Below are positions 1-64,000 of a stretch of DNA of 64,000 bases, piece by piece. Origin of the DNA: Acidobacteriota bacterium (GTDB lineage Bacteria > Acidobacteriota > Vicinamibacteria > Vicinamibacterales > UBA2999). Positions within the stretch are counted from its first letter, which is position 1, and each line of letters starts with the position of its first letter. Both the position numbers and the translations under genes were made by a program. Location of the stretch: the NCBI GenBank assembly GCA_030697165.1, contig JAUYQQ010000016.1, positions 1-64,000 of the forward strand. The letters run 5' to 3'. The notes beneath the pieces were generated by a model. The model was given only the letters and a program-made list of their open reading frames with translations, did no database searches and had not been told where the DNA came from.

Positions 1-89
1 AAGGCCGGTTTGATCCCGGCAATGCCGCACCCACAGGGGGCGCTCGCCGGCGAGCCGGCTCGCGCTGACCGCAGAAAACAGTGATTAGG

Positions 90-125
90 AGGGGGTCAGT
101 TTTAGTGGCGCAAGGGGGTCAATTT
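90..125. repeat. Paired AGGGGGTCA motifs, possible IS end
   Basis: AGGGGGTCAGTTT (90-102) and AGGGGGTCAATTT (113-125) lie 23 bp apart. Short repeats of this type are, from memory, seen at the ends of some IS21-like elements. No transposase is present, so at most this is a terminal remnant. The IS reading is inference. Confidence 0.3.
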
Positions 126-360
126 CCCCTGTCGTTTGACAGTCCCGGTAAGTCTTTGGGTTAACACGATCGCTGCCGACGATAATTCTATGGTGGGCGA
201 TCCCATTGAAGAAATTGCCGCGCCGGTCAGATATGCCGCTCGCATTTCTTGCTATGGTGCAGTCCGGTGACCTCTTGCGGCCGGCTCGCTGAGATCGATA
301 ACCGAGGTGAGATCTGCTGTGTGCGTCCGGAAGAAGTGCGGTGGCTGTGGCTGGAGGGAA

Positions 361-507
361 TCTGCGGCTGGGTCGTGAGGCCCGCGCACGCCGGCTGAAA
401 TCTGCGGCTGTGTCCGGGGGCAATCTGCGGCCGGGCTTGTGAGGCCCGCATTCGTGGAAATCTGCGGCTGCGTCTGGGGGGATCTGCGGCTGGGGCGTCT
501 GCGGCCG
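361..507. repeat. Tandem TCTGCGGCYG repeat block
   Basis: TCTGCGGCTG or TCTGCGGCCG starts at 361, 401, 424, 461, 483 and 498. The block contains two larger units of about 60-64 bp, marked by GTGAGGCCCGC at 375 and 439. The core resembles the AATCTGTGGCTG right arm of repeat family B near 24160, so this may be an amplified member of that family. Confidence 0.6.
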
Positions 508-533
508 TATCGTCGGCGCGGCTCGACCCTGCG

Positions 534-866
534 CTATAACGCCAGCCAGGCTCTCAGGGCGTCATCTACCGCATGTGAGGCTGCCTCATCACATCGTCCG
601 ACCTCGCGAATGATGCTGGCACGGGGCACACTCACGATCTTGTCCACCATCACCTGGGATGCCGACTTGAGGCCGGTGCGCTCGCCAGGCGGCATGCTGA
701 CCCGGAAGAGAGGCGCATCGATGCAGGCCGTGGTGATCGGACAGATGGTGACGCTGGCGTGCGTCGGATTGTACGAGTCGGCCTGCACCACGAGCGCTGG
801 ACGGGGCTTGCCGGTGTAGGCGCCGCGAGCCGAGACGATGACCACGGCGCCGCGGGTTATTTCCAC
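534..866 (-). CDS. mazF: MazF/PemK-family endoribonuclease toxin
   Basis: A 110-residue type II toxin of the PemK/MazF family, which cleaves mRNA at short motifs. The N-terminus reads RGAVVIVSARG then KPRPALVVQ, the conserved beta-strand and loop carrying the catalytic Arg, followed by the VTICPITT strand typical of the family. Length is normal. It begins at GTG (866) inside the end of the antitoxin gene, a 10-nt overlap that implies translational coupling with the antitoxin made first. It is the second gene of a two-gene operon transcribed leftward from the palindrome at 1123-1137. Confidence 0.9.
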   Translation of the reverse strand: MEITRGAVVIVSARGAYTGKPRPALVVQADSYNPTHASVTICPITTACIDAPLFRVSMPPGERTGLKSASQVMVDKIVSVPRASIIREVGRCDEAASHAVDDALRAWLAL

Positions 867-1123
867 CCGCGCGAATCCCCGGCGTGCTCGATGAAGGCGA
901 GGGTCTCGCGATCGGCGTCCTGGGCGCTGGCCAACAGGGACTGGCGCCGAGCCTCGGCGTCCGGATCGGTAGCAGGACCAGCCAGGTGCGCCTCGAGGAT
1001 GGCGCGGGCGACTTCGCTCCGGCTTCGTCGCGACCGCCGCGCCTCTCGCGCTAATCGGCGCTCGACCTCCGGCGTGAGGCGGACGGTAAGAATGGACGAA
1101 ACGTTGGTCGGCGCGCCAGCCAT
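857..1123 (-). CDS. Ribbon-helix-helix antitoxin of the MazF pair
   Basis: An 88-residue protein with an N-terminal ribbon-helix-helix domain: the strand SSILTVRLTPEV, then helices rich in Arg and Glu ending near residue 45. The C-terminal tail is the expected toxin-binding region. I chose the ATG at 1123 because upstream in-frame codons run through the GC-rich hairpin repeat and encode nothing domain-like. The start codon overlaps a perfect palindrome, the probable site of autorepression. It overlaps the toxin start by 10 nt. RHH antitoxins paired with MazF-type toxins are well known. Confidence 0.85.
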   Translation of the reverse strand: MAGAPTNVSSILTVRLTPEVERRLAREARRSRRSRSEVARAILEAHLAGPATDPDAEARRQSLLASAQDADRETLAFIEHAGDSRGWK

Positions 1124-1137
1124 GTATACAGTATACA
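1123..1137. promoter_or_regulatory. Antitoxin operator palindrome
   Basis: TGTATAC-A-GTATACA is a perfect 7+1+7 inverted repeat touching the antitoxin start codon. RHH antitoxins usually bind short palindromes at their own promoter, so this is the likely autoregulatory operator. Confidence 0.75.
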
Positions 1138-1160
1138 CCACGGCCCAGGGCATGCGCGGC

Positions 1161-1203
1161 CCGCGGACACTAGGTCCGCGGCCCGCGGACACTAGGTCCG
1201 CGG
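1161..1203. terminator. Tandem GC-rich hairpins (possible terminator)
   Basis: Two identical hairpins, CCGCGGAC-ACTAG-GTCCGCGG, occupy 1161-1181 and 1183-1203, a 22-bp tandem duplication. The stop codon of the cysteine synthase is formed by the loop of the second copy. No T-tract follows, so termination is inferred from position between that gene and the toxin-antitoxin operon. Confidence 0.5.
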
Positions 1204-2250
1204 GTCGGCGCACATGTCGCAGACTCGATTCACCGAGTCGAACCCCAGCATCTCGACCTGCGGCGTCAAATAACCGTCCTTGATCGGTTCGGTCCGCAGC
1301 AGGTCGGTGCTCAAGTATTTCTTGTTGCTGTCGCAGAGCACGGTGACGACGATGGCGTCAGGGCCGAGGGTCTGTTGAATCTTGAGCGCGCCGATGACGT
1401 TGGCTCCCGCCGAGATGCCCACGGCCAACCCATGTTGCGCCAACAGCTGCGCCATCAGGATGGCGTCGCCGTCGTTCGCTTGAACGAGCGTGTCCAGTTC
1501 GTCGAAGTGGACGATCGGCGGCACGAACTCGTCCGAGATGCCCTGGATGCGGTGATGGCCAATCTTGTGGCCGGCCGAGAGCGTGGGCGACTCGGCGGGT
1601 TCGAGCGGATGCACACTGACCGCCGGCTTCTTCGACTTCAGGTAACGCCCGACGCCCATGACCGTGCCGCCGGTGCCGACACCGGCGACGAACGCGTCGG
1701 GGCTCAGCCCTTGCCCCTGCAGTTGCAGCCAGATCTCCGGCCCGGTACCGGTGACATGCGCGTCGATGTTGGCCTCGTTGGAGAACTGGTGCGGCAGGAA
1801 GGTGCGCGGGTTGCTTTCTTTCATGGCATCGGCGCGCGCGATCGAGCCGAGGAAGCCGCCATCGGCCTTGCTGACGAGCACCACCGATGCGCCGAAGCTG
1901 GCGATCAGCGAGATGCGTTCGCTGCTCATCCAATCGGGCATGAACACCGTCACCGGGTGGCCGAGGGCGCGGCCGATCGCCGCAAACGAAATGCCGGGGT
2001 TGCCGCTGGTCGCCTCGGCAATCGGATCGCCCGGCTGGATCTGCCCGGTCTCGTAGGCGCGCCGCAGGATGTGCAGCGCCATGCGATCCTTGATGCTGCC
2101 GGTCAGGTTGAGGGGTTCGTACTTCGCGTAGATGGTGCGCGGCTCGCCGTTGACGCGCAGCTCGAGCGACAGGAGAGGGGTGTTGCCGATCAGCCGGCGC
2201 ATCGAGTGAAAGTGGCGGGTCAGGGCCGGGGCGGTCATGGGGGTTTGCAT
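1192..2250 (-). CDS. PLP-dependent cysteine synthase family protein
   Basis: A 352-residue fold-type II PLP enzyme of the O-acetylserine sulfhydrylase/cystathionine beta-synthase group, which beta-replaces an activated serine with sulfide or a thiol. Visible marks are the Schiff-base lysine in [11 protein letters not shown], the substrate loop TSGNPGIS and the PLP-phosphate loop GTGGTVMG. It is about 40 residues longer than typical CysK; the extension ends in CDMC, which could bind metal or form a disulfide. GGGGAG precedes the ATG by about 7 nt. Its stop codon lies in the tandem hairpin. CysM-like and CBS-like roles cannot be separated from sequence alone. Confidence 0.88.
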
Positions 2251-2274
2251 AAGCTCTCCCCTTGATGTTACTCC

Positions 2275-2697
2275 TCAGCGGGACGAGGCGAGCCAGGCCA
2301 ACGCCTCTGACGGCGTGAGCACGCGCACGGCCGAGCCCTTGAAGTCGCCGGGATTGCGCGTCACCAGTGCCTCGCACTTCGCCCGTTTGGCGGCTGCGGC
2401 GGTGACCGCGTCTTCAAAGTCGGTCCAGTTCAGGGAGAGGGCCGCGTTCAGCACCGCATCATCCACGCCCGCCACGTCGAAGACCGACAGCAGGGCGTCG
2501 GTGGTCTCTCGGGCCATCCGGCCGCCGACCGCCTTGGCGTTCAGGTAATGCAGCGTGGTGACGGCATGGGCCGAGAGTAGTCCTACGGCCTCGCCCCGCT
2601 CGACCGTCGCCCACACGTCGGACGAGGCGTCAGCGAACGGTGCGCGGTCCAGCAGCACATCGAGCACCACGTTCACGTCGAACAGGATGCGCTTCAC
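2275..2697 (-). CDS. PIN-domain (VapC-like) toxin
   Basis: A 140-residue PIN-domain ribonuclease. The first catalytic Asp lies in FDVNVVLDVLL, later acidic residues in NWTDFEDAV, and the VTRNPGDF strand is typical of the C-terminal part of PIN folds. Toxins of this kind cleave tRNA or rRNA. The ATG overlaps the stop of the upstream antitoxin by 4 nt (2694-2697), so the two are coupled. It is the distal gene of a leftward two-gene operon. Confidence 0.85.
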   Translation of the reverse strand: MKRILFDVNVVLDVLLDRAPFADASSDVWATVERGEAVGLLSAHAVTTLHYLNAKAVGGRMARETTDALLSVFDVAGVDDAVLNAALSLNWTDFEDAVTAAAAKRAKCEALVTRNPGDFKGSAVRVLTPSEALAWLASSR

Positions 2698-2924
2698 CGG
2701 TACTTGCGTTCGAGATAGCGGTGGTAGTCGCGCGCGGAGCCGCGCTTGAGCGAGCCACGAAGTCGGCTTAACACGGCTGGCGTGCTGCCAGCGCGGCCGG
2801 CTGGCGTGGCGGCCAGTTCCAGCAGCTTCTCAACGAGGCCCGACACCGAGGTCCCCTGTTCGCGGGCGTAGGTTTTGGCCCGTTCGACAACGCGTTCGTC
2901 CACGCTGAGGGTCAGCTTCGCCAT
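2694..2924 (-). CDS. Ribbon-helix-helix antitoxin (DUF6364-like)
   Basis: A 76-residue protein starting MAKLTLSVDERVVERAKTYA, a ribbon-helix-helix DNA-binding N-terminus like DUF6364/VapB antitoxins. The basic C-terminal tail with a DYHRYLERKYR end should wrap the PIN toxin. The start codon lies in the first of two ATACGTAT palindromes, consistent with autorepression. The kinase gene diverges from the other side of this 77-bp intergenic region. Confidence 0.82.
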   Translation of the reverse strand: MAKLTLSVDERVVERAKTYAREQGTSVSGLVEKLLELAATPAGRAGSTPAVLSRLRGSLKRGSARDYHRYLERKYR

Positions 2925-2954
2925 ACGTATGAATCTACCACGTTGATACGTATC
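2923..2954. promoter_or_regulatory. Double palindromic operator of the PIN operon
   Basis: ATACGTAT (2923-2930) and GATACGTATC (2945-2954) share the same palindromic core 23 bp apart, about two helical turns. The first overlaps the antitoxin start. This is the expected layout for cooperative binding by an RHH antitoxin, and it may also affect the divergent kinase gene. Confidence 0.7.
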
Positions 2955-3001
2955 TGGAAAACCTCAACCGTCGCGTATACTCCTCCTGCCTCGCTCCCCA
3001 A

Positions 3002-5899
3002 ATGCCCACGCTGACCCCGAATACGAGACTTGGCCCGTACGAGATCGTCGACGCCATTGGCGCCGGTGGCATGGGCGAGGTGTATCGAGCCCGCGACACG
3101 CGGCTCGATCGCACGGTCGCGATTAAAGTCCTGGCGGGCAGCCTGGCTGCCGACGTCCAGTCGCGCGAGCGCTTCGAACGTGAGGCCAAGGCGATCTCGT
3201 CGCTGAATCACCCGAACATCTGCGCGCTCTACGACGTCGGCCGCGAGCAGCCGGCCCCCGACGAGCCGCCCGTCGACTTCCTCGTCATGGAGTACGTCGA
3301 GGGCGAGACGCTCACGGCGCGACTGGCGCGCGGACCGTCGCGCGCATCGCGCAACGCAGTGCTGAGCCGCGGCGATGCGCCATCGGATCCCACCGCACCG
3401 CCGTCGCCCTCGGCTCCCAATGCATTGCCGCCGATGACCGTGGACGAGGCGCTCGCGGTCGCCGTCCAGATCGCCGGCGCGCTCGATCGCGCCCATCGGC
3501 AGGGCATCGTCCATCGCGACCTCAAGCCCGGCAACGTGATGTTGTCGAAGGGGGCCGTGAAGCTCTTGGACTTCGGCCTCGCGCGGCTCTCGCGTGCGGG
3601 CGCCACCTCCGAAAGCAAAGAGGATCTTGGTCGCGGCCTGGTGAGCCTGGCGGATCTCTCGATGCCGACCGTGAGCTCGCCGCTGACGATGAAGGGGACG
3701 ATTCTCGGCACGCTGCAGTACATGGCGCCCGAGCAGCTCGAGGGCAAGGAGGTCGATGCCCGAGCCGACATCTTTGCGTTCGGCGGCGTGCTCTACGAGA
3801 TGCTGACCGGCCGCCGGCCATTCGAGGGCAAGAGCCAGGCGAGCCTGATCGGGGCGATTCTCGATCACACGCCTCCGCCGGTAACCTCGCTGCAGCCCGT
3901 GTCGCCGCCGATGCTCGACGAGATCGTGGCGCGGTGTCTCGCCAAGGATCCAGACGAGCGATGGCAGACCGCGCGCGATCTGAAACGACAGCTCGAGTGG
4001 CTCGCGAAGGAGATGGCCGAAGGTGGCGCCGCGACCACCGCGGTCGCGAGCATGGCGCCGGTCGCGCGGCCGAGCGCAGCCGCCCTTGTCGCGCGTGTCG
4101 GCGGCGCGATCCTCGCCGGCGCCGCTATCGCCGGTGCAGCGGCGTGGACGTGGTGGCCCCACGCGCCGCCAGCGGCTGTCCCGACGCGGTTTTCGGTGGA
4201 GTTGCCCGAGGGGCAGGCCTTCACGCGGACGGGCCGGCACGTGATTGCGCTGTCGCCGGATGGCACCAGCCTGGTCTACGTCGCGAATAACCAGCTCTAT
4301 CTGCGCAAGATGGGCGAGCTCACGGCCGCGCCGATTTCAGGCACCGAAAAGTCCGATCCTAGCGAGCCGATCTACTCTCCAGACGGCCAGTGGATCGCAT
4401 TTTTTTCCTCTTCGACGACGGAACTGAAAAAAGTGCCGATCTCCGGCGGCACGCCGGTGACGCTGGCCGTGGTGGGCAACCCCTTGGGAGGTTCGTGGCT
4501 TGGTGATCGCTTACTGTTGGGCCAAGCCTCGCCGCGCGGCATCGTCGAGGTGCCGGCCAGCGGCGGGACAGCGAAGCTCCTGGTCAGCGTGGATGAGAGC
4601 AAGGCGGAATTCGCGCACGGTCCCCAGCTCATCTCCGGCGGACGGGCGGTCCTGTTTTCGATTCGTACGGGGCAGCAGTCCTGGGACGACGCCGTCGTGG
4701 TCGTCCACGAGTTCGCGACCGGCCGCCGCACGGCGCTGATCAACGGCGGCACCGATGCCCGCGTGCTGCCCACGGGCCACCTGGCGTACTTCCGCGAGGC
4801 CACCCTTTTCGCGGTGCCCTTCGACGAGGAACGGCTGATGGTAAGCGGCGGCCCGGTGCCAGTGCAGCCCGGCATCCGGCAAGCTGCGGTGAATTCAACT
4901 GGCGCCGCGCAAGCGGCCTGGTCTCATTCGGGAGCCATGGCTTTTGTACCCGGTGGAGCGGCCGGCTCCAATCGAGAGCTCGTGTGGCTCAATCGCCAGG
5001 GACAGCAGGAGCCCACGACTGCGCCTCAGCGACGTTTTGTGATGGTAGGCTTCGGGTTGGCCCTGTCGCCTGACGGCAGCCAGGCGGCGGTCTCGGTCAG
5101 CGACGATGCCAACACCTCCGTGGGCACCGACATCTGGGTGTGGACGATCGCCCGGGGTGCATTGACCCGTCTGACGTTTTCCGGTGCGGCCGTATCACCG
5201 GTGTGGACTCCGGACGGCCGCCGCATCTGCTATCGCGAGGCCGATGAAGCGTTCTGCCAGGCCGCCGATGGTAGCGGGAAGCCCCTGTCGTTGTTCAAGC
5301 TGGCAGGATTGAATGCGCTGGGATCGATTTCGCCCGACGGTGCGCGGCTCGTGTTTACGGTCAGCGACCTGACAGCTTCCGCGAGGGCTGACATCATGAT
5401 CGCCACGCTGGGACCGCCGATCGAGGTCCGCCCGCTGATCAAGACGGCGTTTGGAGAGTATTCTCCGAGGATCTCACCCGATGGCCGCTGGATCGCGTAC
5501 CACTCGAACGAATCTGGACGCAACGAGGTGTATGTGCGGCCATTCCCCGACGTAGACCAGGGGCGGTGGCAGGTGTCGACCGAGGGGGGCAGTGACCCGC
5601 GCTGGGCGAGTAACGGCCGCGAGCTGTTCTTTAACGTGGGTGGGAATGCGATTGCCCTGTCGCGGTGGTCGAGTGCGATCCAGCCAGGGGCGACCTTCGT
5701 TGCGGGCAAGCCGACGCAGATCGCGACGTCACCGTCGGAGGATTACCCGAGTTTTGCCTACGACGTCGCGCCTGATGGGCGTCTTCTCGTCCACCTGGCC
5801 GCATCCAGGGGTACCGCCGCAGAGGCATCGCGACCTCAACTTGTGGTGGTGCAACACTGGTTTGATGAGTTGAAGGCTCGCGTTCCGATTCCCCGATAA
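3002..5899 (+). CDS. Membrane Ser/Thr protein kinase with PD40 propeller
   Basis: A 965-residue Hanks-type kinase. The Gly-rich loop GAGGMGEVY is near residue 21, the ATP lysine is K42 (AIKVL), the catalytic loop HRDLKPGN is near 170, DFGLAR near 190 and APEQ near 242. A Pro/Ser-rich insert sits between the N-lobe and the catalytic loop. A hydrophobic segment near 355-380 crosses the membrane, and the remaining 580 residues hold repeated SPDG motifs of a TolB/PD40 beta-propeller, probably an external sensor or scaffold. This architecture is expanded in Acidobacteriota. It stands alone, transcribed divergently from the PIN operon. Confidence 0.93.
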   Translation: MPTLTPNTRLGPYEIVDAIGAGGMGEVYRARDTRLDRTVAIKVLAGSLAADVQSRERFEREAKAISSLNHPNICALYDVGREQPAPDEPPVDFLVMEYVEGETLTARLARGPSRASRNAVLSRGDAPSDPTAPPSPSAPNALPPMTVDEALAVAVQIAGALDRAHRQGIVHRDLKPGNVMLSKGAVKLLDFGLARLSRAGATSESKEDLGRGLVSLADLSMPTVSSPLTMKGTILGTLQYMAPEQLEGKEVDARADIFAFGGVLYEMLTGRRPFEGKSQASLIGAILDHTPPPVTSLQPVSPPMLDEIVARCLAKDPDERWQTARDLKRQLEWLAKEMAEGGAATTAVASMAPVARPSAAALVARVGGAILAGAAIAGAAAWTWWPHAPPAAVPTRFSVELPEGQAFTRTGRHVIALSPDGTSLVYVANNQLYLRKMGELTAAPISGTEKSDPSEPIYSPDGQWIAFFSSSTTELKKVPISGGTPVTLAVVGNPLGGSWLGDRLLLGQASPRGIVEVPASGGTAKLLVSVDESKAEFAHGPQLISGGRAVLFSIRTGQQSWDDAVVVVHEFATGRRTALINGGTDARVLPTGHLAYFREATLFAVPFDEERLMVSGGPVPVQPGIRQAAVNSTGAAQAAWSHSGAMAFVPGGAAGSNRELVWLNRQGQQEPTTAPQRRFVMVGFGLALSPDGSQAAVSVSDDANTSVGTDIWVWTIARGALTRLTFSGAAVSPVWTPDGRRICYREADEAFCQAADGSGKPLSLFKLAGLNALGSISPDGARLVFTVSDLTASARADIMIATLGPPIEVRPLIKTAFGEYSPRISPDGRWIAYHSNESGRNEVYVRPFPDVDQGRWQVSTEGGSDPRWASNGRELFFNVGGNAIALSRWSSAIQPGATFVAGKPTQIATSPSEDYPSFAYDVAPDGRLLVHLAASRGTAAEASRPQLVVVQHWFDELKARVPIPR

Positions 5900-5906
5900 A
5901 AGAAAA

Positions 5907-5958
5907 CGGGCGGCGCGTCCGCCTTCGCGCCCACGCGCTCCGGCAAAACGGCCGCCCG
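5907..5958. terminator. Hairpin between convergent genes
   Basis: CGGGCGGC (5907-5914) pairs with GCCGCCCG (5951-5958) between the kinase and creatininase stops. A microrepeat of ACTTCT/ACTTCC units (about 5964-5989, called family H here) follows and encodes the last residues of the creatininase-like protein. Probably a bidirectional terminator; the loop is long. Confidence 0.5.
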
Positions 5959-5982
5959 CCCCCAACTTCCGACTTCTAACTT

Positions 5983-6918
5983 CTACTTCGTCCCGCCCTT
6001 GGCGGCAATGTGCTTGTGGATCGCCTCGACGGTCTTAGTGGCGCGGAACTCGACAATCTCCTTGGCGAGCGCCGTGGCCTTGGCGCGGTCCGAGATGTCC
6101 ACGCCGTTGATGACGGCCTTGCCGGCCTTGACGCGCGCGTCGTAGCGCACCGAGTCCGGGTCATCGATGAACATGTTCAGCGTGATGATCGGGTCGTCGT
6201 GCAGCCCGTCGCCCTTGGCGGCTTCGGTGATCTTGCCGGCCATGTGCTTCGAGACGCTGTTGTAGTCGTAGTACTCGGGGATCTGCAGGGCCAGCGCCTT
6301 GCCGGCCCACTTGGCGGTGAGCGTGTCGGCCACGGTCTGCTGGCCGCGCTGGTTGCCGCCGCTGTCGCCGATGAAGATGATGTTCTTGAAGCCGTGCGCC
6401 TGCAGGCTTTCGGCGGTGTCGGTGAGCAGCGCCTGGTAGGTCTCTTCGCGCAGCGTGATGGTGCCGGGCGAGACCATGTGGCCGGTCTTGGGCTCGATGC
6501 CGCCTTCGGGCACGTGCTTGATGATTGGCGCGCACAGGGCGTTGCCCATCTTGCGGGCAATGGCTTCACAGTTCGCGTGCAGCACGTAGTTGTGCTTGCC
6601 GGTCACCAGCCACGGACCGTTGGGCTCGACGCCGCCGGTCGGGATGATGACGTTGGTCTTGCCGGCCTTCAGGGCGTCGCGGACGTCCATCCAGGTCATT
6701 TCCTCGATCCACACCGTGGTGGCGGGCGGCAGCGGGTTGACCGCGTCGACGCAGTTGTAGAGGTTGTCGGCGCAGTTGCCGCCGCCGATCGACCGTGGAT
6801 CCGGAGCGGGGCGCTGGCGCTGCTGGCCGGCGGGCGCACCGGCGCCGGGCGGCTGGGCAGACGCGTACGTGGCGCCAAGGACGACGAAGCTGAGTGCGAC
6901 GAGGGCGATCTGTTTCAT
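5983..6918 (-). CDS. Exported creatininase-family protein
   Basis: A 311-residue protein with a cleavable signal peptide (ending near ATYASA-QPP) and a creatininase-type amidohydrolase domain. WIEEMTW, a GGVEPNGPWL motif and a GDSGGN motif mark the fold. Classical creatininases read EQHGPHLP then TD at the first metal site; here the His is replaced (EPNG) and the following Asp is replaced by GKHN, so the metal site must differ or be incomplete. Substrate unknown. The upstream cytochrome c gene on the same strand ends 6 bp before this start, suggesting co-transcription and a periplasmic job. Confidence 0.82.
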   Translation of the reverse strand: MKQIALVALSFVVLGATYASAQPPGAGAPAGQQRQRPAPDPRSIGGGNCADNLYNCVDAVNPLPPATTVWIEEMTWMDVRDALKAGKTNVIIPTGGVEPNGPWLVTGKHNYVLHANCEAIARKMGNALCAPIIKHVPEGGIEPKTGHMVSPGTITLREETYQALLTDTAESLQAHGFKNIIFIGDSGGNQRGQQTVADTLTAKWAGKALALQIPEYYDYNSVSKHMAGKITEAAKGDGLHDDPIITLNMFIDDPDSVRYDARVKAGKAVINGVDISDRAKATALAKEIVEFRATKTVEAIHKHIAAKGGTK

Positions 6919-6924
6919 GGTCCT

Positions 6925-7797
6925 CTAGCTCCCGGATTTGATGCGGAACGTGCCGTCGTCCATGCGTTCACGGAACTTGCCGTGGCAGGTGGCGCAGGTG
7001 GCGCCAAGCGGCGTGATCGAGGTCTTGGCGGCGGCGAGACTGCCAAGGCCGACGTTGATCAGGATGGCGTCGGCGTGCTTCTTGCCCTCGGCCGCGATGT
7101 TCATGGCTTCGGTGTTGCCCTTGGCCTTCCAGAACGCCTCGGTGTCAGCGAAAGCCTTCTGGATGATGGTGGCCTGTTCCTTGACGGGGTCGAGGTCCTT
7201 GCCGTCGAGTAACTTGCGCAGCGCCGCCTGCGCGGGCGGCAGCTGGGTCATGATCTTCTGCAGCGCCAGGTCGTCAGCGGTCATGGGCGGAATGGGCTTC
7301 TTGGCAATGTCGATGCCGGCCGTGTTGATCACGGCGGTAGCGAGCACGACCGGCTTGCCCTTGAACCGGGCCTGATCCTCAGGGGACAGGTCGATCTTGT
7401 AGTCCTTGAGCTTCGCCGCAACCGCGGCCGCATCAAACTTGATCAACTCGCCGATGACGGTGACGTAGCCGTTGGCGTCGGCCGGCTTCTGCAGCGTCGG
7501 CGCCAGCACCAGCACGTCCTTGCCGGTCGCCTTGGTCTTGTCCTGGTCCACCGAGAACGCGGTCGCGGTGAGGTTGGCTTCGACGGCGCCGGTCATCGTC
7601 ACGAATTCGCCGACGTACTGATCCGGGTTGGCCGCGACCGAACTGGCAGCCACCGGCACCAGCGGCTTGGGCGGCGTATTGGCGGGCGGCGGCGGCGCCT
7701 GGCCGCCCTGTGCGGCCGTGAGGGCGCCGTAGGAAAGAAGGAATGCGGCCAGCGCGAGGCTGCCGAGAGTGACGGTCGAAATCGTCGATCGCTTCAT
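6925..7797 (-). CDS. Exported OB-fold-like/cytochrome c class II-like protein
   Basis: 290 residues with an N-terminal signal peptide (ending near LTAAQG). Residues about 50-125 (VGEFVTMTGAVEAN then VLVLAP and VTVIGEL) look like a small OB-fold barrel. The C-terminal half is helical and carries a single haem motif CATCH about 25 residues before the end, the arrangement of class II cytochromes (c' or c556 type). The ATG at 7797 precedes the signal peptide; longer in-frame starts add an implausible Arg-rich leader. It probably transfers electrons in the periplasm and is the first gene of a pair with the creatininase-like protein. Confidence 0.72.
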   Translation of the reverse strand: MKRSTISTVTLGSLALAAFLLSYGALTAAQGGQAPPPPANTPPKPLVPVAASSVAANPDQYVGEFVTMTGAVEANLTATAFSVDQDKTKATGKDVLVLAPTLQKPADANGYVTVIGELIKFDAAAVAAKLKDYKIDLSPEDQARFKGKPVVLATAVINTAGIDIAKKPIPPMTADDLALQKIMTQLPPAQAALRKLLDGKDLDPVKEQATIIQKAFADTEAFWKAKGNTEAMNIAAEGKKHADAILINVGLGSLAAAKTSITPLGATCATCHGKFRERMDDGTFRIKSGS

Positions 7798-7931
7798 GTG
7801 TCTGAACTCCTGCCGCGACGCCCGGGTCGGCACGATCTGACGCGGGCTCCGAACCGCCATATTGTAACGTCATCCGTGCCATCAGTGACGTAGCTGTTGT
7901 ATCGTTCGCGTCACTCGTCTCCATTTGTAAC

Positions 7932-8906
7932 GTGACCATGACCATGTCCACGCCACGCGCTAGCGACCTTCTTCTCGTTCTTCTCACGTCGCACGTCCTA
8001 CTATTCACTTCGGTTGGCGCCGTGAGCGCCCAGGCCCTGCCCAAGCCGGACGGCTACGTCAACGACTTCGCGGGAGTTCTTGACGCGGCGACGCGCGCCA
8101 GGCTCGAGCAGCGCCTGAAGGAGGTCGAGGCCGCGTCCTCGTCTGAGGTCGCCGTGGCGACGGTGACATCGCTCGAGGGAATGTCGGTTGAGGAGTACGC
8201 CACCCGCTTGTTCAAGGAATGGGGCGTCGGGCAGGAGAAGGCTGACAACGGCGTGCTGATCCTGGTCGCGCCCAACGATCGCGAGATGCGCATCGAGGTC
8301 GGCTACGGCCTCGAAGGCGTCCTGCCCGACGGCCTGGCCGGCGAGATTCGCGACGAGCAGTTCCTGCCGCGCTTCCGAGACGACGACTACGCCGGCGGCA
8401 TCAGCGCCGGCGTCGGCCGCATCGCCGACATCGTCGAGAAGAACCAGGTGCTGTCGCCGGAGGAACTGGCCCGCTTCAACGACTCCTCGAACGACGTGCC
8501 GGTATGGATACTGGTGCCCTTCCTCGGGATGTTCATCGGGATCGGCTCGTTCATGTTTGGACTCGGCCTGCGCACCAAGACCGTCTTCCCGATACTGTTC
8601 GGCGGCCTGTTCTCCGGCATTCCCATGCTGATGGCCTTGCTCGTGATGTTCACGGTCACCCTCTACACGCTCGCGCCGCTGTGGTTGGCCATGGCAGCGA
8701 CTGGTTACTGGCTGGGCAGCAGAAAGAAGTGGAAAGACAGCTTCCGGCCGGGTAAGGGCGGTGGCAAGGGCAGCAGCGGCAGCGGCAGCGGTTGGGTCAT
8801 GGGTGGCGGCAGTTCCGGCGGGTCGAGCTCCGGCGGGTCGTCCGGCGGCAGCAGCAGTTTCGGCGGCGGATCATCGGGCGGCGGCGGCGCCAGCGGACGA
8901 TGGTAG
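7932..8906 (+). CDS. TPM-domain membrane protein (YgcG-like)
   Basis: 324 residues: signal segment, TPM domain (about 35-165, starting GYVNDFAGVLD and containing ADNGVLILVAPNDREMRIEVGYG and GI..GVGRIADIV), then three hydrophobic segments (about 195-265) and a Gly/Ser-rich tail of some 55 residues. TPM proteins of this YgcG/Psb32 type are membrane-anchored with an external TPM domain; their biochemical role is unsettled. Three start codons (GTG 7932, ATG 7938, ATG 7944) are possible and none has a strong Shine-Dalgarno. The stop overlaps the start of the next gene. Confidence 0.85.
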   Translation: MTMTMSTPRASDLLLVLLTSHVLLFTSVGAVSAQALPKPDGYVNDFAGVLDAATRARLEQRLKEVEAASSSEVAVATVTSLEGMSVEEYATRLFKEWGVGQEKADNGVLILVAPNDREMRIEVGYGLEGVLPDGLAGEIRDEQFLPRFRDDDYAGGISAGVGRIADIVEKNQVLSPEELARFNDSSNDVPVWILVPFLGMFIGIGSFMFGLGLRTKTVFPILFGGLFSGIPMLMALLVMFTVTLYTLAPLWLAMAATGYWLGSRKKWKDSFRPGKGGGKGSSGSGSGWVMGGGSSGGSSSGGSSGGSSSFGGGSSGGGGASGRW

Positions 8907-9478
8907 CCGCCGCGCGCCGGGGTTGGCTCGTGGCGGCGGCCGCCGCGGCTGGCTTTGCATCGGCCTGTACGCTGGCCGGCCCACGCGAAGAAGCGTTCGT
9001 GCGCGGTCGCCTGGCCGCGATGGCGGAGGTCGCGTCGGTCGAGGTGTCCTGCGGTTCGGGATGGCTGAACCCTAAAGGGGATGTCTGCGTGACGGTGACC
9101 ACCAACGGCGGCAAGCAATTGCGGTTTCAGGGTGTTGGCTACGACTCGTTCGGCTCCGCGCCGTCGCGGGTGCGCCTGGTGGCCGCCGGCGGCCTGTCCC
9201 CGCTGGTGGTGTCCTGCGAGTCGCAGTCGGGCTTTGCCGATATCGATCGGTCGGGCCTCTTCGGCCATCACTTCTCGCCGGTCATTGAGGCCGTGCCTGA
9301 AGCCGTGCGCCGCAGCGTCGACGTCTTGGAAGAACTGGAGTACTGGCCGCAGTGCCCGCAGTTCTGGGAAGTGGGCGGGCCGCAGGGGACGACCTTCCGC
9401 TACTGTGCCCACAAGTCGGGCGCGCGCGGCGAGCCGCCGCCACGGCCGTGCGATCAATCGTTGGACAGGACGAAGTAG
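8900..9478 (+). CDS. Hypothetical lipoprotein
   Basis: 192 residues. The start at 8900 overlaps the upstream TPM gene stop (ATGGTAG), implying coupled translation. A hydrophobic N-terminus ends in a lipobox, FASAC, so the mature protein is probably lipid-anchored. The body has several cysteines and no family I recognise. Its 3' end overlaps the convergent anti-sigma gene by 25 bp. Confidence 0.7.
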   Translation: MVAAARRGWLVAAAAAAGFASACTLAGPREEAFVRGRLAAMAEVASVEVSCGSGWLNPKGDVCVTVTTNGGKQLRFQGVGYDSFGSAPSRVRLVAAGGLSPLVVSCESQSGFADIDRSGLFGHHFSPVIEAVPEAVRRSVDVLEELEYWPQCPQFWEVGGPQGTTFRYCAHKSGARGEPPPRPCDQSLDRTK

Positions 9479-9963
9479 AGCAGCACCGGGGCCACCAGTA
9501 AGCACGCGGCCGCGGCGATCGCCACGACCATGCTTTGCCGCAGCACACCGCTGACTGCCCCCGACACTTCACCGTTGGCAATCAACGGCGCCGCCACCTC
9601 GCGCGCCCAGTCGGCCGCCACGATCAGCGTCGGCCAGGCCATGCCGGCGACGGCTATCAGGATCCCAAGAGTGATGGCGGCAGTTACGCCGTGCAGCCAC
9701 GCCATGGGCCGCGTGGCGGCCTGCGCCGACTCCAGCCGCGCCCGCACCGCGGAACGCCACCACACCTGGCCGGCCACCGGCACATGCACTTCGCGGCGTG
9801 CGTGACCGTGATCGGCACGGAGCACGACCGCCACTTCCGCGACCTCGCGGCAGATCTCGCACTGCTGCGCGTGGGCCACCAGTTCGTCGTCTTCCGAGGG
9901 CCATCGGCCCGCAAGCACGGCGCCGAGCACACGGTCTTCACGAGCGCATTCGAGACTGCTCAC
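9454..9963 (-). CDS. Anti-sigma factor with zinc-finger motif
   Basis: 169 residues. Near residue 30 a His-x3-Cys-x2-Cys motif (HAQQCEIC) matches the ZAS zinc finger of anti-sigma factors. Two hydrophobic helices (about 90-115 and 145-165) anchor it in the membrane. Its start overlaps the stop of the upstream ECF sigma gene by 4 nt, the usual sigma/anti-sigma pairing, so it should sequester that sigma factor until a signal arrives. Confidence 0.8.
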   Translation of the reverse strand: MSSLECAREDRVLGAVLAGRWPSEDDELVAHAQQCEICREVAEVAVVLRADHGHARREVHVPVAGQVWWRSAVRARLESAQAATRPMAWLHGVTAAITLGILIAVAGMAWPTLIVAADWAREVAAPLIANGEVSGAVSGVLRQSMVVAIAAAACLLVAPVLLYFVLSND

Positions 9964-10547
9964 GATCGGCCTCCGGGATTTCTCAGGATCACCGCCAGGC
10001 GGTGACGGGCGCGGAACAACATGCCTTTCAGGCTAGCCGTCTTCACGCCAATGGCAGCGGCAATTTCCTCGTGCGACCACCCTTGCGCGTAGGCCAGCCA
10101 CAACAGGCTCCGCTCGCGCGGCTTCAGGTGTTCCAGGGCTCGTGCCAAGTCGATGCGCGCCGCCGCCTGGTCGGCGTGGTGGGCGTCAACCGGTGCGGCG
10201 AGCGCCTCTTGCGCCGCGGTCGAGACCGGCACTTCCACGCGTGGCCGGCGGCGGTGGTCGTGCACCAGGTTCGTGGCAATCCGGAACAGGTAATGCTTCC
10301 GGTGGTCATCGCTGTCGAACACGGCGTTCGAGCGCAGGAACTTGTAGTACGCCTCCTGGAGCAAGTCGTCCGCGAGCCGGTCGTCGTTCGTCATGCGGCC
10401 CAGGTAGGCGCGGACCGGCCGCGCCGTCAGCTCGTAGAAGGAGCGAAAGGCTTCCTCGGTCATCTGGAACGTGCGTTCGGCTTCGTCAAAGGCGCCGAGG
10501 CGTTCCATGTCGGTCAGCGCCAGTTCACGCATTGCCGGAACTCGCAT
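9960..10547 (-). CDS. ECF-type RNA polymerase sigma factor
   Basis: 195 residues with sigma-70 region 2 (about 30-95, including DDLLQEAYYKFLRS and YLFRIATNLVHDHRRR) and region 4 (about 130-185, LKPRERSLLWLAYAQGWSHEEIAAAIGV, a helix-turn-helix). It recruits RNA polymerase to specific promoters. The first start overlaps the upstream gene by 23 nt; Met6 (10532) is an alternative. The next gene is its likely anti-sigma factor. Confidence 0.92.
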   Translation of the reverse strand: MRVPAMRELALTDMERLGAFDEAERTFQMTEEAFRSFYELTARPVRAYLGRMTNDDRLADDLLQEAYYKFLRSNAVFDSDDHRKHYLFRIATNLVHDHRRRPRVEVPVSTAAQEALAAPVDAHHADQAAARIDLARALEHLKPRERSLLWLAYAQGWSHEEIAAAIGVKTASLKGMLFRARHRLAVILRNPGGRS

Positions 10548-11409
10548 CAGTGATGGCGGCTCTCGCCGGGAACAGGCCGAGACGCGACGACACCAGGTAG
10601 GCCATGACCGAGGCGACGACGAAGCCGGCGCCGAGGGCGAGCAGAATCACGCCTACTACAGTAAAGGCTTGTTGCGCTTCATTGGTCACTGAATTCGCGG
10701 CAAACCGGAAGCCGACGCCGACGGTAGCGAGCACGATGCCGGCCATCATCGACCAGATGATGGGACCGACGGGCGCGGCGCCCATCCGGGGCGAATCCGG
10801 CTCCTGCTGGATGGGAGCCGACTCGAGAAAGCGGCGGCCGGCAGGACTCTGGATGTAGGCGAGCAGTTCTTCGTTTGTAGTCATGCGCTCCATCAGCTTG
10901 GTGTGAACGTCTGTTTGCACCTTCGTCAGCCGTAGCCACCGGCGGTGTTGAATCACGGCGCGCACCAGCCAGATCAGGATGGCGAAGAAGGCGCCGAAGC
11001 CGAGAAAGCCACCGAGGCCACCGAGCAGGACGCCGAGCGCCTCGACCTCGGGCGACATCGGCGTGCGGCGCTGCTCGTAGTAGTCGTAGCCGCCGAAGAA
11101 GAACGTCGGGTTCCGGAGGACCTCCGGATGTTGCTGGAGGAACCCCACCAGCTGCGGATAAGGTGCAATGTAGTCGGCCCGGCTCAGCAGGCTTGGGTCG
11201 CGCCGCAGGACCTCGCCGACGGCGGGCGGGTACTGCCGCAGGAGCTCCCGCAGCTGTTCGCGTGTCTCGTTGGCGTCGGTCGGGACCTGGAACACAGGGG
11301 CGGCCGGGGCCGCAGGAGGCTCGGCCGGTGCCGGCGGCGCCGGCTGAGCCGACAGGGTGGCCGCGGTCAGCAGGGTGGCCGCCAGGGCCGAGAGAATGCG
11401 TTGCTTCAT
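10525..11409 (-). CDS. Hypothetical membrane protein, first gene of the sigma operon
   Basis: 294 residues. A signal peptide ends near LSAQPAP and is followed by a Pro/Ala linker and a soluble region. Three hydrophobic helices are visible near 130-150, 215-235 and 245-270. No family recognised. It precedes and overlaps the sigma gene, so the three genes form one operon; a role in sensing for the sigma/anti-sigma pair is inference only. Confidence 0.7.
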   Translation of the reverse strand: MKQRILSALAATLLTAATLSAQPAPPAPAEPPAAPAAPVFQVPTDANETREQLRELLRQYPPAVGEVLRRDPSLLSRADYIAPYPQLVGFLQQHPEVLRNPTFFFGGYDYYEQRRTPMSPEVEALGVLLGGLGGFLGFGAFFAILIWLVRAVIQHRRWLRLTKVQTDVHTKLMERMTTNEELLAYIQSPAGRRFLESAPIQQEPDSPRMGAAPVGPIIWSMMAGIVLATVGVGFRFAANSVTNEAQQAFTVVGVILLALGAGFVVASVMAYLVSSRLGLFPARAAITDASSGNA

Positions 11410-11468
11410 ACCCCTTATTACGGATGACCTGCCAAAAGGTTAACGGCGCGGTTTGATACGCTGGGGTC

Positions 11469-12098
11469 ATGACGGTCCGCCGACGGCACATGTCCATGCT
11501 GCGGTCCTACACGTGGGCCGACCTGCTGACCATCCTCAACGCCTCGTGCGGCACCATCTCGATCTTCCTGTGCCTCGACTACATCGCCACCGACAACCGC
11601 CGGTTTCTGTGGGCGGCGTTTTTTCTGCTGCCGGCCGCGTTGCTGTTCGATGTGCTTGATGGCTACGTGGCCCGGCTCGACAGCCGCCGCCAGTCGGTGC
11701 TTGGCGCCGACCTCGACTCGCTGGCCGACGTGATCTCGTTCGGCGTCGCGCCCGCCGTCCTCGGCTTCACGCTCGGCCTGCGCGGCGGGTGGGACATGGT
11801 GATCCTGACCTACTTCGTCGTGTGCGGCGTCAGCCGCCTGGCGCGCTTCAACGCCACCACCGAAGCCCTGACCGACGCGGCGACCGGCAAGGTCAAGTAC
11901 TTCGAGGGCACGCCAATCCCCACCAGCGTGGTGCTGGTGCTGGTGCTCGGGTTGGCGCAATATCTCGGCCGCGTGGACGACCAGTTGTGGTTCGGCGTCT
12001 ACCAGGTGGGCCCGGCCCTGTTGCACCCGTTGGTCCTGATGTTCGCGGCCAGCGGCAGTGCGATGATTAGCGCGACCCTGCGCATTCCAAAACCCTGA
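11469..12098 (+). CDS. pssA: CDP-diacylglycerol-serine O-phosphatidyltransferase
   Basis: 209 residues, integral membrane. The CDP-alcohol phosphatidyltransferase signature D-G-x2-A-R-x8-G-x3-D-x3-D is intact (DGYVAR then GADLDSLAD, about 62-88). The companion SFGVAPA segment is typical of PssA, which makes phosphatidylserine on the way to phosphatidylethanolamine. At least five hydrophobic segments are seen. The stop TGA is part of the first unit of a CCCTGAT heptamer array. Confidence 0.88.
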   Translation: MTVRRRHMSMLRSYTWADLLTILNASCGTISIFLCLDYIATDNRRFLWAAFFLLPAALLFDVLDGYVARLDSRRQSVLGADLDSLADVISFGVAPAVLGFTLGLRGGWDMVILTYFVVCGVSRLARFNATTEALTDAATGKVKYFEGTPIPTSVVLVLVLGLAQYLGRVDDQLWFGVYQVGPALLHPLVLMFAASGSAMISATLRIPKP

Positions 12099-12133
12099 TC
12101 CCTGATCCCTGATCCCTGATCCCTGATCCCTGA
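12093..12133. repeat. CCCTGAT heptamer array (family D)
   Basis: Nearly six uninterrupted CCCTGAT units lie at the end of pssA; the first contains its stop codon TGA. The same heptamer in reverse orientation is found inside the formate dehydrogenase gene at 18930-18959. Confidence 0.9.
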
Positions 12134-12157
12134 ACTCCCCGAGGTATAGTCCGCGTC

Positions 12158-13537
12158 ATGCGGACAGCGAGGCTCGGGATGTGCGCGTTGGCGGTGTTCG
12201 GTTCCCTCGCACCTGCGGCCCAGGCGCCCTTTGCTTCCGGGCCCGGCGCTCCGGTCCTCTACGAGAACGTCCGCCTGATTCCGGGCGACGGCACCGCCGC
12301 AATCGAACGGGCCGCGATGCTCGTGGAGAACGGCACGATTGCTCGGGTGGCGCCCGCCGGCTCCATCGCCGTGCCGGCCTCGGTGCGGCGCGTGGACCTG
12401 GCCGGGAAGACCATCATTCCGGCGCTGATCGGCACCCACGGCCATCCCGGATTCCAGCAGGGGCTGAGCTATTCGGCCGGCAACTACACCCGCGAAACCG
12501 TCATCAGCGACCTGGCGCGCGCGTTGTACTTCGGCGTGAACGTGGTGCAGTCGCAAGGGATCGAAACCGGCGACCTGTTGTATCAACTGCGGTCGGAGCA
12601 GACCAATGGCCGGCCGCAGGGCGCGCTGCTGCAGGTGACTGGCCGTGGCATCGGCTCGCCGAATGCCGGCCCCGGCGGCGCCGCCTACACCGGCATCGCT
12701 TATGAAGTAACAACCGAGGCCGAGGCCCGCAAGGCCGTGGCGGAGCTGGCCGCGCGCCGCGTCGACATGGTCAAGATCTGGGTCGACGATCGCAACGGCC
12801 GCGCGCCGAAGCTCAGCCCGCCCCTCTACCGCGCCATCATCGACGAGGCGCATCAGCGCCAACTGCGCGTGATCGCCCACGTCTTTTATCACGCCGATGC
12901 GGTCGATCTCGTTGATGCCGGTATCGACGCCTTCGCGCACATGGTTCGCGACACCGTGATGAGTGATGCGCTGGTGGCAGCGATCGTCAAGAAAGACGTG
13001 GTGGTGATGGGCAACCTCACGACACCGCTCAAGCCGACGTTCGCGGCAACGCCGCCGTGGCTCACCGCCGGTGACCCCATGATGGCCCTGCTCACCCCGG
13101 CGGTCATTGCGCCAGTCATTGAGCGCATGCGGGCCTACTACGCAAAGCGTGAACCCAAGGCGGTGGAAGCCGCGCGTCAGCGGTACGGCATCCTGCGGCA
13201 GAGTCTCGCCAAGCTGGCTGCCGCCGGCGCGAAGGTCGTGCTCGGCGCCGATACCGGCCTCGAAGATCACCACTTCGGCTTCGCCGAGCAACTGGAACTG
13301 CAAGCCATGGTCGAGGCCGGCATGTCGCCGTCGCAGGCGATCGTCGCCGCGACCAGCCGCGCCGCCGCGTTCGTGAACCGCCCCGACACCGGCGCCTTGA
13401 GGGTGAGCAAGCGCGCCGACTTCCTCGTCCTCGACGCCAACCCGCTCGACGATATCACCAACACCCGACGGATCTCGCGTATCGTCATCGGCAATGCAGA
13501 GGTCGACCGCGCCGCGCTCATCGCGCTCATGCGGTGA
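12158..13537 (+). CDS. Exported amidohydrolase (imidazolonepropionase-like)
   Basis: 459 residues with a signal peptide (to about APAAQA). A metal-dependent amidohydrolase barrel follows: His-x-His in GTHGHPG, a putative carbamylated Lys in VKIWVDD, a His in IAHVFYH and the final Asp in GADTG. The C-terminal small beta domain ends in KRADFLVLDANPLDDI, as in imidazolonepropionase-like and prolidase-like amidohydrolases. Substrate unknown. It begins just after the heptamer array and its stop is followed 6 bp later by the family A hairpin. Confidence 0.85.
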   Translation: MRTARLGMCALAVFGSLAPAAQAPFASGPGAPVLYENVRLIPGDGTAAIERAAMLVENGTIARVAPAGSIAVPASVRRVDLAGKTIIPALIGTHGHPGFQQGLSYSAGNYTRETVISDLARALYFGVNVVQSQGIETGDLLYQLRSEQTNGRPQGALLQVTGRGIGSPNAGPGGAAYTGIAYEVTTEAEARKAVAELAARRVDMVKIWVDDRNGRAPKLSPPLYRAIIDEAHQRQLRVIAHVFYHADAVDLVDAGIDAFAHMVRDTVMSDALVAAIVKKDVVVMGNLTTPLKPTFAATPPWLTAGDPMMALLTPAVIAPVIERMRAYYAKREPKAVEAARQRYGILRQSLAKLAAAGAKVVLGADTGLEDHHFGFAEQLELQAMVEAGMSPSQAIVAATSRAAAFVNRPDTGALRVSKRADFLVLDANPLDDITNTRRISRIVIGNAEVDRAALIALMR

Positions 13538-13542
13538 TCGTG

Positions 13543-13657
13543 GGCCACAGAGGACACAGAGGACACCGAGTCAATTCTTTCTAAATGCCAGTCGGCGCGT
13601 TCGACGCTCGATCGCATTTCGAGAGTTTGCTCTGAGTCCTCTGTGTCCTCTGTGGCC
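13543..13657. repeat. 115-bp palindromic element (family A, gene-less)
   Basis: A perfect 22-bp inverted repeat (13543-13564 and 13636-13657) built from CAGAGGACA/CCTCTGTGT units flanks a 71-nt loop. Just inside the left arm it has ACCGAGTCAATTCTTT, closely matched beside the left arm of the GxxExxY unit at 42898. This is the size and form of a MITE or REP-type element. It separates the amidohydrolase and VOC genes. Confidence 0.85.
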
Positions 13658-13686
13658 AATGTTCGGTACGGCGTTAAGATGGCTGC

Positions 13687-14475
13687 ATGCCCCTGCCGGC
13701 AGACGCCCACATCGGCTCCGTCAGCCTGACCGTCAATGATCTCGACCGCTCGGTGTCCTTCTACTGCGACACCCTCGGCTTTCTGGAGTCCATGCGAGAC
13801 GGCCGCACGGCATACCTGTCGGCCGGCGGACCGGTCCTGATTGAATTGCACGAGCGTCGCGATTCGGTGCCCAAGCCGCGTCGCAGCACCGGCCTGTTCC
13901 ACTTTGCCATCCTCGTGCCCTCGCGCGCGGCGCTCGGCCGCTCGTTGCGGCGCCTTGCGGACCGGCAGTGGCCCCTCTCCGGCGTGGCCGATCACCTGGT
14001 CAGCGAGGCGTTGTACTTGAGTGACCCCGACGGCCTGGGCATCGAGATCTATCGGGATCGCCCGCGGGAGACCTGGCGCACCGCTAACGGCGAGCTGGCC
14101 ATGACCACCGATCCGCTCGACGTGCAAAGCGTGGCGAACGAGGCGGGCGCTGATGCGGCGTGGCAGGGGCTGGAGGCCGCAACCGTGATCGGTCACGTGC
14201 ACCTGCACGTCTCGCGGCTCGAAGACGGCGAGGCGGTGTTCTGCGGCGACGTGGGGTTCGAGCCGACCGTGCGCGGTTACCCCGGTGCGTTATTCGCCGC
14301 GGCCGGCGGCTATCATCATCACCTGGGTATGAACACGTGGCTGGGCGCAGGCGCGCCGCCGCCGCCCGAGCACGCGGTCGGCATGCGGTCGTTCACGCTC
14401 GAGGCCGCGCAGCTCGAGCGCCGCACCGTGGCCGACACGGGCACTGGTGTCGTGGTCCAGTTGATCGGAGGCTGA
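13687..14475 (+). CDS. VOC-family (CatE-like) ring-cleavage/glyoxalase protein
   Basis: 262 residues with two vicinal-oxygen-chelate modules (1-115 and about 165-262). Candidate metal ligands are the His in ADAHIGSVSLTV, the His of FHFAIL and the Glu of GIEIYRD in the first module, and GHVHLHVS in the second. The overall pattern is that of Bacillus CatE-like extradiol dioxygenases or related glyoxalase-fold enzymes. The next gene starts 4 bp after its stop. Confidence 0.82.
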   Translation: MPLPADAHIGSVSLTVNDLDRSVSFYCDTLGFLESMRDGRTAYLSAGGPVLIELHERRDSVPKPRRSTGLFHFAILVPSRAALGRSLRRLADRQWPLSGVADHLVSEALYLSDPDGLGIEIYRDRPRETWRTANGELAMTTDPLDVQSVANEAGADAAWQGLEAATVIGHVHLHVSRLEDGEAVFCGDVGFEPTVRGYPGALFAAAGGYHHHLGMNTWLGAGAPPPPEHAVGMRSFTLEAAQLERRTVADTGTGVVVQLIGG

Positions 14476-14479
14476 CGCG

Positions 14480-15055
14480 ATGCGCCTCATGCTGATCGCG
14501 GCGATGATCGCCACGCTTGGGCAGGATGTGGACCGCGAGGTGCAGCGCCTGGCCATCGACGGGTGGGTCGCCGCGCGCGAACTGGCGCCCAAAGGCGGCG
14601 CCCTCGAGTTGCTCGGGCCCGTCAACCTGCGCCTGCGCGCCCTGGATGGCATGCCAGGGGTGGCGGCGCGGTATGCCGACGTCGCCATTCGCGCCGCCGT
14701 CAGCGCCGCCCAGGACGAGCGCGACGAGATGGAGGTGTTCCTGGCCCACGCCCGCGACCTGTCCGACACCATGGCCCTGGCCGGCGCGCCGGCACAGTGG
14801 CCGCTGCCCATCGACGAGCTGGCCGGGGAGCTGTGGCTCGAGGTGGACCGGTACACGGAGGCGCGCGATGCCTACTTGCGCGCGACCAGGGTGAAGCCGA
14901 CCGCCAACGCCTGGGTCGGCCTGGCCCGGGCCAGCGACCGGCTGGGTGACCTCGTCGCCGCCTGCGCCGCCTACACCCAGGCTGGGGCCACGGCCGGCCT
15001 GCCATCGGCGGTGGAGATCGAGATCTCGTTGTACGCCCTGAAGTGCCGCCGGTGA
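14480..15055 (+). CDS. Hypothetical protein, TPR-like
   Basis: 191 residues, mostly helical and Ala-rich; the region 110-175 (LWLEVDRYTEARDAYLRA, WVGLARASDRLGDLVAACAAY) looks like two TPR helices pairs. The first 15 residues could be a short signal segment. GGAGG lies 8 nt before the ATG. Its stop overlaps the next start (GTGA). Function unknown. Confidence 0.6.
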   Translation: MRLMLIAAMIATLGQDVDREVQRLAIDGWVAARELAPKGGALELLGPVNLRLRALDGMPGVAARYADVAIRAAVSAAQDERDEMEVFLAHARDLSDTMALAGAPAQWPLPIDELAGELWLEVDRYTEARDAYLRATRVKPTANAWVGLARASDRLGDLVAACAAYTQAGATAGLPSAVEIEISLYALKCRR

Positions 15056-15297
15056 TCTATCGACCCGAAGTCGCCGAAGAACTGGCGCGGCATGGCCTGG
15101 CGCCCAGGCCCGACACCTCGCCCGAGCGTTTGCGGGAGCAGATCAACGATCTCTACCGGATTGAGATTCGCCGCTTGCGCGATCGCTGCCGGGCCGGGGA
15201 GTTCAGCACCAGGGACCTGCCGGGCCACGTGATCGCGTTGCGCCAGCGATACCTGCTCCTGTCGATCCCCATCGCTCAGTGGACCGTGCTACCTTAA
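15052..15297 (+). CDS. Small hypothetical protein upstream of fdhA
   Basis: 81 residues, charged and helical, beginning VIYRPEVAEELARHG and ending YLLLSIPIAQWTVLP. The GTG at 15052 overlaps the upstream stop by 4 nt and is preferred over the GTG at 15043. It ends 7 bp before the formate dehydrogenase start, so it is probably co-transcribed with that operon and might be an accessory factor; there is no recognised family. Confidence 0.55.
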   Translation: MIYRPEVAEELARHGLAPRPDTSPERLREQINDLYRIEIRRLRDRCRAGEFSTRDLPGHVIALRQRYLLLSIPIAQWTVLP

Positions 15298-15304
15298 AAC
15301 CACG

Positions 15305-17275
15305 ATGAGCAGGATGACGCGCATGGTCCATCCGCTCGTTCGTGACACCCGCGGCGGCCCGCTTCGGCAGGCCTCGTGGGACGAAGCACTGGAGCGCGCG
15401 GCTACCGGGCTCGACACCGTGCGGCAGGCGCATGGCGGCCGGGCCTTCGGCCTCTTCAGCTGCTCGAAGAGCACGAACGAGATGAACTACGCGGCGCAGA
15501 AGTTCGGGCGCGTAGTGATGGGCTCGAACAACCTGGATAGCTGCAACCGCACTTGACATGCCCCAAGCGTCGCCGGTCTGGCGGCGGTATTCGGCATGGG
15601 TGGCGGCACCAGCTCGTATCAGGAGATTGAAGAGACGGACTGCATTCTCTTGTGGGGATCGAACGCCCGCGAGACGCACCCGATTTTCTTTCACCACCTG
15701 CTCGCGGGGCTGAAGCGAGGGGCGAAGCTCTATGCGATCGACCCCCGGCGCACCACCTCCGCGCAGTGGGCCGACGTGTGGGCGGGCCTCGATATCGGCA
15801 CCGACATCGCGCTCTCGAACACGATGGCCCGCGAAATCATCACCAGCGGCCTGGCCGACCGCGAGTTCATCGAACACGCCACCACCGGTTTTGACGCCTA
15901 TCGCGGCCTGGTCGAACCCTGGACCCTGGAGCGTGGCGCGGCCGAAACCGGTGTGCCGGCCGGCGTCATCCGCGAAATGGCGCACACCTATGCCACGGCC
16001 AAGCGCGCGATCATCTGCTGGACGCTGGGCATCACCGAGCACCATACGGCCGTCCATAACGTCATGGCGCTCATCAACCTCGCGCTGTTGACGGGCCACG
16101 TCGGGCGCTGGGGCTCGGGCCTCAACCCGCTGCGGGGCCAGAACAACGTGCAGGGCGGAGGCGACATGGGCGCGCTGCCCGATCGCCTGCCCGGCTTTCA
16201 GCATGTCGAGAACGACGAGGTCCGGGCGAAGTTCGACCGGTTCTACGGCGTCCCGGTGCCGCCGAAGAAGGGCTGGCACCTGTCGGGCATGTTCGACGCG
16301 ATGGAGCGCGGCGAGTTGCGCGCCCTTTATGTGATCGGCGAGAACCCGGTGCAGTCGGAAGCCGATCAGCACCGCGCGACGCGGCTGCTCGAGGGACTCG
16401 ACTTCATGGTGGTCCAGGACATCTTCCTGACCGAAACCGCCCAGCGCGCCGATGTTGTCTTTCCGGCCGCGGCCGGCGCTTTCGAGTCAGAAGGCACGTT
16501 CACGAACAGCGAGCGTCGCGTGCAGCGCGTGCGCAAGACCCTCAATCCGCCAGGCGAGGCGCGTGAAGACCTGGCGATCATCTGTGACCTGGCGCGCAAG
16601 CTCGGGCACGATTGGCCGGCCGACGCCGAAGGCATGTGGAACGAGGTGCGCCAGCTGTCGCCGGTTCACGCCGGCATGAGCTACGCGCGGCTCGAGCAGC
16701 ACTCGGGGCTGCAGTGGCCCTGCTACGACGATCACCATCCGGGCGAACTGTTCCTGCACGGCCGGCTCTGGGAGCGGCCGGTCCGTGGCCCGCGGGCGCC
16801 GTTCTCCATGGTGCGGCACGAGCTGCCGCTGGACCAGCTGAACGAGCAGTTCCCGCTGCGCCTGACGACGGGCCGGCGGCTGGCCGAGTACAACACGGGC
16901 GTGCAGACGGGATCGTATGCCTCGCCGACGCGGCGAGGCGAGACGATCGACGTCTCACCTGAAGATGCCCGCCGCCTCGGCCTGGCCGAGGGGCAGCCCG
17001 TGACCGTCACGTCGCGCCGCGGGGCGGTGGTGGCGCCGGTCCACATCGATCACGCTCTGCGGCCAGGCCTGACGTTCATGACGTTCCATTTCCCCGATCA
17101 AGTGGCCACCAACATGCTGACCAACGATGCCACCGATCCCCTGGTGGGCACGGCCGAGTTCAAGGCCACCGCTATTCGAATCGAGACGGGAGTCGGGAGT
17201 CGGGAGTCGGGAGTCGATCGGAAAGACAAGGGTTCTTCCGACTCCCGGTTCCCGGTTCCCGACTCCCGGCCCTAA
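15305..17275 (+). CDS. fdhA: Selenocysteine formate dehydrogenase, catalytic subunit lacking its N-terminal Fe-S domain
   Basis: About 656 residues read through an in-frame TGA (15554-15556) as selenocysteine at residue 84. The context SCNRT-U-HAPSVAGLA matches the Sec-His active site of bacterial formate dehydrogenases (E. coli FdhF: ARV-U-HGPSVAG). A SECIS hairpin follows at once. The molybdopterin oxidoreductase domain then runs with WGSNARETHP, GRWGSGLNPLRGQNNVQG and FPAAAGAFESEGTFTN; the dinucleotide-binding domain (GRRLAEYNTGVQT) starts near 525. The usual N-terminal CxxCxxxC [4Fe-4S] domain is missing and instead ends the gene at 19086-20006. The last 29 residues are encoded by a repeat (17188-17267). 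It should oxidise formate to CO2 or reduce CO2. Confidence 0.93.
15557..15598 (+). promoter_or_regulatory. SECIS element for selenocysteine insertion
   Basis: Directly 3' of the TGA, CATGCC (15557-15562) pairs with GGCATG (15593-15598). An upper 7-bp stem, CGTCGCC with GGCGGCG (15568-15574 and 15580-15586, one G-U pair), closes a GGTCT apical loop. GGUCU is the SelB-contacting loop of the E. coli fdhF SECIS, and the loop-to-UGA distance is comparable. This makes the TGA a selenocysteine codon rather than a nonsense mutation. Confidence 0.9.
17188..17267. repeat. CGGGAGT hairpin inside the fdhA 3' end (family E)
   Basis: Four GGGAGTC units (17188-17216) face an inverted set of CGACTCCC/GGTTCCC units (17239-17267); 25 of 29 arm positions pair around a 22-nt loop. 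The element encodes the fdhA C-terminal tail and ends 6 bp before its stop. It may act as an intercistronic mRNA stem-loop. Confidence 0.85.
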
Positions 17276-17277
17276 CC

Positions 17278-19089
17278 ATGGATCTGCATATCGTCGGCGC
17301 CGAAGCCACCGAAGCCGAGCGCGCGGCGGTCGATCGCCTCCTGGGCCCCCCGGCAACCGGATGGCACGGCGCGGCGCGGGACATTGGCCGCGACGGGCGC
17401 ACGGCCATTGGCGGACGGCAGGTCACGGGTGACCGCGACCTGCTGCTGCCCGCCTTTCACGCCGTCCAGGACGCCATCGGCTGGATCAGCCACGGCGCCC
17501 TCAACTACGTCTGCACCCGGCTGTCGGTTCCGCCCGCCGAGGCCTGGGGCGTCGTCACCTTCTATCACCTGTTGGCCACGGAGCCGCGCCCGGTGGCCGT
17601 CGCCCATGTGTGCGACGACATCGCCTGCCGCTTGAAAGGCGCCGACCGGATGTGCCGGGAGCTGGAGTCGCGGCTCGGGCACGCGGTGCACCGCTCGCCG
17701 TGTCTTGGGCAATGCGATCACGGGTCCGCCGCGCTCATTACTCGGGCCGGGAGCGAGCCGGAGCGGTTTGTGCTCGCGCCGGTCACCGCGGAGGAGGTCG
17801 TCCGGGCGGTTGAGATCCCGAGGGTTCCGAAGGTGACTACCGTGCCGGCTGGTGCGGGTACCCGAATCCTTCGGCGCATGATCGTGGCCGATGTCACCAG
17901 GCTCGACATCTATCGCCAGCACGGCGGTTACGCGGCGCTGACGAAGGCGATCGCCATGGGTCCCGCGGCCGTCATCGCCGAAGTCTCGGCGGCGAAGTTA
18001 CTGGGGCGCGGTGGCGCGGCGTTTCCGACCGGCCGCAAGTGGGAGGCGGTGGCCCGCGAGCCGGCGACACCGCACTATGTGGTCTGCAACGCGGACGAGT
18101 CCGAACCCGGCACGTTCAAGGATCGCGTGTTGATGGAGCAGGACCCCTTGGCCGTGATTGAGGCGATGACGATTTGTGGACTCGCGACCGGCTCCGAGCA
18201 CGGGTTCATCTACATTCGCGGCGAGTACCCGGAGGCCGAGAGCGCCATTGGCGCGGCGATCGAACAGGCACGGGCGGCCGGCTTGCTGGGGCCGAGCGTG
18301 GCAGGCTCGGGTCACGCGTTCGAGATCGAGATTCGCCGTGGTGGCGGCGCGTACATCTGTGGTGAAGAAACGTCGCTGTTCAACTCCCTCGAGGGCAAGC
18401 GCGGGGAACCGCGGTCGAAGCCGCCGTTTCCGGCGCAGATCGGCGTGTTTGGGAAGCCGACCGTGGTGAACAACGTCGAGACGCTCGTGAACGTGCTCGA
18501 CATCCTGGTCGAAGGCGGCACGGCGTGGGCGCGAACCGGCACCGCGGGCTCGACTGGCACGCGGCTGTTCTGCCTGTCTGGCCACGTCGCGAAGCCAGGC
18601 CTGTACGAGATTGAATGCGGCCAGACGCTGCGGCATGCGATCGACCTGGCCGGCGGTGTCCCGGGCGGCCGGTCGCTGCAGGCCGTGCTGCTTGGCGGCG
18701 CCGCCGGCACGTTCGTCGGCCCGGATGCGTTGGACATGCCGCTGTCATTCGAAGGCGCGCGTGCCGCCAATGCCACCCTGGGATCGGGCGTGATCATGGT
18801 GTTCGACGACACCGCCGATCTGTTGGACACGCTGGCCCGCATCGCGCAGTTCTTCCGCGACGAATCCTGCGGCCAATGCGTCCCGTGTCGCGTCGGCACG
18901 GTGCGGCAGGAAGAACTTCTGCGCGGCCGGGATCAGGGATCAGGGATCGGGGATCAGGGCACGGTGCTCCTGAGTGAGCTGGGTCAGGCGATGCGAGACG
19001 CGTCGATCTGCGGACTGGGCCAGACGGCAGCGTCGGCCATTGAATCGGCATTTGCAAACCTGCCCTCTTTGAGAAGGTCCGGGTCATGA
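17278..19089 (+). CDS. NuoE-NuoF fusion, NADH-side subunit of formate dehydrogenase
   Basis: 603 residues. Residues 1-175 are NuoE-like with a thioredoxin-fold [2Fe-2S] site (CDDIAC then SPCLGQC). From about 190 the protein is NuoF-like: RGGAAFPTGRKW (FMN/NADH loop), NADESEPGTFKDR, the IRGEYPEA segment, GAYICGEETSL, and the [4Fe-4S] cysteines ESCGQCVPC plus SICGLG. It takes electrons from the formate site to NAD+. The NuoE-NuoF linker (PRVPKVTTVP) resembles repeat family F, and residues about 551-561 are encoded by heptamer repeat D between the last cluster cysteines. The start lies 2 bp after the fdhA stop and the end overlaps the next gene by 4 nt. Confidence 0.92.
   Translation: MDLHIVGAEATEAERAAVDRLLGPPATGWHGAARDIGRDGRTAIGGRQVTGDRDLLLPAFHAVQDAIGWISHGALNYVCTRLSVPPAEAWGVVTFYHLLATEPRPVAVAHVCDDIACRLKGADRMCRELESRLGHAVHRSPCLGQCDHGSAALITRAGSEPERFVLAPVTAEEVVRAVEIPRVPKVTTVPAGAGTRILRRMIVADVTRLDIYRQHGGYAALTKAIAMGPAAVIAEVSAAKLLGRGGAAFPTGRKWEAVAREPATPHYVVCNADESEPGTFKDRVLMEQDPLAVIEAMTICGLATGSEHGFIYIRGEYPEAESAIGAAIEQARAAGLLGPSVAGSGHAFEIEIRRGGGAYICGEETSLFNSLEGKRGEPRSKPPFPAQIGVFGKPTVVNNVETLVNVLDILVEGGTAWARTGTAGSTGTRLFCLSGHVAKPGLYEIECGQTLRHAIDLAGGVPGGRSLQAVLLGGAAGTFVGPDALDMPLSFEGARAANATLGSGVIMVFDDTADLLDTLARIAQFFRDESCGQCVPCRVGTVRQEELLRGRDQGSGIGDQGTVLLSELGQAMRDASICGLGQTAASAIESAFANLPSLRRSGS
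17818..17840. repeat. Family F-like repeat in the NuoE-NuoF linker
   Basis: This 23-nt stretch matches the GGGTGCCTAAGGTGCC-type array at 21779-21860 in about 18 of 23 positions and is translated PRVPKVTT. The similarity suggests that the fusion joint derives from a former intergenic repeat. Short and imperfect, so tentative. Confidence 0.45.
18930..18959. repeat. In-frame ATCAGGG heptamer array (family D)
   Basis: Four ATC(A/G)GGG units, the reverse complement of the pssA-end array, are read in frame as RDQGSGIGDQG. They lie between the CxxCxxC and the fourth cysteine of the NuoF-like [4Fe-4S] site, where the family normally has a variable loop. Confidence 0.85.
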
Positions 19090-20006
19090 CCAACGACGAG
19101 ATCTCATTCCGCTTGCCGCCACCGGCAGCGGTCATTCCCGCTCCGCCGGCTGAACCCGCGCCGGTGATGGTGCCGTTGACCATCGACGGGCGAGCGGTCG
19201 AGGTGCCGGCCGGCGCGACCCTGATCGAGGCATGCAACACGCTCGACATCCACATTCCGACGCTGTGCTACCTCGAGACGCTCACCCCCGTAAACGCCTG
19301 CCGCGTCTGCGTCGTCGAAGTCGAAGGCGCGCGCGTGCTGGCGCCGGCGTGCTCGCGCAAGGTCGAGGCCGGCATGGTCGTCAAGACCCGGTCGCCTCGG
19401 GTTGACCTCTCGCGCAAGGTGGTCTTGGAGTTATTGGGATCTTCTGTCGATTTGAGTACCGCACCCGGACTAAGCGAGATGATAATGGAGTACGGAGCCC
19501 GTCCAGAGAGGTTTCAAGAGAGTCTTGGCTCTGTGTCCTCTGTGTCCTCTGTGGCCCAGCCGGTGAAGATCGACAACGACCTCTACGTGCGGGACTACGG
19601 CAAGTGCGTCCTCTGCTACAAGTGTGTTGAAGCGTGCGGCACCGACGCGCAGCACACCTTCGCCATTGCCGTCGCCGGTCGCGGCTTTAGCGCCCATATC
19701 TCGACTGAGCTCGACGTGCCGCTGCCGGATTCGGCGTGTGTCTATTGCGGCAACTGCATTGCGGTGTGCCCGACCGGCGCGTTGATGGCGACGCCGGAGT
19801 TCGAACTGCGGAAGGCAGGGGAGTGGCGGCCCGAGACCCAGGCCGTGACGGATACGATCTGTCCGTATTGCGGTGTCGGCTGCACGCTGACCGTGCACGT
19901 GCAGGATCAGCAAATCGTGAAGGTGACGTCGCCGTTCGACAACGACGTCACCCGTGGGAATCTGTGCGTGAAGGGACGCTTCGGCTTCGAGTACGTGAAC
20001 AAATAG
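19086..20006 (+). CDS. Detached N-terminal Fe-S subunit of formate dehydrogenase
   Basis: 306 residues. After a Pro-rich lead, residues 35-120 form a [2Fe-2S] domain (LCYLETLTPVNACRVC, then APAC). Next come two [4Fe-4S] sites (CVLCYKCVEAC and CVYCGNCIAVC), and finally, from about 255, the formate dehydrogenase domain CPYCGVGC...NLCVKGRFGFEYVNK. In other NAD-linked enzymes this whole block is the N-terminus of FdhA. Here it stops exactly where the catalytic subunit of gene 15305-17275 begins, so the two must associate; the conserved Lys of LCVKG must reach the cofactor across a subunit interface. Residues about 148-158 (SVSSVSSV) are encoded by repeat family A. The start overlaps the NuoEF stop (ATGA). 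Confidence 0.9.
   Translation: MTNDEISFRLPPPAAVIPAPPAEPAPVMVPLTIDGRAVEVPAGATLIEACNTLDIHIPTLCYLETLTPVNACRVCVVEVEGARVLAPACSRKVEAGMVVKTRSPRVDLSRKVVLELLGSSVDLSTAPGLSEMIMEYGARPERFQESLGSVSSVSSVAQPVKIDNDLYVRDYGKCVLCYKCVEACGTDAQHTFAIAVAGRGFSAHISTELDVPLPDSACVYCGNCIAVCPTGALMATPEFELRKAGEWRPETQAVTDTICPYCGVGCTLTVHVQDQQIVKVTSPFDNDVTRGNLCVKGRFGFEYVNK
19529..19556. repeat. In-frame family A right arm
   Basis: CTCTGTGTCC/TCTGTGTCC units ending in CTCTGTGGCC, identical in type to the right arms at 13636-13657 and 43450-43478, are read as SVSSVSSVA. No matching left arm is visible nearby. The repeat sits between the [2Fe-2S] and [4Fe-4S] domains. Confidence 0.85.
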
Positions 20007-20008
20007 AA

Positions 20009-20057
20009 ACAGGAGTTAAAGAGATAAGGAGAAACTCTTTATCTCTTCGTCTCCTGT
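20009..20057. terminator. Family C hairpin between fdh operon and ggt
   Basis: ACAGGAG-x5-AGAGATAA faces TTATCTCT-x4-CTCCTGT (19-bp arms, three mismatches) 3 bp after the operon's last stop, with the convergent ggt stop just beyond. Position and form fit a bidirectional terminator. Similar AGGAG/CTCCT hairpins occur at 33645 and 47857. Confidence 0.7.
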
Positions 20058-20064
20058 AAATCCG

Positions 20065-21753
20065 TTACTTGCCGGCCGCGCCGCCGTCGGGTGCGCGGCG
20101 ATCGACGCCACCCTCGAGCAGGTTCTCTTTCTGGTTGAACACGATCACCTGGGCGGCGCCCTGGTTGCCGCCCTCGTTGACCGTGTGGCCCATGGCGCGC
20201 AGCAACGCGAGGGTGTCGGCCGAGATGCCGAGCCGTTCCACGTTGATGCGGTCGGGCAGCCACTGGTGGTGCATGCGGCCCGCATCCACGGCCTCCTGCG
20301 CGTTCATGCCGTAATCAATCACGTTGAGAATTGTCGTCAGCACCGTGTTGATGATGGTGCGCCCGCCGGGCGTGCCGGTGACCATGAACAACTGGCCGTC
20401 CTTGGCGATGATGGTGGGCGCCATGCTCGACAGCATGCGCTTGCCGGGCCGTGCCAGGTTGGGGTTGGTGCCGATCATGCCGCGATCGTCGGTCAATCCG
20501 GGCTGGCCGTTGAAGTCGCCCATCTCGTTGTTCAGCAGGAAGCCGCCGCCGGGCACGACGATGCGAGAGCCGTATCCGTACTCGAGTGTGTAGGTCATGG
20601 CGACGGCGTTGCGGTTGGCATCCACGATCGAGAGGTGGGTGGTCTCGGGCGATTCGCTGGTCCACGTGAACGAGGTGGTGGACGACTTCGACGCCTTGTT
20701 CGGGTCGATGGTCTTGCGCAGCCCGTTGGCGTAGTCCTTCGAGATCAGCATCGGCAGCGGGATGTCCTTCTCGAAATCCGGATCGCCGATATAACGCGCG
20801 CGATCGGCAAACGCCCGGCGCATGGCTTCGGCCGTGAGATGAATGTTCTTGGCCGAGCCATAGCCGTTGGCCTTGAGGTCAAAACCCTCGAGCACGTTCA
20901 GCATCTGCACGATGGCCATGCCGCCGGAGCTGGGCGGCGGCATGCCGTAGATGTCGTAGCCGCGGTATGTGCCCTTGACGACATCGCGCTTCTTGGCCTG
21001 GTAGGCCTTGAGGTCGCCAACCGTGATCAGGCCGCCGTTGGCCTTCATCTCTTTTTCGATCAGCTCGGCCGTCTCGCCCTCGTAGAACCCGGCGGGCCCC
21101 TGCTCGGCAATGCGCGTCAGCGTCCGCGCCAGGTCGGCCTGTTTGAGGATGTCGCCGGCCTCGTACGGCTGGCCGTTCTTTGAGAACTGCGCGAGCGACG
21201 CGGGATATTTCTTGAACTCGGGAATCATCGACGCCAGCGACCGCGCCAGGCCGTGCGAAACCTCGAAGCCATCGCGGGCCAGCTTGATCGACGGTTCGAC
21301 CAGTTCTTTCCAGGGCTTGGTACCGGCTTCCTTCCACGCCAGGTGCAGCCCCGCCACCGTGCCGGGCACACCCACTGACATGTGGCTGTTGTGATGCGTG
21401 TCGAAGTCGTACTTGCCGTCCTTCAGCCACATCTCCGGCGACGACCGCGCCGGGCCGACCTCGCGGAAGTCATACGACACCGGCTCGCCCTTGGCCGGCC
21501 GATAGACGATGAAGCCGCCGCCGCCGATGTTGCCGGCGGTCGGGTGCGTCACCGCCATGGCGAAGCCAGTGGCCACGGCCGCGTCGATGGCGTTGCCGCC
21601 GTTCTTGATGACCTCGAACCCAATCTCCGAGGCAATGTCGCTTTGGGTGATCACCATCCCCAACTTGGCGCGGGCCGGGGACGAGCCGGCCTGAATCGTC
21701 ATCGACGACAGGGCCAGCAGGGCAATCACGACGAAGAATGCACGGCGAATCAT
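20065..21753 (-). CDS. ggt: Gamma-glutamyltransferase
   Basis: 562 residues with a signal peptide (to about MTIQAGS). A periplasmic proenzyme that cuts itself to expose a catalytic threonine: the site is TTHLSIVDANRNAVAMT (about residue 373). GSRIVVPGGGFLLNNEM and PGGRTIINTVLTTILN are other conserved GGT segments. It removes gamma-glutamyl groups from glutathione and related peptides. A monocistronic leftward gene facing the fdh operon. Confidence 0.92.
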   Translation of the reverse strand: MIRRAFFVVIALLALSSMTIQAGSSPARAKLGMVITQSDIASEIGFEVIKNGGNAIDAAVATGFAMAVTHPTAGNIGGGGFIVYRPAKGEPVSYDFREVGPARSSPEMWLKDGKYDFDTHHNSHMSVGVPGTVAGLHLAWKEAGTKPWKELVEPSIKLARDGFEVSHGLARSLASMIPEFKKYPASLAQFSKNGQPYEAGDILKQADLARTLTRIAEQGPAGFYEGETAELIEKEMKANGGLITVGDLKAYQAKKRDVVKGTYRGYDIYGMPPPSSGGMAIVQMLNVLEGFDLKANGYGSAKNIHLTAEAMRRAFADRARYIGDPDFEKDIPLPMLISKDYANGLRKTIDPNKASKSSTTSFTWTSESPETTHLSIVDANRNAVAMTYTLEYGYGSRIVVPGGGFLLNNEMGDFNGQPGLTDDRGMIGTNPNLARPGKRMLSSMAPTIIAKDGQLFMVTGTPGGRTIINTVLTTILNVIDYGMNAQEAVDAGRMHHQWLPDRINVERLGISADTLALLRAMGHTVNEGGNQGAAQVIVFNQKENLLEGGVDRRAPDGGAAGK

Positions 21754-21778
21754 GGCAAAGCCTCCGCGCGAATTATAG

Positions 21779-21860
21779 TGCCTAGGGTGCCTAGGGTGCC
21801 TAAGGTGCCTAAAGTGCGCACCCTAGGCCCCTTAGGCCCATTAGGCACCTAAGGCACCTT
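21779..21860. repeat. GGGTGCCTA inverted repeat (family F)
   Basis: Left arm units GTGCCTAGG/GTGCCTAAG (21779-21812) face right arm units CCCTTAGG/GGCACCTAAGG (to about 21860). The array lies between ggt and the rhodanese and contains the rhodanese stop codon and its last residues (KVP). Confidence 0.85.
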
Positions 21861-22718
21861 AGTTTTAATCGGCGTATCGTCCCGATTGCCCCATTCCTCC
21901 CACGCGCCGTAGTAGTTCGCCAGCTTGGTGAGGTCGTGGCCGATGAGCGCCAGCGTGAAAATGTCGTGGGCGGCACGCATGCCGACCTGGCAATACACCG
22001 TGACCTGGTCGGAGGGCACAATCCCCTTGTCGCGGTAGAGCTTCACGAGCTCTGCCGCCGGCTTCATGGCCTTGGTCACCGGATCCATGGTGTCTTCCCA
22101 GTAGATCGGCACAGACGACTCGATGAAGCCGCCGCGCTTGATGTTGCGCAGGTCCTTGCCGTCGATCTCGCCCTGCGTGCGGGCGTCCACCAGCTTGACG
22201 CCCGGCTTGTTGATCGCCGCCTTCACGTCATCGGCGGTCGCCACCTTTACCGTACCCGGCTTGACGGTGAACACCGTCGCCGCGGGTTTGGGCACGTCGG
22301 CACTGGTGGGCCGCTGTTCCGCCGACCACTTGTTCCAGCCGCCGTCGAGCAGCGCCGCGTTGGCGTGGCCGTAGTGGTTCAGGATCCACCACAGGCGGGC
22401 AGCGTAGAGCCCGCCGCGATCGTCGTAGGCAATCACGCGCGTGGTGCTGGAGATGCCCAGGCGCGACATCAACGCCTCGAACTCGGCCGGCGTCGGCAGG
22501 AAGGTGGGTGGCGCCTTGGGATTGCGAATCCAGTTGTTGTCCACGAACACCGCCCCCGGGATGTGCCCCTCGGCATAACCACGGTTGCGCATGTCAATCA
22601 CGCGGATGTTCGCGTCGTTCAGGTGCTGGGCCAGCCACGCCGTGTCGACGAGCAATTCGGGCCGGGCGTAGGTGGTGGGCGATTGCACGCCGAGGAGCAG
22701 GGCGAAGAGAAATGCCAT
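21849..22718 (-). CDS. Exported rhodanese-type sulfurtransferase
   Basis: 289 residues with an N-terminal hydrophobic segment and two rhodanese domains. The first (about 20-135) is inactive-like, with VIAYDDRGG. The second has the active cysteine in VTVYCQVGMRA. This is the thiosulfate/3-mercaptopyruvate sulfurtransferase layout, probably periplasmic. The stop codon is formed by repeat family F. The aminotransferase gene diverges from its start. Confidence 0.87.
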   Translation of the reverse strand: MAFLFALLLGVQSPTTYARPELLVDTAWLAQHLNDANIRVIDMRNRGYAEGHIPGAVFVDNNWIRNPKAPPTFLPTPAEFEALMSRLGISSTTRVIAYDDRGGLYAARLWWILNHYGHANAALLDGGWNKWSAEQRPTSADVPKPAATVFTVKPGTVKVATADDVKAAINKPGVKLVDARTQGEIDGKDLRNIKRGGFIESSVPIYWEDTMDPVTKAMKPAAELVKLYRDKGIVPSDQVTVYCQVGMRAAHDIFTLALIGHDLTKLANYYGAWEEWGNRDDTPIKTKVP

Positions 22719-22764
22719 GTCGGCGATTGTAACCCCGCCGTCGTGTCAGAATGTCGGGACCGTC

Positions 22765-23919
22765 ATGACCTCGGCTGTTCCCGTCACCTCCAAGCTTCCC
22801 GATATCGGCGTCAGCATCTTCGCGGTGATGACCCGGCTGGCCAACGAGCACCAGGCCATCAACCTGTCGCAAGGGTTCCCGGATTTCGACTGCGACCCGG
22901 CGCTGGTCGAGGCGGTGGCCAAGGCCATGCGCGAGGGCCACAACCAGTACGCGCCCATGCCGGGCGTGCTGGCGCTGCGCGAGGGCATCGCGGCCAAGGT
23001 CGAGCAGCTGTACGGTCCGCGCTACGACCCCATGACCGAGGTCCTGGTGACCTCGGGCGCGACGGCCGGCCTGTATGCGACGCTGACGGCGCTGGTGCAG
23101 CCGGGCGACGAGGTGCTGTTGTTCGAGCCGTGCTACGACTCGTACGTGCCGGTGATTCGCCTGAGTGGCGGCGTGCCGGTGTTCGTGAGCCTGCGCTATC
23201 CCGACTACACCGTGAACTGGGACGAGGTCCGCCGCGCCATTACGCCCAGGACGCGCATTATCCTGGTGAACACGCCGCACAATCCGACCGGCATGATGTG
23301 GTCGGCCGACGACATGAAGCAGCTGCAGTCGATCGTTGACGGCACGGACATCATCCTGATTGGCGACGAAGTCTACGAACACATCATTTTCGACGGCCGC
23401 CGCCACGAGAGCCTGCTGCGCTACGAGGACCTGCGCGCGCGCTCGATCGTGATCAGCTCGTTCGGCAAGACCTTCCATACGACCGGCTGGAAGGTGGGCT
23501 ACTGCATCGGGCCGCAGACGCTGATGGCCGAGGTCACGCGCGTCCACCAGTTCGTGACGTTTACCGTGCACACGCCGTCGCAGATGGCGTTCGCAGAGTC
23601 CGTGCGCAAGGATCCCGCCGCGAAAGACCTGTCGGGCTTCTACCAGCGGAAGCGGGACTTGTTCCTGGAACTGACGGCGAGCTCGCGATTCAAGCCACTG
23701 GCGTGTGGCGGTACGTACTTCCAGTTGATGGACTTCTCGGCGATCTCGAAAGAGACCGACAAGGAGATCGCCCACCGGCTGATCGTCGAGCACGGCGTCG
23801 CGTCGATCCCCGTCTCCGCATTTCTCTACAAGGACACCGGCGGACCCGTCCTGCGGTTCTGCTTCGCTAAACGCGACGAAACCCTGACCGCCGCCGCCGA
23901 GCGGCTCGTGAAGATCTGA
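22765..23919 (+). CDS. PLP aminotransferase (methionine aminotransferase-like)
   Basis: 384 residues, fold-type I class I aminotransferase. Marks: NLSQGFPDFDCDP, the NTPHNPTG motif, the Asp of GDEVYEH, and the PLP lysine in SSFGKTFHTTGWKVGY. The N-terminal and active-site pattern is close to YbdL/kynurenine-oxoglutarate enzymes often called methionine aminotransferase, used in methionine salvage. The ATG at 22765 begins just before the conserved core. Confidence 0.87.
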   Translation: MTSAVPVTSKLPDIGVSIFAVMTRLANEHQAINLSQGFPDFDCDPALVEAVAKAMREGHNQYAPMPGVLALREGIAAKVEQLYGPRYDPMTEVLVTSGATAGLYATLTALVQPGDEVLLFEPCYDSYVPVIRLSGGVPVFVSLRYPDYTVNWDEVRRAITPRTRIILVNTPHNPTGMMWSADDMKQLQSIVDGTDIILIGDEVYEHIIFDGRRHESLLRYEDLRARSIVISSFGKTFHTTGWKVGYCIGPQTLMAEVTRVHQFVTFTVHTPSQMAFAESVRKDPAAKDLSGFYQRKRDLFLELTASSRFKPLACGGTYFQLMDFSAISKETDKEIAHRLIVEHGVASIPVSAFLYKDTGGPVLRFCFAKRDETLTAAAERLVKI

Positions 23920-23933
23920 GCGCCTGCTTTTGA

Positions 23934-24174
23934 CAGCCACAGATTTCGCAGATTTCACAGATTGAGGGCCCGCAGACGCCGGCGACGCCGGCGTCGCACA
24001 ACGAAGCAGGCGACCCGACTTCAAGAGAGACCTTGAATTTATCCTGCCTCTCTTGAAGTCGGGCCGCCTGCTTCGTTAGAGCGGCCTACGGCCGCTCCCG
24101 GGCCCGTTGTTGAATGCGTACGCGCCAGCAACCGTGACTGAATCGGCGTTCAATCTGTGTTTAATCTGTGGCTG
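23934..24174. repeat. Nested hairpin element (family B)
   Basis: Outer arms made of CACAGATT units (23934-23963; inverted AATCTGTG units 24150-24174) enclose an inner near-perfect 30-bp stem (24000-24029 with 24048-24077, one mismatch) and a short loop. It fills the space between the convergent aminotransferase and metallophosphoesterase genes; the latter's stop codon touches the right arm. No gene is seen in it. Confidence 0.85.
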
Positions 24175-24984
24175 CTAGAGAATGCGCCGCAGGTAGTGCT
24201 CGAGCCCGCGTGACTGGTTCCACTGCTTGGGATATCCGAGTGACACTTCCTCGAACCTCACGCCGTCGATCTCGCGCGACGAGCGGAGATGCAGGTGGCC
24301 CGAGACGACCGTCTCGAAGTTGTAGCGGCGGTGCCAGTCGTTGGTTCTCATCGTCCCGCACCAGATCGAGAAGCGCGGGATCCGCGGCAGTACCGCCAGG
24401 TCGCGACGCAGCGGGAAGTGATTGGCGACGATTAGCTTCGCCTCCTTGGGAATGGCATCCAGCCGCGCTTCGGTGGCGGCGACGCGGGCGGCACACCACT
24501 CGTCGCAGTGCGGGTACGGATCGGGCGCCAGCAGGTCTTCATCAGCCGACCGGATGCCAGTTTCGGCGGCCCAGGCAAGGGCATCTTCGCGAGCAACGTG
24601 GTCCGGCCGGAACGAGTAGTCGAACAAGGTAAAGGTCGGGACGATGGCGCGCAGCGGGCCGTCTCCGGGCCATTTCGGGTAGGGATCCTCTGGCGTGAAC
24701 ACGCCGTAGCGGCGGCAGAGCGCGACCAGCCGCTCGTAGTGGGCCGCGCCGCGCTGGTCCGGCGGCAGGGTCTTCGGCGTCCACAGGTCGTGGTTGCCGG
24801 GCGTCCAGATCACTTGGGCGAACTTCGGTTCGAGACTGCGCAGCACGAAGTCGAGGTGGGCCGGCGTCTCGCCGGTGTCGCCGGCCACGATCAGCCAGTC
24901 GTCCGGGAATGCCGGCAACGCGTCGACCACCCGCCGGTTCTCTTCGTAGCCGACGTGCAGATCGCTAATCGCCCAGAGCTTCAC
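24175..24984 (-). CDS. Calcineurin-type metallophosphoesterase
   Basis: 269 residues with the full di-metal motif set: DLHVG (residue 8), GDTGE (36), GNHD (64), NHF (about 196) and GHLH (about 239). It hydrolyses phosphomono- or diesters; substrate unknown. Last gene of a five-gene operon; its start overlaps the phosphopantetheinyl transferase stop by 4 nt. The pair is seen together in other actinomycete-like secondary-metabolism contexts, from memory. Confidence 0.88.
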   Translation of the reverse strand: MKLWAISDLHVGYEENRRVVDALPAFPDDWLIVAGDTGETPAHLDFVLRSLEPKFAQVIWTPGNHDLWTPKTLPPDQRGAAHYERLVALCRRYGVFTPEDPYPKWPGDGPLRAIVPTFTLFDYSFRPDHVAREDALAWAAETGIRSADEDLLAPDPYPHCDEWCAARVAATEARLDAIPKEAKLIVANHFPLRRDLAVLPRIPRFSIWCGTMRTNDWHRRYNFETVVSGHLHLRSSREIDGVRFEEVSLGYPKQWNQSRGLEHYLRRIL

Positions 24985-25706
24985 GGGACGACTTGCCGCA
25001 TGCGCACCGGCAGATCGTCGCCGGTGCGGCGAATCGCCAGGCCCAGCCGATGGATCGGCGTCGGCCAGTCCTGCAGGAACTGCCAGGTGGCCGGATCGTC
25101 ACGCAGCGACGGTTCGATGGTGATGGCCGGCGGGCGGTCCGGCGCGAAGTGGAACGCGAAGTCGCCGAGCGGCAAAGCCAGGCCGAACCCGCGGGCCTTG
25201 ATGTAGGCCTCCTTCATGGTCCAGTAGTCGAAGAACACCCGCTCCTGCTGATCGGCCGGCAACGATTGGAGGTGCGCGACCTCGGCCGGCGCAAAGAAGC
25301 GGGCCGCGACGTCCTGCGTCAATCGGCGCCCGACGTGTTCGACGTCGATGCCCACTTCGCGGCCGATCGTCACCGCGCAGGCGATCAGGCCGTCGGTGTG
25401 GGAGAGGTTGAACCGCAAGTCGGGCACCCCCGCCGGCCGATCGAGAATCTCGGGGCGCCCGTGCGCGTTGGCAATGAAGTGCCAGTCGGCGGGCGCCACT
25501 GGTGCGTAGCGTGACAGCGTGGTCCGGACCAGCGCGCGGGTCAACAGAAACCGCACGCGATCGCGCTCGAACACGAACCGCGCCATGCGCTCGTGCTCGT
25601 CAGGCGAGAGCCACTGCAGGTAGTGCGCCCGCCTGGCCAGCGCCTCGTTGTTGTCAGTCGACAGCAGGTCCACGTGCACCGACCGGAACGGCAACAGATC
25701 GATCAT
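24981..25706 (-). CDS. 4'-phosphopantetheinyl transferase (Sfp type)
   Basis: 241 residues. It attaches phosphopantetheine to carrier proteins of fatty acid, polyketide or non-ribosomal peptide synthases. FNLSHTDGLIACAV, the magnesium-binding GIDVEHVGR and WTMKEAYIKARGFGL are the three hallmark motifs. The pseudo-dimeric length is normal for the Sfp class. The start overlaps the DedA stop (ATGA) and the end overlaps the metallophosphoesterase start. Confidence 0.92.
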   Translation of the reverse strand: MIDLLPFRSVHVDLLSTDNNEALARRAHYLQWLSPDEHERMARFVFERDRVRFLLTRALVRTTLSRYAPVAPADWHFIANAHGRPEILDRPAGVPDLRFNLSHTDGLIACAVTIGREVGIDVEHVGRRLTQDVAARFFAPAEVAHLQSLPADQQERVFFDYWTMKEAYIKARGFGLALPLGDFAFHFAPDRPPAITIEPSLRDDPATWQFLQDWPTPIHRLGLAIRRTGDDLPVRMRQVVP

Positions 25707-26302
25707 GCCGTGGCCTGCTCGCGTCGACGCAACATCACCAGTGCGAGGCCCGCCGCGAGCGCCAGCACGGCCAGGCCGATGCCGATCTGGGCGCCGTGCG
25801 CCTGCATGTAGTCCAGGGCCTGCTCGCCGTACAGCACCGCCAGGTAACCCTGGCCGAAATAGCGGATGCCACGGCCGATCACAATCGCGACGACGAAACG
25901 CCAGGTCGCGACATTCGCGGCGCCGGCGAGTACGACGAACACCTTGAACGGCACCGGCGGCGGCAGCAGGGCCGGTACCACCACCGCGAGAATCCCGAAG
26001 CGCTGGTAGAGCCGCATGGCGCGATCGACGTGCGCGCCCTTGAGGCGCTTGCGCATGAACACCTCGCCCCCGCGGCGGGCGACGGCGAACAGCGCATAGC
26101 AGCCGAGCAGCGAACCGGCGGTGGTCATGCCGGCGTAATAGATCATGCGTTCGGGGTACTTCGCGCTCAGCAACATCACCAGCACGTCGTTGACCTGCGG
26201 AAACGACAGGAACGACGAGTCGAGCGCGGCGATGATGAACAGGCCTACGCCCCCCAGGCCCGTGGCCCACGCGGTAATGGCCGCAACCACCTTGGTCAGC
26301 AT
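25703..26302 (-). CDS. DedA/VTT-family membrane protein
   Basis: 199 residues with five or more hydrophobic segments and the VTT/SNARE-associated pattern: SSFLSFPQVNDVLVMLLSA, a GSLLGCYALFAVARRGGE segment, and PPPVPFKVFVVLAGAANV with GRGIRYFGQGYLAV. DedA proteins act in lipid-carrier or phospholipid flipping. It overlaps the flippase-like gene by 7 nt upstream and the phosphopantetheinyl transferase by 4 nt downstream. Confidence 0.85.
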   Translation of the reverse strand: MLTKVVAAITAWATGLGGVGLFIIAALDSSFLSFPQVNDVLVMLLSAKYPERMIYYAGMTTAGSLLGCYALFAVARRGGEVFMRKRLKGAHVDRAMRLYQRFGILAVVVPALLPPPVPFKVFVVLAGAANVATWRFVVAIVIGRGIRYFGQGYLAVLYGEQALDYMQAHGAQIGIGLAVLALAAGLALVMLRRREQATA

Positions 26303-27297
26303 CCGGGCGCCTCGGGCGTGGGCGCGGCGGCGACGGTGTCGCGCGGGTAGAACGCCAGGCCGGCCGTGGCGAAGATCAGGCTGCGCACGCGCCGGAACAG
26401 CGCGAGCGTGCCGCCCCCGGCCAGGCCGAGCGCCTTGACCACCGCGACGTTCGAGGCTTCGAGGGCGCCCAGGTTGCCCGGAATCGCGCCGCTCGCCACG
26501 CTCGCCGATCGGGTGAAGGTTTCGACAATGATGCCGACCCACAGCGAGATGGATTCGCCCATGGCCCAGAACACCAGGTAGACCTCGAGCGCCATCACCG
26601 CGTAGCACGCGACGCTCAGCGCGACCAGCGCCTCGAGCCGCTGCGGATCGGTCCGCGCCAGCTTCAGGAACAGGTCCTCCACGGCGCTGATGACCCGCAC
26701 CGTGCGGCCACCGGCCCATCTCCATCCGGTGCGGGCATGAATCTTCGAGATGAGCGGGCCGAAGTAGCGTCCCGACCGCATCAGGAACAGCAGCGAGAAC
26801 ACGAGCACCACCAGCGCCGTGGCGGCAATGCCGAGGAACACGCCCTGCCAGGCGCGCGGCAGCATGTCGGACGAGACCGCAAACGCCGCGAACAACCCGA
26901 CGCCGACGACGCTCATGATGCCCATGGCGGTGCGTTCGAGCACCGACGCCGCGGCCGAGACGACCGGGGGCACGCGGTCCATCAGGAGCACGACCCGGAG
27001 CGGTTCGCTGGCGACGCCGCGGATGGTGAAGTAGCCGACGGCGTCGGCGGCCAGCCGCACGCGGAACACCCGCCAGAATGACGGCCGCACTTCTGGCGGG
27101 AAGCACACCCACCAGCCGGCCGCGCGCATCACGTGCCAGATCACGCTCGGGATCAGCACGATCGGCAAGGCCAGGCCCAGCTCGCGCACCTGCCGGAGGG
27201 TCTCGTCACGGTTGAGACCCATCACGGTATAGATGAAGAGGGCGACGCCCAGCACGAGGGCGGCGAGCGAGATCAGTTGTGGGACCGTTCGTCTCAT
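26296..27297 (-). CDS. LPG-synthase-type transmembrane flippase-like protein
   Basis: 333 residues with about eight hydrophobic helices. The pattern (RGVASEPLRVVLLMDR, ERTAMGIMS and the ASGAIPGNLGALEASN segment) matches the lysylphosphatidylglycerol synthase/UPF0104 transmembrane domain without the aminoacyltransferase part. Such proteins are often proposed to move lipids. The ATG overlaps the upstream GNAT stop (ATGA) and its own end overlaps DedA. Confidence 0.8.
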   Translation of the reverse strand: MRRTVPQLISLAALVLGVALFIYTVMGLNRDETLRQVRELGLALPIVLIPSVIWHVMRAAGWWVCFPPEVRPSFWRVFRVRLAADAVGYFTIRGVASEPLRVVLLMDRVPPVVSAAASVLERTAMGIMSVVGVGLFAAFAVSSDMLPRAWQGVFLGIAATALVVLVFSLLFLMRSGRYFGPLISKIHARTGWRWAGGRTVRVISAVEDLFLKLARTDPQRLEALVALSVACYAVMALEVYLVFWAMGESISLWVGIIVETFTRSASVASGAIPGNLGALEASNVAVVKALGLAGGGTLALFRRVRSLIFATAGLAFYPRDTVAAAPTPEAPGC

Positions 27298-27794
27298 CAG
27301 CGCACGTTCTCGGGAATGATGCGCTCCACGATCACTACGTCGCGCCACACCCCGTCGAGCTTGCCGTGCTTCTCGTAGATGCCGACCTCGCGGAACCCGG
27401 CGCGCGCCATCAGCGTGCGGCTGGCGGTGTTCTCGACGAAGATGCGCGACAGCAGCTTCCAGAAGCCGGCCGCCGCGGCGGCCGGGACCAGGGCCTCCAT
27501 CGCCACCCGGCCGGCGCCCTGGCCGCGCGACGCGCGCGACACGTAGACCGAGAACTCGGCAATGCCGCCGTAGCAGTCGCGAGTACGATAGGTCGAAGTC
27601 GAGCCGAACGCGACGACCTGGCCGCTGGCTTCGACCACGACGATGGGGTGTATGCCATCGAACCACGCGCGCACATCGTCGTGCGAGCGCGGGCGGGTTT
27701 CGAAGGTGCCAAGGCGGTCTTCGATGCCTTCGTTGTAGATTTGGGCGATCGCCGGGATGTCGCCCGGGGACGCCGCTCGTGCGGACAACGTCAT
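27297..27794 (-). CDS. GNAT N-acetyltransferase (phosphinothricin/ArsN-like)
   Basis: 165 residues. AQIYNEGIEDRLGTFET near the start and the acetyl-CoA loop SRGQGAGRVAMEAL mark the PAT/ArsN group of GNAT enzymes, which acetylate phosphinothricin, arsinothricin or related amino acids. The ATG at 27794 begins at the conserved MTLSARAASPGD; an earlier ATG at 27815 is possible and would share CATG with the divergent methyltransferase. First gene of the five-gene leftward operon. Confidence 0.8.
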   Translation of the reverse strand: MTLSARAASPGDIPAIAQIYNEGIEDRLGTFETRPRSHDDVRAWFDGIHPIVVVEASGQVVAFGSTSTYRTRDCYGGIAEFSVYVSRASRGQGAGRVAMEALVPAAAAAGFWKLLSRIFVENTASRTLMARAGFREVGIYEKHGKLDGVWRDVVIVERIIPENVR

Positions 27795-27813
27795 GACAAT
27801 AGGAAAGCCCTTC

Positions 27814-28485
<672 letters not shown>

Positions 28486-28495
28486 AATCCCGCGC

Positions 28496-29274
28496 ATGCT
28501 CAAAGGCACCCCGCGAGAAGCTGCAGCAGAGTTCTTCGGCACGTTCATCCTGATCGCGTTCGGCGCGGGCGTGGTCGCTCAAACGGTGCTCAGCCAGGAG
28601 GGCAATGGCTCGTACCTGGGGATCAATGTGGGCTGGGGGCTCGGCGTCATGCTTGGGATCTACGCCGCTGGTGGCGTCTCAGGCGCCCACTTGAACCCGG
28701 CGGTAACGTTCGCCCTGGCGGTGCATCGCACGTTCCCCTGGAACAAGGTCTTGCCGTATGCGCTGGCCCAGACCGCCGGCGCGTTTGCCGGCGCCGCCCT
28801 CGTGTTCCTCAACTATCGCGAGGCGCTCACGGCGTTCGACGGCGGGACGCGGATGATCGAGGGCGCCACGGCCACCGCCGGCATTTTCGCCACCTATCCG
28901 CAGCCGTACCTGTCGCTGGCCGGTGGCTTCGTGGATCAGGTCATCGGCACCATGTTGCTGATGGCCGGCGTGCTGGCCGTGACCGACCAGAAGAACGTCG
29001 CGCCGCCGGCGTGGCTGACGGCGCCGCTGGTGGGTCTGCTGGTCGTGGCCATCGGCGTCGCGTTCGGCTTCAACGCCGGCTACGCCATCAACCCTGCCCG
29101 CGACCTGGGACCGCGGCTGTTTACGCTGGTGGCGGGATGGGGCCCGGGCGTCTTCACCGCGGGCGGCGGCTGGTGGTGGGTGCCGATCGTGGCGCCGTGT
29201 GTCGGCGCGGTGCTCGGCGCGTGGCTGTATGACATGTTTATCAACAAGCATCACGAGGCCCCGGAGTCGAATCG

Positions 29275-29278
<4 letters not shown>
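28496..29278 (+). CDS. glpF: Glycerol uptake facilitator (aquaglyceroporin)
   Basis: 260 residues, six transmembrane helices plus two half-helices with NPA motifs: GAHLNPAVT and [12 protein letters not shown]. The Asp after the second NPAR is the marker of glycerol-conducting members. It lets glycerol enter for phosphorylation by the next gene, whose ATG overlaps this stop (ATGA). Confidence 0.93.
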
Positions 29279-30758
<1,480 letters not shown>

Positions 30759-30762
<4 letters not shown>

Positions 30763-31700
30763 CCAGCCGGGAACAGCAGCGCTCGCGCCCATTCGTTCTT
30801 GGCCGACAGGTGATACACCAGCGACCGCGATAGCTCGGGCACCCACGCGGCGGCCGGCACGAAGCCGGTAAACATCAACCCGTGCTCCTCGTCCACGCAC
30901 CACGCGCCCAGCTGGTGCGCATCCGGCTCGAGCCGCTCGTTGGCGTTCAGGCGCTGTGCCACCATCGGGTCGGGTTCGACCGGCAGCTTCAATCGCATCT
31001 GCAAGCCGCTGCCGAGAGAAGGGTGCGTGGCTTCGGCATCTAATTCAAGGCGCGCGTGCACCTCGCCGGCCGCGAACTCGAGGTCGGCGTCGAGGCGGTG
31101 CACATCGTTGGCGGCCAGCAGCCACGGCCGGGGTTCCACGTGCACCAACTGAGCCAGCTCCTCGGGCGTGAACGGCGACTCGGCTGCGCCGCGCTGCTGG
31201 TAGATCTCGAGAATGCCCACCATCTCGTCGGGCGTGTGACGCATGCCCATCGTTGGATGCGGTGAGGCGGCCACCTCTGCGCCGAACGCACTGGCGAGTT
31301 CCGTGGCTTCCGCGAACGCATCGGCCATCTGCAGCGCCATGGCGTGCAGGGCGATGGTTTGGGCCAGTCGATAGTTGTCTTCAGTGAGCGAGACCGAGGA
31401 ATGCAGGCTGACGGTGCCGGCGGCCGGGTCCGCGACATACGCGCTGAGCGATGCGAACCGGTTGATGGCGGCCAGGCGCGGCCAGGTGGAGTCATCCATC
31501 GGCACGCCGGCCAGCAAATCCGTTTCGACGTGCAGGGTGGTGAGGGGCACTCCCTGGAACTCGCGCGGTTCGGCGACCCACACCCGCTGCCGCAGCGACG
31601 AGGCCCACCAGGTGAACGAGGTCTTCTCTTGCACCGCCCACTCCGCCTCGATCTGCATGCGGGCGGTGAGAAACCTCAGGACCTCTTCAACGAATGCCAC
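30759..31700 (-). CDS. Hypothetical protein
   Basis: 313 residues, acidic, no signal peptide or membrane helix. Two halves look like related alpha/beta modules (about 1-135 and 165-313), vaguely like YbjN or type III chaperone folds, but the match is weak and no family is claimed. It starts 9 bp after the trmH stop, so the two are likely co-transcribed. Confidence 0.6.
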
Positions 31701-31709
31701 CAGTTGCCA

Positions 31710-32504
31710 CTACTCCTGCCAGCAATGGTACATCGCAATGGAGGCGGCGGTCGTGACGTTCAGCGAGTCAACGGCGGCAGTGGTCGGGATGCAGACGCGG
31801 AACGTCGAGGCCGCCATCGCCGGTTCGGTCAGGCCGTCGCCCTCGGCGCCGACGATCAGCGCCAGCTTGGCGTGGCGGGGCAGGTCCATCAGCGGCAGCG
31901 CGTCGTGGCGCGGTGTGAGCGATGCCACGGTGAAGCCATCGGTGCGCAGGTCGGTGATCGCTGACGGCCACTGCGGTGCGGTCACAAAGGGCACGACCAG
32001 CGTTGCCGCCATCGACGTGCGGATGGCCTTGCGGTACAGCGGGTCGCCGCAGTTGGGCCCGAGGATTACCAGTTCGACGCCAAAGGCCGCGGCGGTGCGG
32101 AACAGGCCGCCAACGTTGTCGGGGTTGTTCACGCCCTCCATAACGAGGATCCGCGAGAGCGGGCCGGCGGCAATGCGGTCCAGCGTGGCGGGCTCTGGCC
32201 GGCGCGCCAACGCGAGGCAGCCGCGATGGATGTTGAAGCCGGCAATGCCGTTCATCAGGGCCTGATCGACCAGGTAGATCGGCGCCGTGGCCAGGTGGAG
32301 AACGTCGTTCAGGTTCTCGGCCGCCGCCGGGGTCAGCAGGATCGATTCCACATCCCATTGCCGCAGGTCCAGCAGGCGCCGGACGACGAGGCGGCCCTCG
32401 GCGATGAAGAGGCCGCGGGCGAGCATGTGCCGGTGATCGGCAATGTGGTGATAGTCGGCGACCCGGGGATCGCTCAGCGACTCGATGACTGTCGGTGCCG
32501 GCAT
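31710..32504 (-). CDS. TrmH/SpoU-family RNA methyltransferase
   Basis: 264 residues. All three SPOUT motifs are visible: NNPDNVGGLFRTAAAFG, LIVGAEGDGLTE and IPTTAAVDSLNVTTAASIAMY, which form the knotted SAM site for 2'-O-ribose methylation. An N-terminal substrate-binding domain (about 1-100) is present. The target, tRNA or 23S rRNA, cannot be told. It diverges from the LuxR gene with 40 bp between. Confidence 0.92.
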   Translation of the reverse strand: MPAPTVIESLSDPRVADYHHIADHRHMLARGLFIAEGRLVVRRLLDLRQWDVESILLTPAAAENLNDVLHLATAPIYLVDQALMNGIAGFNIHRGCLALARRPEPATLDRIAAGPLSRILVMEGVNNPDNVGGLFRTAAAFGVELVILGPNCGDPLYRKAIRTSMAATLVVPFVTAPQWPSAITDLRTDGFTVASLTPRHDALPLMDLPRHAKLALIVGAEGDGLTEPAMAASTFRVCIPTTAAVDSLNVTTAASIAMYHCWQE

Positions 32505-32544
32505 CTCGATCCCATTGTATTTCCGCTCAGCTTAGAATCAGAGC

Positions 32545-32991
32545 ATGCGCAAGCATGTGTTGCTCTACGGGCTACTGGGCGGCGTTCTGATCGCCGGCCT
32601 GAAGCTCGTCGAGTACCGCTGGCTGGTGGTCGAATACCGTGTCGAGATCTACGGCGGCATCGTCGCCGCCATCTTCGCCAGCGTTGGCATCTGGTTGGGC
32701 CTGAAGCTGACCAAGACCAGGGAAACGGTCGTGGTGCGGGAGGTAATGGTCCCCGCGCCGGTGGATTTTGTCCGCGACCAGGGCAAGCTGACCGCCCTTG
32801 GCATCACCCCGCGCGAGCTGGAAGTGCTGGAGTTGATCGCCCACGGCCTGAGCAACAAGGAAATTGCCGAGCGGGTGTTCGTCAGCGAAAACACGGTGAA
32901 GACCCATTTGAGCCGGGTGTTCGACAAACTTGGCGCCCGCCGTCGCACCCAGGCGGTGCAGTTGGGCAAGCAACTCCGCCTCATTCCCTGA
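32545..32991 (+). CDS. Membrane-anchored LuxR-type regulator
   Basis: 148 residues: two hydrophobic helices (about 5-20 and 35-58), a short linker, then a LuxR helix-turn-helix (about 85-145: ITPRELEVLELIAHGLSNKEIAERVFVSENTVKTHLSRVF). There is no receiver domain. A DNA-binding protein tethered to the membrane is unusual. Paired with a DUF4199 gene 136 bp downstream, as often seen in Bacteroidota, from memory. Confidence 0.85.
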   Translation: MRKHVLLYGLLGGVLIAGLKLVEYRWLVVEYRVEIYGGIVAAIFASVGIWLGLKLTKTRETVVVREVMVPAPVDFVRDQGKLTALGITPRELEVLELIAHGLSNKEIAERVFVSENTVKTHLSRVFDKLGARRRTQAVQLGKQLRLIP

Positions 32992-33126
32992 GACTTTCGT
33001 ATGATTCCTCGCAAAATCCTCCAAAATCATCCATTCGGGTGACGCGGTTGGAAAGCCCGGCCCGCAGAATCGGCCGGTCCGGCGCGACCAAGACGCGCCG
33101 TATTCAACCACGGAGGAGTTTACCGA

Positions 33127-33657
33127 ATGCAAAAGATCGTTCTCACCTTTGGCCTGATCGCCGGCGCGATCATGGCCGCCCTCATGTTCGCGACACTGCC
33201 GTTCCAGGAGCAGATCGGCTTCGACCGCGGCGCCATCGTCGGCTACACGTCGATGGTTCTGGCGTTCCTGATGGTGTTCTTCGGCGTGAAGTCGTACCGC
33301 GACAACGTGGCCGGCGGCTACGTGACCTTCGGCCGGGCATTCAAGGTCGGCCTGCTGATCACGCTGGTGGCGACGGCCTGTTACGTCGTGAGCTGGCAGA
33401 TCCTCTACTACGGGTTCATGCCCGACTTCCTGGACAAGTACACGGCGTACGCACTGGAGCAGTCCCGGCAGGGCGGTGCCACTGAAGCCCAACTCGCCGC
33501 GCAGGCCAAAGAAATGGCGGAGTTCGGCGAGATGTATCAGAATCCGCTGGTGAACATCGCATTCACCGCCATCGAACCCCTGCCGGTCGGTTTGGTGTTT
33601 ACCTTGGTCACGGCCGGCGTGTTCGGACGGAGGCGTACCAGTCAAAAAGGAGAGTAG
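33127..33657 (+). CDS. DUF4199-like membrane protein
   Basis: 176 residues with four hydrophobic helices (about 5-22, 38-55, 75-95 and 148-168). YTSMVLAFLMVFFGVKSYRDNVAGGYVTFGRAFKVG is typical of DUF4199. An AGGAG-rich site precedes the ATG. Function unknown; probably co-regulated with the LuxR-type gene. Its stop lies in the family C hairpin. Confidence 0.8.
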   Translation: MQKIVLTFGLIAGAIMAALMFATLPFQEQIGFDRGAIVGYTSMVLAFLMVFFGVKSYRDNVAGGYVTFGRAFKVGLLITLVATACYVVSWQILYYGFMPDFLDKYTAYALEQSRQGGATEAQLAAQAKEMAEFGEMYQNPLVNIAFTAIEPLPVGLVFTLVTAGVFGRRRTSQKGE

Positions 33658-33706
33658 GAGATGAGGAGTTACGGAATTGGCTCCTGATCTCGTGACCTCC
33701 TGTCGA
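33645..33706. terminator. Family C hairpin after the DUF4199 gene
   Basis: GAGATGAGGAG (about 33658-33668) pairs with CTCCTGATCTC (33681-33691), extended by outer AGGAG and CTCCT blocks. The element begins within the last codons of the DUF4199 gene. Likely a terminator like its relatives at 20009 and 47857. Confidence 0.6.
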
Positions 33707-33717
33707 GTCAGACGCAG

Positions 33718-34878
33718 ATGAGAGAGACGCAGATCGCGGAGCGACTGGATGGCTTGCTCGATGGGGTGTTCGAGCGGAACGAGATCCGCTCAGCCGTAAT
33801 GTCCGTCGTTTCCGGGGACGGAGCGTTCCGCTGGGCGGGCGCCAGGGGCGCTGTGTCTCCGGACGGTGCGGCCATGACGCCGACGACTCCCTGGTTCATC
33901 GCGAGCATCACCAAGCTCTTCATCGCCTCGACGGTCCTGCGAATGGTCGAGGAAGGAGAACTGACACTAGAGGATCGCGTCGTGGATCGGCTCCCGGCGG
34001 CCGTCACGGACCGGCTTCACGTGCTCGACGGTAAAGACCGGACGCACTGGATCACCGTGGAGCACCTCTTGTGCCACGCTTCGGGTCTGGCAGACTTCAT
34101 CGAGGACTACCCGGCGAAACGGCGGGGCGAGGCACGCGACTGCCGCAGCCTGGTGGAGATCCTGGTGGAGGACGGCGACCGTGCGTGGCCGCTGGAGGAC
34201 ATGGCACGACGGGTCCGTGAGCGGCTGGCGCCGCACTTCCCGCCGCAATCTCTCGACGCGCAGCGTGTGCGCATCCGTTACTCGGATACGAACTACCAGT
34301 TGCTCGTCGGCATCATCGAGGCGCGCCGCGACGCACCCTTCTTCCAGGTCCTGGAAGGCCTGATTCTGAATCCCCTCGGGCTCAAGGACACCTGGGTTCC
34401 CGGGCGCTCCCGTGTGAGTGGTCGAGAGTCCGGCGTCGCCGCACTCTACGCCGGCACGGAGGTTGTCCGGCTCCCCAGCTTCCTGTCCTCTATCTCCGAC
34501 ATGAACTCGACGTGCGACGACCTCGTACGGTTCTTCAAGGGCGTGAACGGCGGTGGTCTCTTTCGGGATCCTGGCACCTGGCTCCGGATGCAGGCGCGAT
34601 GGCGACGGTTCTCCTTCCCGCTGGACCGCGCCGCCTTGCGGCAGCCCAGTTGGCCCATTGAGTACGGCCTCGGGGTCATGCGCTTCCGGCTGCCCCGCTT
34701 CCTCGCGCCCTTCCGGCCGGTCCCGCAGGTTGTGGGTCACACCGGGTCGACGGGGACGTGGCTGTTTCACGCCCCGGAGCCAGACCTGTACCTCGCAGGA
34801 GCAGTGAATCAGGTGACGGCCGGCGCCGTCCCCTTCAAGTTGGTTCCCAGAGTGCTCCGCGCGGTGACGGACGGCTGA
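33718..34878 (+). CDS. Serine hydrolase, beta-lactamase/class C family
   Basis: 386 residues. The SxxK motif is SITK (about residue 63), the tyrosine motif YSDTN (about 190) and the KTG-equivalent HTGSTG (about 345). These are the three active-site elements of penicillin-binding-protein-like esterases and D-peptidases. No signal peptide is seen, so the enzyme is probably cytosolic; the substrate is unknown. Confidence 0.88.
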   Translation: MRETQIAERLDGLLDGVFERNEIRSAVMSVVSGDGAFRWAGARGAVSPDGAAMTPTTPWFIASITKLFIASTVLRMVEEGELTLEDRVVDRLPAAVTDRLHVLDGKDRTHWITVEHLLCHASGLADFIEDYPAKRRGEARDCRSLVEILVEDGDRAWPLEDMARRVRERLAPHFPPQSLDAQRVRIRYSDTNYQLLVGIIEARRDAPFFQVLEGLILNPLGLKDTWVPGRSRVSGRESGVAALYAGTEVVRLPSFLSSISDMNSTCDDLVRFFKGVNGGGLFRDPGTWLRMQARWRRFSFPLDRAALRQPSWPIEYGLGVMRFRLPRFLAPFRPVPQVVGHTGSTGTWLFHAPEPDLYLAGAVNQVTAGAVPFKLVPRVLRAVTDG

Positions 34879-34916
34879 CTGAAGGTCGGCAACAGAGGAA
34901 GTATTGCGACCAGAGT

Positions 34917-35030
34917 CTACTGGCCGATCGTTGGGCCGTGCGCTCGGCGGGCACCCCACAGGGCGCGCACGATCACGTCATCGGCATCGACCGTGTAGTA
35001 GATGTGGCAGGGGCGGTCGCCGTGAGGCGG
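34917..35030 (-). pseudogene. Possible remnant of a ParE/RelE-type toxin
   Basis: On the minus strand an open tail reads HIYYTVDADDVIVRALWGARRAHGP before a stop at 34917. This resembles the last two strands of RelE/ParE toxins, which often end in ALWGAxRGxGP. No intact start or upstream half is present and no antitoxin adjoins. The rest of the 34879-35187 gap holds nothing recognisable. Confidence 0.4.
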
Positions 35031-35187
35031 ATTCGCCGTTGTTTTCGGACCTCTCGGGAAAACGGCCGTGGCTAAGGGGCGGCTACTTGCCGATTTCAGG
35101 AATACTCAAGCCTCGACAAATCTTGCGGGCCAGCACGTTGTTGCGGCTCCAAGCTCACGATAACGCCGTACCCGGCCGGCTGTCCAT

Positions 35188-37059
35188 TCAATGCCATTCG
35201 TTCTTCTGCACCACCGGCATCTGCAGTGCCCGCTCGCGGTCGAGGTCGAGCGAGCCGACGTGCAGTGACAGCGGCGACTGCACCCACTTGTAGATCGACT
35301 GCGAGAACAGCTTGGTGAAACGGGTCGCGCACTTATCGAGCGCAGCCGGATCCATCTGCGGGAACAGTGCCTTTAGTGCGGTACCGACTTCGTCTGGAGA
35401 CATTTTCTCGCCGGCATACAGATGCAGGCAGGCGTCGAGTACGGGGAAGGGCATCAGTTCGTGTTCGGCGACCTGCGCGTCGGCCAGTTCCGGACCAGGG
35501 TCGGTGGCCAGCGTAGCAGTCACGCCCTTGAATCCGAAGCGCCGTTCCAGCCGTTCGAGCATGGCAATGACCACCGTCTTGGGGACGTTGGCGATGACCG
35601 ACAGCGCGCCTTCGAGATCGCCGCCGATGGTGGTGTAGCCGACGGCCTTCTCGCTCATGTCGCCGGTTTGCAGGAACAGCGCGCCGGACGAGTTGGCCCA
35701 GTTCCACATCCGCTGCCCGCGCACGCGCGCCTGGATGTTCTGGCGGGTCAGTTCAGTTACCGGCTTGCCGTCGAGCATCGCGGTGGCGGCGGCCACTTCG
35801 CGATCGGTAGCCTCGTCTATCGGGCTGGTCGTGAGCGACACGCCCAGTTCATCGGCCAGCTGTTGCGCGGCGTGCTTCGTCTCGGGCTGCGAATGGCGGC
35901 TCGGCATGTAGAACGCCGAGATGGCGGCGCCACCCGTGATCAACTGGGAGGCGCGCCACGCCACCATCAGCGTGAGCATGGAATCGCGTCCGCCCGACAG
36001 GGCGATGCCAAGCGAGGTGAACGCGCCCGTCTTCTCGTAATAACTCTTCACGCCGAGCGCAAGCGCTTCGAACAGGTCGTCGAGCGCGCGTTCGCGCGGG
36101 TCGGCGGCCGGCTTCGTGCTGGCCGGCAGAAAGAAGCTGCCGCCCTCGGGCACCGGGTAGGTCAGGGCAGAGCGGTTCGCGGTCGCGGCGGTCACGCGCA
36201 CGGCCGGCACGGTCTCCCGCTGCAGCCGGAACGCCTCGCAGTCGCTGCGCCAGGTGGTGTTCTCCATGCGCAGCCGCCTCGTGCGATCGAGATCAACGAC
36301 CGACGACCACCAGCCCTGTTCGAAGCGCGGTGCCTCGAATACCAATCGGCCGTTCTGGAAAATGAAGCCGCCGCCGTCGTAGATCAGCCCATCCTGGCCG
36401 CCAACCGCGTTGGCGTAGAGCAATACTGCCTGGTTGTCCGCGGCCCTGGTCGCCAGCATCTCGCGACGGGTCGAGTCGATGCCCATGCGATAGGGCGAAC
36501 TCGACACATTGACCACGATTTCCGCGCCCGAATAGCAGCGCCGGCGCATGGGGCCGTCGGGCGACCACGCGTCTTCGCAAACCTCGACGGCGACCTCGCC
36601 GAAATCGAATGAGAAGAGATAGTCGCCAAGCGGCACGCCGCCGGCATCGAGCGCCAGGCCAGCGCCGCCGCGCGAGAAGGTGCGGCCCTCGTAGAACACG
36701 TTGTACGTCGGGAGCTTCTCTTTCGGGACCAGGCCGACGATCACGCCGCGATGGACGAGGGCGGCGGAGTTGAACAGTTGACCGCCCACCGACACGGCCA
36801 GGCCCAGCACGTAGACCGTGCCGTAACCGGCGGTCTCGGCGGCAAAGCGACCCAGTTCGCGGCGCTGGCCTTCCAGGAAGCCTCGCCACTGCACCAGATC
36901 TTCAGGCGGATAGCCGCCGATGGCCTGCTCCGGAAACGCGCCAATAGTGACCTCCGCCTCGCCCATGGCGCGGGCCACCTCGATCAGCCGATCCACGTTC
37001 GAGACGACCGCCCCCACCGTGGGGCTGACGCTGGCAACCGCCAGTTTGGCCAGACGCAT
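35188..37059 (-). CDS. nadE: Glutamine-dependent NAD+ synthetase
   Basis: 623 residues with two domains. The N-terminal nitrilase-type glutaminase shows its Glu-Lys-Cys triad: FPEQAIGGYPPEDL, VPKEKLPTYNVFYEGRTF and VEVCEDAWSP. The C-terminal synthetase (from about 330) has the ATP loop ALSGGRDSMLTL. The enzyme amidates nicotinic acid adenine dinucleotide with ammonia channelled from glutamine. Length is typical for the two-domain form. Confidence 0.94.
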   Translation of the reverse strand: MRLAKLAVASVSPTVGAVVSNVDRLIEVARAMGEAEVTIGAFPEQAIGGYPPEDLVQWRGFLEGQRRELGRFAAETAGYGTVYVLGLAVSVGGQLFNSAALVHRGVIVGLVPKEKLPTYNVFYEGRTFSRGGAGLALDAGGVPLGDYLFSFDFGEVAVEVCEDAWSPDGPMRRRCYSGAEIVVNVSSSPYRMGIDSTRREMLATRAADNQAVLLYANAVGGQDGLIYDGGGFIFQNGRLVFEAPRFEQGWWSSVVDLDRTRRLRMENTTWRSDCEAFRLQRETVPAVRVTAATANRSALTYPVPEGGSFFLPASTKPAADPRERALDDLFEALALGVKSYYEKTGAFTSLGIALSGGRDSMLTLMVAWRASQLITGGAAISAFYMPSRHSQPETKHAAQQLADELGVSLTTSPIDEATDREVAAATAMLDGKPVTELTRQNIQARVRGQRMWNWANSSGALFLQTGDMSEKAVGYTTIGGDLEGALSVIANVPKTVVIAMLERLERRFGFKGVTATLATDPGPELADAQVAEHELMPFPVLDACLHLYAGEKMSPDEVGTALKALFPQMDPAALDKCATRFTKLFSQSIYKWVQSPLSLHVGSLDLDRERALQMPVVQKNEWH

Positions 37060-37122
37060 ATCTGATTCAGCTTAGCAGGGATGGGACCCTGGCCGCCGCA
37101 CCGCGCGTCATAGTGAGCAACC

Positions 37123-37530
37123 ATGGAACTCGTCAAGCAGTGGGGCCTCGGCCTGGTGGTCTTCATCCTGATGGACGCGGTGTGGCTCGGGCTGCTGGCC
37201 AACCAGTTCTACAAGCGCGAACTCGGGCCGCTGCTGCGCCAGCACCCGGATGGGAGCCTCGACCCGCGTTGGCTGCCGGCCCTGCTGCTCTATGCCTTGA
37301 TTGTGCTGGGCCTGGCCCTGTTCGCCCTGCCGCGGGCGCGCGCCGGGGCCATTGGCGAGGCGGCGTTGTGGTGCGCGGTGTTCGGGGTGATCGCCTATAG
37401 CGTGTACGACCTGACCAACTACGCCACCATGGAGGCGTTTCCGCTCAAGGTCGTGGTGGTCGACATGATCTGGGGCGGCGTCATTTGCGCCGCAGCCGGC
37501 GCCGCCATGCACGCCGTGGCGCGCTCCTAG
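37123..37530 (+). CDS. DUF2177-family membrane protein
   Basis: 135 residues with four hydrophobic helices. The pattern MDAVWLGLLANQFYKRELGPLL then YSVYDLTNYATMEAFPLKVVVVDMIWG is the signature of DUF2177. Function unknown. It lies between the divergent nadE and the convergent LOG gene. Confidence 0.85.
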   Translation: MELVKQWGLGLVVFILMDAVWLGLLANQFYKRELGPLLRQHPDGSLDPRWLPALLLYALIVLGLALFALPRARAGAIGEAALWCAVFGVIAYSVYDLTNYATMEAFPLKVVVVDMIWGGVICAAAGAAMHAVARS

Positions 37531-37548
37531 GCCACCGATTCACACCAC

Positions 37549-38298
37549 TCAGGCCCGCTCCGAGGGGCACGGCTTGGACAGCTGCTTCTCGCCGAGCCAC
37601 CGCGACGGCTTCGGCGCCTTCCGCCGCTTGAGTCCGAAGCCCTCAACGGCGTACTTCTCGAGGTGTGCCATCGCCTCGTCCACCGAGTCGGTCACCAGCA
37701 TCAGGTCGAGATCACTCGGTGACACCGTGCCGGCTTCCACCATTGTGTGCACCATCGCCAGAAACGGTGCCCAATAGTCACGCCCCATCAAGATGACCGG
37801 GAACTGCAGGATCTTGCGCGTCTGGATCAGCGTGAGCGCTTCGGATAGCTCGTCGAGCGTGCCCAGACCGCCGGGGACCACCACGAAGGCGTACGAGTAC
37901 TTGAGCAGCAGGACCTTGCGGACGAAGAAGTAATGGCACGTCACCCAGCAGTCCAGGTACGGATTGTGCCCTTGCTCCATGGGCAGCTTGATGTTGCAGC
38001 CGACTGACCGGCCGCCGGCCTCACGCGCCCCGCGGTTGGCCGCTTCCATCACGCCCGGGCCGCCGCCCGTCATGACCGTGAAGCCCATCCTGGCCAGGGC
38101 GCCACCGACCTCGCGGGCCAGGGCGTAATACCGGTGGTGTTCGTCGAACCGCGCTGACCCAAAGACGGTGACGCACGGCCCCACGAAATGCAGCACGCGA
38201 AACCCCTGGATGAAGTCTCGCCCCGCCCGCATCAGCAGGAGGAAATCTCTGACCCGTGAGTGGGGGCCTTCGAGCAGGACGCGATCGGGTTCAGCCAT
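37549..38298 (-). CDS. LOG-family nucleotide phosphoribohydrolase (TIGR00730)
   Basis: 249 residues, Rossmann-like. VTVFGSARF near the start, MTGGGPGVMEAANRGA, and the PGGLGTLDELSEALTLIQ motif are those of lysine decarboxylase-like LOG proteins, which release base from nucleoside 5'-monophosphates. The N- and C-terminal extensions are longer than in the minimal plant form. The TonB receptor gene diverges from its start. Confidence 0.87.
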   Translation of the reverse strand: MAEPDRVLLEGPHSRVRDFLLLMRAGRDFIQGFRVLHFVGPCVTVFGSARFDEHHRYYALAREVGGALARMGFTVMTGGGPGVMEAANRGAREAGGRSVGCNIKLPMEQGHNPYLDCWVTCHYFFVRKVLLLKYSYAFVVVPGGLGTLDELSEALTLIQTRKILQFPVILMGRDYWAPFLAMVHTMVEAGTVSPSDLDLMLVTDSVDEAMAHLEKYAVEGFGLKRRKAPKPSRWLGEKQLSKPCPSERA

Positions 38299-38324
38299 GA
38301 TGAATGGTGTAGAGTTTACTTTCT

Positions 38325-40583
38325 ATGACCCGACAGGCTCGTTTTGTCCTCGCCGGCTTGGTGTCGGCCTTGCTCGTTTCGCCCACACCCGTTCGCTCCC
38401 AGACTATCGCACCCGCGGCGGCGCAGTCGGCATCGACGACTCGTGGCAGCGTGACGGACCTGTCTGGCGGGGTCATCCCCGCCGCCGAGGTGGTTGCGCG
38501 CACCGAGGACGGGCGTTCGGTCACCGTGCACAGCGACCGCGACGGCAACTTCGACGCCGGGACGCTGGCGGTCGCTATTCGCGTCACCTCCGAAGGCTTC
38601 GAACCGGCCGATGTCGCCGTTACGGGCTCGGGGCCGGTCTTCGTCGTGCTCCGCCCGGTGAACTTTGCCGACACCGTGGTCGTGACCGCCACGCGCGGCG
38701 CCGAGCGGCTGCCGAGCGCCGCCAGCGCCACCGTGATCACCAGCGCCGAGTTGACCAACATGGCCGCCGGCTCGCTGGACGACGCGCTGCGCTTCACGCC
38801 CGGGTTCACGCTCTTTCGCCGCAGTTCGTCGCGCGTGGCCAATCCCACCACCCAGGGCGTCACGCTGCGCGGCGTCTCGGGGTCGGGCGCGAGCCGCACG
38901 CTGGTGCTCGCCGACGGCGTGCCGCTGAACGACCCGTTCGGCAGCTGGGTCTATTGGAACCGCGTGCCACAGGCGGCGGTGGACCGGGTCGAGGTCGTGC
39001 GCGGCGCTACCGGCGACCTGTACGGCGCCGGCGCGCTGGGCGGGGTGGTGCAGGTGCTGACCGTGCAGCCCAGCCGGCCGCGGGCGCGTGCCACCTTCGA
39101 CGGCGGCTCCCACGACACCTTCCGCGGGTCGCTGTTTGGCGCCACCGAACGCAACGGCTGGTCGGCCACCGGCGCCTACGAAGGCGTGCGCACCGACGGC
39201 GCCTTCATTGTCGCCCCCGAAGCGCGCGGCTCGATCGACCGGAAGGCCGACAGCGACTACCAGACCGGCTTTGCGACGGCCGGCTACCGCCAGAACAACT
39301 GGCACCTGACGCTGCGCGGTGCCGGCTATACGGAAGAGCGTGGCAACGGCACGCCGGTCCAGGTGAACTCCACCGATTGGCAGCAGTTCTCGCTCGAGGG
39401 CGGCGGGTTGATGGGCGGCGGCGTGCTGCAGGCGCAGGCGGCGGCCAGCAGCCAGGATTACTACCAGACGTTCTCGTTCGTCGCCGCGAGCCGCGCCACC
39501 GAGCGCATGACCTTCGAGCAGTTCATCGATACCAGGCACGCCATGGCCAACGGCCAGTGGACGCGTCCGCTCGGCCGCGCCACGCTGATTGTCGGCGGCG
39601 ACTATCACCGCACTGAGTCGGCCCAGGACGAGTTGCGGTACACGCTCGTCGGCGGCATCAACACGCCGAACGGGCCGTTCGTCTCGGGCGGCACCGAGAC
39701 GCTCGGCGCCGCCTATGCGCGCGCCAGCATCACCGCCAGCGATGCCTTGACCTTCGAAGTGGGCGGCCGCGTCGACTGGTGGAATTCCGAGCCGCTCAAC
39801 CCGGCCGACCCCACCAAGCAGGTGACCTTCTTCAGCCCGCGCGGTGCGCTGGCGTGGCGCCAGGGCCGCTTCCAGGTGCAGGCCTCGGCCTACCACGCCA
39901 ACCGCACCCCCACCCTGAACGAACTGCACCGGCGCTTTGCGGCCGGCACGGCCATCACCAACGCCAATCCGCAGCTCGATCCGGAAACGCTGACCGGCGT
40001 CGAAGGCGGCGTATTGACGCAGTGGTCGCGCACCTCGTTCCGGGCCACTGCGTTCTTCAACAACCTTGATGGCGCGATTGCCAACGTCACGCTGACGCAG
40101 ACCCCAACGTCGACCATTCGCCAGCGCCAGAACTCCGACAGCATTCGCGCCACCGGCGTCGAAATGGAATTCGATACCCGCTTTTCGACGGCGTTCAGCT
40201 TCAACGCCCAGCTCGTGCTGACGTCGAGCCACTTCCGCGGTTCGGTGGCCACGCCCGCGCTCGAAGGCAACCGGGTGCCGCAGGTGCCGGCGGTGCAGGG
40301 CGGCTTCGGGCTGACCTGGGCCGAGCCGCGGTGGTTCACGGCCGCCACCCAGTTGCGGTTCAGCGGCGAGCAGTATGACAACGACCTCAACACCGAGGAG
40401 TTCATCCTGAACCCGTACGCGGTGTGGGATGCCACGGTGAACCGCGCGATTACGCGCGGCCTCAACGCGTTTGTGGCGGTCGAGAACATTCTCGACACCG
40501 AGTTCGACACGGCCCGCACGCCGCTGCGCCAGATCGGCTGGCCGCGGACCGTGCGCATCGGCGCCCGTGTCAGCTGGCAGTAG
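38325..40583 (+). CDS. TonB-dependent outer-membrane receptor
   Basis: 752 residues. After a signal peptide (to about VRSQT), a carboxypeptidase-regulatory-like domain (about 40-110) precedes the plug: DTVVVTATRGAERLPSAASATVI, then LADGVPLNDPFGSW and VEVVRGATGDLYGAGALGGVV. The rest is a 22-strand-type barrel ending in RIGARVSWQ with a terminal aromatic. It imports an unknown ligand using TonB energy. The stop codon TAG is the first part of a family B repeat arm. Confidence 0.92.
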   Translation: MTRQARFVLAGLVSALLVSPTPVRSQTIAPAAAQSASTTRGSVTDLSGGVIPAAEVVARTEDGRSVTVHSDRDGNFDAGTLAVAIRVTSEGFEPADVAVTGSGPVFVVLRPVNFADTVVVTATRGAERLPSAASATVITSAELTNMAAGSLDDALRFTPGFTLFRRSSSRVANPTTQGVTLRGVSGSGASRTLVLADGVPLNDPFGSWVYWNRVPQAAVDRVEVVRGATGDLYGAGALGGVVQVLTVQPSRPRARATFDGGSHDTFRGSLFGATERNGWSATGAYEGVRTDGAFIVAPEARGSIDRKADSDYQTGFATAGYRQNNWHLTLRGAGYTEERGNGTPVQVNSTDWQQFSLEGGGLMGGGVLQAQAAASSQDYYQTFSFVAASRATERMTFEQFIDTRHAMANGQWTRPLGRATLIVGGDYHRTESAQDELRYTLVGGINTPNGPFVSGGTETLGAAYARASITASDALTFEVGGRVDWWNSEPLNPADPTKQVTFFSPRGALAWRQGRFQVQASAYHANRTPTLNELHRRFAAGTAITNANPQLDPETLTGVEGGVLTQWSRTSFRATAFFNNLDGAIANVTLTQTPTSTIRQRQNSDSIRATGVEMEFDTRFSTAFSFNAQLVLTSSHFRGSVATPALEGNRVPQVPAVQGGFGLTWAEPRWFTAATQLRFSGEQYDNDLNTEEFILNPYAVWDATVNRAITRGLNAFVAVENILDTEFDTARTPLRQIGWPRTVRIGARVSWQ

Positions 40584-40712
40584 CCACAGAAGACAGCCAC
40601 AGATAAGACAGCCACAGATTAGGCACAGATTAAACACAGACTCTTTAGGACCCCAGGCCCCCAGGCCCCCAGGCCCCCAGGACCCTAGGACCCTAAGACC
40701 CCAGGAGGCGCT
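40582..40712. repeat. Mixed repeat block: CACAGATT and CCCCCAGG units (families B and G)
   Basis: AGCCACAGA units (40582-40640) overlap the receptor's stop codon. They are followed by CCCCCAGG/CCCTAGGA units (about 40646-40708). The last unit supplies the AGGAGG Shine-Dalgarno for the RidA gene at 40714. No inverted right arm of family B is present here. Confidence 0.8.
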
Positions 40713-40713
40713 G

Positions 40714-41178
40714 ATGCGTGTCGCATTCATACTGGCCGTTCTGTTCACGGCGCAAACGGCGGCGGCTCAGAAGATCGAGCGGATCAATCCGCCTGGGCTC
40801 AGTACGCCCACCACTTATTCGCACATCGTCAAGGTGGGCGACATCCTCTATATCGCGGGCCAGCTTGGCGCCGACGCGCAAGGCAAGTTGGCGGGGCCGG
40901 GGATGGTCGAGCAGCTCGAGCAGGTCCTCAAGAACCTTCAGACGGCGCTGACGTCGCAGGGCGCCGACTTCTCGCACGTCGTCAAGATCAACATCTACGC
41001 CACCGACGTGGATGCGTTCCGGGCACCGGAAGCGGCCGCGGTGCGCGCCAAGTACTTCGGCACGAATCGTCCGGCCAGCACGCTGGTGGGCGTGACCAGG
41101 CTCGCGAGCCCTGAGTACAAGGTCGAGATCGAAGCCACCGCGCACCTGCCCGGCGGCATTCGCCTGCTGAAGCAGTAG
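40714..41178 (+). CDS. Exported RidA-family protein
   Basis: 154 residues: signal peptide (to about AQTAAAQ) plus a RidA/YjgF domain with YSHIVKVGDILYIAGQLG and the Arg/Glu-containing PASTLVGVTRLASPEYKVEIEATA end. Cytosolic RidA proteins hydrolyse reactive enamines; a periplasmic copy suggests another substrate. The ATG at 40714 follows a strong AGGAGG by 5 nt. Its TAG stop is the start of a family B arm. Confidence 0.85.
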   Translation: MRVAFILAVLFTAQTAAAQKIERINPPGLSTPTTYSHIVKVGDILYIAGQLGADAQGKLAGPGMVEQLEQVLKNLQTALTSQGADFSHVVKINIYATDVDAFRAPEAAAVRAKYFGTNRPASTLVGVTRLASPEYKVEIEATAHLPGGIRLLKQ

Positions 41179-41402
41179 CCGCAGATTACGCAGATTAGAC
41201 GCGCGCAGCCCGCGCGGCAGGCCTTCGCCCTGCGACGGGACCGAATCAGGCTCGGCACAAGAACGTCCCAGATCCTCCCGGACGCTCTTGTGTCGGGCCT
41301 GATTCGCTCCCGGTGGCCGGCCAAAGGCCGGCCTGTCGCGCGGGCTTGCAGCGCTTGCGGCGAACGCCTGTCTTCTCTGTGCCCTCTGAGTGCTCTGTGG
41401 CC
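41177..41402. repeat. Composite hairpin element (families B and A)
   Basis: A left GCAGATTACGCAGATTAG arm (41179-41198) is followed by a long imperfect palindrome (41203-41355). Its exact core pairs CGAATCAGGC with GCCTGATTCG, and its outer arms are AGCCCGCGCGGCAGGCC and GGCCTGTCGCGCGGGCT (one mismatch). A family A-type right arm (CTCTGTGCCCTCTGAG, 41374-41402) ends it. No gene is seen. Confidence 0.75.
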
Positions 41403-41434
41403 AAGTTGTGTGACGCCTCACGTACAATCGAGGG

Positions 41435-41824
41435 GTGTCTGCCATCATCCTGTTCGACGGCGAGTGCGCGTTTTGCGAGGGCTCGGTCAAGTTCATCGCC
41501 CAGCGTGACGGCGGCTACTTCCGCTTCGGCGCATCGCAATCGCCCGAGGCCGTGGCGCTGCTGGCGTCGCACGGCACCAGCCGGGCGGCCACCCGCAGCA
41601 TTGTCCTGATCGAAGACGGTCAGGTGTACTTGCGATCGACCGCGTCGCTGCGGATCGCGCAACGCCTGTCGGCGCCCTGGCGATGGGCGGCGGTGTTGCT
41701 GTGGATTCCCCGGCCGATTCGCGATGCGGCCTACGCGGTGGTGGCGGCGATCCGGATCCGCCTGGCCGGGCGCGCCAACGCCTGTGAGATCCCCCCGCCC
41801 GAAATTCGCGCCCGCCTGATCTAG
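41435..41824 (+). CDS. DCC1-like thiol-disulfide oxidoreductase (DUF393)
   Basis: 129 residues. The DxxCxxC motif (FDGECAFC) opens the protein, as in DUF393/YuxK proteins with a thioredoxin-like fold. The later IVLIEDGQVYLRSTASLRI segment is also typical. The GTG at 41435 is the only start near the motif. Precise substrate unknown. Confidence 0.87.
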   Translation: MSAIILFDGECAFCEGSVKFIAQRDGGYFRFGASQSPEAVALLASHGTSRAATRSIVLIEDGQVYLRSTASLRIAQRLSAPWRWAAVLLWIPRPIRDAAYAVVAAIRIRLAGRANACEIPPPEIRARLI

Positions 41825-41838
41825 TCGATGGAGGTACG

Positions 41839-42864
41839 ATGGCCAGCAAAATGCTGAAGCCCTCGGCGCTGCTGATCCTCCTCCTGGCGGCCACCGCCGC
41901 GTGCACGTCGGCTGATTCACCGACCGCGCCCACGCCCGTGACGGCGCTGCCGCCGATCGTGGTGCCGCTCCCCACCACCGTTCCCGGCGTGCTGGGCCTG
42001 GTCATGCCCATCGATCCGTCCGACGTGGCGAGGGCCGCCTTCGGGCTCGTGCCGTTTGGCTACCACGGCGCCGATCACGCCGCCGACGGACATCCCGGTT
42101 GGGACGTGGAGTACCGAATTGGCGGACTGGTCCGCGCCGCCGCGGCCGGCACCGTCGAGAGCGTGGCTCCCGATCCGTCGGCGCCGGGCCGCAGCATCGT
42201 GCAGCTCGAACACGTGGTGGGCACACACGCCTATCGAACCACCTATACCAATCTCGCCAACGTCAGTCCCGAGATGGTGGCCGCTGCATCCGTCGGCGCC
42301 GGACAGTCGTTGGGCACCGCCGGTACTCTGTCGCAGACGGTTGGGACCACGGCCATCACCTATGCGATGACGCACTTTCAGTTGGATGACTTCGCGTACT
42401 ACCCGGGGGCGATTCCCGATCCGAACGCCGTCACGCCCGAGCCGTTCCTGGCGGCCGACGCGAAGGCGTTCTTTGATCGGATTTGGAGCACGGCGGTGAC
42501 GAGCGCCGAACTGCTGGAGCCGTTCGCGTCCAATCCGCGCGACCTGCGCTTTCCGGCCACGCGCGCCTGGATGCGGGTGAGCGGTGACGGTCCTGCCGGG
42601 ATCCGGTTCGTGCGCACAGACGCGCGCAACCCGACCTACGAGTACGCGCTGCTGACCGAGTCGGGCATTGCCATCGAGACGGGCACAGTCGTGCTCGGCC
42701 TGACGGCCCGGCCGTTTCCGTCGATCGACCTGGTGTCGCCACTCGGCCGACGGCTGGGCAGCTACGATATCGTCTCGGACGAGATGCGGCTGTCGCTTGC
42801 CAACGCCGGCGGCAACCGGCCGACCGACCTCGGCGCGGCCAGTACCTACCGCACGCCGCGCTGA
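41839..42864 (+). CDS. Lipoprotein with degenerate M23 peptidase-like domain
   Basis: 341 residues. The lipobox AATAAC gives a lipoprotein. Residues about 70-185 resemble a LytM/M23 domain: GHPGWDVEYRIGGLVRAAAAGTVE and HVVGTHAYRTTYTNL with a late MTHFQL. The first His and Asp of the metal site are kept (H, then D four residues on), but the usual HxH is THF, so activity is doubtful. The C-terminal half is not recognised. GGAGG lies 4 nt before the ATG. Confidence 0.68.
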   Translation: MASKMLKPSALLILLLAATAACTSADSPTAPTPVTALPPIVVPLPTTVPGVLGLVMPIDPSDVARAAFGLVPFGYHGADHAADGHPGWDVEYRIGGLVRAAAAGTVESVAPDPSAPGRSIVQLEHVVGTHAYRTTYTNLANVSPEMVAAASVGAGQSLGTAGTLSQTVGTTAITYAMTHFQLDDFAYYPGAIPDPNAVTPEPFLAADAKAFFDRIWSTAVTSAELLEPFASNPRDLRFPATRAWMRVSGDGPAGIRFVRTDARNPTYEYALLTESGIAIETGTVVLGLTARPFPSIDLVSPLGRRLGSYDIVSDEMRLSLANAGGNRPTDLGAASTYRTPR

Positions 42865-42990
42865 GCAGGGGAGTTAGCCGCAGAGGACACCGAGGGCACC
42901 GAGCAATACTTTGGGTGCCCGTGCTTTAAGCTACTGCCTGGACGGCTAGAGCCAGAAGCGTGAAACCGAAACGGCCGCAGCCACGCCTCG

Positions 42991-43392
42991 ATGATGGCGG
43001 CGACTCCGCCTGGGCGCGAAGGGTCCACCGTCAACATCACGCCGTTGGGAGGCATCGGCTGCGCCATTGAAGTGCATCGGCACATGGGCGCAGGATTGCT
43101 CGAGAAGCCCTACACGCTGGCGATGTGCATCGAGTTGGCCTCCCAGGGCATCGGCTTCGAGCGCGAACGGTTGGTGCCCCTGACTTACAAGGGCATTCGT
43201 GTCGGCGAGTACCGGCCGGACCTCATTGTTGAAGGACGGGTGGTCGTCGAGGTGAAGAGCGTCCTCCACCTCGAGCCTGTCTTCACCGCGCAGATGCTGA
43301 CCTACCTGCGGATCACGAACCTTCGCACAGGCCTGATACTCAACTTCAACCGCCCGGTTCTGCGCGAGGGGATCAAGCGGTTCGTGCTGTAG
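42991..43392 (+). CDS. GxxExxY protein (PD-(D/E)xK-like fold)
   Basis: 133 residues. IGCAIEVHRHMGAGLLEKPY carries the GxxExxY motif, followed by YKGIRVGEYRPDLIVEGRVVVEVKS with the Asp and ExK of a PD-(D/E)xK nuclease-like core, and GLILNFNRPVLREGIKRFVL, the family's C-terminal signature. Biochemical role unknown. From memory, the family occurs as many paralogues per genome in several phyla. It is the only gene inside the inverted-repeat unit. Confidence 0.88.
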   Translation: MMAATPPGREGSTVNITPLGGIGCAIEVHRHMGAGLLEKPYTLAMCIELASQGIGFERERLVPLTYKGIRVGEYRPDLIVEGRVVVEVKSVLHLEPVFTAQMLTYLRITNLRTGLILNFNRPVLREGIKRFVL

Positions 43393-43409
43393 CCGCCCGC
43401 CCCCAAAAG

Positions 43410-43433
43410 AAGTGCCCCGTGACAGCGGCACTT
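43410..43433 (+). terminator. Hairpin after the GxxExxY gene
   Basis: AAGTGCC (43410-43416) pairs with GGCACTT (43427-43433), followed by GTATTT. A short rho-independent-like terminator 18 bp after the stop. Confidence 0.6.
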
Positions 43434-43478
43434 GTATTTGAATGAATTGCCTCTGTGTCCTCTGTGTCCTCTGTGGCC

Positions 43479-45401
43479 CTATGGTATTCGGATCTGTGTC
43501 CTGCCGGCGCCAAGGGGCGACTGCCTCGTGTAGAAGTGCGCGTAGATCTTGCCGGCCACCAGGTCCTCCCGGTCCCGTCCTCGCAGCATCAACGTCCCCG
43601 AGCCGGTGACCTGATTCGGCACGAGCAGGTGGGCGATGATCGGGCCCGGCTTGTCGCCATCGCTGCGCTGCAGGGTTAATCCCACGACTCGATCGGTGCC
43701 GATGGCCGGGGTCGTGGCGTCGTATCGCAGTGCGCCCGTCGTGCGGTCGTAGGTGAACTTGACGGCGCTACCGCCAACCGTCGCCTCGACGCTCACCGGC
43801 AGCGGCGCGGCGCCGTTGACGAGCGGCGGCGTGCTGAACGGCGCTCGCCGCGGCTTGGTGGCCTGCTCCCAGCCATAAGCCAGTTTCAACAGGGCGGCCT
43901 CCTGGAATGCGCCGCCGAGTAGCTCCAGCCCGATCGGCAGTCCGTCAGTCGTGAAGCCCGCCGGCATCGTGATGGCGGGCAGGCCGGTGGTCGCGCTCAA
44001 CTGGCAGTTCGAGCCGCTTTGCGCCTCGCCGATCATCGCCGGCTTGCGGCGGAGCGTGGGGTAGGCGAGCACATCGATGCGCTGTTCCTCGAGGGTGGCC
44101 AGCACGGCGGCGCGCAACGCCCGACGCTTCACGAAAGCCTGGCGATAGCGCTCGGTCTCCTTTCTCTCCGGGGAGTTGCGCAGGCGGAACGTGGCGTCGA
44201 GCTGATCGTGATGCAGGCCGCGCTCGATGATCTCACCGAGCGACTTGACCGGCGCATTCGGCTGCTTCGCCAGGTAAGCGGCCAGGTCGAACTTGAACTC
44301 GTCGGCAATCACGCTGCTGTCGCGCAACAGATCGTCCAGGCCCGGCACCGTGATGTCCACGACTTCGGCGCCCTGCGCTTTCATGGCGTCCAGCGCCTTG
44401 CGAACCAGGTTGCCGACTTCGTCATCTTCGGGCGCAGTTCCGAACAATCCGCGCAGCACGCCGATGCGCGCGCCCTTCAAGCCACCCGGCGTGAGCGCGT
44501 CGCGGTAGGACTTGGGGATGTGTGTGGCGCCTTCGGCGGTGATGGGGTCGGTGGGATCGGGGCCGACCGTGGCGTCGAGCATGATGGCGAGGTCGGTGAC
44601 CGTCCGTGCCAGCGGCCCGGCAATATCCTGGGTCGATGACAGCGGCATCACGCCGGTGCGGCTGGACAGGCCGTGCGTGCCGCGCAAGCCCACCATGTTC
44701 TGGTTCGCGGCCGGGATGCGGATCGAGCCGCACGTGTCGCTGCCCATGCCCGCGGCGGCGAGGCTCGCGCCGATGGCCGCGCCGGTGCCGCCGCTCGAGC
44801 CGCCGGGTACGCGCATCAGGTCGTACGGGTTCCGCGTCTGGTTGGTCAGCGACGAGATGTTGGTAATCCCCGCCGCCAACTCGTGCATCGTCGTCTTGCC
44901 GAGGATCACCGCACCGGCCTCGCGCAGCTTGCGCACCTGGAAGGCGTCGGCCGCCGGCTGCATGGTGGCGAGCCCCAGGTTGCCGCCCGACGTCGGCATA
45001 TCGGCGGTGTCGTAGTTGTCCTTGATCAGGACAGGGATGCCGTGGAGGGGACCGCGCGCGCCCTTCTCGGCTCGCTCGCGATCCAGCGCATCGGCGTCTT
45101 CGCGCGCGCGGGGGTTGAGCATGACGATGGTGTTCAGTCGCGGGCCCGCCTGGTCGTAGGCCTGGATGCGTGCGAGATAGGAATCCACCAACCCTCGAGC
45201 GGTGACCGTGCCGGCGGTTTGCGCGGCCTGCAGGTCGCCGATCGATTGCTCGTGGACCTCGTAGAAGTTCAGCACCGGCGCCGGCTGAGGACGCGCCGGC
45301 GGCTTGCGTTGCGCCACGGCTGTGGCGCCATGACCGGCGAGCATCAACACGGTTACGAGCAGACCGAGGCGCGGCGATCGAAAGCGGGTTTCAAAACGCA
45401 T
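43479..45401 (-). CDS. Exported amidase with C-terminal CHRD-like domain
   Basis: 640 residues. A signal peptide (to about TAVAQ) precedes an amidase-signature domain with the Ser-cisSer-Lys triad: Lys in VLIKDN, PGGSSGGTGAA and the nucleophile in GSDTCGSIRIP. Residues about 535-640 (VEATVGGSAVKFTYDRTTGALRY to KIYAHFYTRQSP) look like a CHRD domain, rare on amidases. The ATG at 45401 sits at the signal peptide; a GTG at 45428 is an alternative. The stop touches the family A right arm. Confidence 0.87.
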   Translation of the reverse strand: MRFETRFRSPRLGLLVTVLMLAGHGATAVAQRKPPARPQPAPVLNFYEVHEQSIGDLQAAQTAGTVTARGLVDSYLARIQAYDQAGPRLNTIVMLNPRAREDADALDRERAEKGARGPLHGIPVLIKDNYDTADMPTSGGNLGLATMQPAADAFQVRKLREAGAVILGKTTMHELAAGITNISSLTNQTRNPYDLMRVPGGSSGGTGAAIGASLAAAGMGSDTCGSIRIPAANQNMVGLRGTHGLSSRTGVMPLSSTQDIAGPLARTVTDLAIMLDATVGPDPTDPITAEGATHIPKSYRDALTPGGLKGARIGVLRGLFGTAPEDDEVGNLVRKALDAMKAQGAEVVDITVPGLDDLLRDSSVIADEFKFDLAAYLAKQPNAPVKSLGEIIERGLHHDQLDATFRLRNSPERKETERYRQAFVKRRALRAAVLATLEEQRIDVLAYPTLRRKPAMIGEAQSGSNCQLSATTGLPAITMPAGFTTDGLPIGLELLGGAFQEAALLKLAYGWEQATKPRRAPFSTPPLVNGAAPLPVSVEATVGGSAVKFTYDRTTGALRYDATTPAIGTDRVVGLTLQRSDGDKPGPIIAHLLVPNQVTGSGTLMLRGRDREDLVAGKIYAHFYTRQSPLGAGRTQIRIP

Positions 45402-45471
45402 GGGCCCTATTCTAGGCTCCCTTGACACTCATGTCTCTGAATGTCAGCATCTCGCTAACGCTGGAGGGTGT

Positions 45472-46338
45472 GTGAAAGTTTCGAGATCCGTACGGGAAAT
45501 CGGCATTGCCGCTGTCACCGCGGCGGTCGTGGCAGCAGGTTTCTGGGCGACCACGCCCGTCACCGGACAGGCCGCCCGCCCGGCGCGGATGGCCGATGGC
45601 AAGCCAAACCTGAACGGCATCTGGCAGGCCCTCAACACGGCCAACTACGACGTGCTGTCGCACAGCGCCAAGGCGGCGCTGGCGTTTCAGCCGGGCCCTG
45701 TCGTGCCCGTGCCGGCAGCGCCAGTGCTGGCGTTCGGTGCGGTCGGCGCCGTGCCGGGTGGCGTCGGCATCGTCGAAGGCGACGAGATTCCGTACCTGCC
45801 TGAAGCCGCGAAGAAGCAGAAGGAAAACCAGGAAGACTGGTTGAACCGCGATCCCGAGATCAAGTGCTACCTGCCCGGCGTACCGCGCGCCAACTACCTG
45901 CCGCATCCGTTCCAGATCCTGCACAGCGACAAGGCCATCTTCTTCGCGTACGAGTTCGCCGGTGCGGTCCGCAACATCTACCTCAAGGATCCTGGCGAGG
46001 CGCCGGTCGATTCGTGGATGGGGCAGTCGGTCGGCAAGTGGGAGGGCGACACGCTGGTCGTGACCGTGACCGGCCTGAACGACCAGACCTGGTTCGACCG
46101 CGCCGGCAACCACCACTCGGAGCAGATGAAGGTGGTCGAGCGTTACACGCCGCAGGGCCCGGACCATCTCTGGTACGAGGCCACCATTGAAGACCCGGCC
46201 ACCTTCAGCCGGCCTTGGAAGATCCGCATGCCGCTCTATCGGCACATCAATCCCAACGCGCGGCTCAACCAGTTCAAGTGTGTCGAGTTTGTTGAAGAGT
46301 TGATGTACGGGAAGTTCCGGAAGACTGCGGTTCAGTAG
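45472..46338 (+). CDS. Exported hypothetical protein, 'DGKPNLNGIW' family
   Basis: 288 residues with an N-terminal signal segment. GGAGG precedes the GTG at 45472 by 4 nt. DGKPNLNGIW near the mature N-terminus and the later SVGKWEGDTLVVTVTGLND strand are shared with the next gene, so the two are paralogues. The family is abundant and uncharacterised in Acidobacteriota. Probably periplasmic beta-rich proteins; no catalytic motif recognised. Confidence 0.75.
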   Translation: MKVSRSVREIGIAAVTAAVVAAGFWATTPVTGQAARPARMADGKPNLNGIWQALNTANYDVLSHSAKAALAFQPGPVVPVPAAPVLAFGAVGAVPGGVGIVEGDEIPYLPEAAKKQKENQEDWLNRDPEIKCYLPGVPRANYLPHPFQILHSDKAIFFAYEFAGAVRNIYLKDPGEAPVDSWMGQSVGKWEGDTLVVTVTGLNDQTWFDRAGNHHSEQMKVVERYTPQGPDHLWYEATIEDPATFSRPWKIRMPLYRHINPNARLNQFKCVEFVEELMYGKFRKTAVQ

Positions 46339-46346
46339 AGGACGAC

Positions 46347-47402
46347 ATGAATTTCACGAGACGCTCAGGATTCAGGGTGCTGGCGGCAGTCGTCGTGGTG
46401 GCCGGCCTGGCCTCGCCCGCGATCGTCATGCTGCACGCACAGGCACCAGGCATCGCCAAGCCGTGGACCATGCCGCGCACCGCCGACGGCAAGCCCGACC
46501 TCCAGGGCATTTGGAGCAACGCGACGATCACGCCGCTCGAGCGTCCAAAGGAGTTCGCCGACCTCGTACTGAGCGCGGAGGAAGCGGCGCGCCTGGAGAA
46601 GGCGACCGCCGATCGCGTCGAACGGTTGAACCAGGACAGCGATCCGAACCGGCCCGCGCCTCCCCAGGGCGGCGATGGCTCGACCGGTGCCGCCGGCAAC
46701 GTCGGTGGTTACAACAATTTCTGGCTCGATCCTGGGGAACGTGTCGCGGTGGTTGACGGCCAGTTCCGCAGTTCGCTGATCATCGACCCGCCCGATGGCC
46801 GCATTCCCGCGACGACGCCCGAAGCGCGGGCCCGGGCCCAGGCGCGCATGAAGAACATGGCCGGACGCGGACAGTACGATCACCCCGAGTTCCGGCCGCT
46901 CGCCGAGCGCTGCCTGCTGTCGTTCGGGCCGACCACGCCCCTGATTCCGAACTACTTCTATAACAACAACCTGCAAATCGTGCAGACCCCGGATCACGTG
47001 ATGATCCTGATGGAAATGGTCCACGACGCCCGCATTGTCCGGATCGGCGGCACGCACCTGCCCAAGCACATCCGTCCGTGGCTGGGCGACTCGATTGGCC
47101 ACTGGGAGGGCGATACGCTCGTGGTGGAAACGACAAATTTCCCGCTGCAGCAGCCATTTCGCGGAGCCGCCGAGAACCTCAAGGTGACCGAACGGTTCCG
47201 CCGGGTGGACGCCACGACCATCAACTACCGCTTCACGGTGGAGGACCCGACCACCTTTACCCGGCCGTTTACCGGGGAGATTCCCTTCCGGGCGACAGAC
47301 GAGTTAATCTATGAATACGCGTGCCACGAAGGCAACTACGCCATGTCGAACGTGCTGAGCGGCGCGCGCAACGAAGAGAAACGCCTGGGGACCAAGAAAT
47401 GA
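46347..47402 (+). CDS. Exported hypothetical protein, 'DGKPDLQGIW' family
   Basis: 351 residues; signal peptide to about MLHAQAP. DGKPDLQGIWSN and DSIGHWEGDTLVVETTNF match the upstream gene, with an insert of about 60 residues. It starts 8 bp after the upstream stop and overlaps the DUF6152-like gene by 4 nt, so the three form an operon of exported proteins. Confidence 0.78.
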   Translation: MNFTRRSGFRVLAAVVVVAGLASPAIVMLHAQAPGIAKPWTMPRTADGKPDLQGIWSNATITPLERPKEFADLVLSAEEAARLEKATADRVERLNQDSDPNRPAPPQGGDGSTGAAGNVGGYNNFWLDPGERVAVVDGQFRSSLIIDPPDGRIPATTPEARARAQARMKNMAGRGQYDHPEFRPLAERCLLSFGPTTPLIPNYFYNNNLQIVQTPDHVMILMEMVHDARIVRIGGTHLPKHIRPWLGDSIGHWEGDTLVVETTNFPLQQPFRGAAENLKVTERFRRVDATTINYRFTVEDPTTFTRPFTGEIPFRATDELIYEYACHEGNYAMSNVLSGARNEEKRLGTKK

Positions 47403-47851
47403 AAACGCGAACAACCTTCAGTGTGCTGTTGCTCGGTGTCGGCCTGCTGCTCGCCGGCCGATCGGTCATTGCCCATCATGCGTTTGGCGCCGAGTTCGAT
47501 CCGAACGCGCCCATCCGCCTGCAGGGCAAGGTGGTGCGGCTCGAATGGGTGAACCCGCATACGTGGATTCACATTGAAACCATCAAGGACGGCAAGCCTG
47601 AAATCTGGATGATCGAGGGCGGCACACCCAACACCTTGCTGCGCCGCGGCGTGACCCGCGAGACGGTCAAGGTCGGTACCGAGATCATCGTCGACGGCTA
47701 CCAGACCAAGGACCATTCGCTGAAGCGGGCGAACGGCCGCGACGTGACCTTCACCGACGGCCGCAAGTTGTTCATGGGCTCGTCGGGCACCGGCGCACCA
47801 AAAGACGGCCGCGACCCGACCGAAGCGACTAAGAAGCCCGGCGGCCGATAA
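47399..47851 (+). CDS. DUF6152-like exported protein
   Basis: 150 residues; signal peptide to about VIAHHAF. The HHAFGAEFDPNAPIRLQGKVVRLEWVNPHTWI pattern and IWMIEGGTPNTLLRRGVTRETVKVGTEI are those of DUF6152, a small OB-like barrel. Its His pair at the mature N-terminus could bind metal. The ATG overlaps the upstream stop (ATGA). A family C hairpin follows. Confidence 0.82.
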   Translation: MKTRTTFSVLLLGVGLLLAGRSVIAHHAFGAEFDPNAPIRLQGKVVRLEWVNPHTWIHIETIKDGKPEIWMIEGGTPNTLLRRGVTRETVKVGTEIIVDGYQTKDHSLKRANGRDVTFTDGRKLFMGSSGTGAPKDGRDPTEATKKPGGR

Positions 47852-47856
47852 AGAAA

Positions 47857-47919
47857 AACAGGAGACAAGGAGTTTAGGAGAAACCTAATTGGTTTCTCTT
47901 GATCTCCTGAACTCTTGTT
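47857..47919. terminator. Family C hairpin between convergent genes
   Basis: AACAGGAG...GGAGAAACC faces GGTTTCTC...CTCTTGTT (29-nt arms, about eight mismatches, TAATT loop) between the DUF6152-like and DUF6644-like stops. Likely bidirectional terminator. Confidence 0.7.
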
Positions 47920-47927
47920 GGTTTTAC

Positions 47928-48401
47928 TTACGAAAACCCGATCCACCGGCCAGAGATGGCCACGGTGAACCACAGCGCGATGGACAGCGCGCCGACCAGT
48001 TGCTGGCGGCGCGCTGTGTTACGTACAGAGTCACTGAGCGTCACACGCGCGCGCACGGTCAGGGCGAATGCGATCGCGACCGGGAGCGTGGTGATCTTGA
48101 TCCAGAACGCGGTGCTGTAATACAGCTTGATCGGCTCCGACAAGAACAACGGAATGCCGGTCGCGATCAGGATCGTAAGGCCCGTCAGCATCCACGGCCG
48201 CGCGTCGAGGGCGAGTTCCGCGACCGCACGCTCCTTCAACCCCAGCCCCAGCAGCCGAAGATCGACCAGCAGGATTGAGCCGCCAAGCAACGCCAGCCCC
48301 AGCAGGTGTACCGACTCGATCACTGGAAAGAGCCAGTTCGAACCCACCACCGCCTGGCCGAGCCACAGCGTTTCGCACCACTCGAAGAAAGTCAGCAGCA
48401 T
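47928..48401 (-). CDS. DUF6644-like membrane protein (copy 2)
   Basis: 157 residues with four hydrophobic helices. PVIESVHLLGLALLGGSILLVDLRLLGLGL is the family core and is shared with the next-upstream gene. His residues in these helices could hold haem, but that is inference. Follows its paralogue by 6 bp. Confidence 0.72.
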   Translation of the reverse strand: MLLTFFEWCETLWLGQAVVGSNWLFPVIESVHLLGLALLGGSILLVDLRLLGLGLKERAVAELALDARPWMLTGLTILIATGIPLFLSEPIKLYYSTAFWIKITTLPVAIAFALTVRARVTLSDSVRNTARRQQLVGALSIALWFTVAISGRWIGFS

Positions 48402-48407
48402 TCAGTG

Positions 48408-48974
48408 TCAGGGCGTGGGAGGTGGGACGACGCAGCCGGCCGCCCAGTTGACGAACGCCGACTGTGGCTGAATGTCACAGTCGAACCAGTTGTAGGCGAT
48501 CATGCGCCCGGTCACGATGATGCCGGCCCACAGCACCAGCGAGGCCAGGCCGGCGCGGCGCGCGGCCGTCGGCGTGATCACGTCGTGATCCCATTCGTCG
48601 ATCCGCTTGTAGACGCGCGTGTGGAAGTACCACACGTTCAGTCCCGCGAGGATCAGGAAGATGACTTTAGCCCGGAAGAAGATGCTCTGGTAGGTGCGCA
48701 CCGGGATGGCATAGAACAACAGCACGCCGGTGACGACCATGATGATGAAGCCGGCAATCGTCCAGGGCAGCAGGCGGCCGGCGACGAGCGACACCGGCAC
48801 CCGCCTCAAGGTGAGGCCGAGCAGCCGCAGGTCGAGGATGATGGCCAGCCCCACGAACAGCATCAGCGCCACCACGTGGGTCGACTCCACGAGGGGGTAC
48901 ATGTACATCGACTCGTGCAGCGCCGTACTGCCGGCGGTCGCGTCGAGCCACTCGGCGAACGCCAGGAGCGACAC
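48408..48974 (-). CDS. DUF6644-like membrane protein (copy 1)
   Basis: 188 residues with four hydrophobic helices. PLVESTHVVALMLFVGLAIILDLRLLGLTL parallels copy 2, so the pair arose by tandem duplication. The tail contains two Cys in a Pro-rich end. It begins 2 bp after the stop of the haem-motif lipoprotein gene, suggesting a membrane redox unit with it. Confidence 0.75.
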   Translation of the reverse strand: MSLLAFAEWLDATAGSTALHESMYMYPLVESTHVVALMLFVGLAIILDLRLLGLTLRRVPVSLVAGRLLPWTIAGFIIMVVTGVLLFYAIPVRTYQSIFFRAKVIFLILAGLNVWYFHTRVYKRIDEWDHDVITPTAARRAGLASLVLWAGIIVTGRMIAYNWFDCDIQPQSAFVNWAAGCVVPPPTP

Positions 48975-48976
48975 GG

Positions 48977-49450
48977 CTAGGGCCTCACCAGCTCAGGAGA
49001 AAACTTGCGGTGGCAATTGGTGCAGACATCGTAGATGTCGCCGCCGATGGTGAACACGGCGTCCTTGTCCTTGGCCTCAATCGCCTTGAGGGCGCGTCCG
49101 CTCTGCGTGATCAGGTCCTGGGCGTCGGCGACCCATTCTGCGGAGCCGTTCGAGCGCTGGGGCAGCATCAGCAGGTTGCCCGACTCGGCGAGCTGGATGG
49201 CGTTGGCCCGCACGCCGGCCCATTCGTCATCGGTCGCCGGAAACTTCTCGAACGTCCCCTCCACGGTCATGATCGTGCCGACCGAATCCCACAGGCCGTC
49301 GGCCGCCGGGTCGAGGACGTTCAACATCAGGTCCTTCATGTTGGCGGTGGTCTGGAACGGGGGCGGCGGGGGCGGCGCCGAGCCGGTGCAGGCCGAGGCG
49401 CCCAGCACGGCGAAGGGAAGCAGCCACGCGAATATCCGCATGGGCGGCAT
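48977..49450 (-). CDS. Cytochrome c class II-like lipoprotein
   Basis: 157 residues. Lipobox GASAC; the mature part is helical with a single haem motif CTNCH 13 residues from the end, the class II (c556-like) arrangement. Met1 or Met4 could be the start; no clear Shine-Dalgarno. Followed at once by two DUF6644-like membrane proteins, perhaps its redox partners. Confidence 0.72.
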   Translation of the reverse strand: MPPMRIFAWLLPFAVLGASACTGSAPPPPPPFQTTANMKDLMLNVLDPAADGLWDSVGTIMTVEGTFEKFPATDDEWAGVRANAIQLAESGNLLMLPQRSNGSAEWVADAQDLITQSGRALKAIEAKDKDAVFTIGGDIYDVCTNCHRKFSPELVRP

Positions 49451-49468
49451 CTTAGCTGAGCTTGGCGG

Positions 49469-50809
49469 TTAAGGAAACGTGATCTCGGTTGCGGGGGGAC
49501 CCGGGCGGGCCACGAACCACGGGACCGGGGCGATGGCGGGGACCCGCCGCTGGTAGGCGCGGACCCACTCCTCCGCAAACGCCTCGGCGTCGTGCCTGGC
49601 CGTGAGCGCCCAGACGCTGCCGCCGAAGCCGGCGCCGAAGCTGCTGGCGGCGTAGGCGCCGGTCTCGCGCGCCAGGTGGGCGAGCGCAATGGTTTCCGGA
49701 ATCTGGTTGCCGAGCAGCGCCTCGGCGTCGTACTGCGACGCGCGCGAGAGTTCGCCGACCGTCGCGGCGTCGGCGTCGGCAAAGGCCCGGGCCGCCAGCG
49801 GGGCGCGGCGGTCCTCGTTCACGAAGTGGTGCAGGCGTTTGCGCAGGTCCTCCGGCGAGAACTCGCCGGACCCGGCGTCGATCCAGCGGTCGAACCGCGC
49901 CACCGCCTCCGGGGTCCGGGCGAGCGCGGCGGCGAGCGAGTGCGCCGGCGCCTCGGCGTGTTGGTTCCACAAGCCGACGAGCGCGCGCGCCGAGTCGGCG
50001 GCCCGGTTGTAGCGGGCCATCACCGAGCCGGCCTTGTCGGCCTGCACCCCGCTCGAGGCGATGACGAAGGTCCAGTCCGCCGGCATCGGCACGTCGCGCA
50101 GCGCGGTGACCGGCATGAATCGATACAGGCTGGCGTGGCCGAGGCGGCACGCCAGGATCGCCGTGTGGTCTTCGCTGCCACCATGGGTGCCGACGCCGGC
50201 GGCGCCGGGGAGCCCCTCGTAGTCGAGGCCGTTTTCGACGCAGCCGAGATACCACGCCAGGTGTTGCACGGTCGGGAGGTAGCGGTGCCACTCGTCGCGC
50301 TCGGCGAGCCGGGCACGGGCGATCAAGGCCGTGGCGACGCCGACGACCAGCGCACTCGAACTGCTCATCCCCGAGGCGCGCGGCAGGTCGCTGGCAATGG
50401 CGATCTCCGCGCCCAGCGCACACCCGGGGAAATTCAGGAACAGCCGCCGCGCCACGACGTGCACGTAGCGGCGCAGGCCGCGGTACTCAGGCGGGGCCGG
50501 GGCCGACGGATCGACCTCAACGATCTGCCCGTCGCGAATGTCGCCGATCCGGACGATCCCGTCGCTGCGCGACCGGGCCACCAGGGCAATGCCCCGGGGC
50601 ACCGCGGCCAGAAACGAGTGGCCACCGGCATAGTCGGTGTGCCGGCCGAAGATCTCGACGCGGCCTGGCGAAAACCGGAACCACTCCGGCGGGCCCTGCA
50701 GCACGCTGCCGCCGCGCTCGTCGAGCTCACGGAACAGCGCCGCTCGCGACCGCGCCTCGCCAGCGGTCATCCCAATCTGCTCGAAGTGACGGGTGAATGC
50801 GTCGGTCAC
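49469..50809 (-). CDS. GHMP sugar kinase (galactokinase-like)
   Basis: 446 residues. The galactokinase signature GRVEIFGRHTDYAGGH, the ATP motif LPRASGMSSSSALVVG and the third motif SSFGAGFGGSVWAL are all present. It phosphorylates a sugar at C1. The GTG at 50809 overlaps the stop of the upstream nucleotidyltransferase (GTGA). The pair would make a sugar 1-phosphate and then activate it. Which sugar is unknown; the N-terminus is too divergent to call it galK. Confidence 0.85.
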   Translation of the reverse strand: MTDAFTRHFEQIGMTAGEARSRAALFRELDERGGSVLQGPPEWFRFSPGRVEIFGRHTDYAGGHSFLAAVPRGIALVARSRSDGIVRIGDIRDGQIVEVDPSAPAPPEYRGLRRYVHVVARRLFLNFPGCALGAEIAIASDLPRASGMSSSSALVVGVATALIARARLAERDEWHRYLPTVQHLAWYLGCVENGLDYEGLPGAAGVGTHGGSEDHTAILACRLGHASLYRFMPVTALRDVPMPADWTFVIASSGVQADKAGSVMARYNRAADSARALVGLWNQHAEAPAHSLAAALARTPEAVARFDRWIDAGSGEFSPEDLRKRLHHFVNEDRRAPLAARAFADADAATVGELSRASQYDAEALLGNQIPETIALAHLARETGAYAASSFGAGFGGSVWALTARHDAEAFAEEWVRAYQRRVPAIAPVPWFVARPGPPATEITFP

Positions 50810-51615
50810 GGCCGCGGCTCCTGTCCGGCCAGCCGGGCCGACACCATTGGGATGTCGACCTGCCGCGACAGGTCCAGCACGGCGCCCCGGGCGGCGATCG
50901 CGCGAAAGATCGTGCCCATGGTGATGGCCAGAGCCACGGCCCCGGGCAACTCGTACTCGCCACGCGCCGACAGGGGCACCCGGGCGCAGGCCGCGAAGAT
51001 GCGGGCGTCGAACCGCCACACGTTCATGCTGACGAGCGCATGGTGACCGGCCGCCGCCAGCTGCTGCGGCGAAGGCTTCTCGACGATGCCGCGCAACTGA
51101 CCCGTGGCATCGACGTCGAGCAGGGCGAACCCCGCCACCCGCTCGGCGGGGAAGCCGCTGTCGCGGACGAGGGCCTCGCGGTCAAAGGCCGGTAGTCCCG
51201 GGCCGTCGAGCGCGACCAGTGCCCGCAGCACCTCCACCGGATACAGGTTGTCGGCGTTCAGCACCAGGAACGGATCGTCGCCGGCGAACGGCTGCCCGGC
51301 GAGCACGGCGCGCGCCGTGCCGTCGGCCACCGGCTGCACGGCCCAGGACAGGCGCACGCGCGACGGGCGTCCCGCTCCCGTGAAGTAGTCGGTGAGGGCT
51401 TCGTGCTCGGGCGCCACCACCAGGCACACGTCGTGACAGCCGGCGTCGGCCAGCGCACTGAGGAGGTGATCCAGGAACGGCCGGCCGCCCGTGCCCACCG
51501 GCACCATTCCCTTGGCGCCGCCGGCGGCCGCTGCCTGTTGCGCGGCGGTCAGCGCCACGCCGCCATCCTGTTGCATGCGGCGGCCAAGGCCTCGAGCCAG
51601 CAGCAGGGCCTTCAT
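50806..51615 (-). CDS. Sugar-phosphate nucleotidyltransferase
   Basis: 269 residues. The N-terminus MKALLLARGLGRRM, a GGAKGMVPVG loop and FLVLNADNLYPVE (the metal Asp) identify a GT-A-like NTP transferase that forms NDP-sugars. A 15-residue Ala-rich insert sits between the two nucleotide loops. The start at 51615 is the ATG before the conserved strand. Coupled to the GHMP kinase. Confidence 0.83.
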   Translation of the reverse strand: MKALLLARGLGRRMQQDGGVALTAAQQAAAAGGAKGMVPVGTGGRPFLDHLLSALADAGCHDVCLVVAPEHEALTDYFTGAGRPSRVRLSWAVQPVADGTARAVLAGQPFAGDDPFLVLNADNLYPVEVLRALVALDGPGLPAFDREALVRDSGFPAERVAGFALLDVDATGQLRGIVEKPSPQQLAAAGHHALVSMNVWRFDARIFAACARVPLSARGEYELPGAVALAITMGTIFRAIAARGAVLDLSRQVDIPMVSARLAGQEPRP

Positions 51616-51737
51616 GCGCCCCGGTTCCCGAACCGCTCGACGTGCCGCGCGGTTGCGAAGCCTCCGGTCAGGGGCAGGATGAGGTCGGTGTTGTGCACGC
51701 GGCATCAATGTTACAGTGCGCCGCAGGAGCCCGGGCC

Positions 51738-52829
51738 ATGAGTCTCACCCAGTTTGTCGCGACCGCCTGCGCCGCGCTGATCGCCGGCGCCCTCACGGTG
51801 TCAGCACAAGATCCCCAGCCCGCGCGGCCGGCGCCGCCCACGCCCCAGGCGCCATCGGCCGATCCCTACGCCAACAACCCCAACGCGGGCTCGTCAAAGT
51901 TTCCGCTGGCCGCGCCCGCCGGCAAAGACAGTGGGGCAACGACGACGGCGCCGCCGGGGGCCGCCAACCAGGGGGCGTTCGATCCCGCGACCTGGAAGTT
52001 CGGCCCCGCGTTTGCCGTACCGGCCGGCGCCAAGGTGTGGAACCCGGCCAGGCTGAAGCTGACGCAAGGCGGGAAGGTCACCGGCGGCACGGTGTTCGGC
52101 GCCACCGACCCGTCCACCTATTGCGCCATGGCCAATGCCGGCTACGACTTCATCTGGACCGAGATGCAGCACGGGCAAACCGACTGGCAGGCGGTCGCGC
52201 GGATGTGGCGCACGTGCCCGCATGCCAAGGCGGTGCCCGGCGCGCGCGTCGCGTATACCGACGAGCGCGAGATTCAGCACGCGCTCGATGCCGGCGCGCT
52301 CGTCGTCGTCGTGCCCACGATCGACACCGTCGCCGAGGCGATTCAGGCGCGCGACTGGACCTACTTTCCGCCGCTCGGCCGCCGCAGCAATGGTGGGGGC
52401 CAGGCGTTCGATGCCGCCATGTGGGGAGGCGTGCCCGGCGGCTATCGCAATACCGCCAACGACAACATCGTCTTGATCCTGATGATAGAAACGCTCGAGG
52501 GCGTGAAGAACGCGGCCGAGATTGCGAAGGTCCCTGGCGTCAGCGCGATTTTCGCGGCCAGCGGCGACCTCGCGAACTTCACCGGGTACCGGCAGGGGAC
52601 GCCCGACTACGAGCGCACCATCAATATCGTGCACGATGCCGCGATCAACGCCGGAATCCGGCTCTGTGGTCCCTTCGCGTGGCGCGATCGACCGGACTTC
52701 ACCTGCTTCCAGGCGGGCAGCGAAACGGCGGCCATTGCGAGAGGCGTGGCCGCGGAACTTGGACCGCTTGCCAACACTCAAGGCCAGCCGGACGCGGGGC
52801 CGTTTGCCCCGCGTCCGAAGCCTCAGTAA
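51738..52829 (+). CDS. Exported HpaI/HpcH-family aldolase
   Basis: 363 residues. A signal peptide (to about LTVSAQ) and a Pro-rich linker lead into a class II pyruvate-type aldolase: TVFGATDPSTYCAMANAGYDFIWTEMQH, then VPTIDTVAEA, IETLEGVKNAAEIAKVPGV and FAASGDL, which hold the metal Glu and Asp. In the cytosolic family this carries out retro-aldol cleavage of hydroxy-oxo acids. Export is unusual. AGGAG precedes the ATG at 51738. Confidence 0.83.
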   Translation: MSLTQFVATACAALIAGALTVSAQDPQPARPAPPTPQAPSADPYANNPNAGSSKFPLAAPAGKDSGATTTAPPGAANQGAFDPATWKFGPAFAVPAGAKVWNPARLKLTQGGKVTGGTVFGATDPSTYCAMANAGYDFIWTEMQHGQTDWQAVARMWRTCPHAKAVPGARVAYTDEREIQHALDAGALVVVVPTIDTVAEAIQARDWTYFPPLGRRSNGGGQAFDAAMWGGVPGGYRNTANDNIVLILMIETLEGVKNAAEIAKVPGVSAIFAASGDLANFTGYRQGTPDYERTINIVHDAAINAGIRLCGPFAWRDRPDFTCFQAGSETAAIARGVAAELGPLANTQGQPDAGPFAPRPKPQ

Positions 52830-52840
52830 CTACGGTCGAA

Positions 52841-53095
52841 CTACGAGATGTTCTTGCGGCGGTTGGTGCCGCCTTCGCCCGTGGTCCGCGTATCGTCGTC
52901 GCGGTCTTCGTCCATCTCGTCGTCGTCCTGCAGATCCGCGGTGTCGCTCGTACGGCCAGCCGAGCCACCCTGACTCTGCTGCGAATCGCGATCCTCCGAA
53001 GTACGGCTCTGACGGGTCTGTTCGTCTTGCCGGTTGTCCTGCTGACGACCCTGATCAGGTCCCTGCTGGTCTTTGTTGCGGTTGTTGTTTTCCAT
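52841..53095 (-). CDS. Small hydrophilic, probably disordered protein
   Basis: 84 residues made almost wholly of Asn, Asp, Glu, Gln, Arg, Ser and Thr, starting MENNNRNKDQQ. AGGAGG lies 8 nt before the ATG, a strong site. No domain. Such proteins are often stress-related, but nothing here proves it. Confidence 0.65.
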   Translation of the reverse strand: MENNNRNKDQQGPDQGRQQDNRQDEQTRQSRTSEDRDSQQSQGGSAGRTSDTADLQDDDEMDEDRDDDTRTTGEGGTNRRKNIS

Positions 53096-53273
53096 GTGAA
53101 AAGCCTCCTGCCCGGGTATCAGCAAAAGGGGTGCCCGTTGAAACTGTGCAGAAGCGGTGAGCTGTGTGAGGTTGTCACGCCATCGCCACGGCTGAGAGCG
53201 CTTGCACTCGTTTACTATTGGTCGGCTTCGACCGCGCTCCAAGCGACGGTGCAAAGCCGGGGAGAATCTGAGC

Positions 53274-54563
53274 ATGGTGGGACGAACTGTGGTGACCGCG
53301 ATGTTGTTGATGGCCGTGGCCGGATGCTCGCGACCGCCTGATCGCGCAACGGCGGCCTTGCCCACTGCGCCGTCCACACAGGCGGCCGCCACCACCGATC
53401 GCACGCCGATGGGCGTGGGCGGCGTGTCGGGACCGATGGACGTGCTCTTTCCGAGCCGCGGCGACTCGTTCGAGTTCCGCAACCAACTCGAGACCAAGTA
53501 CCAGACCGGCCTCAGCCGCGCAGCGTCGGAGACATTTGTCGACCGCGAAGGCGAAGTGGTGTGGGTGCAGGAGTACATGCGGTACCGGGTCAACGGCTGC
53601 GACCATGCCGGCGCGAGCCAGCGCGTGTTCGCGCAGATTGACGGCAACCCTCCCGCCGCGATCTGCGCTGCGAACGCCGGCGGCCTGGTGGTCTTCCCGC
53701 CTCGCAGCGAGGCACTGGCGTTCCGCCAGGACCTGGAGTTGAAGTACCAGCAGATGAGCCGGGGCGCGTCCGCGTCGTTCGTCGACGCGGAAGGGGGCGT
53801 GGTCTGGACGCAGGAATACATTCGATACCGCACCAACGCGTGCGACCACCAGACCTCGGTGCAGAAGGTCTTTTCCCAGATCGATGGCAACGGCGTGTCG
53901 GCCACCTGCTATGTTGCCCCGGCCTGTGCATACGGGTTCAATCCGGCGTTCCGCGAAGTGGGGCTGGCGTCCGGGTCCAACTGGGCCGACGTGCACGCCA
54001 CCTCGCCCGGCTGCACCTGGACGGCGACCAGCAACGCGCCGTGGCTCACGCTCACGGCACCGGCGACTGGTACCGCCGCGGGCACGCTGTACTACTCCTT
54101 CACCCACAACCCGGGCGGGCATCGAACGGGAATCATCCGCCTGAACTTTCCCGGCGGCTCGGCGACCCACCATGTGGAGCAGTCAGGTGCGGGCTTTACG
54201 CTGAGCGTGCAGATGTTCGATCCGTTCCGCTCGACCGCGGCGACGACCACCTGCCAGATTCGGTCGACCGGTGGCGCCAATACCTGCAATCTGGTGGCGA
54301 CCACCAACCTGCCGAACGCCATCGAGCGGTACACCTGGACTGCGACTTATGTCTACGGCACCACGACCAGGACCGTGACGCAAACGAGCACGAGCAATAC
54401 CCTGGCGATCACCGACACCTGTGGTCAGTCGGGTTCGAGCGCCGAGGGGACATCGACCGACCTGCTGGTCGAGGTGACGGCCCAGGACGTGACCGGCAAT
54501 CGCCAGTCACTGTCGATCGGTCCCGGGCAGCTGCGGATGGCGTTCTTCAGCTGTGGCGCGTAG
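53274..54563 (+). CDS. BACON-domain lipoprotein with duplicated N-terminal repeat
   Basis: 429 residues. Lipobox AVAGC. Two tandem repeats of about 75 residues (about 60-135 and 137-212) each carry WVQEYxRYR or WTQEYIRYR and a CDH motif. A BACON-type domain follows (about 220-305: CTWTATSNAPWLTLT to GIIRLNFPGGSATHHVEQ), and an uncharacterised C-terminal module with several Cys. Cell-surface carbohydrate or mucin binding is proposed for BACON. The ATG at 53274 has GGGGAG 8 nt upstream. Confidence 0.75.
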   Translation: MVGRTVVTAMLLMAVAGCSRPPDRATAALPTAPSTQAAATTDRTPMGVGGVSGPMDVLFPSRGDSFEFRNQLETKYQTGLSRAASETFVDREGEVVWVQEYMRYRVNGCDHAGASQRVFAQIDGNPPAAICAANAGGLVVFPPRSEALAFRQDLELKYQQMSRGASASFVDAEGGVVWTQEYIRYRTNACDHQTSVQKVFSQIDGNGVSATCYVAPACAYGFNPAFREVGLASGSNWADVHATSPGCTWTATSNAPWLTLTAPATGTAAGTLYYSFTHNPGGHRTGIIRLNFPGGSATHHVEQSGAGFTLSVQMFDPFRSTAATTTCQIRSTGGANTCNLVATTNLPNAIERYTWTATYVYGTTTRTVTQTSTSNTLAITDTCGQSGSSAEGTSTDLLVEVTAQDVTGNRQSLSIGPGQLRMAFFSCGA

Positions 54564-54636
54564 GCGCCCGGGCCGCCAAAAGACTTGGTCCCACCCCTCG
54601 CGCCGGGTGTAGTATCTCCAGCGTGAGGGCCCACGC

Positions 54637-56040
54637 ATGTCACAAACGCATGGATTGAATCGACGCTCGTTTCTCCGCAACGCCAGTCTGACCGCTCTCG
54701 CCGGGGTGACCGCCGGCAGCAGCCACCCGCTGATGGCCGCGGCCGCGGGGACCGCCTTCCAGGTGCCCGCCGGCGGCAAGTTCGACTTCGACACCGTTTA
54801 CAACCGGTTCGGCACAACCTCCTCCAAGTTCGACCGGCCGAATCGGCAATTCGGCAAGGGCAGTGTCGATATCGGCATGGGCATCGCTGACATCGATTTC
54901 AAGGCGGCGCCGTGCATCACCGACGCCCTCAACGCCCGCATGAAGCATGAGAATTGGGGCTACCTCGACATGGACGAGGCGACCCCGGCCATGACGGCGG
55001 CGGTGGCCACGTGGAACAAGGCGCACTACGGCATCGACATCGACCCTGCCACCATCGTGTTGTCGAACGGCGTGCATCCCGCGCTGATCGCGGCCCTGAT
55101 CACGTTTTCGCCCAAGGGCAGCAAGGTGCTGCTGCAGACGCCGACCTACAACGGCTTCTATTCCGACCTGACCGCTTCGCAGACCAAGGCCGAGGACGTG
55201 CCGCTCAAGTTCGTGAACGGCCAGTTCGCCATGGACTTCGAGGAGTTCGAGCGCCGGATCAGCATCGATACCCATTCGTTCATCCTGTGTAACCCGCAGA
55301 ACCCCACCGGCAACTGCTGGTCGGCGGAAGACCTCACGCGCATTGGCGAAATTTGCCTGAGACACCGCGTGGTGCTGTTGGCCGACGAGATCCACTGCGA
55401 CTGGGTCAGCAAGGGCCAGAAATACACCCCGTTTGCGAGCTTGCCGAACAAGGCCATCGTCAACAACAGCCTCACGTTCAAGGCCGCGAGCAAGTCATTC
55501 GGCCTCGCCGCGCACAAGGTGGCGTGGTTCTACTCGACCAACCCCGACCTGCTGGCGCGGGTCAAGGTCAACCACCGCGCCGACCTCAACACCATGGGCA
55601 TGGTCGCCAACGAAGCCGCCATCACCCAGGGCGACGAGTGGCTGCGCCAGGCGAACGAGTACGTGACCGGCACCCACGACCTGGTCGTCAACTACATCCA
55701 CGACAAGATCCCGATGCTCAAGACCCACCGTGCGCAGGGCACGTACCTGGCGTGGCTGGACGTCACGGCCGTCGCCGAGAAGATCAACTCGAAGCAGCTG
55801 GCGGCCGACTACAACAAGAACAAGCCCGCGAACATGCCGTCGCTGACGCCCGAGCAGATGGTCGAGCGGTTCTTCATCAAGCACGCCAAGGTGCAGTTGA
55901 ACCAGGGCGCCGGCTACGGCACGGGCGGCGCCAACCATATGCGCATGAACATCGGCACGTCGCGCAAGCTGGTCGAGACAGCGCTCGCCAACATTGCCAA
56001 CGCCTGCAAGAACGCGGGCACGGCGACGAACATCCTCTGA
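54637..56040 (+). CDS. Tat-exported MalY/PatB-like PLP enzyme
   Basis: 467 residues. RRSFLRNASLTALAGV is a Tat-type signal. The rest is a fold-type I PLP enzyme of the cystathionine beta-lyase/MalY group: GMGIADIDFKAAPCI, the NPTGNCWS motif, ADEIHCDWV and the PLP lysine in KAASKSFGLAAHK. It would cleave C-S bonds of cystathionine or cysteine conjugates. A PLP enzyme folded before Tat export is plausible. A terminator follows. Confidence 0.83.
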   Translation: MSQTHGLNRRSFLRNASLTALAGVTAGSSHPLMAAAAGTAFQVPAGGKFDFDTVYNRFGTTSSKFDRPNRQFGKGSVDIGMGIADIDFKAAPCITDALNARMKHENWGYLDMDEATPAMTAAVATWNKAHYGIDIDPATIVLSNGVHPALIAALITFSPKGSKVLLQTPTYNGFYSDLTASQTKAEDVPLKFVNGQFAMDFEEFERRISIDTHSFILCNPQNPTGNCWSAEDLTRIGEICLRHRVVLLADEIHCDWVSKGQKYTPFASLPNKAIVNNSLTFKAASKSFGLAAHKVAWFYSTNPDLLARVKVNHRADLNTMGMVANEAAITQGDEWLRQANEYVTGTHDLVVNYIHDKIPMLKTHRAQGTYLAWLDVTAVAEKINSKQLAADYNKNKPANMPSLTPEQMVERFFIKHAKVQLNQGAGYGTGGANHMRMNIGTSRKLVETALANIANACKNAGTATNIL

Positions 56041-56067
56041 CCGTCGCGGGTCGGCGGCGTCGAGACG

Positions 56068-56093
56068 AGGGCCCTTCGGGGCCCTTTTCTTTT
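56068..56093 (+). terminator. Rho-independent terminator
   Basis: AGGGCCC-TTCG-GGGCCCT, a perfect 7-bp stem with a stable TTCG loop, followed by TTTCTTTT. It lies 27 bp after the MalY-like stop. Confidence 0.9.
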
Positions 56094-56115
56094 GGGCCGC
56101 AAGTAAACTGTCCGG

Positions 56116-57930
56116 ATGGCTGTCAGTGCCGACGCGCTGAAGGGGCGGACGCGCCGCGTCAGGAAAAACTTGCGGAAGGGCCTTTCGCTGGCGTGGGCCG
56201 CGTCGCCGAGCGCGTTGGTTCGTTACAGCATACTGGGAATGGTGTCGGCCGCCATGACCCCGGTCGCGGTCTACCTGGGCGCCGTGCTGGTCAACCGCAT
56301 TGCCGAGGCCCGGGCCCAGTCGCTGCAGTGGACGGACCTGCTGCCGATCGTTGCGGGTCTCTGGGTCTCGACCGGCGTGCAACGGGCGATCGGCGCGTAC
56401 ATGGGCTACGGCCGCAACCTGTTCGTGCGCCGCGTGCAACTTGAAGCCGAGCAGCGCCTGCTCGAACAGGCCTCGAAGGTGGACCTGGGCCACTTCGACA
56501 ACTCCGACTGGCACGATCGGCTGGCGCGGGCGAAGCGCGACGTGTCGTGGCGGCCCGGCGACCTGACGTGGTCGGTGCTGAGCCTCTCCGGCAACATCAT
56601 CACCATCGTGCTGATGGCCGGCCTGTTGGCGAGTCTCCACTACATCCTGGTCGTGCTCGCCCTGGTGGCCGCGCTGTTGTCGCTGGCTCTCGAACGCCGC
56701 GTCACCGCCCGGCTCTACGAGTTCTACTACAAGGAGACGCCCGAAGAGCGGGAGCGGGAGTACCTGGGCGACCTGCTGGTGCAGCCGAGGAACACCAAGG
56801 AGATCCGGGCCTACGTCCTGGCCGACTACCTGCTGGAGCGCCATCGTGAGCGGTCCGAGGAACTGTACCGGCTGCGCGAACAGATGTACCGATCGGGCAC
56901 CCGAGTCTCCATGTGGACGGGCCTCGTGACGGGCACCGCGCTGGCGCTGGCGTACCTGTTCGTGGCCCGGCAGGGCGTGGCGGGCAGCATCGATCCGGGC
57001 GGGGTGGTGCTCGTGATCGGCGCGTTCACGGCCGTGTCCAGCACGCTCGGACTGATCTCCAGCACGTTCGTCTCGGTCGATCAGCACACGACCTTTCTCG
57101 AGGACTATTTTTCCTTCCTGTCGATCGATCCGCTCGTCCCGGTGCCGTCGCCGGCGCGGCCGGTGCCGGCCTCGCTCGCGGCCGGCATCGAGTTCGACCA
57201 GGTGACGTTCACCTATCCGGGCGGAACCGAACCGGCGCTGGCCGGCCTGAACCTGCACATCCGCAGCGGCGAGCTGATCGCGCTGGTTGGCGAGAACGGC
57301 GCCGGCAAAAGCACACTGGTCAAGCTGCTGTTGCGGTTCTACGACGTGGACGAGGGCGCGGTCCGGGTCGGCGGCGCCGACCTGCGCGAGCTGAACCCCG
57401 GCGAACTGCGCAACCGCATTGGCGTGTTGTTCCAGGACTATGCCAGCTACGAGCTGACGGTGCGCGAGAACGTGGTGATGGGACGTCCGGATGGTTCGGT
57501 TGATGACGCCCGCGTGTTGAACGCCTTGAAAGACTCGCGCAGTGAGTGGCTGGTGAAGAAGATGCCGAATGGCCTCGACTCGAAGGTCGGCCGGTTGTTC
57601 GAGGGCGGCCACGACCTGTCGGGAGGCGAGTGGCAGCGGCTGGCGCTGGCGCGGATCATGTATCGCAATGCCGACATCTGGATCCTCGACGAGCCCACTT
57701 CGTCCCTGGATCCGGAAGCCGAGGCCGCGATCTTCGCGGAACTGAAGACCATGCTCAAGGGGCGGATCGGCATCGTCATCTCGCACCGGTTCTCGACCGT
57801 GCGGATTGCCGATCGGATCGCGGTGATCGCCGACGGAAAGGTCAGCGAGCTGGGCTCGCACGAAGAACTGCTCGGAGCGGGCGGGCGATATGCCGAGCTG
57901 TTCGAATTGCTGGCCGCGGGCTATCGATAG
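56116..57930 (+). CDS. ABC exporter with fused membrane and ATPase domains
   Basis: 604 residues. Six membrane helices in the first 330 residues, then an ATPase: Walker A GENGAGKSTL (about 395), signature LSGGEWQRLALARIM (about 505), Walker B WILDEPTSSLD and the H-loop ISHRFSTVR. A half-transporter that works as a dimer; substrate unknown. It is preceded by a terminator, so it has its own promoter. Confidence 0.93.
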   Translation: MAVSADALKGRTRRVRKNLRKGLSLAWAASPSALVRYSILGMVSAAMTPVAVYLGAVLVNRIAEARAQSLQWTDLLPIVAGLWVSTGVQRAIGAYMGYGRNLFVRRVQLEAEQRLLEQASKVDLGHFDNSDWHDRLARAKRDVSWRPGDLTWSVLSLSGNIITIVLMAGLLASLHYILVVLALVAALLSLALERRVTARLYEFYYKETPEEREREYLGDLLVQPRNTKEIRAYVLADYLLERHRERSEELYRLREQMYRSGTRVSMWTGLVTGTALALAYLFVARQGVAGSIDPGGVVLVIGAFTAVSSTLGLISSTFVSVDQHTTFLEDYFSFLSIDPLVPVPSPARPVPASLAAGIEFDQVTFTYPGGTEPALAGLNLHIRSGELIALVGENGAGKSTLVKLLLRFYDVDEGAVRVGGADLRELNPGELRNRIGVLFQDYASYELTVRENVVMGRPDGSVDDARVLNALKDSRSEWLVKKMPNGLDSKVGRLFEGGHDLSGGEWQRLALARIMYRNADIWILDEPTSSLDPEAEAAIFAELKTMLKGRIGIVISHRFSTVRIADRIAVIADGKVSELGSHEELLGAGGRYAELFELLAAGYR

Positions 57931-57948
57931 CCCGCGGCCCGAGGGTAT

Positions 57949-58701
57949 CTAGCTGCGCACGTTGCTGCCGCCGTACGACCCGTAGTCCTTCTCGAGCTCG
58001 GCCGCGTGGGCGGCGTCGCGGGCGCGCGTGCCGATCACGATGCCGCCTTCGCTGAGACCGCGCTCGTATTCACGCGCGCGCTCTTCGGGAATGCCCGCGC
58101 CGACCAGCGCGCCGATCAGCCCGCCGGTGGCCGCGCCCGCGCCGGCGCCCGCGAGGGCCGCGGCAATCGGACCCGCTACCACCAGCCCGAGGCCGGGAAT
58201 GACGATCGACGTGCCCACCGCGAAGAGCGCCGCGATGGCCGCGCCGACGCCGCCGCCGATTGCGCCGCCGACGCCCATGCCCTCGGCGGCCTTCGTGCCG
58301 CCGTCGAGCTCGGTGCCGGGCTTCGCGTCACCGAAGTGCCGCTTGCGCGTCTCGTCGGTCATCAGCACGTTGATGTCGTCCGACTTGTAGCCGTGACGCG
58401 TGGTGAGGTCCTGGTAAGCGCGGCTGGCCGACTCGGGCGTGGAGTAGAGTCCGGTGACGTAGCCGCCGGCCTGTGAATTGGCGCGTCCGCTGCCGCTCGC
58501 GCTGCGCGCGGCGTCTGTTTCACCCATGACGCTGTTGGTGGCCTGGCGGGCGCGGCCGTCCGCGTTCTCGCGCTCGCCCTCGCGTTCGAGGCTACGGTTG
58601 CCGGTCATGGCGCCGGTGGCGTCTTTCACCGCGCCCTTGGCGCGCTGTCCGAGTGCCGAGACTTCTTCGCCAAACGTGCCGTCGCTGTTTCGTGGTTCCA
58701 C
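57949..58701 (-). CDS. General-stress/glycine-zipper protein
   Basis: 250 residues. A CsbD-like stretch (about 15-45: GQRAKGAVKDATGAMTGN), a GsiB-like polar region, then a module YVTGLYSTPESASRAYQDL...INVLMTDETRKRHF like the general stress protein 17M/YflT domain. A Gly/Ala-rich glycine-zipper segment (about 140-205) ends it. The GTG at 58701 has GAGGG 5 nt upstream and is preferred to the GTG at 58737. Probably a stress protein. Confidence 0.7.
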   Translation of the reverse strand: MEPRNSDGTFGEEVSALGQRAKGAVKDATGAMTGNRSLEREGERENADGRARQATNSVMGETDAARSASGSGRANSQAGGYVTGLYSTPESASRAYQDLTTRHGYKSDDINVLMTDETRKRHFGDAKPGTELDGGTKAAEGMGVGGAIGGGVGAAIAALFAVGTSIVIPGLGLVVAGPIAAALAGAGAGAATGGLIGALVGAGIPEERAREYERGLSEGGIVIGTRARDAAHAAELEKDYGSYGGSNVRS

Positions 58702-58977
58702 GGTAACCCTCTTTCGGTAAGGCGCCGCCGTGATCACGCACGGGCGGGCCGTTTATGAATCAGGCGCGAATGTCGCGCCCCTCAAATCACCGTATGTGCA
58801 ATGTTCGCGCCCACTTTGCGCGGCACAACTACAGCGCGCGCAGCCAGATACGGAGGTCGAGGCACAAGCTCGCGCTTGGTCCGCGCGTGGTTTCGGCGAT
58901 TGGCCCATGGCCGGGCTTTCTGGTAAGCTGTTTGTCTGTCTCCGCCGTGCGTATCGCGACGGGGATCTCGCCAAGAG

Positions 58978-59053
58978 GCCGGCGTAGCTCAGTTGGTAGA
59001 GCAGCTGATTCGTAATCAGCAGGTCGTCCGTTCAAACCGGATCGCCGGCTCCA
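58978..59053 (+). tRNA. tRNA-Thr (anticodon CGU)
   Basis: A full cloverleaf: acceptor GCCGGCG with CGCCGGC, D-stem GCTC with GAGC, anticodon stem GCTGA with TCAGC around TTCGTAA, T-stem and GTTCAAA loop, and an encoded CCA (59051-59053). The CGU anticodon reads ACG. It marks the left boundary of the accessory island. Confidence 0.95.
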
Positions 59054-59203
59054 GTTAAATCCTAGATAACAAAGCAGTTGCGCTGTTTGTTTGAGTCTCA
59101 CCCATTCTGGTGGCTCTGAATAGCTACCGCATAGCTACCACGCGGGCAGAACAGATGTTGCTCCGGCAGGATGAGAGTTCCAGAGTGTGCGGGAACTGTT
59201 GCG

Positions 59204-60382
59204 TTACCACTCGGAGTTCTCGGGTGGGTGCTGCTTGCGAGCGTCACTGCATATCGTGGATAGGGAAACCGTTCCCTTTCCCGCCGCTCGCGATGGGTTC
59301 AGACGGTATTGGTGAACCAAGTCCTCAAGAAGAGACTTCGCCTTCCATCTCAGCGTTGCCACGAGGGCAGCATCATTGTTGACCTCCGCCCTGTCAATCT
59401 CCTCGTAGATCTTCACGTACTCATACGAATCGCTGATCGTGATCTCTTCCGGGAGCAGAGCAAACAGCGCCAACTCTTCTGTCACCTGCCGGAGTCCAGC
59501 GGCCTGCTCGCGAAGATCAGCGACCGACGAACCTGTGCGTGTTCGCACTTCCACCTGAGCACCGCGGCTGATCAGTAGTTGCTCAATGCCTGGGTAGCCC
59601 CGCCGAGCAGCGGTATGCAGAGGAGTTTCGTCGTCCGAGTCAGTTGCTCCGACGTCCACTCCAGCTTCGATGAGTTGCCTACATGCGCCCAGCAAACCGC
59701 CCCAAGCTGCGTGGTGCAGGGCCGTCGCGTTTCTTCCGTCTCTGACGTGCAAGTTTGCGCCCTGGTCCGCGAGAACGCGGGCAACCTGTCCTTGTGAGTG
59801 GCTCAAGGCAGACAGGAGTGGCGTCTCACCGCCTGAGTCCTTCGCTTCAAGATCGGCGTTTCTCCTGATGAGTTCTGCCAAGCATGCCACTTTGCCAGTT
59901 GCAGCCGCGACATGGAGGAGTGTCTGCCCATTGGAATTTCGGTGGTTCAAGTCGAAGGACCGATCCAACCAGAAGGCGAGCAGTTCATCCCGGTCCTGAA
60001 GCAGGCTCACGAATGCCGCAACCCAGCCCTTCTGGTCTGTCGCGTCGGGGTTCGCGCCGGTCGCAATGAGCAGCGAGAGGATCTCTTCGGTTCCGTTGAA
60101 TGATGCCCAATGCAAACAAGTAGATCCGTCTCCAGAGCGGGCCGCAACATCCGCCCCTTGTTCGATTAACCATTGGCAAATGTCCGCACGCCCATTGGAG
60201 GTCGCGACCATGAGGGGGGTCATGCTCCCGGAACCGAAGCGCTCGTCGATGTTGCAGCCGGCCTGGACAGCGGATTGGACGCCAGCCAGGTCACCGTTGA
60301 CGAGCGAGTCCTCGAACTGCTGGACAGGAAGGGCGGCCGCTGGAGTCGGCTTAGAGCGCGATCCGAATAGCTTTGAAAACAT
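59204..60382 (-). CDS. Ankyrin-repeat protein
   Basis: 392 residues with about seven ankyrin repeats (about 50-290), for example MTPLMVATSNGRADICQWLIEQG, TCLHWASFNGTEEILSLLI and ETPLHTAARRGYPGIEQLLISRG. The last 100 residues are helical and unrecognised. GAGGAG precedes the ATG. Ankyrin proteins bind partners. GC content here is lower than in the preceding genes, fitting an acquired island. Confidence 0.85.
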   Translation of the reverse strand: MFSKLFGSRSKPTPAAALPVQQFEDSLVNGDLAGVQSAVQAGCNIDERFGSGSMTPLMVATSNGRADICQWLIEQGADVAARSGDGSTCLHWASFNGTEEILSLLIATGANPDATDQKGWVAAFVSLLQDRDELLAFWLDRSFDLNHRNSNGQTLLHVAAATGKVACLAELIRRNADLEAKDSGGETPLLSALSHSQGQVARVLADQGANLHVRDGRNATALHHAAWGGLLGACRQLIEAGVDVGATDSDDETPLHTAARRGYPGIEQLLISRGAQVEVRTRTGSSVADLREQAAGLRQVTEELALFALLPEEITISDSYEYVKIYEEIDRAEVNNDAALVATLRWKAKSLLEDLVHQYRLNPSRAAGKGTVSLSTICSDARKQHPPENSEW

Positions 60383-60578
60383 CCTTCACTCCTCGTCCAA
60401 CAGGCGCGCAAGATATAACGCGGGAATAATAAGCCACAACAGGCTATAGCAGCGGTTCGACGTTGCCCGGCGCCTTGCGCCTTGCCTCGAAAAGCAATCC
60501 GCCCGAATGTGAGCGACCTAGGGGCCGCACGGGAGTTCCTCGGGGTGCCATTCGCCGGAGGAGGTAGAATCGGCGACC

Positions 60579-61385
60579 ATGCGTCCTGCCCTTGCCGTAG
60601 CGTTCTCACTATTCGCCGCGTGCGCGCTCGCTCAGTCACGACCACAGCCCGTCGGCACGGACCAGACCACCAACGATCAGCAAATACGCACCAGCGCTGC
60701 TCTTGAAGCCATCGCCTCGGAACTGCGACAGATACGCGAGCAAGCGACCCAGGCGCGCGCCATCAGCAAATCTCAGCCGGGGCCACCAGTGTGGTCTAAC
60801 TGGGTTCTCATTGTCGTCACTGGTGGCGCCGTAGGGGCGGCATTCCTGTCTCTCGGCGCGTTGAGAAAGCAGGTCGATGCGGCCAAGGTCAGCGCAGACG
60901 TCGCAAAAGAAACAATGCTGCTGACGCATCGTCCTCGCCTAATTGTTCGGAACGTCGTAGTTGATGGATTCGACCAAGGCATCTTGGACGACAAATTGAC
61001 GAATTGCCGCGTGCTAATCGCGAATACCGGCACAACGAAGGCCACGCTGATTAAGGCTCACGCCGAGTGGCTTTTTGCTAAACACCTGCCCATGGAGAAC
61101 CCCGTTTCTAAGGTCCACCATCCCGATCAGGACCCTGCCGTCATGGGCGCTGGGGCAATTCGCACCATCAATATGGGCGAGTTCAGTTTTGACTTCGACG
61201 GCCACCTCACGATCTTTGGCGAGGGGGAGCCCCACCCGCGCGCCCCTAAGATTTTTGTCATCGGGTACGTGAAGTATAAGGACGACCTCGGAATCCTCCG
61301 GCGCACCTATTTCGGCCGGCAGTTCGACCGCGTTAAGCGCCGGTTTATCGAAGTAGACCACCCAGCTTACGAGTACGCAGACTAG
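60579..61385 (+). CDS. Hypothetical exported or membrane-anchored protein
   Basis: 268 residues: a signal segment, a helical stretch, one hydrophobic helix (about 74-92, VLIVVTGGAVGAAFLSLGAL), an amphipathic segment with THRPRLIVRNV, and a beta-rich C-terminus. The same arrangement (helix, then RPxx and beta strands) is seen in the partial gene at 63537. No named family. Confidence 0.65.
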   Translation: MRPALAVAFSLFAACALAQSRPQPVGTDQTTNDQQIRTSAALEAIASELRQIREQATQARAISKSQPGPPVWSNWVLIVVTGGAVGAAFLSLGALRKQVDAAKVSADVAKETMLLTHRPRLIVRNVVVDGFDQGILDDKLTNCRVLIANTGTTKATLIKAHAEWLFAKHLPMENPVSKVHHPDQDPAVMGAGAIRTINMGEFSFDFDGHLTIFGEGEPHPRAPKIFVIGYVKYKDDLGILRRTYFGRQFDRVKRRFIEVDHPAYEYAD

Positions 61386-61390
61386 TTCGT

Positions 61391-61570
61391 CTATCCGACG
61401 AAATGCGAGTACTCACGGCAGCGCCCGCACTTGAAGACCGCGATCGCGCCGATCGAGAATGGTTCTTTCGTCGTCGCCTTGAACAGCAACTTTCGGCAGC
61501 TCCAGCAGCGCTGCTCGAAGGAGAGCGGCGTCACGGTGACACCGCTCTCTGCAATCGCCGTGGTGATCAT
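61391..61570 (-). CDS. Com-like small zinc-finger protein
   Basis: About 59 residues with two CxxC pairs around RCWSCRKLLFKA and VFKCGRCREY, the layout of the Mu-phage Com translational regulator. The ATG at 61570 overlaps the upstream stop (ATGA); Met at 61579 is possible. It may regulate translation of a phage-type gene now absent. Confidence 0.58.
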   Translation of the reverse strand: MITTAIAESGVTVTPLSFEQRCWSCRKLLFKATTKEPFSIGAIAVFKCGRCREYSHFVG

Positions 61571-62034
61571 TCGCCCCATCCTTGAGACTTCCGCAGCGGG
61601 TTCTCGCGGAGCCAGCGCTGTACGCCACTCCACAACCAGAGCTGTGTCGAGCTGTACGCGAAGCTGTCCGGGTTCGTCCTGACCGTTCGCTTGCTGGTGG
61701 GCGCCGGAAAGCCGTACTGGCCGCGCAGCAAATCGAGGTCTGCCAGCGTGATGCCGCCCAGGCGCTCGCACAGTTCATTGCCGTCGATCAGGGCCTCGGT
61801 TGGTGGCGGTGGTGGCTCACTCTCGAACCACTTCGGCGTGATCTCGACCACCTCGAAGCCGGGACCAGGGTCGCCACTCAGGCGCATCAACGCGCCACTA
61901 GCCAGCAGCGCGGTGATCGTCGCCGGTTCCAGCATCCCGGCCGGCAGCGAGTAATGCTGCTTGGGCTCAATGCTGAAGTTCGGGCCGGCCGCGCCGTCGA
62001 GGCCGCGGAAGAATGACTTTTTCAGAAGCGCCAT
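61567..62034 (-). CDS. Phage-like hypothetical protein
   Basis: 155 residues. The N-terminal half (to about 75) is unrecognised. The C-terminal half, with ELCERLGGITLADLDLLRGQYGFP then LWLWSGVQRWLREN, looks like a MerR/AlpA-type winged helix used by phage excisionase-like proteins. GGAGG lies about 10 nt before the ATG. Overlaps the Com-like gene. Confidence 0.55.
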   Translation of the reverse strand: MALLKKSFFRGLDGAAGPNFSIEPKQHYSLPAGMLEPATITALLASGALMRLSGDPGPGFEVVEITPKWFESEPPPPPTEALIDGNELCERLGGITLADLDLLRGQYGFPAPTSKRTVRTNPDSFAYSSTQLWLWSGVQRWLRENPLRKSQGWGE

Positions 62035-62051
62035 GTGATTGTGTCCTCCGG

Positions 62052-62465
62052 TTAGTGACGAGACTTGACGCGCTTCGGCGTGCGGTAGCCGAGCGGGTCG
62101 GGGTTGTAGCTGGGCGCGGTCCTGGCCGGCGCCGAAGGCAGCGGCGTGAGACGTTCGCCGCGAAGGGCCGCGTCAATGCGCTTGTGCTGCCTGGTGATCT
62201 CCGGATCGACGACGCCGCCCGTCGGTGGCCACGGCGTGGTGGTGGTGGCGATGGTGCGCTGGGCGCCCTTCGTCGGCTTGCAGGTGGCGCAGACCATCGT
62301 CAAGGGCGTGCCAGCCAACCGCACCGCGCGCCGGGTCTGGCACGTTCCGCAATTGACGTGAGACGCCGCCATGCGCCTCAACCGCGGTTCGATGTCACCG
62401 ATGAACGCCCGCACCGTCGCGCCGTCTGTCTTGTTTGCCAGTTCCTTTTGTGATTTCTCGACCAT
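62052..62465 (-). CDS. Phage-like hypothetical protein with zinc ribbon
   Basis: 137 residues. Two CxxC pairs (VNCGTCQT and VCATCKP) spaced about 20 residues apart suggest a zinc ribbon. The C-terminal part is basic and Pro-rich. The ATG at 62465 is preceded by GGGAG. No named family. Confidence 0.55.
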   Translation of the reverse strand: MVEKSQKELANKTDGATVRAFIGDIEPRLRRMAASHVNCGTCQTRRAVRLAGTPLTMVCATCKPTKGAQRTIATTTTPWPPTGGVVDPEITRQHKRIDAALRGERLTPLPSAPARTAPSYNPDPLGYRTPKRVKSRH

Positions 62466-62686
62466 TCGTTGCTCCCTCATTTGAAAGTTCCGCGTTTTGA
62501 TTTCCCGAATCTTTAGAAAGCGTCCCCGAGCGTAGAAGCCTCAGACTGGGTGTCCGGCGTCGCCGCTTGGGCGCTTTCGTCCCGCCCCTGCCGCCCGGTT
62601 GCCACTCCCTAACCCGTATCCACCACAATCACCGGGGCAATCGGTGCCGGATCGTCTAGGCCACGGAAAGTGCGATAGCCCTGCCG

Positions 62687-63175
62687 TCACAGCAACCCCG
62701 CCCATTTGCTGGCTGGCTTGACCGTTGGCGGTACCTGCACCCGCGCCCGGCTCACGGGGTCCAGCCCAAAAACGCTGTAGAAGGGACGAAGGGCCGCCGC
62801 GGTATCGCGCTCGGCCTTCAGAACCGCATCGACCACGACGACCAGCTTCTCGTCGCCGGGGTCTTGTCGCAGCGAGAGCAGCGCGCGGCCGTCCTTCTGG
62901 CGGGTGATCAGGTCGAGGCTTGCTTGCAACTCGCAGAGGGTGCCGAACACGCGGGCGTCGGCCGGCGTGAGGGTGCCCATGGCGACACAGGCAGGCGCTA
63001 GGGCGTCCCAGACGGTCGAGGCCATGGGCGACAGCCCGGCGGGCTTCTGCGCCTCGCCTGCGGGCGCCTGCGGGTGATTGGCGGTGCCATGGCGGCCAGG
63101 GCGGTACGTCCCGGCCGCGATGTGCAGATGCAACGCCTTCCGATTGCGGCCACCGCTGTTGCTGTTACCGGCCAT
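62687..63175 (-). CDS. P27-type phage terminase small subunit
   Basis: 162 residues. The basic GRNRKALHLHIAAGTYRPGRHG start, the helix LSPMASTVWDALAPACVAMGTLTPADA, and the FGLDPVSRARVQVPP end match the P27 family of small terminases, which recognise phage DNA for packaging. The start overlaps the cold-shock gene by 11 nt. The large terminase that should follow is missing; only 221 bp without a gene come next. Confidence 0.78.
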   Translation of the reverse strand: MAGNSNSGGRNRKALHLHIAAGTYRPGRHGTANHPQAPAGEAQKPAGLSPMASTVWDALAPACVAMGTLTPADARVFGTLCELQASLDLITRQKDGRALLSLRQDPGDEKLVVVVDAVLKAERDTAAALRPFYSVFGLDPVSRARVQVPPTVKPASKWAGLL

Positions 63176-63497
63176 GGTCAGTCTCCTGGTTCAAAGTTGA
63201 TACGGTGGCAGCCATTCGCGCAGTAGGGGGAGCCGGTGTCCGAGTGGTCAGGTGGGGAGATTTGACCTGGCTAGGGGGTGTCGGCTTCGCAATTCGCGCG
63301 TCAACCGCGTGGTGCTGGCGGTTACGGTCAAGCCCGACCAGGAACGACACGCGATCACCAACGTGGAGCGAGGAACCGTACACCTCGTGATGGGTCAGGA
63401 ACAGGTCGGCGGTTCCGTCAGCGGGCCGGATGAATCCAAAGCCTCGCCCGGAGAACCAGCGGATAAGGGTGCCGGTCAGACGGACAGGGGTGCTCAT
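63165..63497 (-). CDS. Cold-shock-domain protein
   Basis: 110 residues. A cold-shock barrel with GTLIRWFSGRGFGFIRPADG (RNP1) and LFLTHHEV (RNP2-like), then a Pro/Thr-rich tail of about 40 residues. The RNP2 VFVH is altered to LFLT. ATG at 63497 chosen since upstream residues are unlike the family. Binds single-stranded nucleic acid. It overlaps the terminase gene. Confidence 0.82.
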   Translation of the reverse strand: MSTPVRLTGTLIRWFSGRGFGFIRPADGTADLFLTHHEVYGSSLHVGDRVSFLVGLDRNRQHHAVDARIAKPTPPSQVKSPHLTTRTPAPPTARMAATVSTLNQETDHGR

Positions 63498-63536
63498 GCA
63501 AACCTGCGTTCGCGCCTTCATCTACAATCTCCCTGC

Positions 63537-64000
63537 ATGCCGCATCTCTACACAGCGCTCTGTTCGACCTTCGGGCCGACGTCCTATTGGTGCCGCGCAT
63601 TCGCGCCAGAACTGGCCTCTGACTGGCTTGCGGCCGTTTTGTCGATCGCCGGTGTCGGGATCGCGTTGTTCGCCGCGAAGATCAGCCTGGATGCTGTTCG
63701 CGCAAGCTACAGGCCCGTGATGCTGCCTAGCCTGAGATACAGCTCCTCCGCGCCTGAGCAGCCGGCCGACTGCTCGATCGACAACATTGGCAGCGGGCCG
63801 GCACTCGTGACGGTGTTGTATGAGGCGAGCGGATCCTACTTCTGGTTCCGGGAGCGCAAATGGATCGGAGGATGCGGCCTGATTGAAGGTCGGGCTTCCG
63901 GCAATGTGACATTCAAAGAAGTGCAAGACGACGCGCAGCCAGGCGCACGTCATAGAATCACGTCCGGCAAGCGTTACGAGATCCTCTGCCTCGATCTCGA
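63537..64000 (+). CDS. Partial membrane-anchored hypothetical protein
   Basis: Open from the ATG at 63537 to the window end (154 codons, no stop). A hydrophobic helix (about 28-48, DWLAAVLSIAGVGIALFAAK) is followed by SLDAVRASYRPVML and a beta-rich region with an ADCSIDNIGSGPALVTVLYE strand pair. The order helix, linker, RP, beta domain parallels the gene at 60579. Function unknown. Confidence 0.6.
   Translation, partial: MPHLYTALCSTFGPTSYWCRAFAPELASDWLAAVLSIAGVGIALFAAKISLDAVRASYRPVMLPSLRYSSSAPEQPADCSIDNIGSGPALVTVLYEASGSYFWFRERKWIGGCGLIEGRASGNVTFKEVQDDAQPGARHRITSGKRYEILCLDL

Follow-up and report, generated by a model that had tools for sequence, protein, structure and literature searches.

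A small gene for a GxxExxY protein, enclosed by inverted arms of short tandem repeats, points to a type of small mobile DNA, so far unrecognised, around GxxExxY genes. The gene lies in a window of 64,000 nucleotides (the whole stretch of DNA analysed here) from an Acidobacteriota genome, a 5.39-Mb draft in 23 contigs, and we lean, with moderate confidence, towards reading gene and arms together as a minimal mobile REPIN-like element, with arms that are acted on by the PD-(D/E)XK nuclease it encodes. Our observations comprise the architecture of the element, its generality, the co-variation of arms with protein clades, gene-less copies and deletion derivatives, presence and absence at orthologous sites, and purifying selection on the gene; mobility of the GxxExxY element is strongly suggested.

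The element is a 601-bp unit (42877-43477) made up of a left arm, the GxxExxY (PDDEXK_3) gene and a right arm, and in the ORF list of the window it is flanked by two convergent ORFs and contains no transposase ORF (Table 1). A preliminary description of this DNA had proposed a gene within imperfect inverted arms at 42876-43478; the enclosure stands, with arms of 27 nt that are 85% complementary and consist of three 9-bp units each (by eye, CACAGAGGA), but these coordinates are one base too wide at each end. The string CTCTGTGTC occurs six times in the window against 0.41 expected, a count reached in 0/100 shuffles, and the 16-mer arm with at most one mismatch has 29 sites genome-wide compared with 0 for its reversed control, several of them being inverted pairs approximately 70-100 bp apart. 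The gene-less copy at 13543-13657, previously credited with perfect 22-bp arms, does form a single hairpin with 22 uninterrupted pairs (-74 kcal/mol, z -12.4), and its orthologue in a genome of the same genus (G005) is shorter and decayed. It shares 51 bp (88%) with the gene-bearing element, as had been noticed, though not at the left arm: the reverse complement of its left end aligns to the right end of the element (43430-43479). A single arm at 19529-19555 falls inside an ORF (19086-20006) similar to formate dehydrogenase alpha (N-terminal part), at a place where solved relatives are variable too.

Table 1. Features of the GxxExxY element and related repeats, in window coordinates
Feature	Position	Strand	Description
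Left arm	42877..42903	+	Three 9-bp units (GCCGCAGAGGACACCGAGGGCACCGAG); 85% complementary to right arm over 27 nt
Right arm	43451..43477	+	Three units (CTCTGTGTCCTCTGTGTCCTCTGTGGC); recurs in same-genus genomes
GxxExxY / PDDEXK_3 nuclease gene (putative)	42991..43392	+	133 aa; start codon uncertain; profile matches, conserved residues, PD-(D/E)XK-like fold in the structure model
Short inverted repeat between gene and right arm	43405..43438		12-nt arms, 83% complementary; earlier read as putative terminator
Gene-less hairpin copy	13543..13657		22 uninterrupted pairs, z -12.4; among 25 aligned family members
Single arm without inverted partner	19529..19555	+	In frame inside ORF 19086-20006

The window protein belongs to the GxxExxY / PDDEXK_3 family, scoring above the curated cut-offs of both TIGR04256 GxxExxY (E 1.7e-37, 128.3 bits against a cut-off of 35) and PF13366 (E 4.7e-36, 124.1 bits against 22). 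Residues G35, Y41, D77, E87, K89, Q101 and F119 do not vary across 81 sequences, and since D77, E87 and K89 are among them, the nuclease-like D...ExK core that had been read from the translation is indeed present. In an AlphaFold2 model based on the 81-sequence alignment (pLDDT 89.5 on average and 94-98 in the blocks that follow from residue 21), the predicted fold matched lambda exonuclease (Foldseek E 6.5e-4), Cas4 SSO0001 (4ic1; Z 10.0 over 98 residues, 3.2 A) and Hjc (Z 7.4 over 85 residues, 3.1 A, where a Z under 8 may mean a common arrangement only). The Pfam family Cas_Cas4 gave E 0.26 with the window protein, which is under that family's cut-off, no PDB sequence matched the GxxExxY profile at E up to 1, and no chain named TnsA appeared among the 50 structure matches listed, which does not amount to its exclusion. 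Conservation of D77, E87 and K89, together with the predicted fold, only suggests nuclease activity.

Repeat arms are general around GxxExxY genes. We assembled 117 loci, comprising all 8 PF13366 genes of the source genome, 29 loci from a phylum sample and 80 named loci, the best 80 of 468, which are biased to the own-genome clade because the queries were three own-genome proteins; six loci with less than 200 bp on one side were dropped, leaving 111. The arm score is the best inverted match between the 500 bp upstream and the 500 bp downstream of the gene, with a cut-off of >30, and the controls were placements with identical geometry, displaced by 1.7 kb within the same loci. The median score was 44 at GxxExxY loci and 21 at shifted controls, and arms exceeded the cut-off at 88/111 GxxExxY loci, from many phyla, compared with 2/137 controls. 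PIN genes in the same genomes exceeded it in 2/30 cases, compared with 24/29 for GxxExxY in the phylum sample (Fisher 1.3e-9). The enrichment around GxxExxY genes that the preliminary description had proposed to test is thus upheld, and the arms are not common to all gene ends. Among the 23 loci that miss the cut-off, some have unit arms by eye (e.g. L119, L127, L050, L039). Five of the eight source-genome loci are above it (L010-L013, L016), with units that differ by eye (CACGAAGGA in L011, ACGCGAAG in L010, GATTACGCC in L013 and CACGGAAA in L016), and two of the remaining three (L014, L015) lie near contig starts. Besides their short units, L013 and L014 contain long inverted repeats, perhaps a further repeat family; at L013 the long repeat adjoins the unit arms and the pair around the gene scores 172. 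Relatives of the CGCAGATT type occur in Asticcacaulis biprosthecium C19 (L102) and Methylophaga sp. OBS4 (L087), GxxExxY matches were present in 8 plasmid records, and one query against phages returned none.

A typical arm consists of about three units of 8-10 bp each. The right arm starts close to the stop codon (offset -0.5 bp at the median, -32 and +41 at the quartiles), and the left arm lies fully within the open frame of the gene in 43/88 elements; an in-frame start codon is found inside the left arm in 21 and upstream of it in 19. The earlier suggestion that arms encode TEDTE-like N-termini holds for other loci, for example TTEDTAGTQR in L115, but the left arm of the window element does not lie fully within the frame of its gene.

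Arm units differ between protein clades, and CTCTGTGTC is one among many. The similarity of arms tracks protein identity (Mantel rho 0.563, n=88; maximum of 1000 permutations 0.258): where AAM or AAL stands near the protein start, the arms are of the C-R-C-n-GAT type in 58/65 cases, and where neither does, they are of the GAG type in 15/23. Arms agree at 0.78 within an element compared with 0.35 between elements, or 0.49 if the proteins are at least 50% identical. Such co-variation fits a cognate pair of nuclease and repeat, though it does not prove recognition because co-inheritance of arm and gene would yield such a correlation too.

Copies of the arms accompany the gene across genomes. PF13366 was found in 50/119 genomes of the phylum sample, and CRCAGAKKNCRCAGAKK had 1302 sites in these 50 compared with 25 in the other 69, its reversed control giving 7 and 11 sites, respectively; a second arm pattern had 169 sites in genomes with PF13366 and 1 in those without. 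Two genomes inflate the site totals, one in which the shared sequence extends beyond the arms (G025, 548 sites) and one with tandem arrays (G008, 283 sites), and the per-genome counts are independent of both: at least three sites of either pattern occurred in 33/50 GxxExxY genomes and in 1/69 without the gene (p 1e-15, a nominal value given the relatedness of the genomes). The one genome that departs from this is G049, in which 7 arm sites occur and PF13366 has no match. In G067, whose one gene has CACGAAG-type arm units, 41 sites of the second pattern and 0 of the first were found. Beside a GxxExxY gene of G008 (L188:14160-14520), the arm unit is embedded in a tandem array of approximately 58-bp repeats.

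Related genomes carry different states at orthologous sites. The window site is empty in same-genus G005, an instance of the empty sites that the preliminary description had proposed looking for: no more than 26 bp separate the matched flanks, and both the arm and the gene are missing. In G006 the left arm and an orthologous gene are present as far as the contig end, and in G003 (L021) another palindrome of approximately 60 bp (CCGTAGAGGCGGGACTTCAGTCCCGCC...) replaces the element; therefore different repeats may use the same spacer. We followed one spacer through a further genus (g42), in 42 of the 47 genomes searched, the other five having no fetched locus with both flanks. Twenty of the 42 sites are empty (approximately 38 bp). 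A further 11 contain gene-less hairpins, whose three unit types occur in 4, 3 and 4 genomes, and the last 11 contain GxxExxY elements, 4 of one type and 7 of another; among the 7, L285 is broken, its gene being reduced to the 5' part. Several lineages of the element have therefore occupied this spacer. On the tree of the flanks, empty and filled states require 8 changes compared with a shuffled mean of 14.2 (as low in 1/500), and six states require 18 changes compared with 20.7 (as low in 10/200). The whole stop-to-start interval differs between states and interspecies exchange is therefore inseparable from repeated insertion at this spacer, so that recombination between species may explain the pattern equally well. 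Orthologous elements are common to other species pairs at 79-88% flank identity, and hence the elements can be long-lived.

The occurrence of empty, hairpin and gene states at one g42 spacer in different genomes would also suit a homing-type selfish gene, for which older hairpins were spread by another machine and the GxxExxY protein cuts a hairpin so that its gene enters by recombination. The joint change of element and neighbouring spacer is recombination-like, and two genomes are identical over a 522-base stretch with the element and show 9 differences in the 200 bases to its left, but another 200-base flank window of the same pair is identical as well. We consider this explanation unlikely, since hairpins would not be expected to be scarce in genomes without the gene (1/69) if another machine spread them, and since one spacer is occupied by elements that differ in both arm unit and protein.

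Purifying selection acts on the GxxExxY genes at the g42 spacer (dN/dS 0.09-0.12 and 0.11-0.24; most dS values in these comparisons are close to 1 or higher). Taken with retention at 79-88% flank identity, this is the pattern of a useful host gene and speaks against mobility. It would agree with hairpins that act at the RNA level, as RNase III-type processing sites or terminators around a host gene for, e.g., repair or defence, and that spread incidentally. The hairpins are predicted to be very stable as RNA: all 25 aligned gene-less copies from the genus of the window fold more stably than shuffled sequences (z -3.4 to -13.8, mean -8.3), and their inner parts have z below -1 in 17/25. An RNAalifold analysis of 19 copies gave no support from covariation (3 two-sided pairs against a shuffled mean of 1.4 and maximum of 4), and the one Rfam match at E up to 1 was far below its cut-off. 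Intervening sequences (IVS) of rRNA, which have inverted ends too, are excised by RNase III according to PMC4990558. A role confined to RNA is nevertheless quite improbable, as it leaves unexplained the gene-less copies that track the gene, the clade-specific units and the empty or differently filled orthologous sites.

The resemblance of the hairpins to REPINs raises the further alternative that the arms belong to the REP/REPIN repeats and owe their movement to RAYT or some other Y1 transposase, with GxxExxY as a passenger. PF01797, which covers Y1 transposases including RAYT, is also present in 37/50 GxxExxY genomes, and within these, arm sites occur in 27/37 Y1 carriers and 6/13 others (p 0.08). 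Across the sample, PF01797 is a weak predictor of three or more sites (28/79 genomes with it, 6/40 without). We regard this alternative as highly improbable because six GxxExxY genomes with no PF01797 match have 6 to 119 arm sites each and three or more sites occur in only 1/42 genomes with Y1 and without GxxExxY.

The aligned gene-less copies measure 99-116 bp as cut, one end having been lost to end-finding in 4/25. Their intact ends are GCC...GGC, and TTA precedes the left end in 9/25. Target duplications, which the preliminary description had proposed looking for, did not emerge: in the 25 copies no direct repeat of 2-9 bp outside the ends stood clearly above mismatched pairs, in a set of genomes that held no near-identical pair of empty and filled sites. 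Copies within single genomes are of several kinds. In G085, five of nine fetched loci contain related elements (87-94% identity) that have only the element, or the element and short flanks, in common; L249 has lost internal sequence but retains the two arms, and L250 has no left arm. G103 has 34 scored PF13366 matches, and 20 of its 30 fetched loci share one 198-bp internal gene deletion. We rejected these copies as proof of transposition since they belong to a larger repeated unit (L167-L174) that also contains a transposase-like ORF, presumably IS5-like, and this unit therefore probably carried the GxxExxY element; no close copy of the unit empty of the element was found among the matches listed (77 genomes). 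In G194, the gene lies within four copies of a 1.87-kb repeat. The least credible explanation is a DDE transposon of the classical type together with its MITEs, or passive carriage by insertion sequences, for although the G103 unit would fit it, the 25 gene-less copies have no target duplication, the window element has no transposase ORF and the G085 copies share little beyond the element itself.

The pattern of autonomous and non-autonomous forms discerned in the preliminary description is borne out by the empty site, the gene-less family and the internal-deletion derivative with both arms. That description had likened the element to RAYT/REPIN pairs or to transposons with MITEs; the first likeness is the closer, and the second less apt, because no target-site duplication was found. 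Weighing against a mobile reading are the multi-copy cases of G103 and G194, which lie in larger repeats, the 23/111 loci under the cut-off, the arm sites without a gene in G049 and the greater number of arms in PF05635 genomes.

For the minimal REPIN-like element that we favour, the likely substrate of the GxxExxY protein would be its own clade-specific arms. The nuclease may cut or process the arm hairpin formed in single-stranded or extruded DNA. Both the element and the gene-less hairpins that share its arms would then be copied to other, mostly intergenic sites in a process that leaves no target duplication, as has been proposed for RAYT/REPIN pairs, whose nuclease is unrelated. We infer from the genomic patterns that the protein binds and cuts its own arms and that cutting drives movement, and the nature of the intermediate is inferred likewise. 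If the nuclease itself drives movement, it represents a new enzyme type for transposition, an unrelated nuclease type joins the REPIN-like systems, and an origin is provided for many short intergenic repeats and repeat-encoded N-termini. GxxExxY proteins are widespread and named only after their motif, and their own arms offer a concrete, testable substrate. We found no description of repeat-armed GxxExxY elements in the literature searched, outside which most subscription papers fall, so that an earlier account is possible. In that literature, GxxExxY occurred only in a virus genome and a reverse-transcriptase classification, PF13366 was merely listed, PDDEXK_3 was absent and the arm strings had only unrelated occurrences.

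The gene for the four-helix 23S_rRNA_IVP protein (PF05635), found in 62/119 genomes, offers a parallel. Inverted arms above the same cut-off occur at 27/30 of its loci (L298-L327) compared with 0/58 shifted controls, with units that by eye are mostly 7-8 bp (GCCAGTA, GGGATCA, GGGACCT and others), and PF05635 predicts three or more GxxExxY-type arm sites less well than GxxExxY does (28/62 genomes with it, 6/57 without). Because PF05635 genes have arms besides those of GxxExxY genes, there seem to be two or more unrelated kinds of gene in repeat-armed one-gene elements, and one of these kinds has long counted as selfish. This second repeat-armed gene is perhaps related to cyanobacterial heptamer repeats (STRR). 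It is perhaps also related to the rRNA IVS, which would connect the parallel to an old puzzle. In PMC4990558, the 23S rRNA IVS is described as approximately 430 nt with 28-bp inverted ends and one tiny ORF (S23p), regarded as selfish, with three tandem heptamers upstream of that ORF, and PMC4679880 reports TAACTGA heptamers in Beggiatoaceae. Rather more tentative than our reading of the single element is a wider one, that a single stand-alone PD-(D/E)XK nuclease, able to read short-repeat arrays, drives a class of transposable elements in which each protein clade has its own repeat 'address', that this class forms a wide superfamily with IVP genes and the 23S rRNA IVS, and that it accounts for many short tandem repeats of bacterial genomes that have so far lacked an explanation.

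Among known systems, Cas4, lambda exonuclease and Hjc are the nearest solved folds to the predicted GxxExxY structure; unlike them, GxxExxY genes are free-standing between repeat arms. Homing endonuclease genes are small nuclease genes that one genome has at a given site and a related genome lacks there, as is the case for GxxExxY genes, but here different element families, each with its own arms, share one site. MITEs of DDE transposons are short gene-less copies with inverted ends beside gene-bearing copies, and the GxxExxY family likewise has both forms and an internal-deletion derivative. It differs in that its arms are tandem short units and the window element has no DDE gene, and we do not class it with MITEs because its 25 gene-less copies show no target-site duplication. 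The inverted ends, the one tiny ORF and the short tandem repeats beside it recall the 23S rRNA IVS (PMC4990558), where the protein is a four-helix bundle and known copies lie in 23S rRNA; the window element has protein-coding surroundings and a GxxExxY gene instead of S23p. REPIN/RAYT (TnpA-REP) systems (PMC3116915) are the closest: both have intergenic two-arm hairpins in many copies, with a dedicated small enzyme gene flanked by them or nearby, and GxxExxY arm pairs form multi-copy hairpins whose intergenic position was not counted systematically. We do not class the element as REPIN/RAYT because the defining HUH enzyme is absent from it and not required: arm-rich genomes without PF01797 indicate that Y1 enzymes are neither needed nor good predictors here, and in place of an HUH/Y1 transposase the arms, each of about three 8-10-bp units, enclose a predicted PD-(D/E)XK nuclease.
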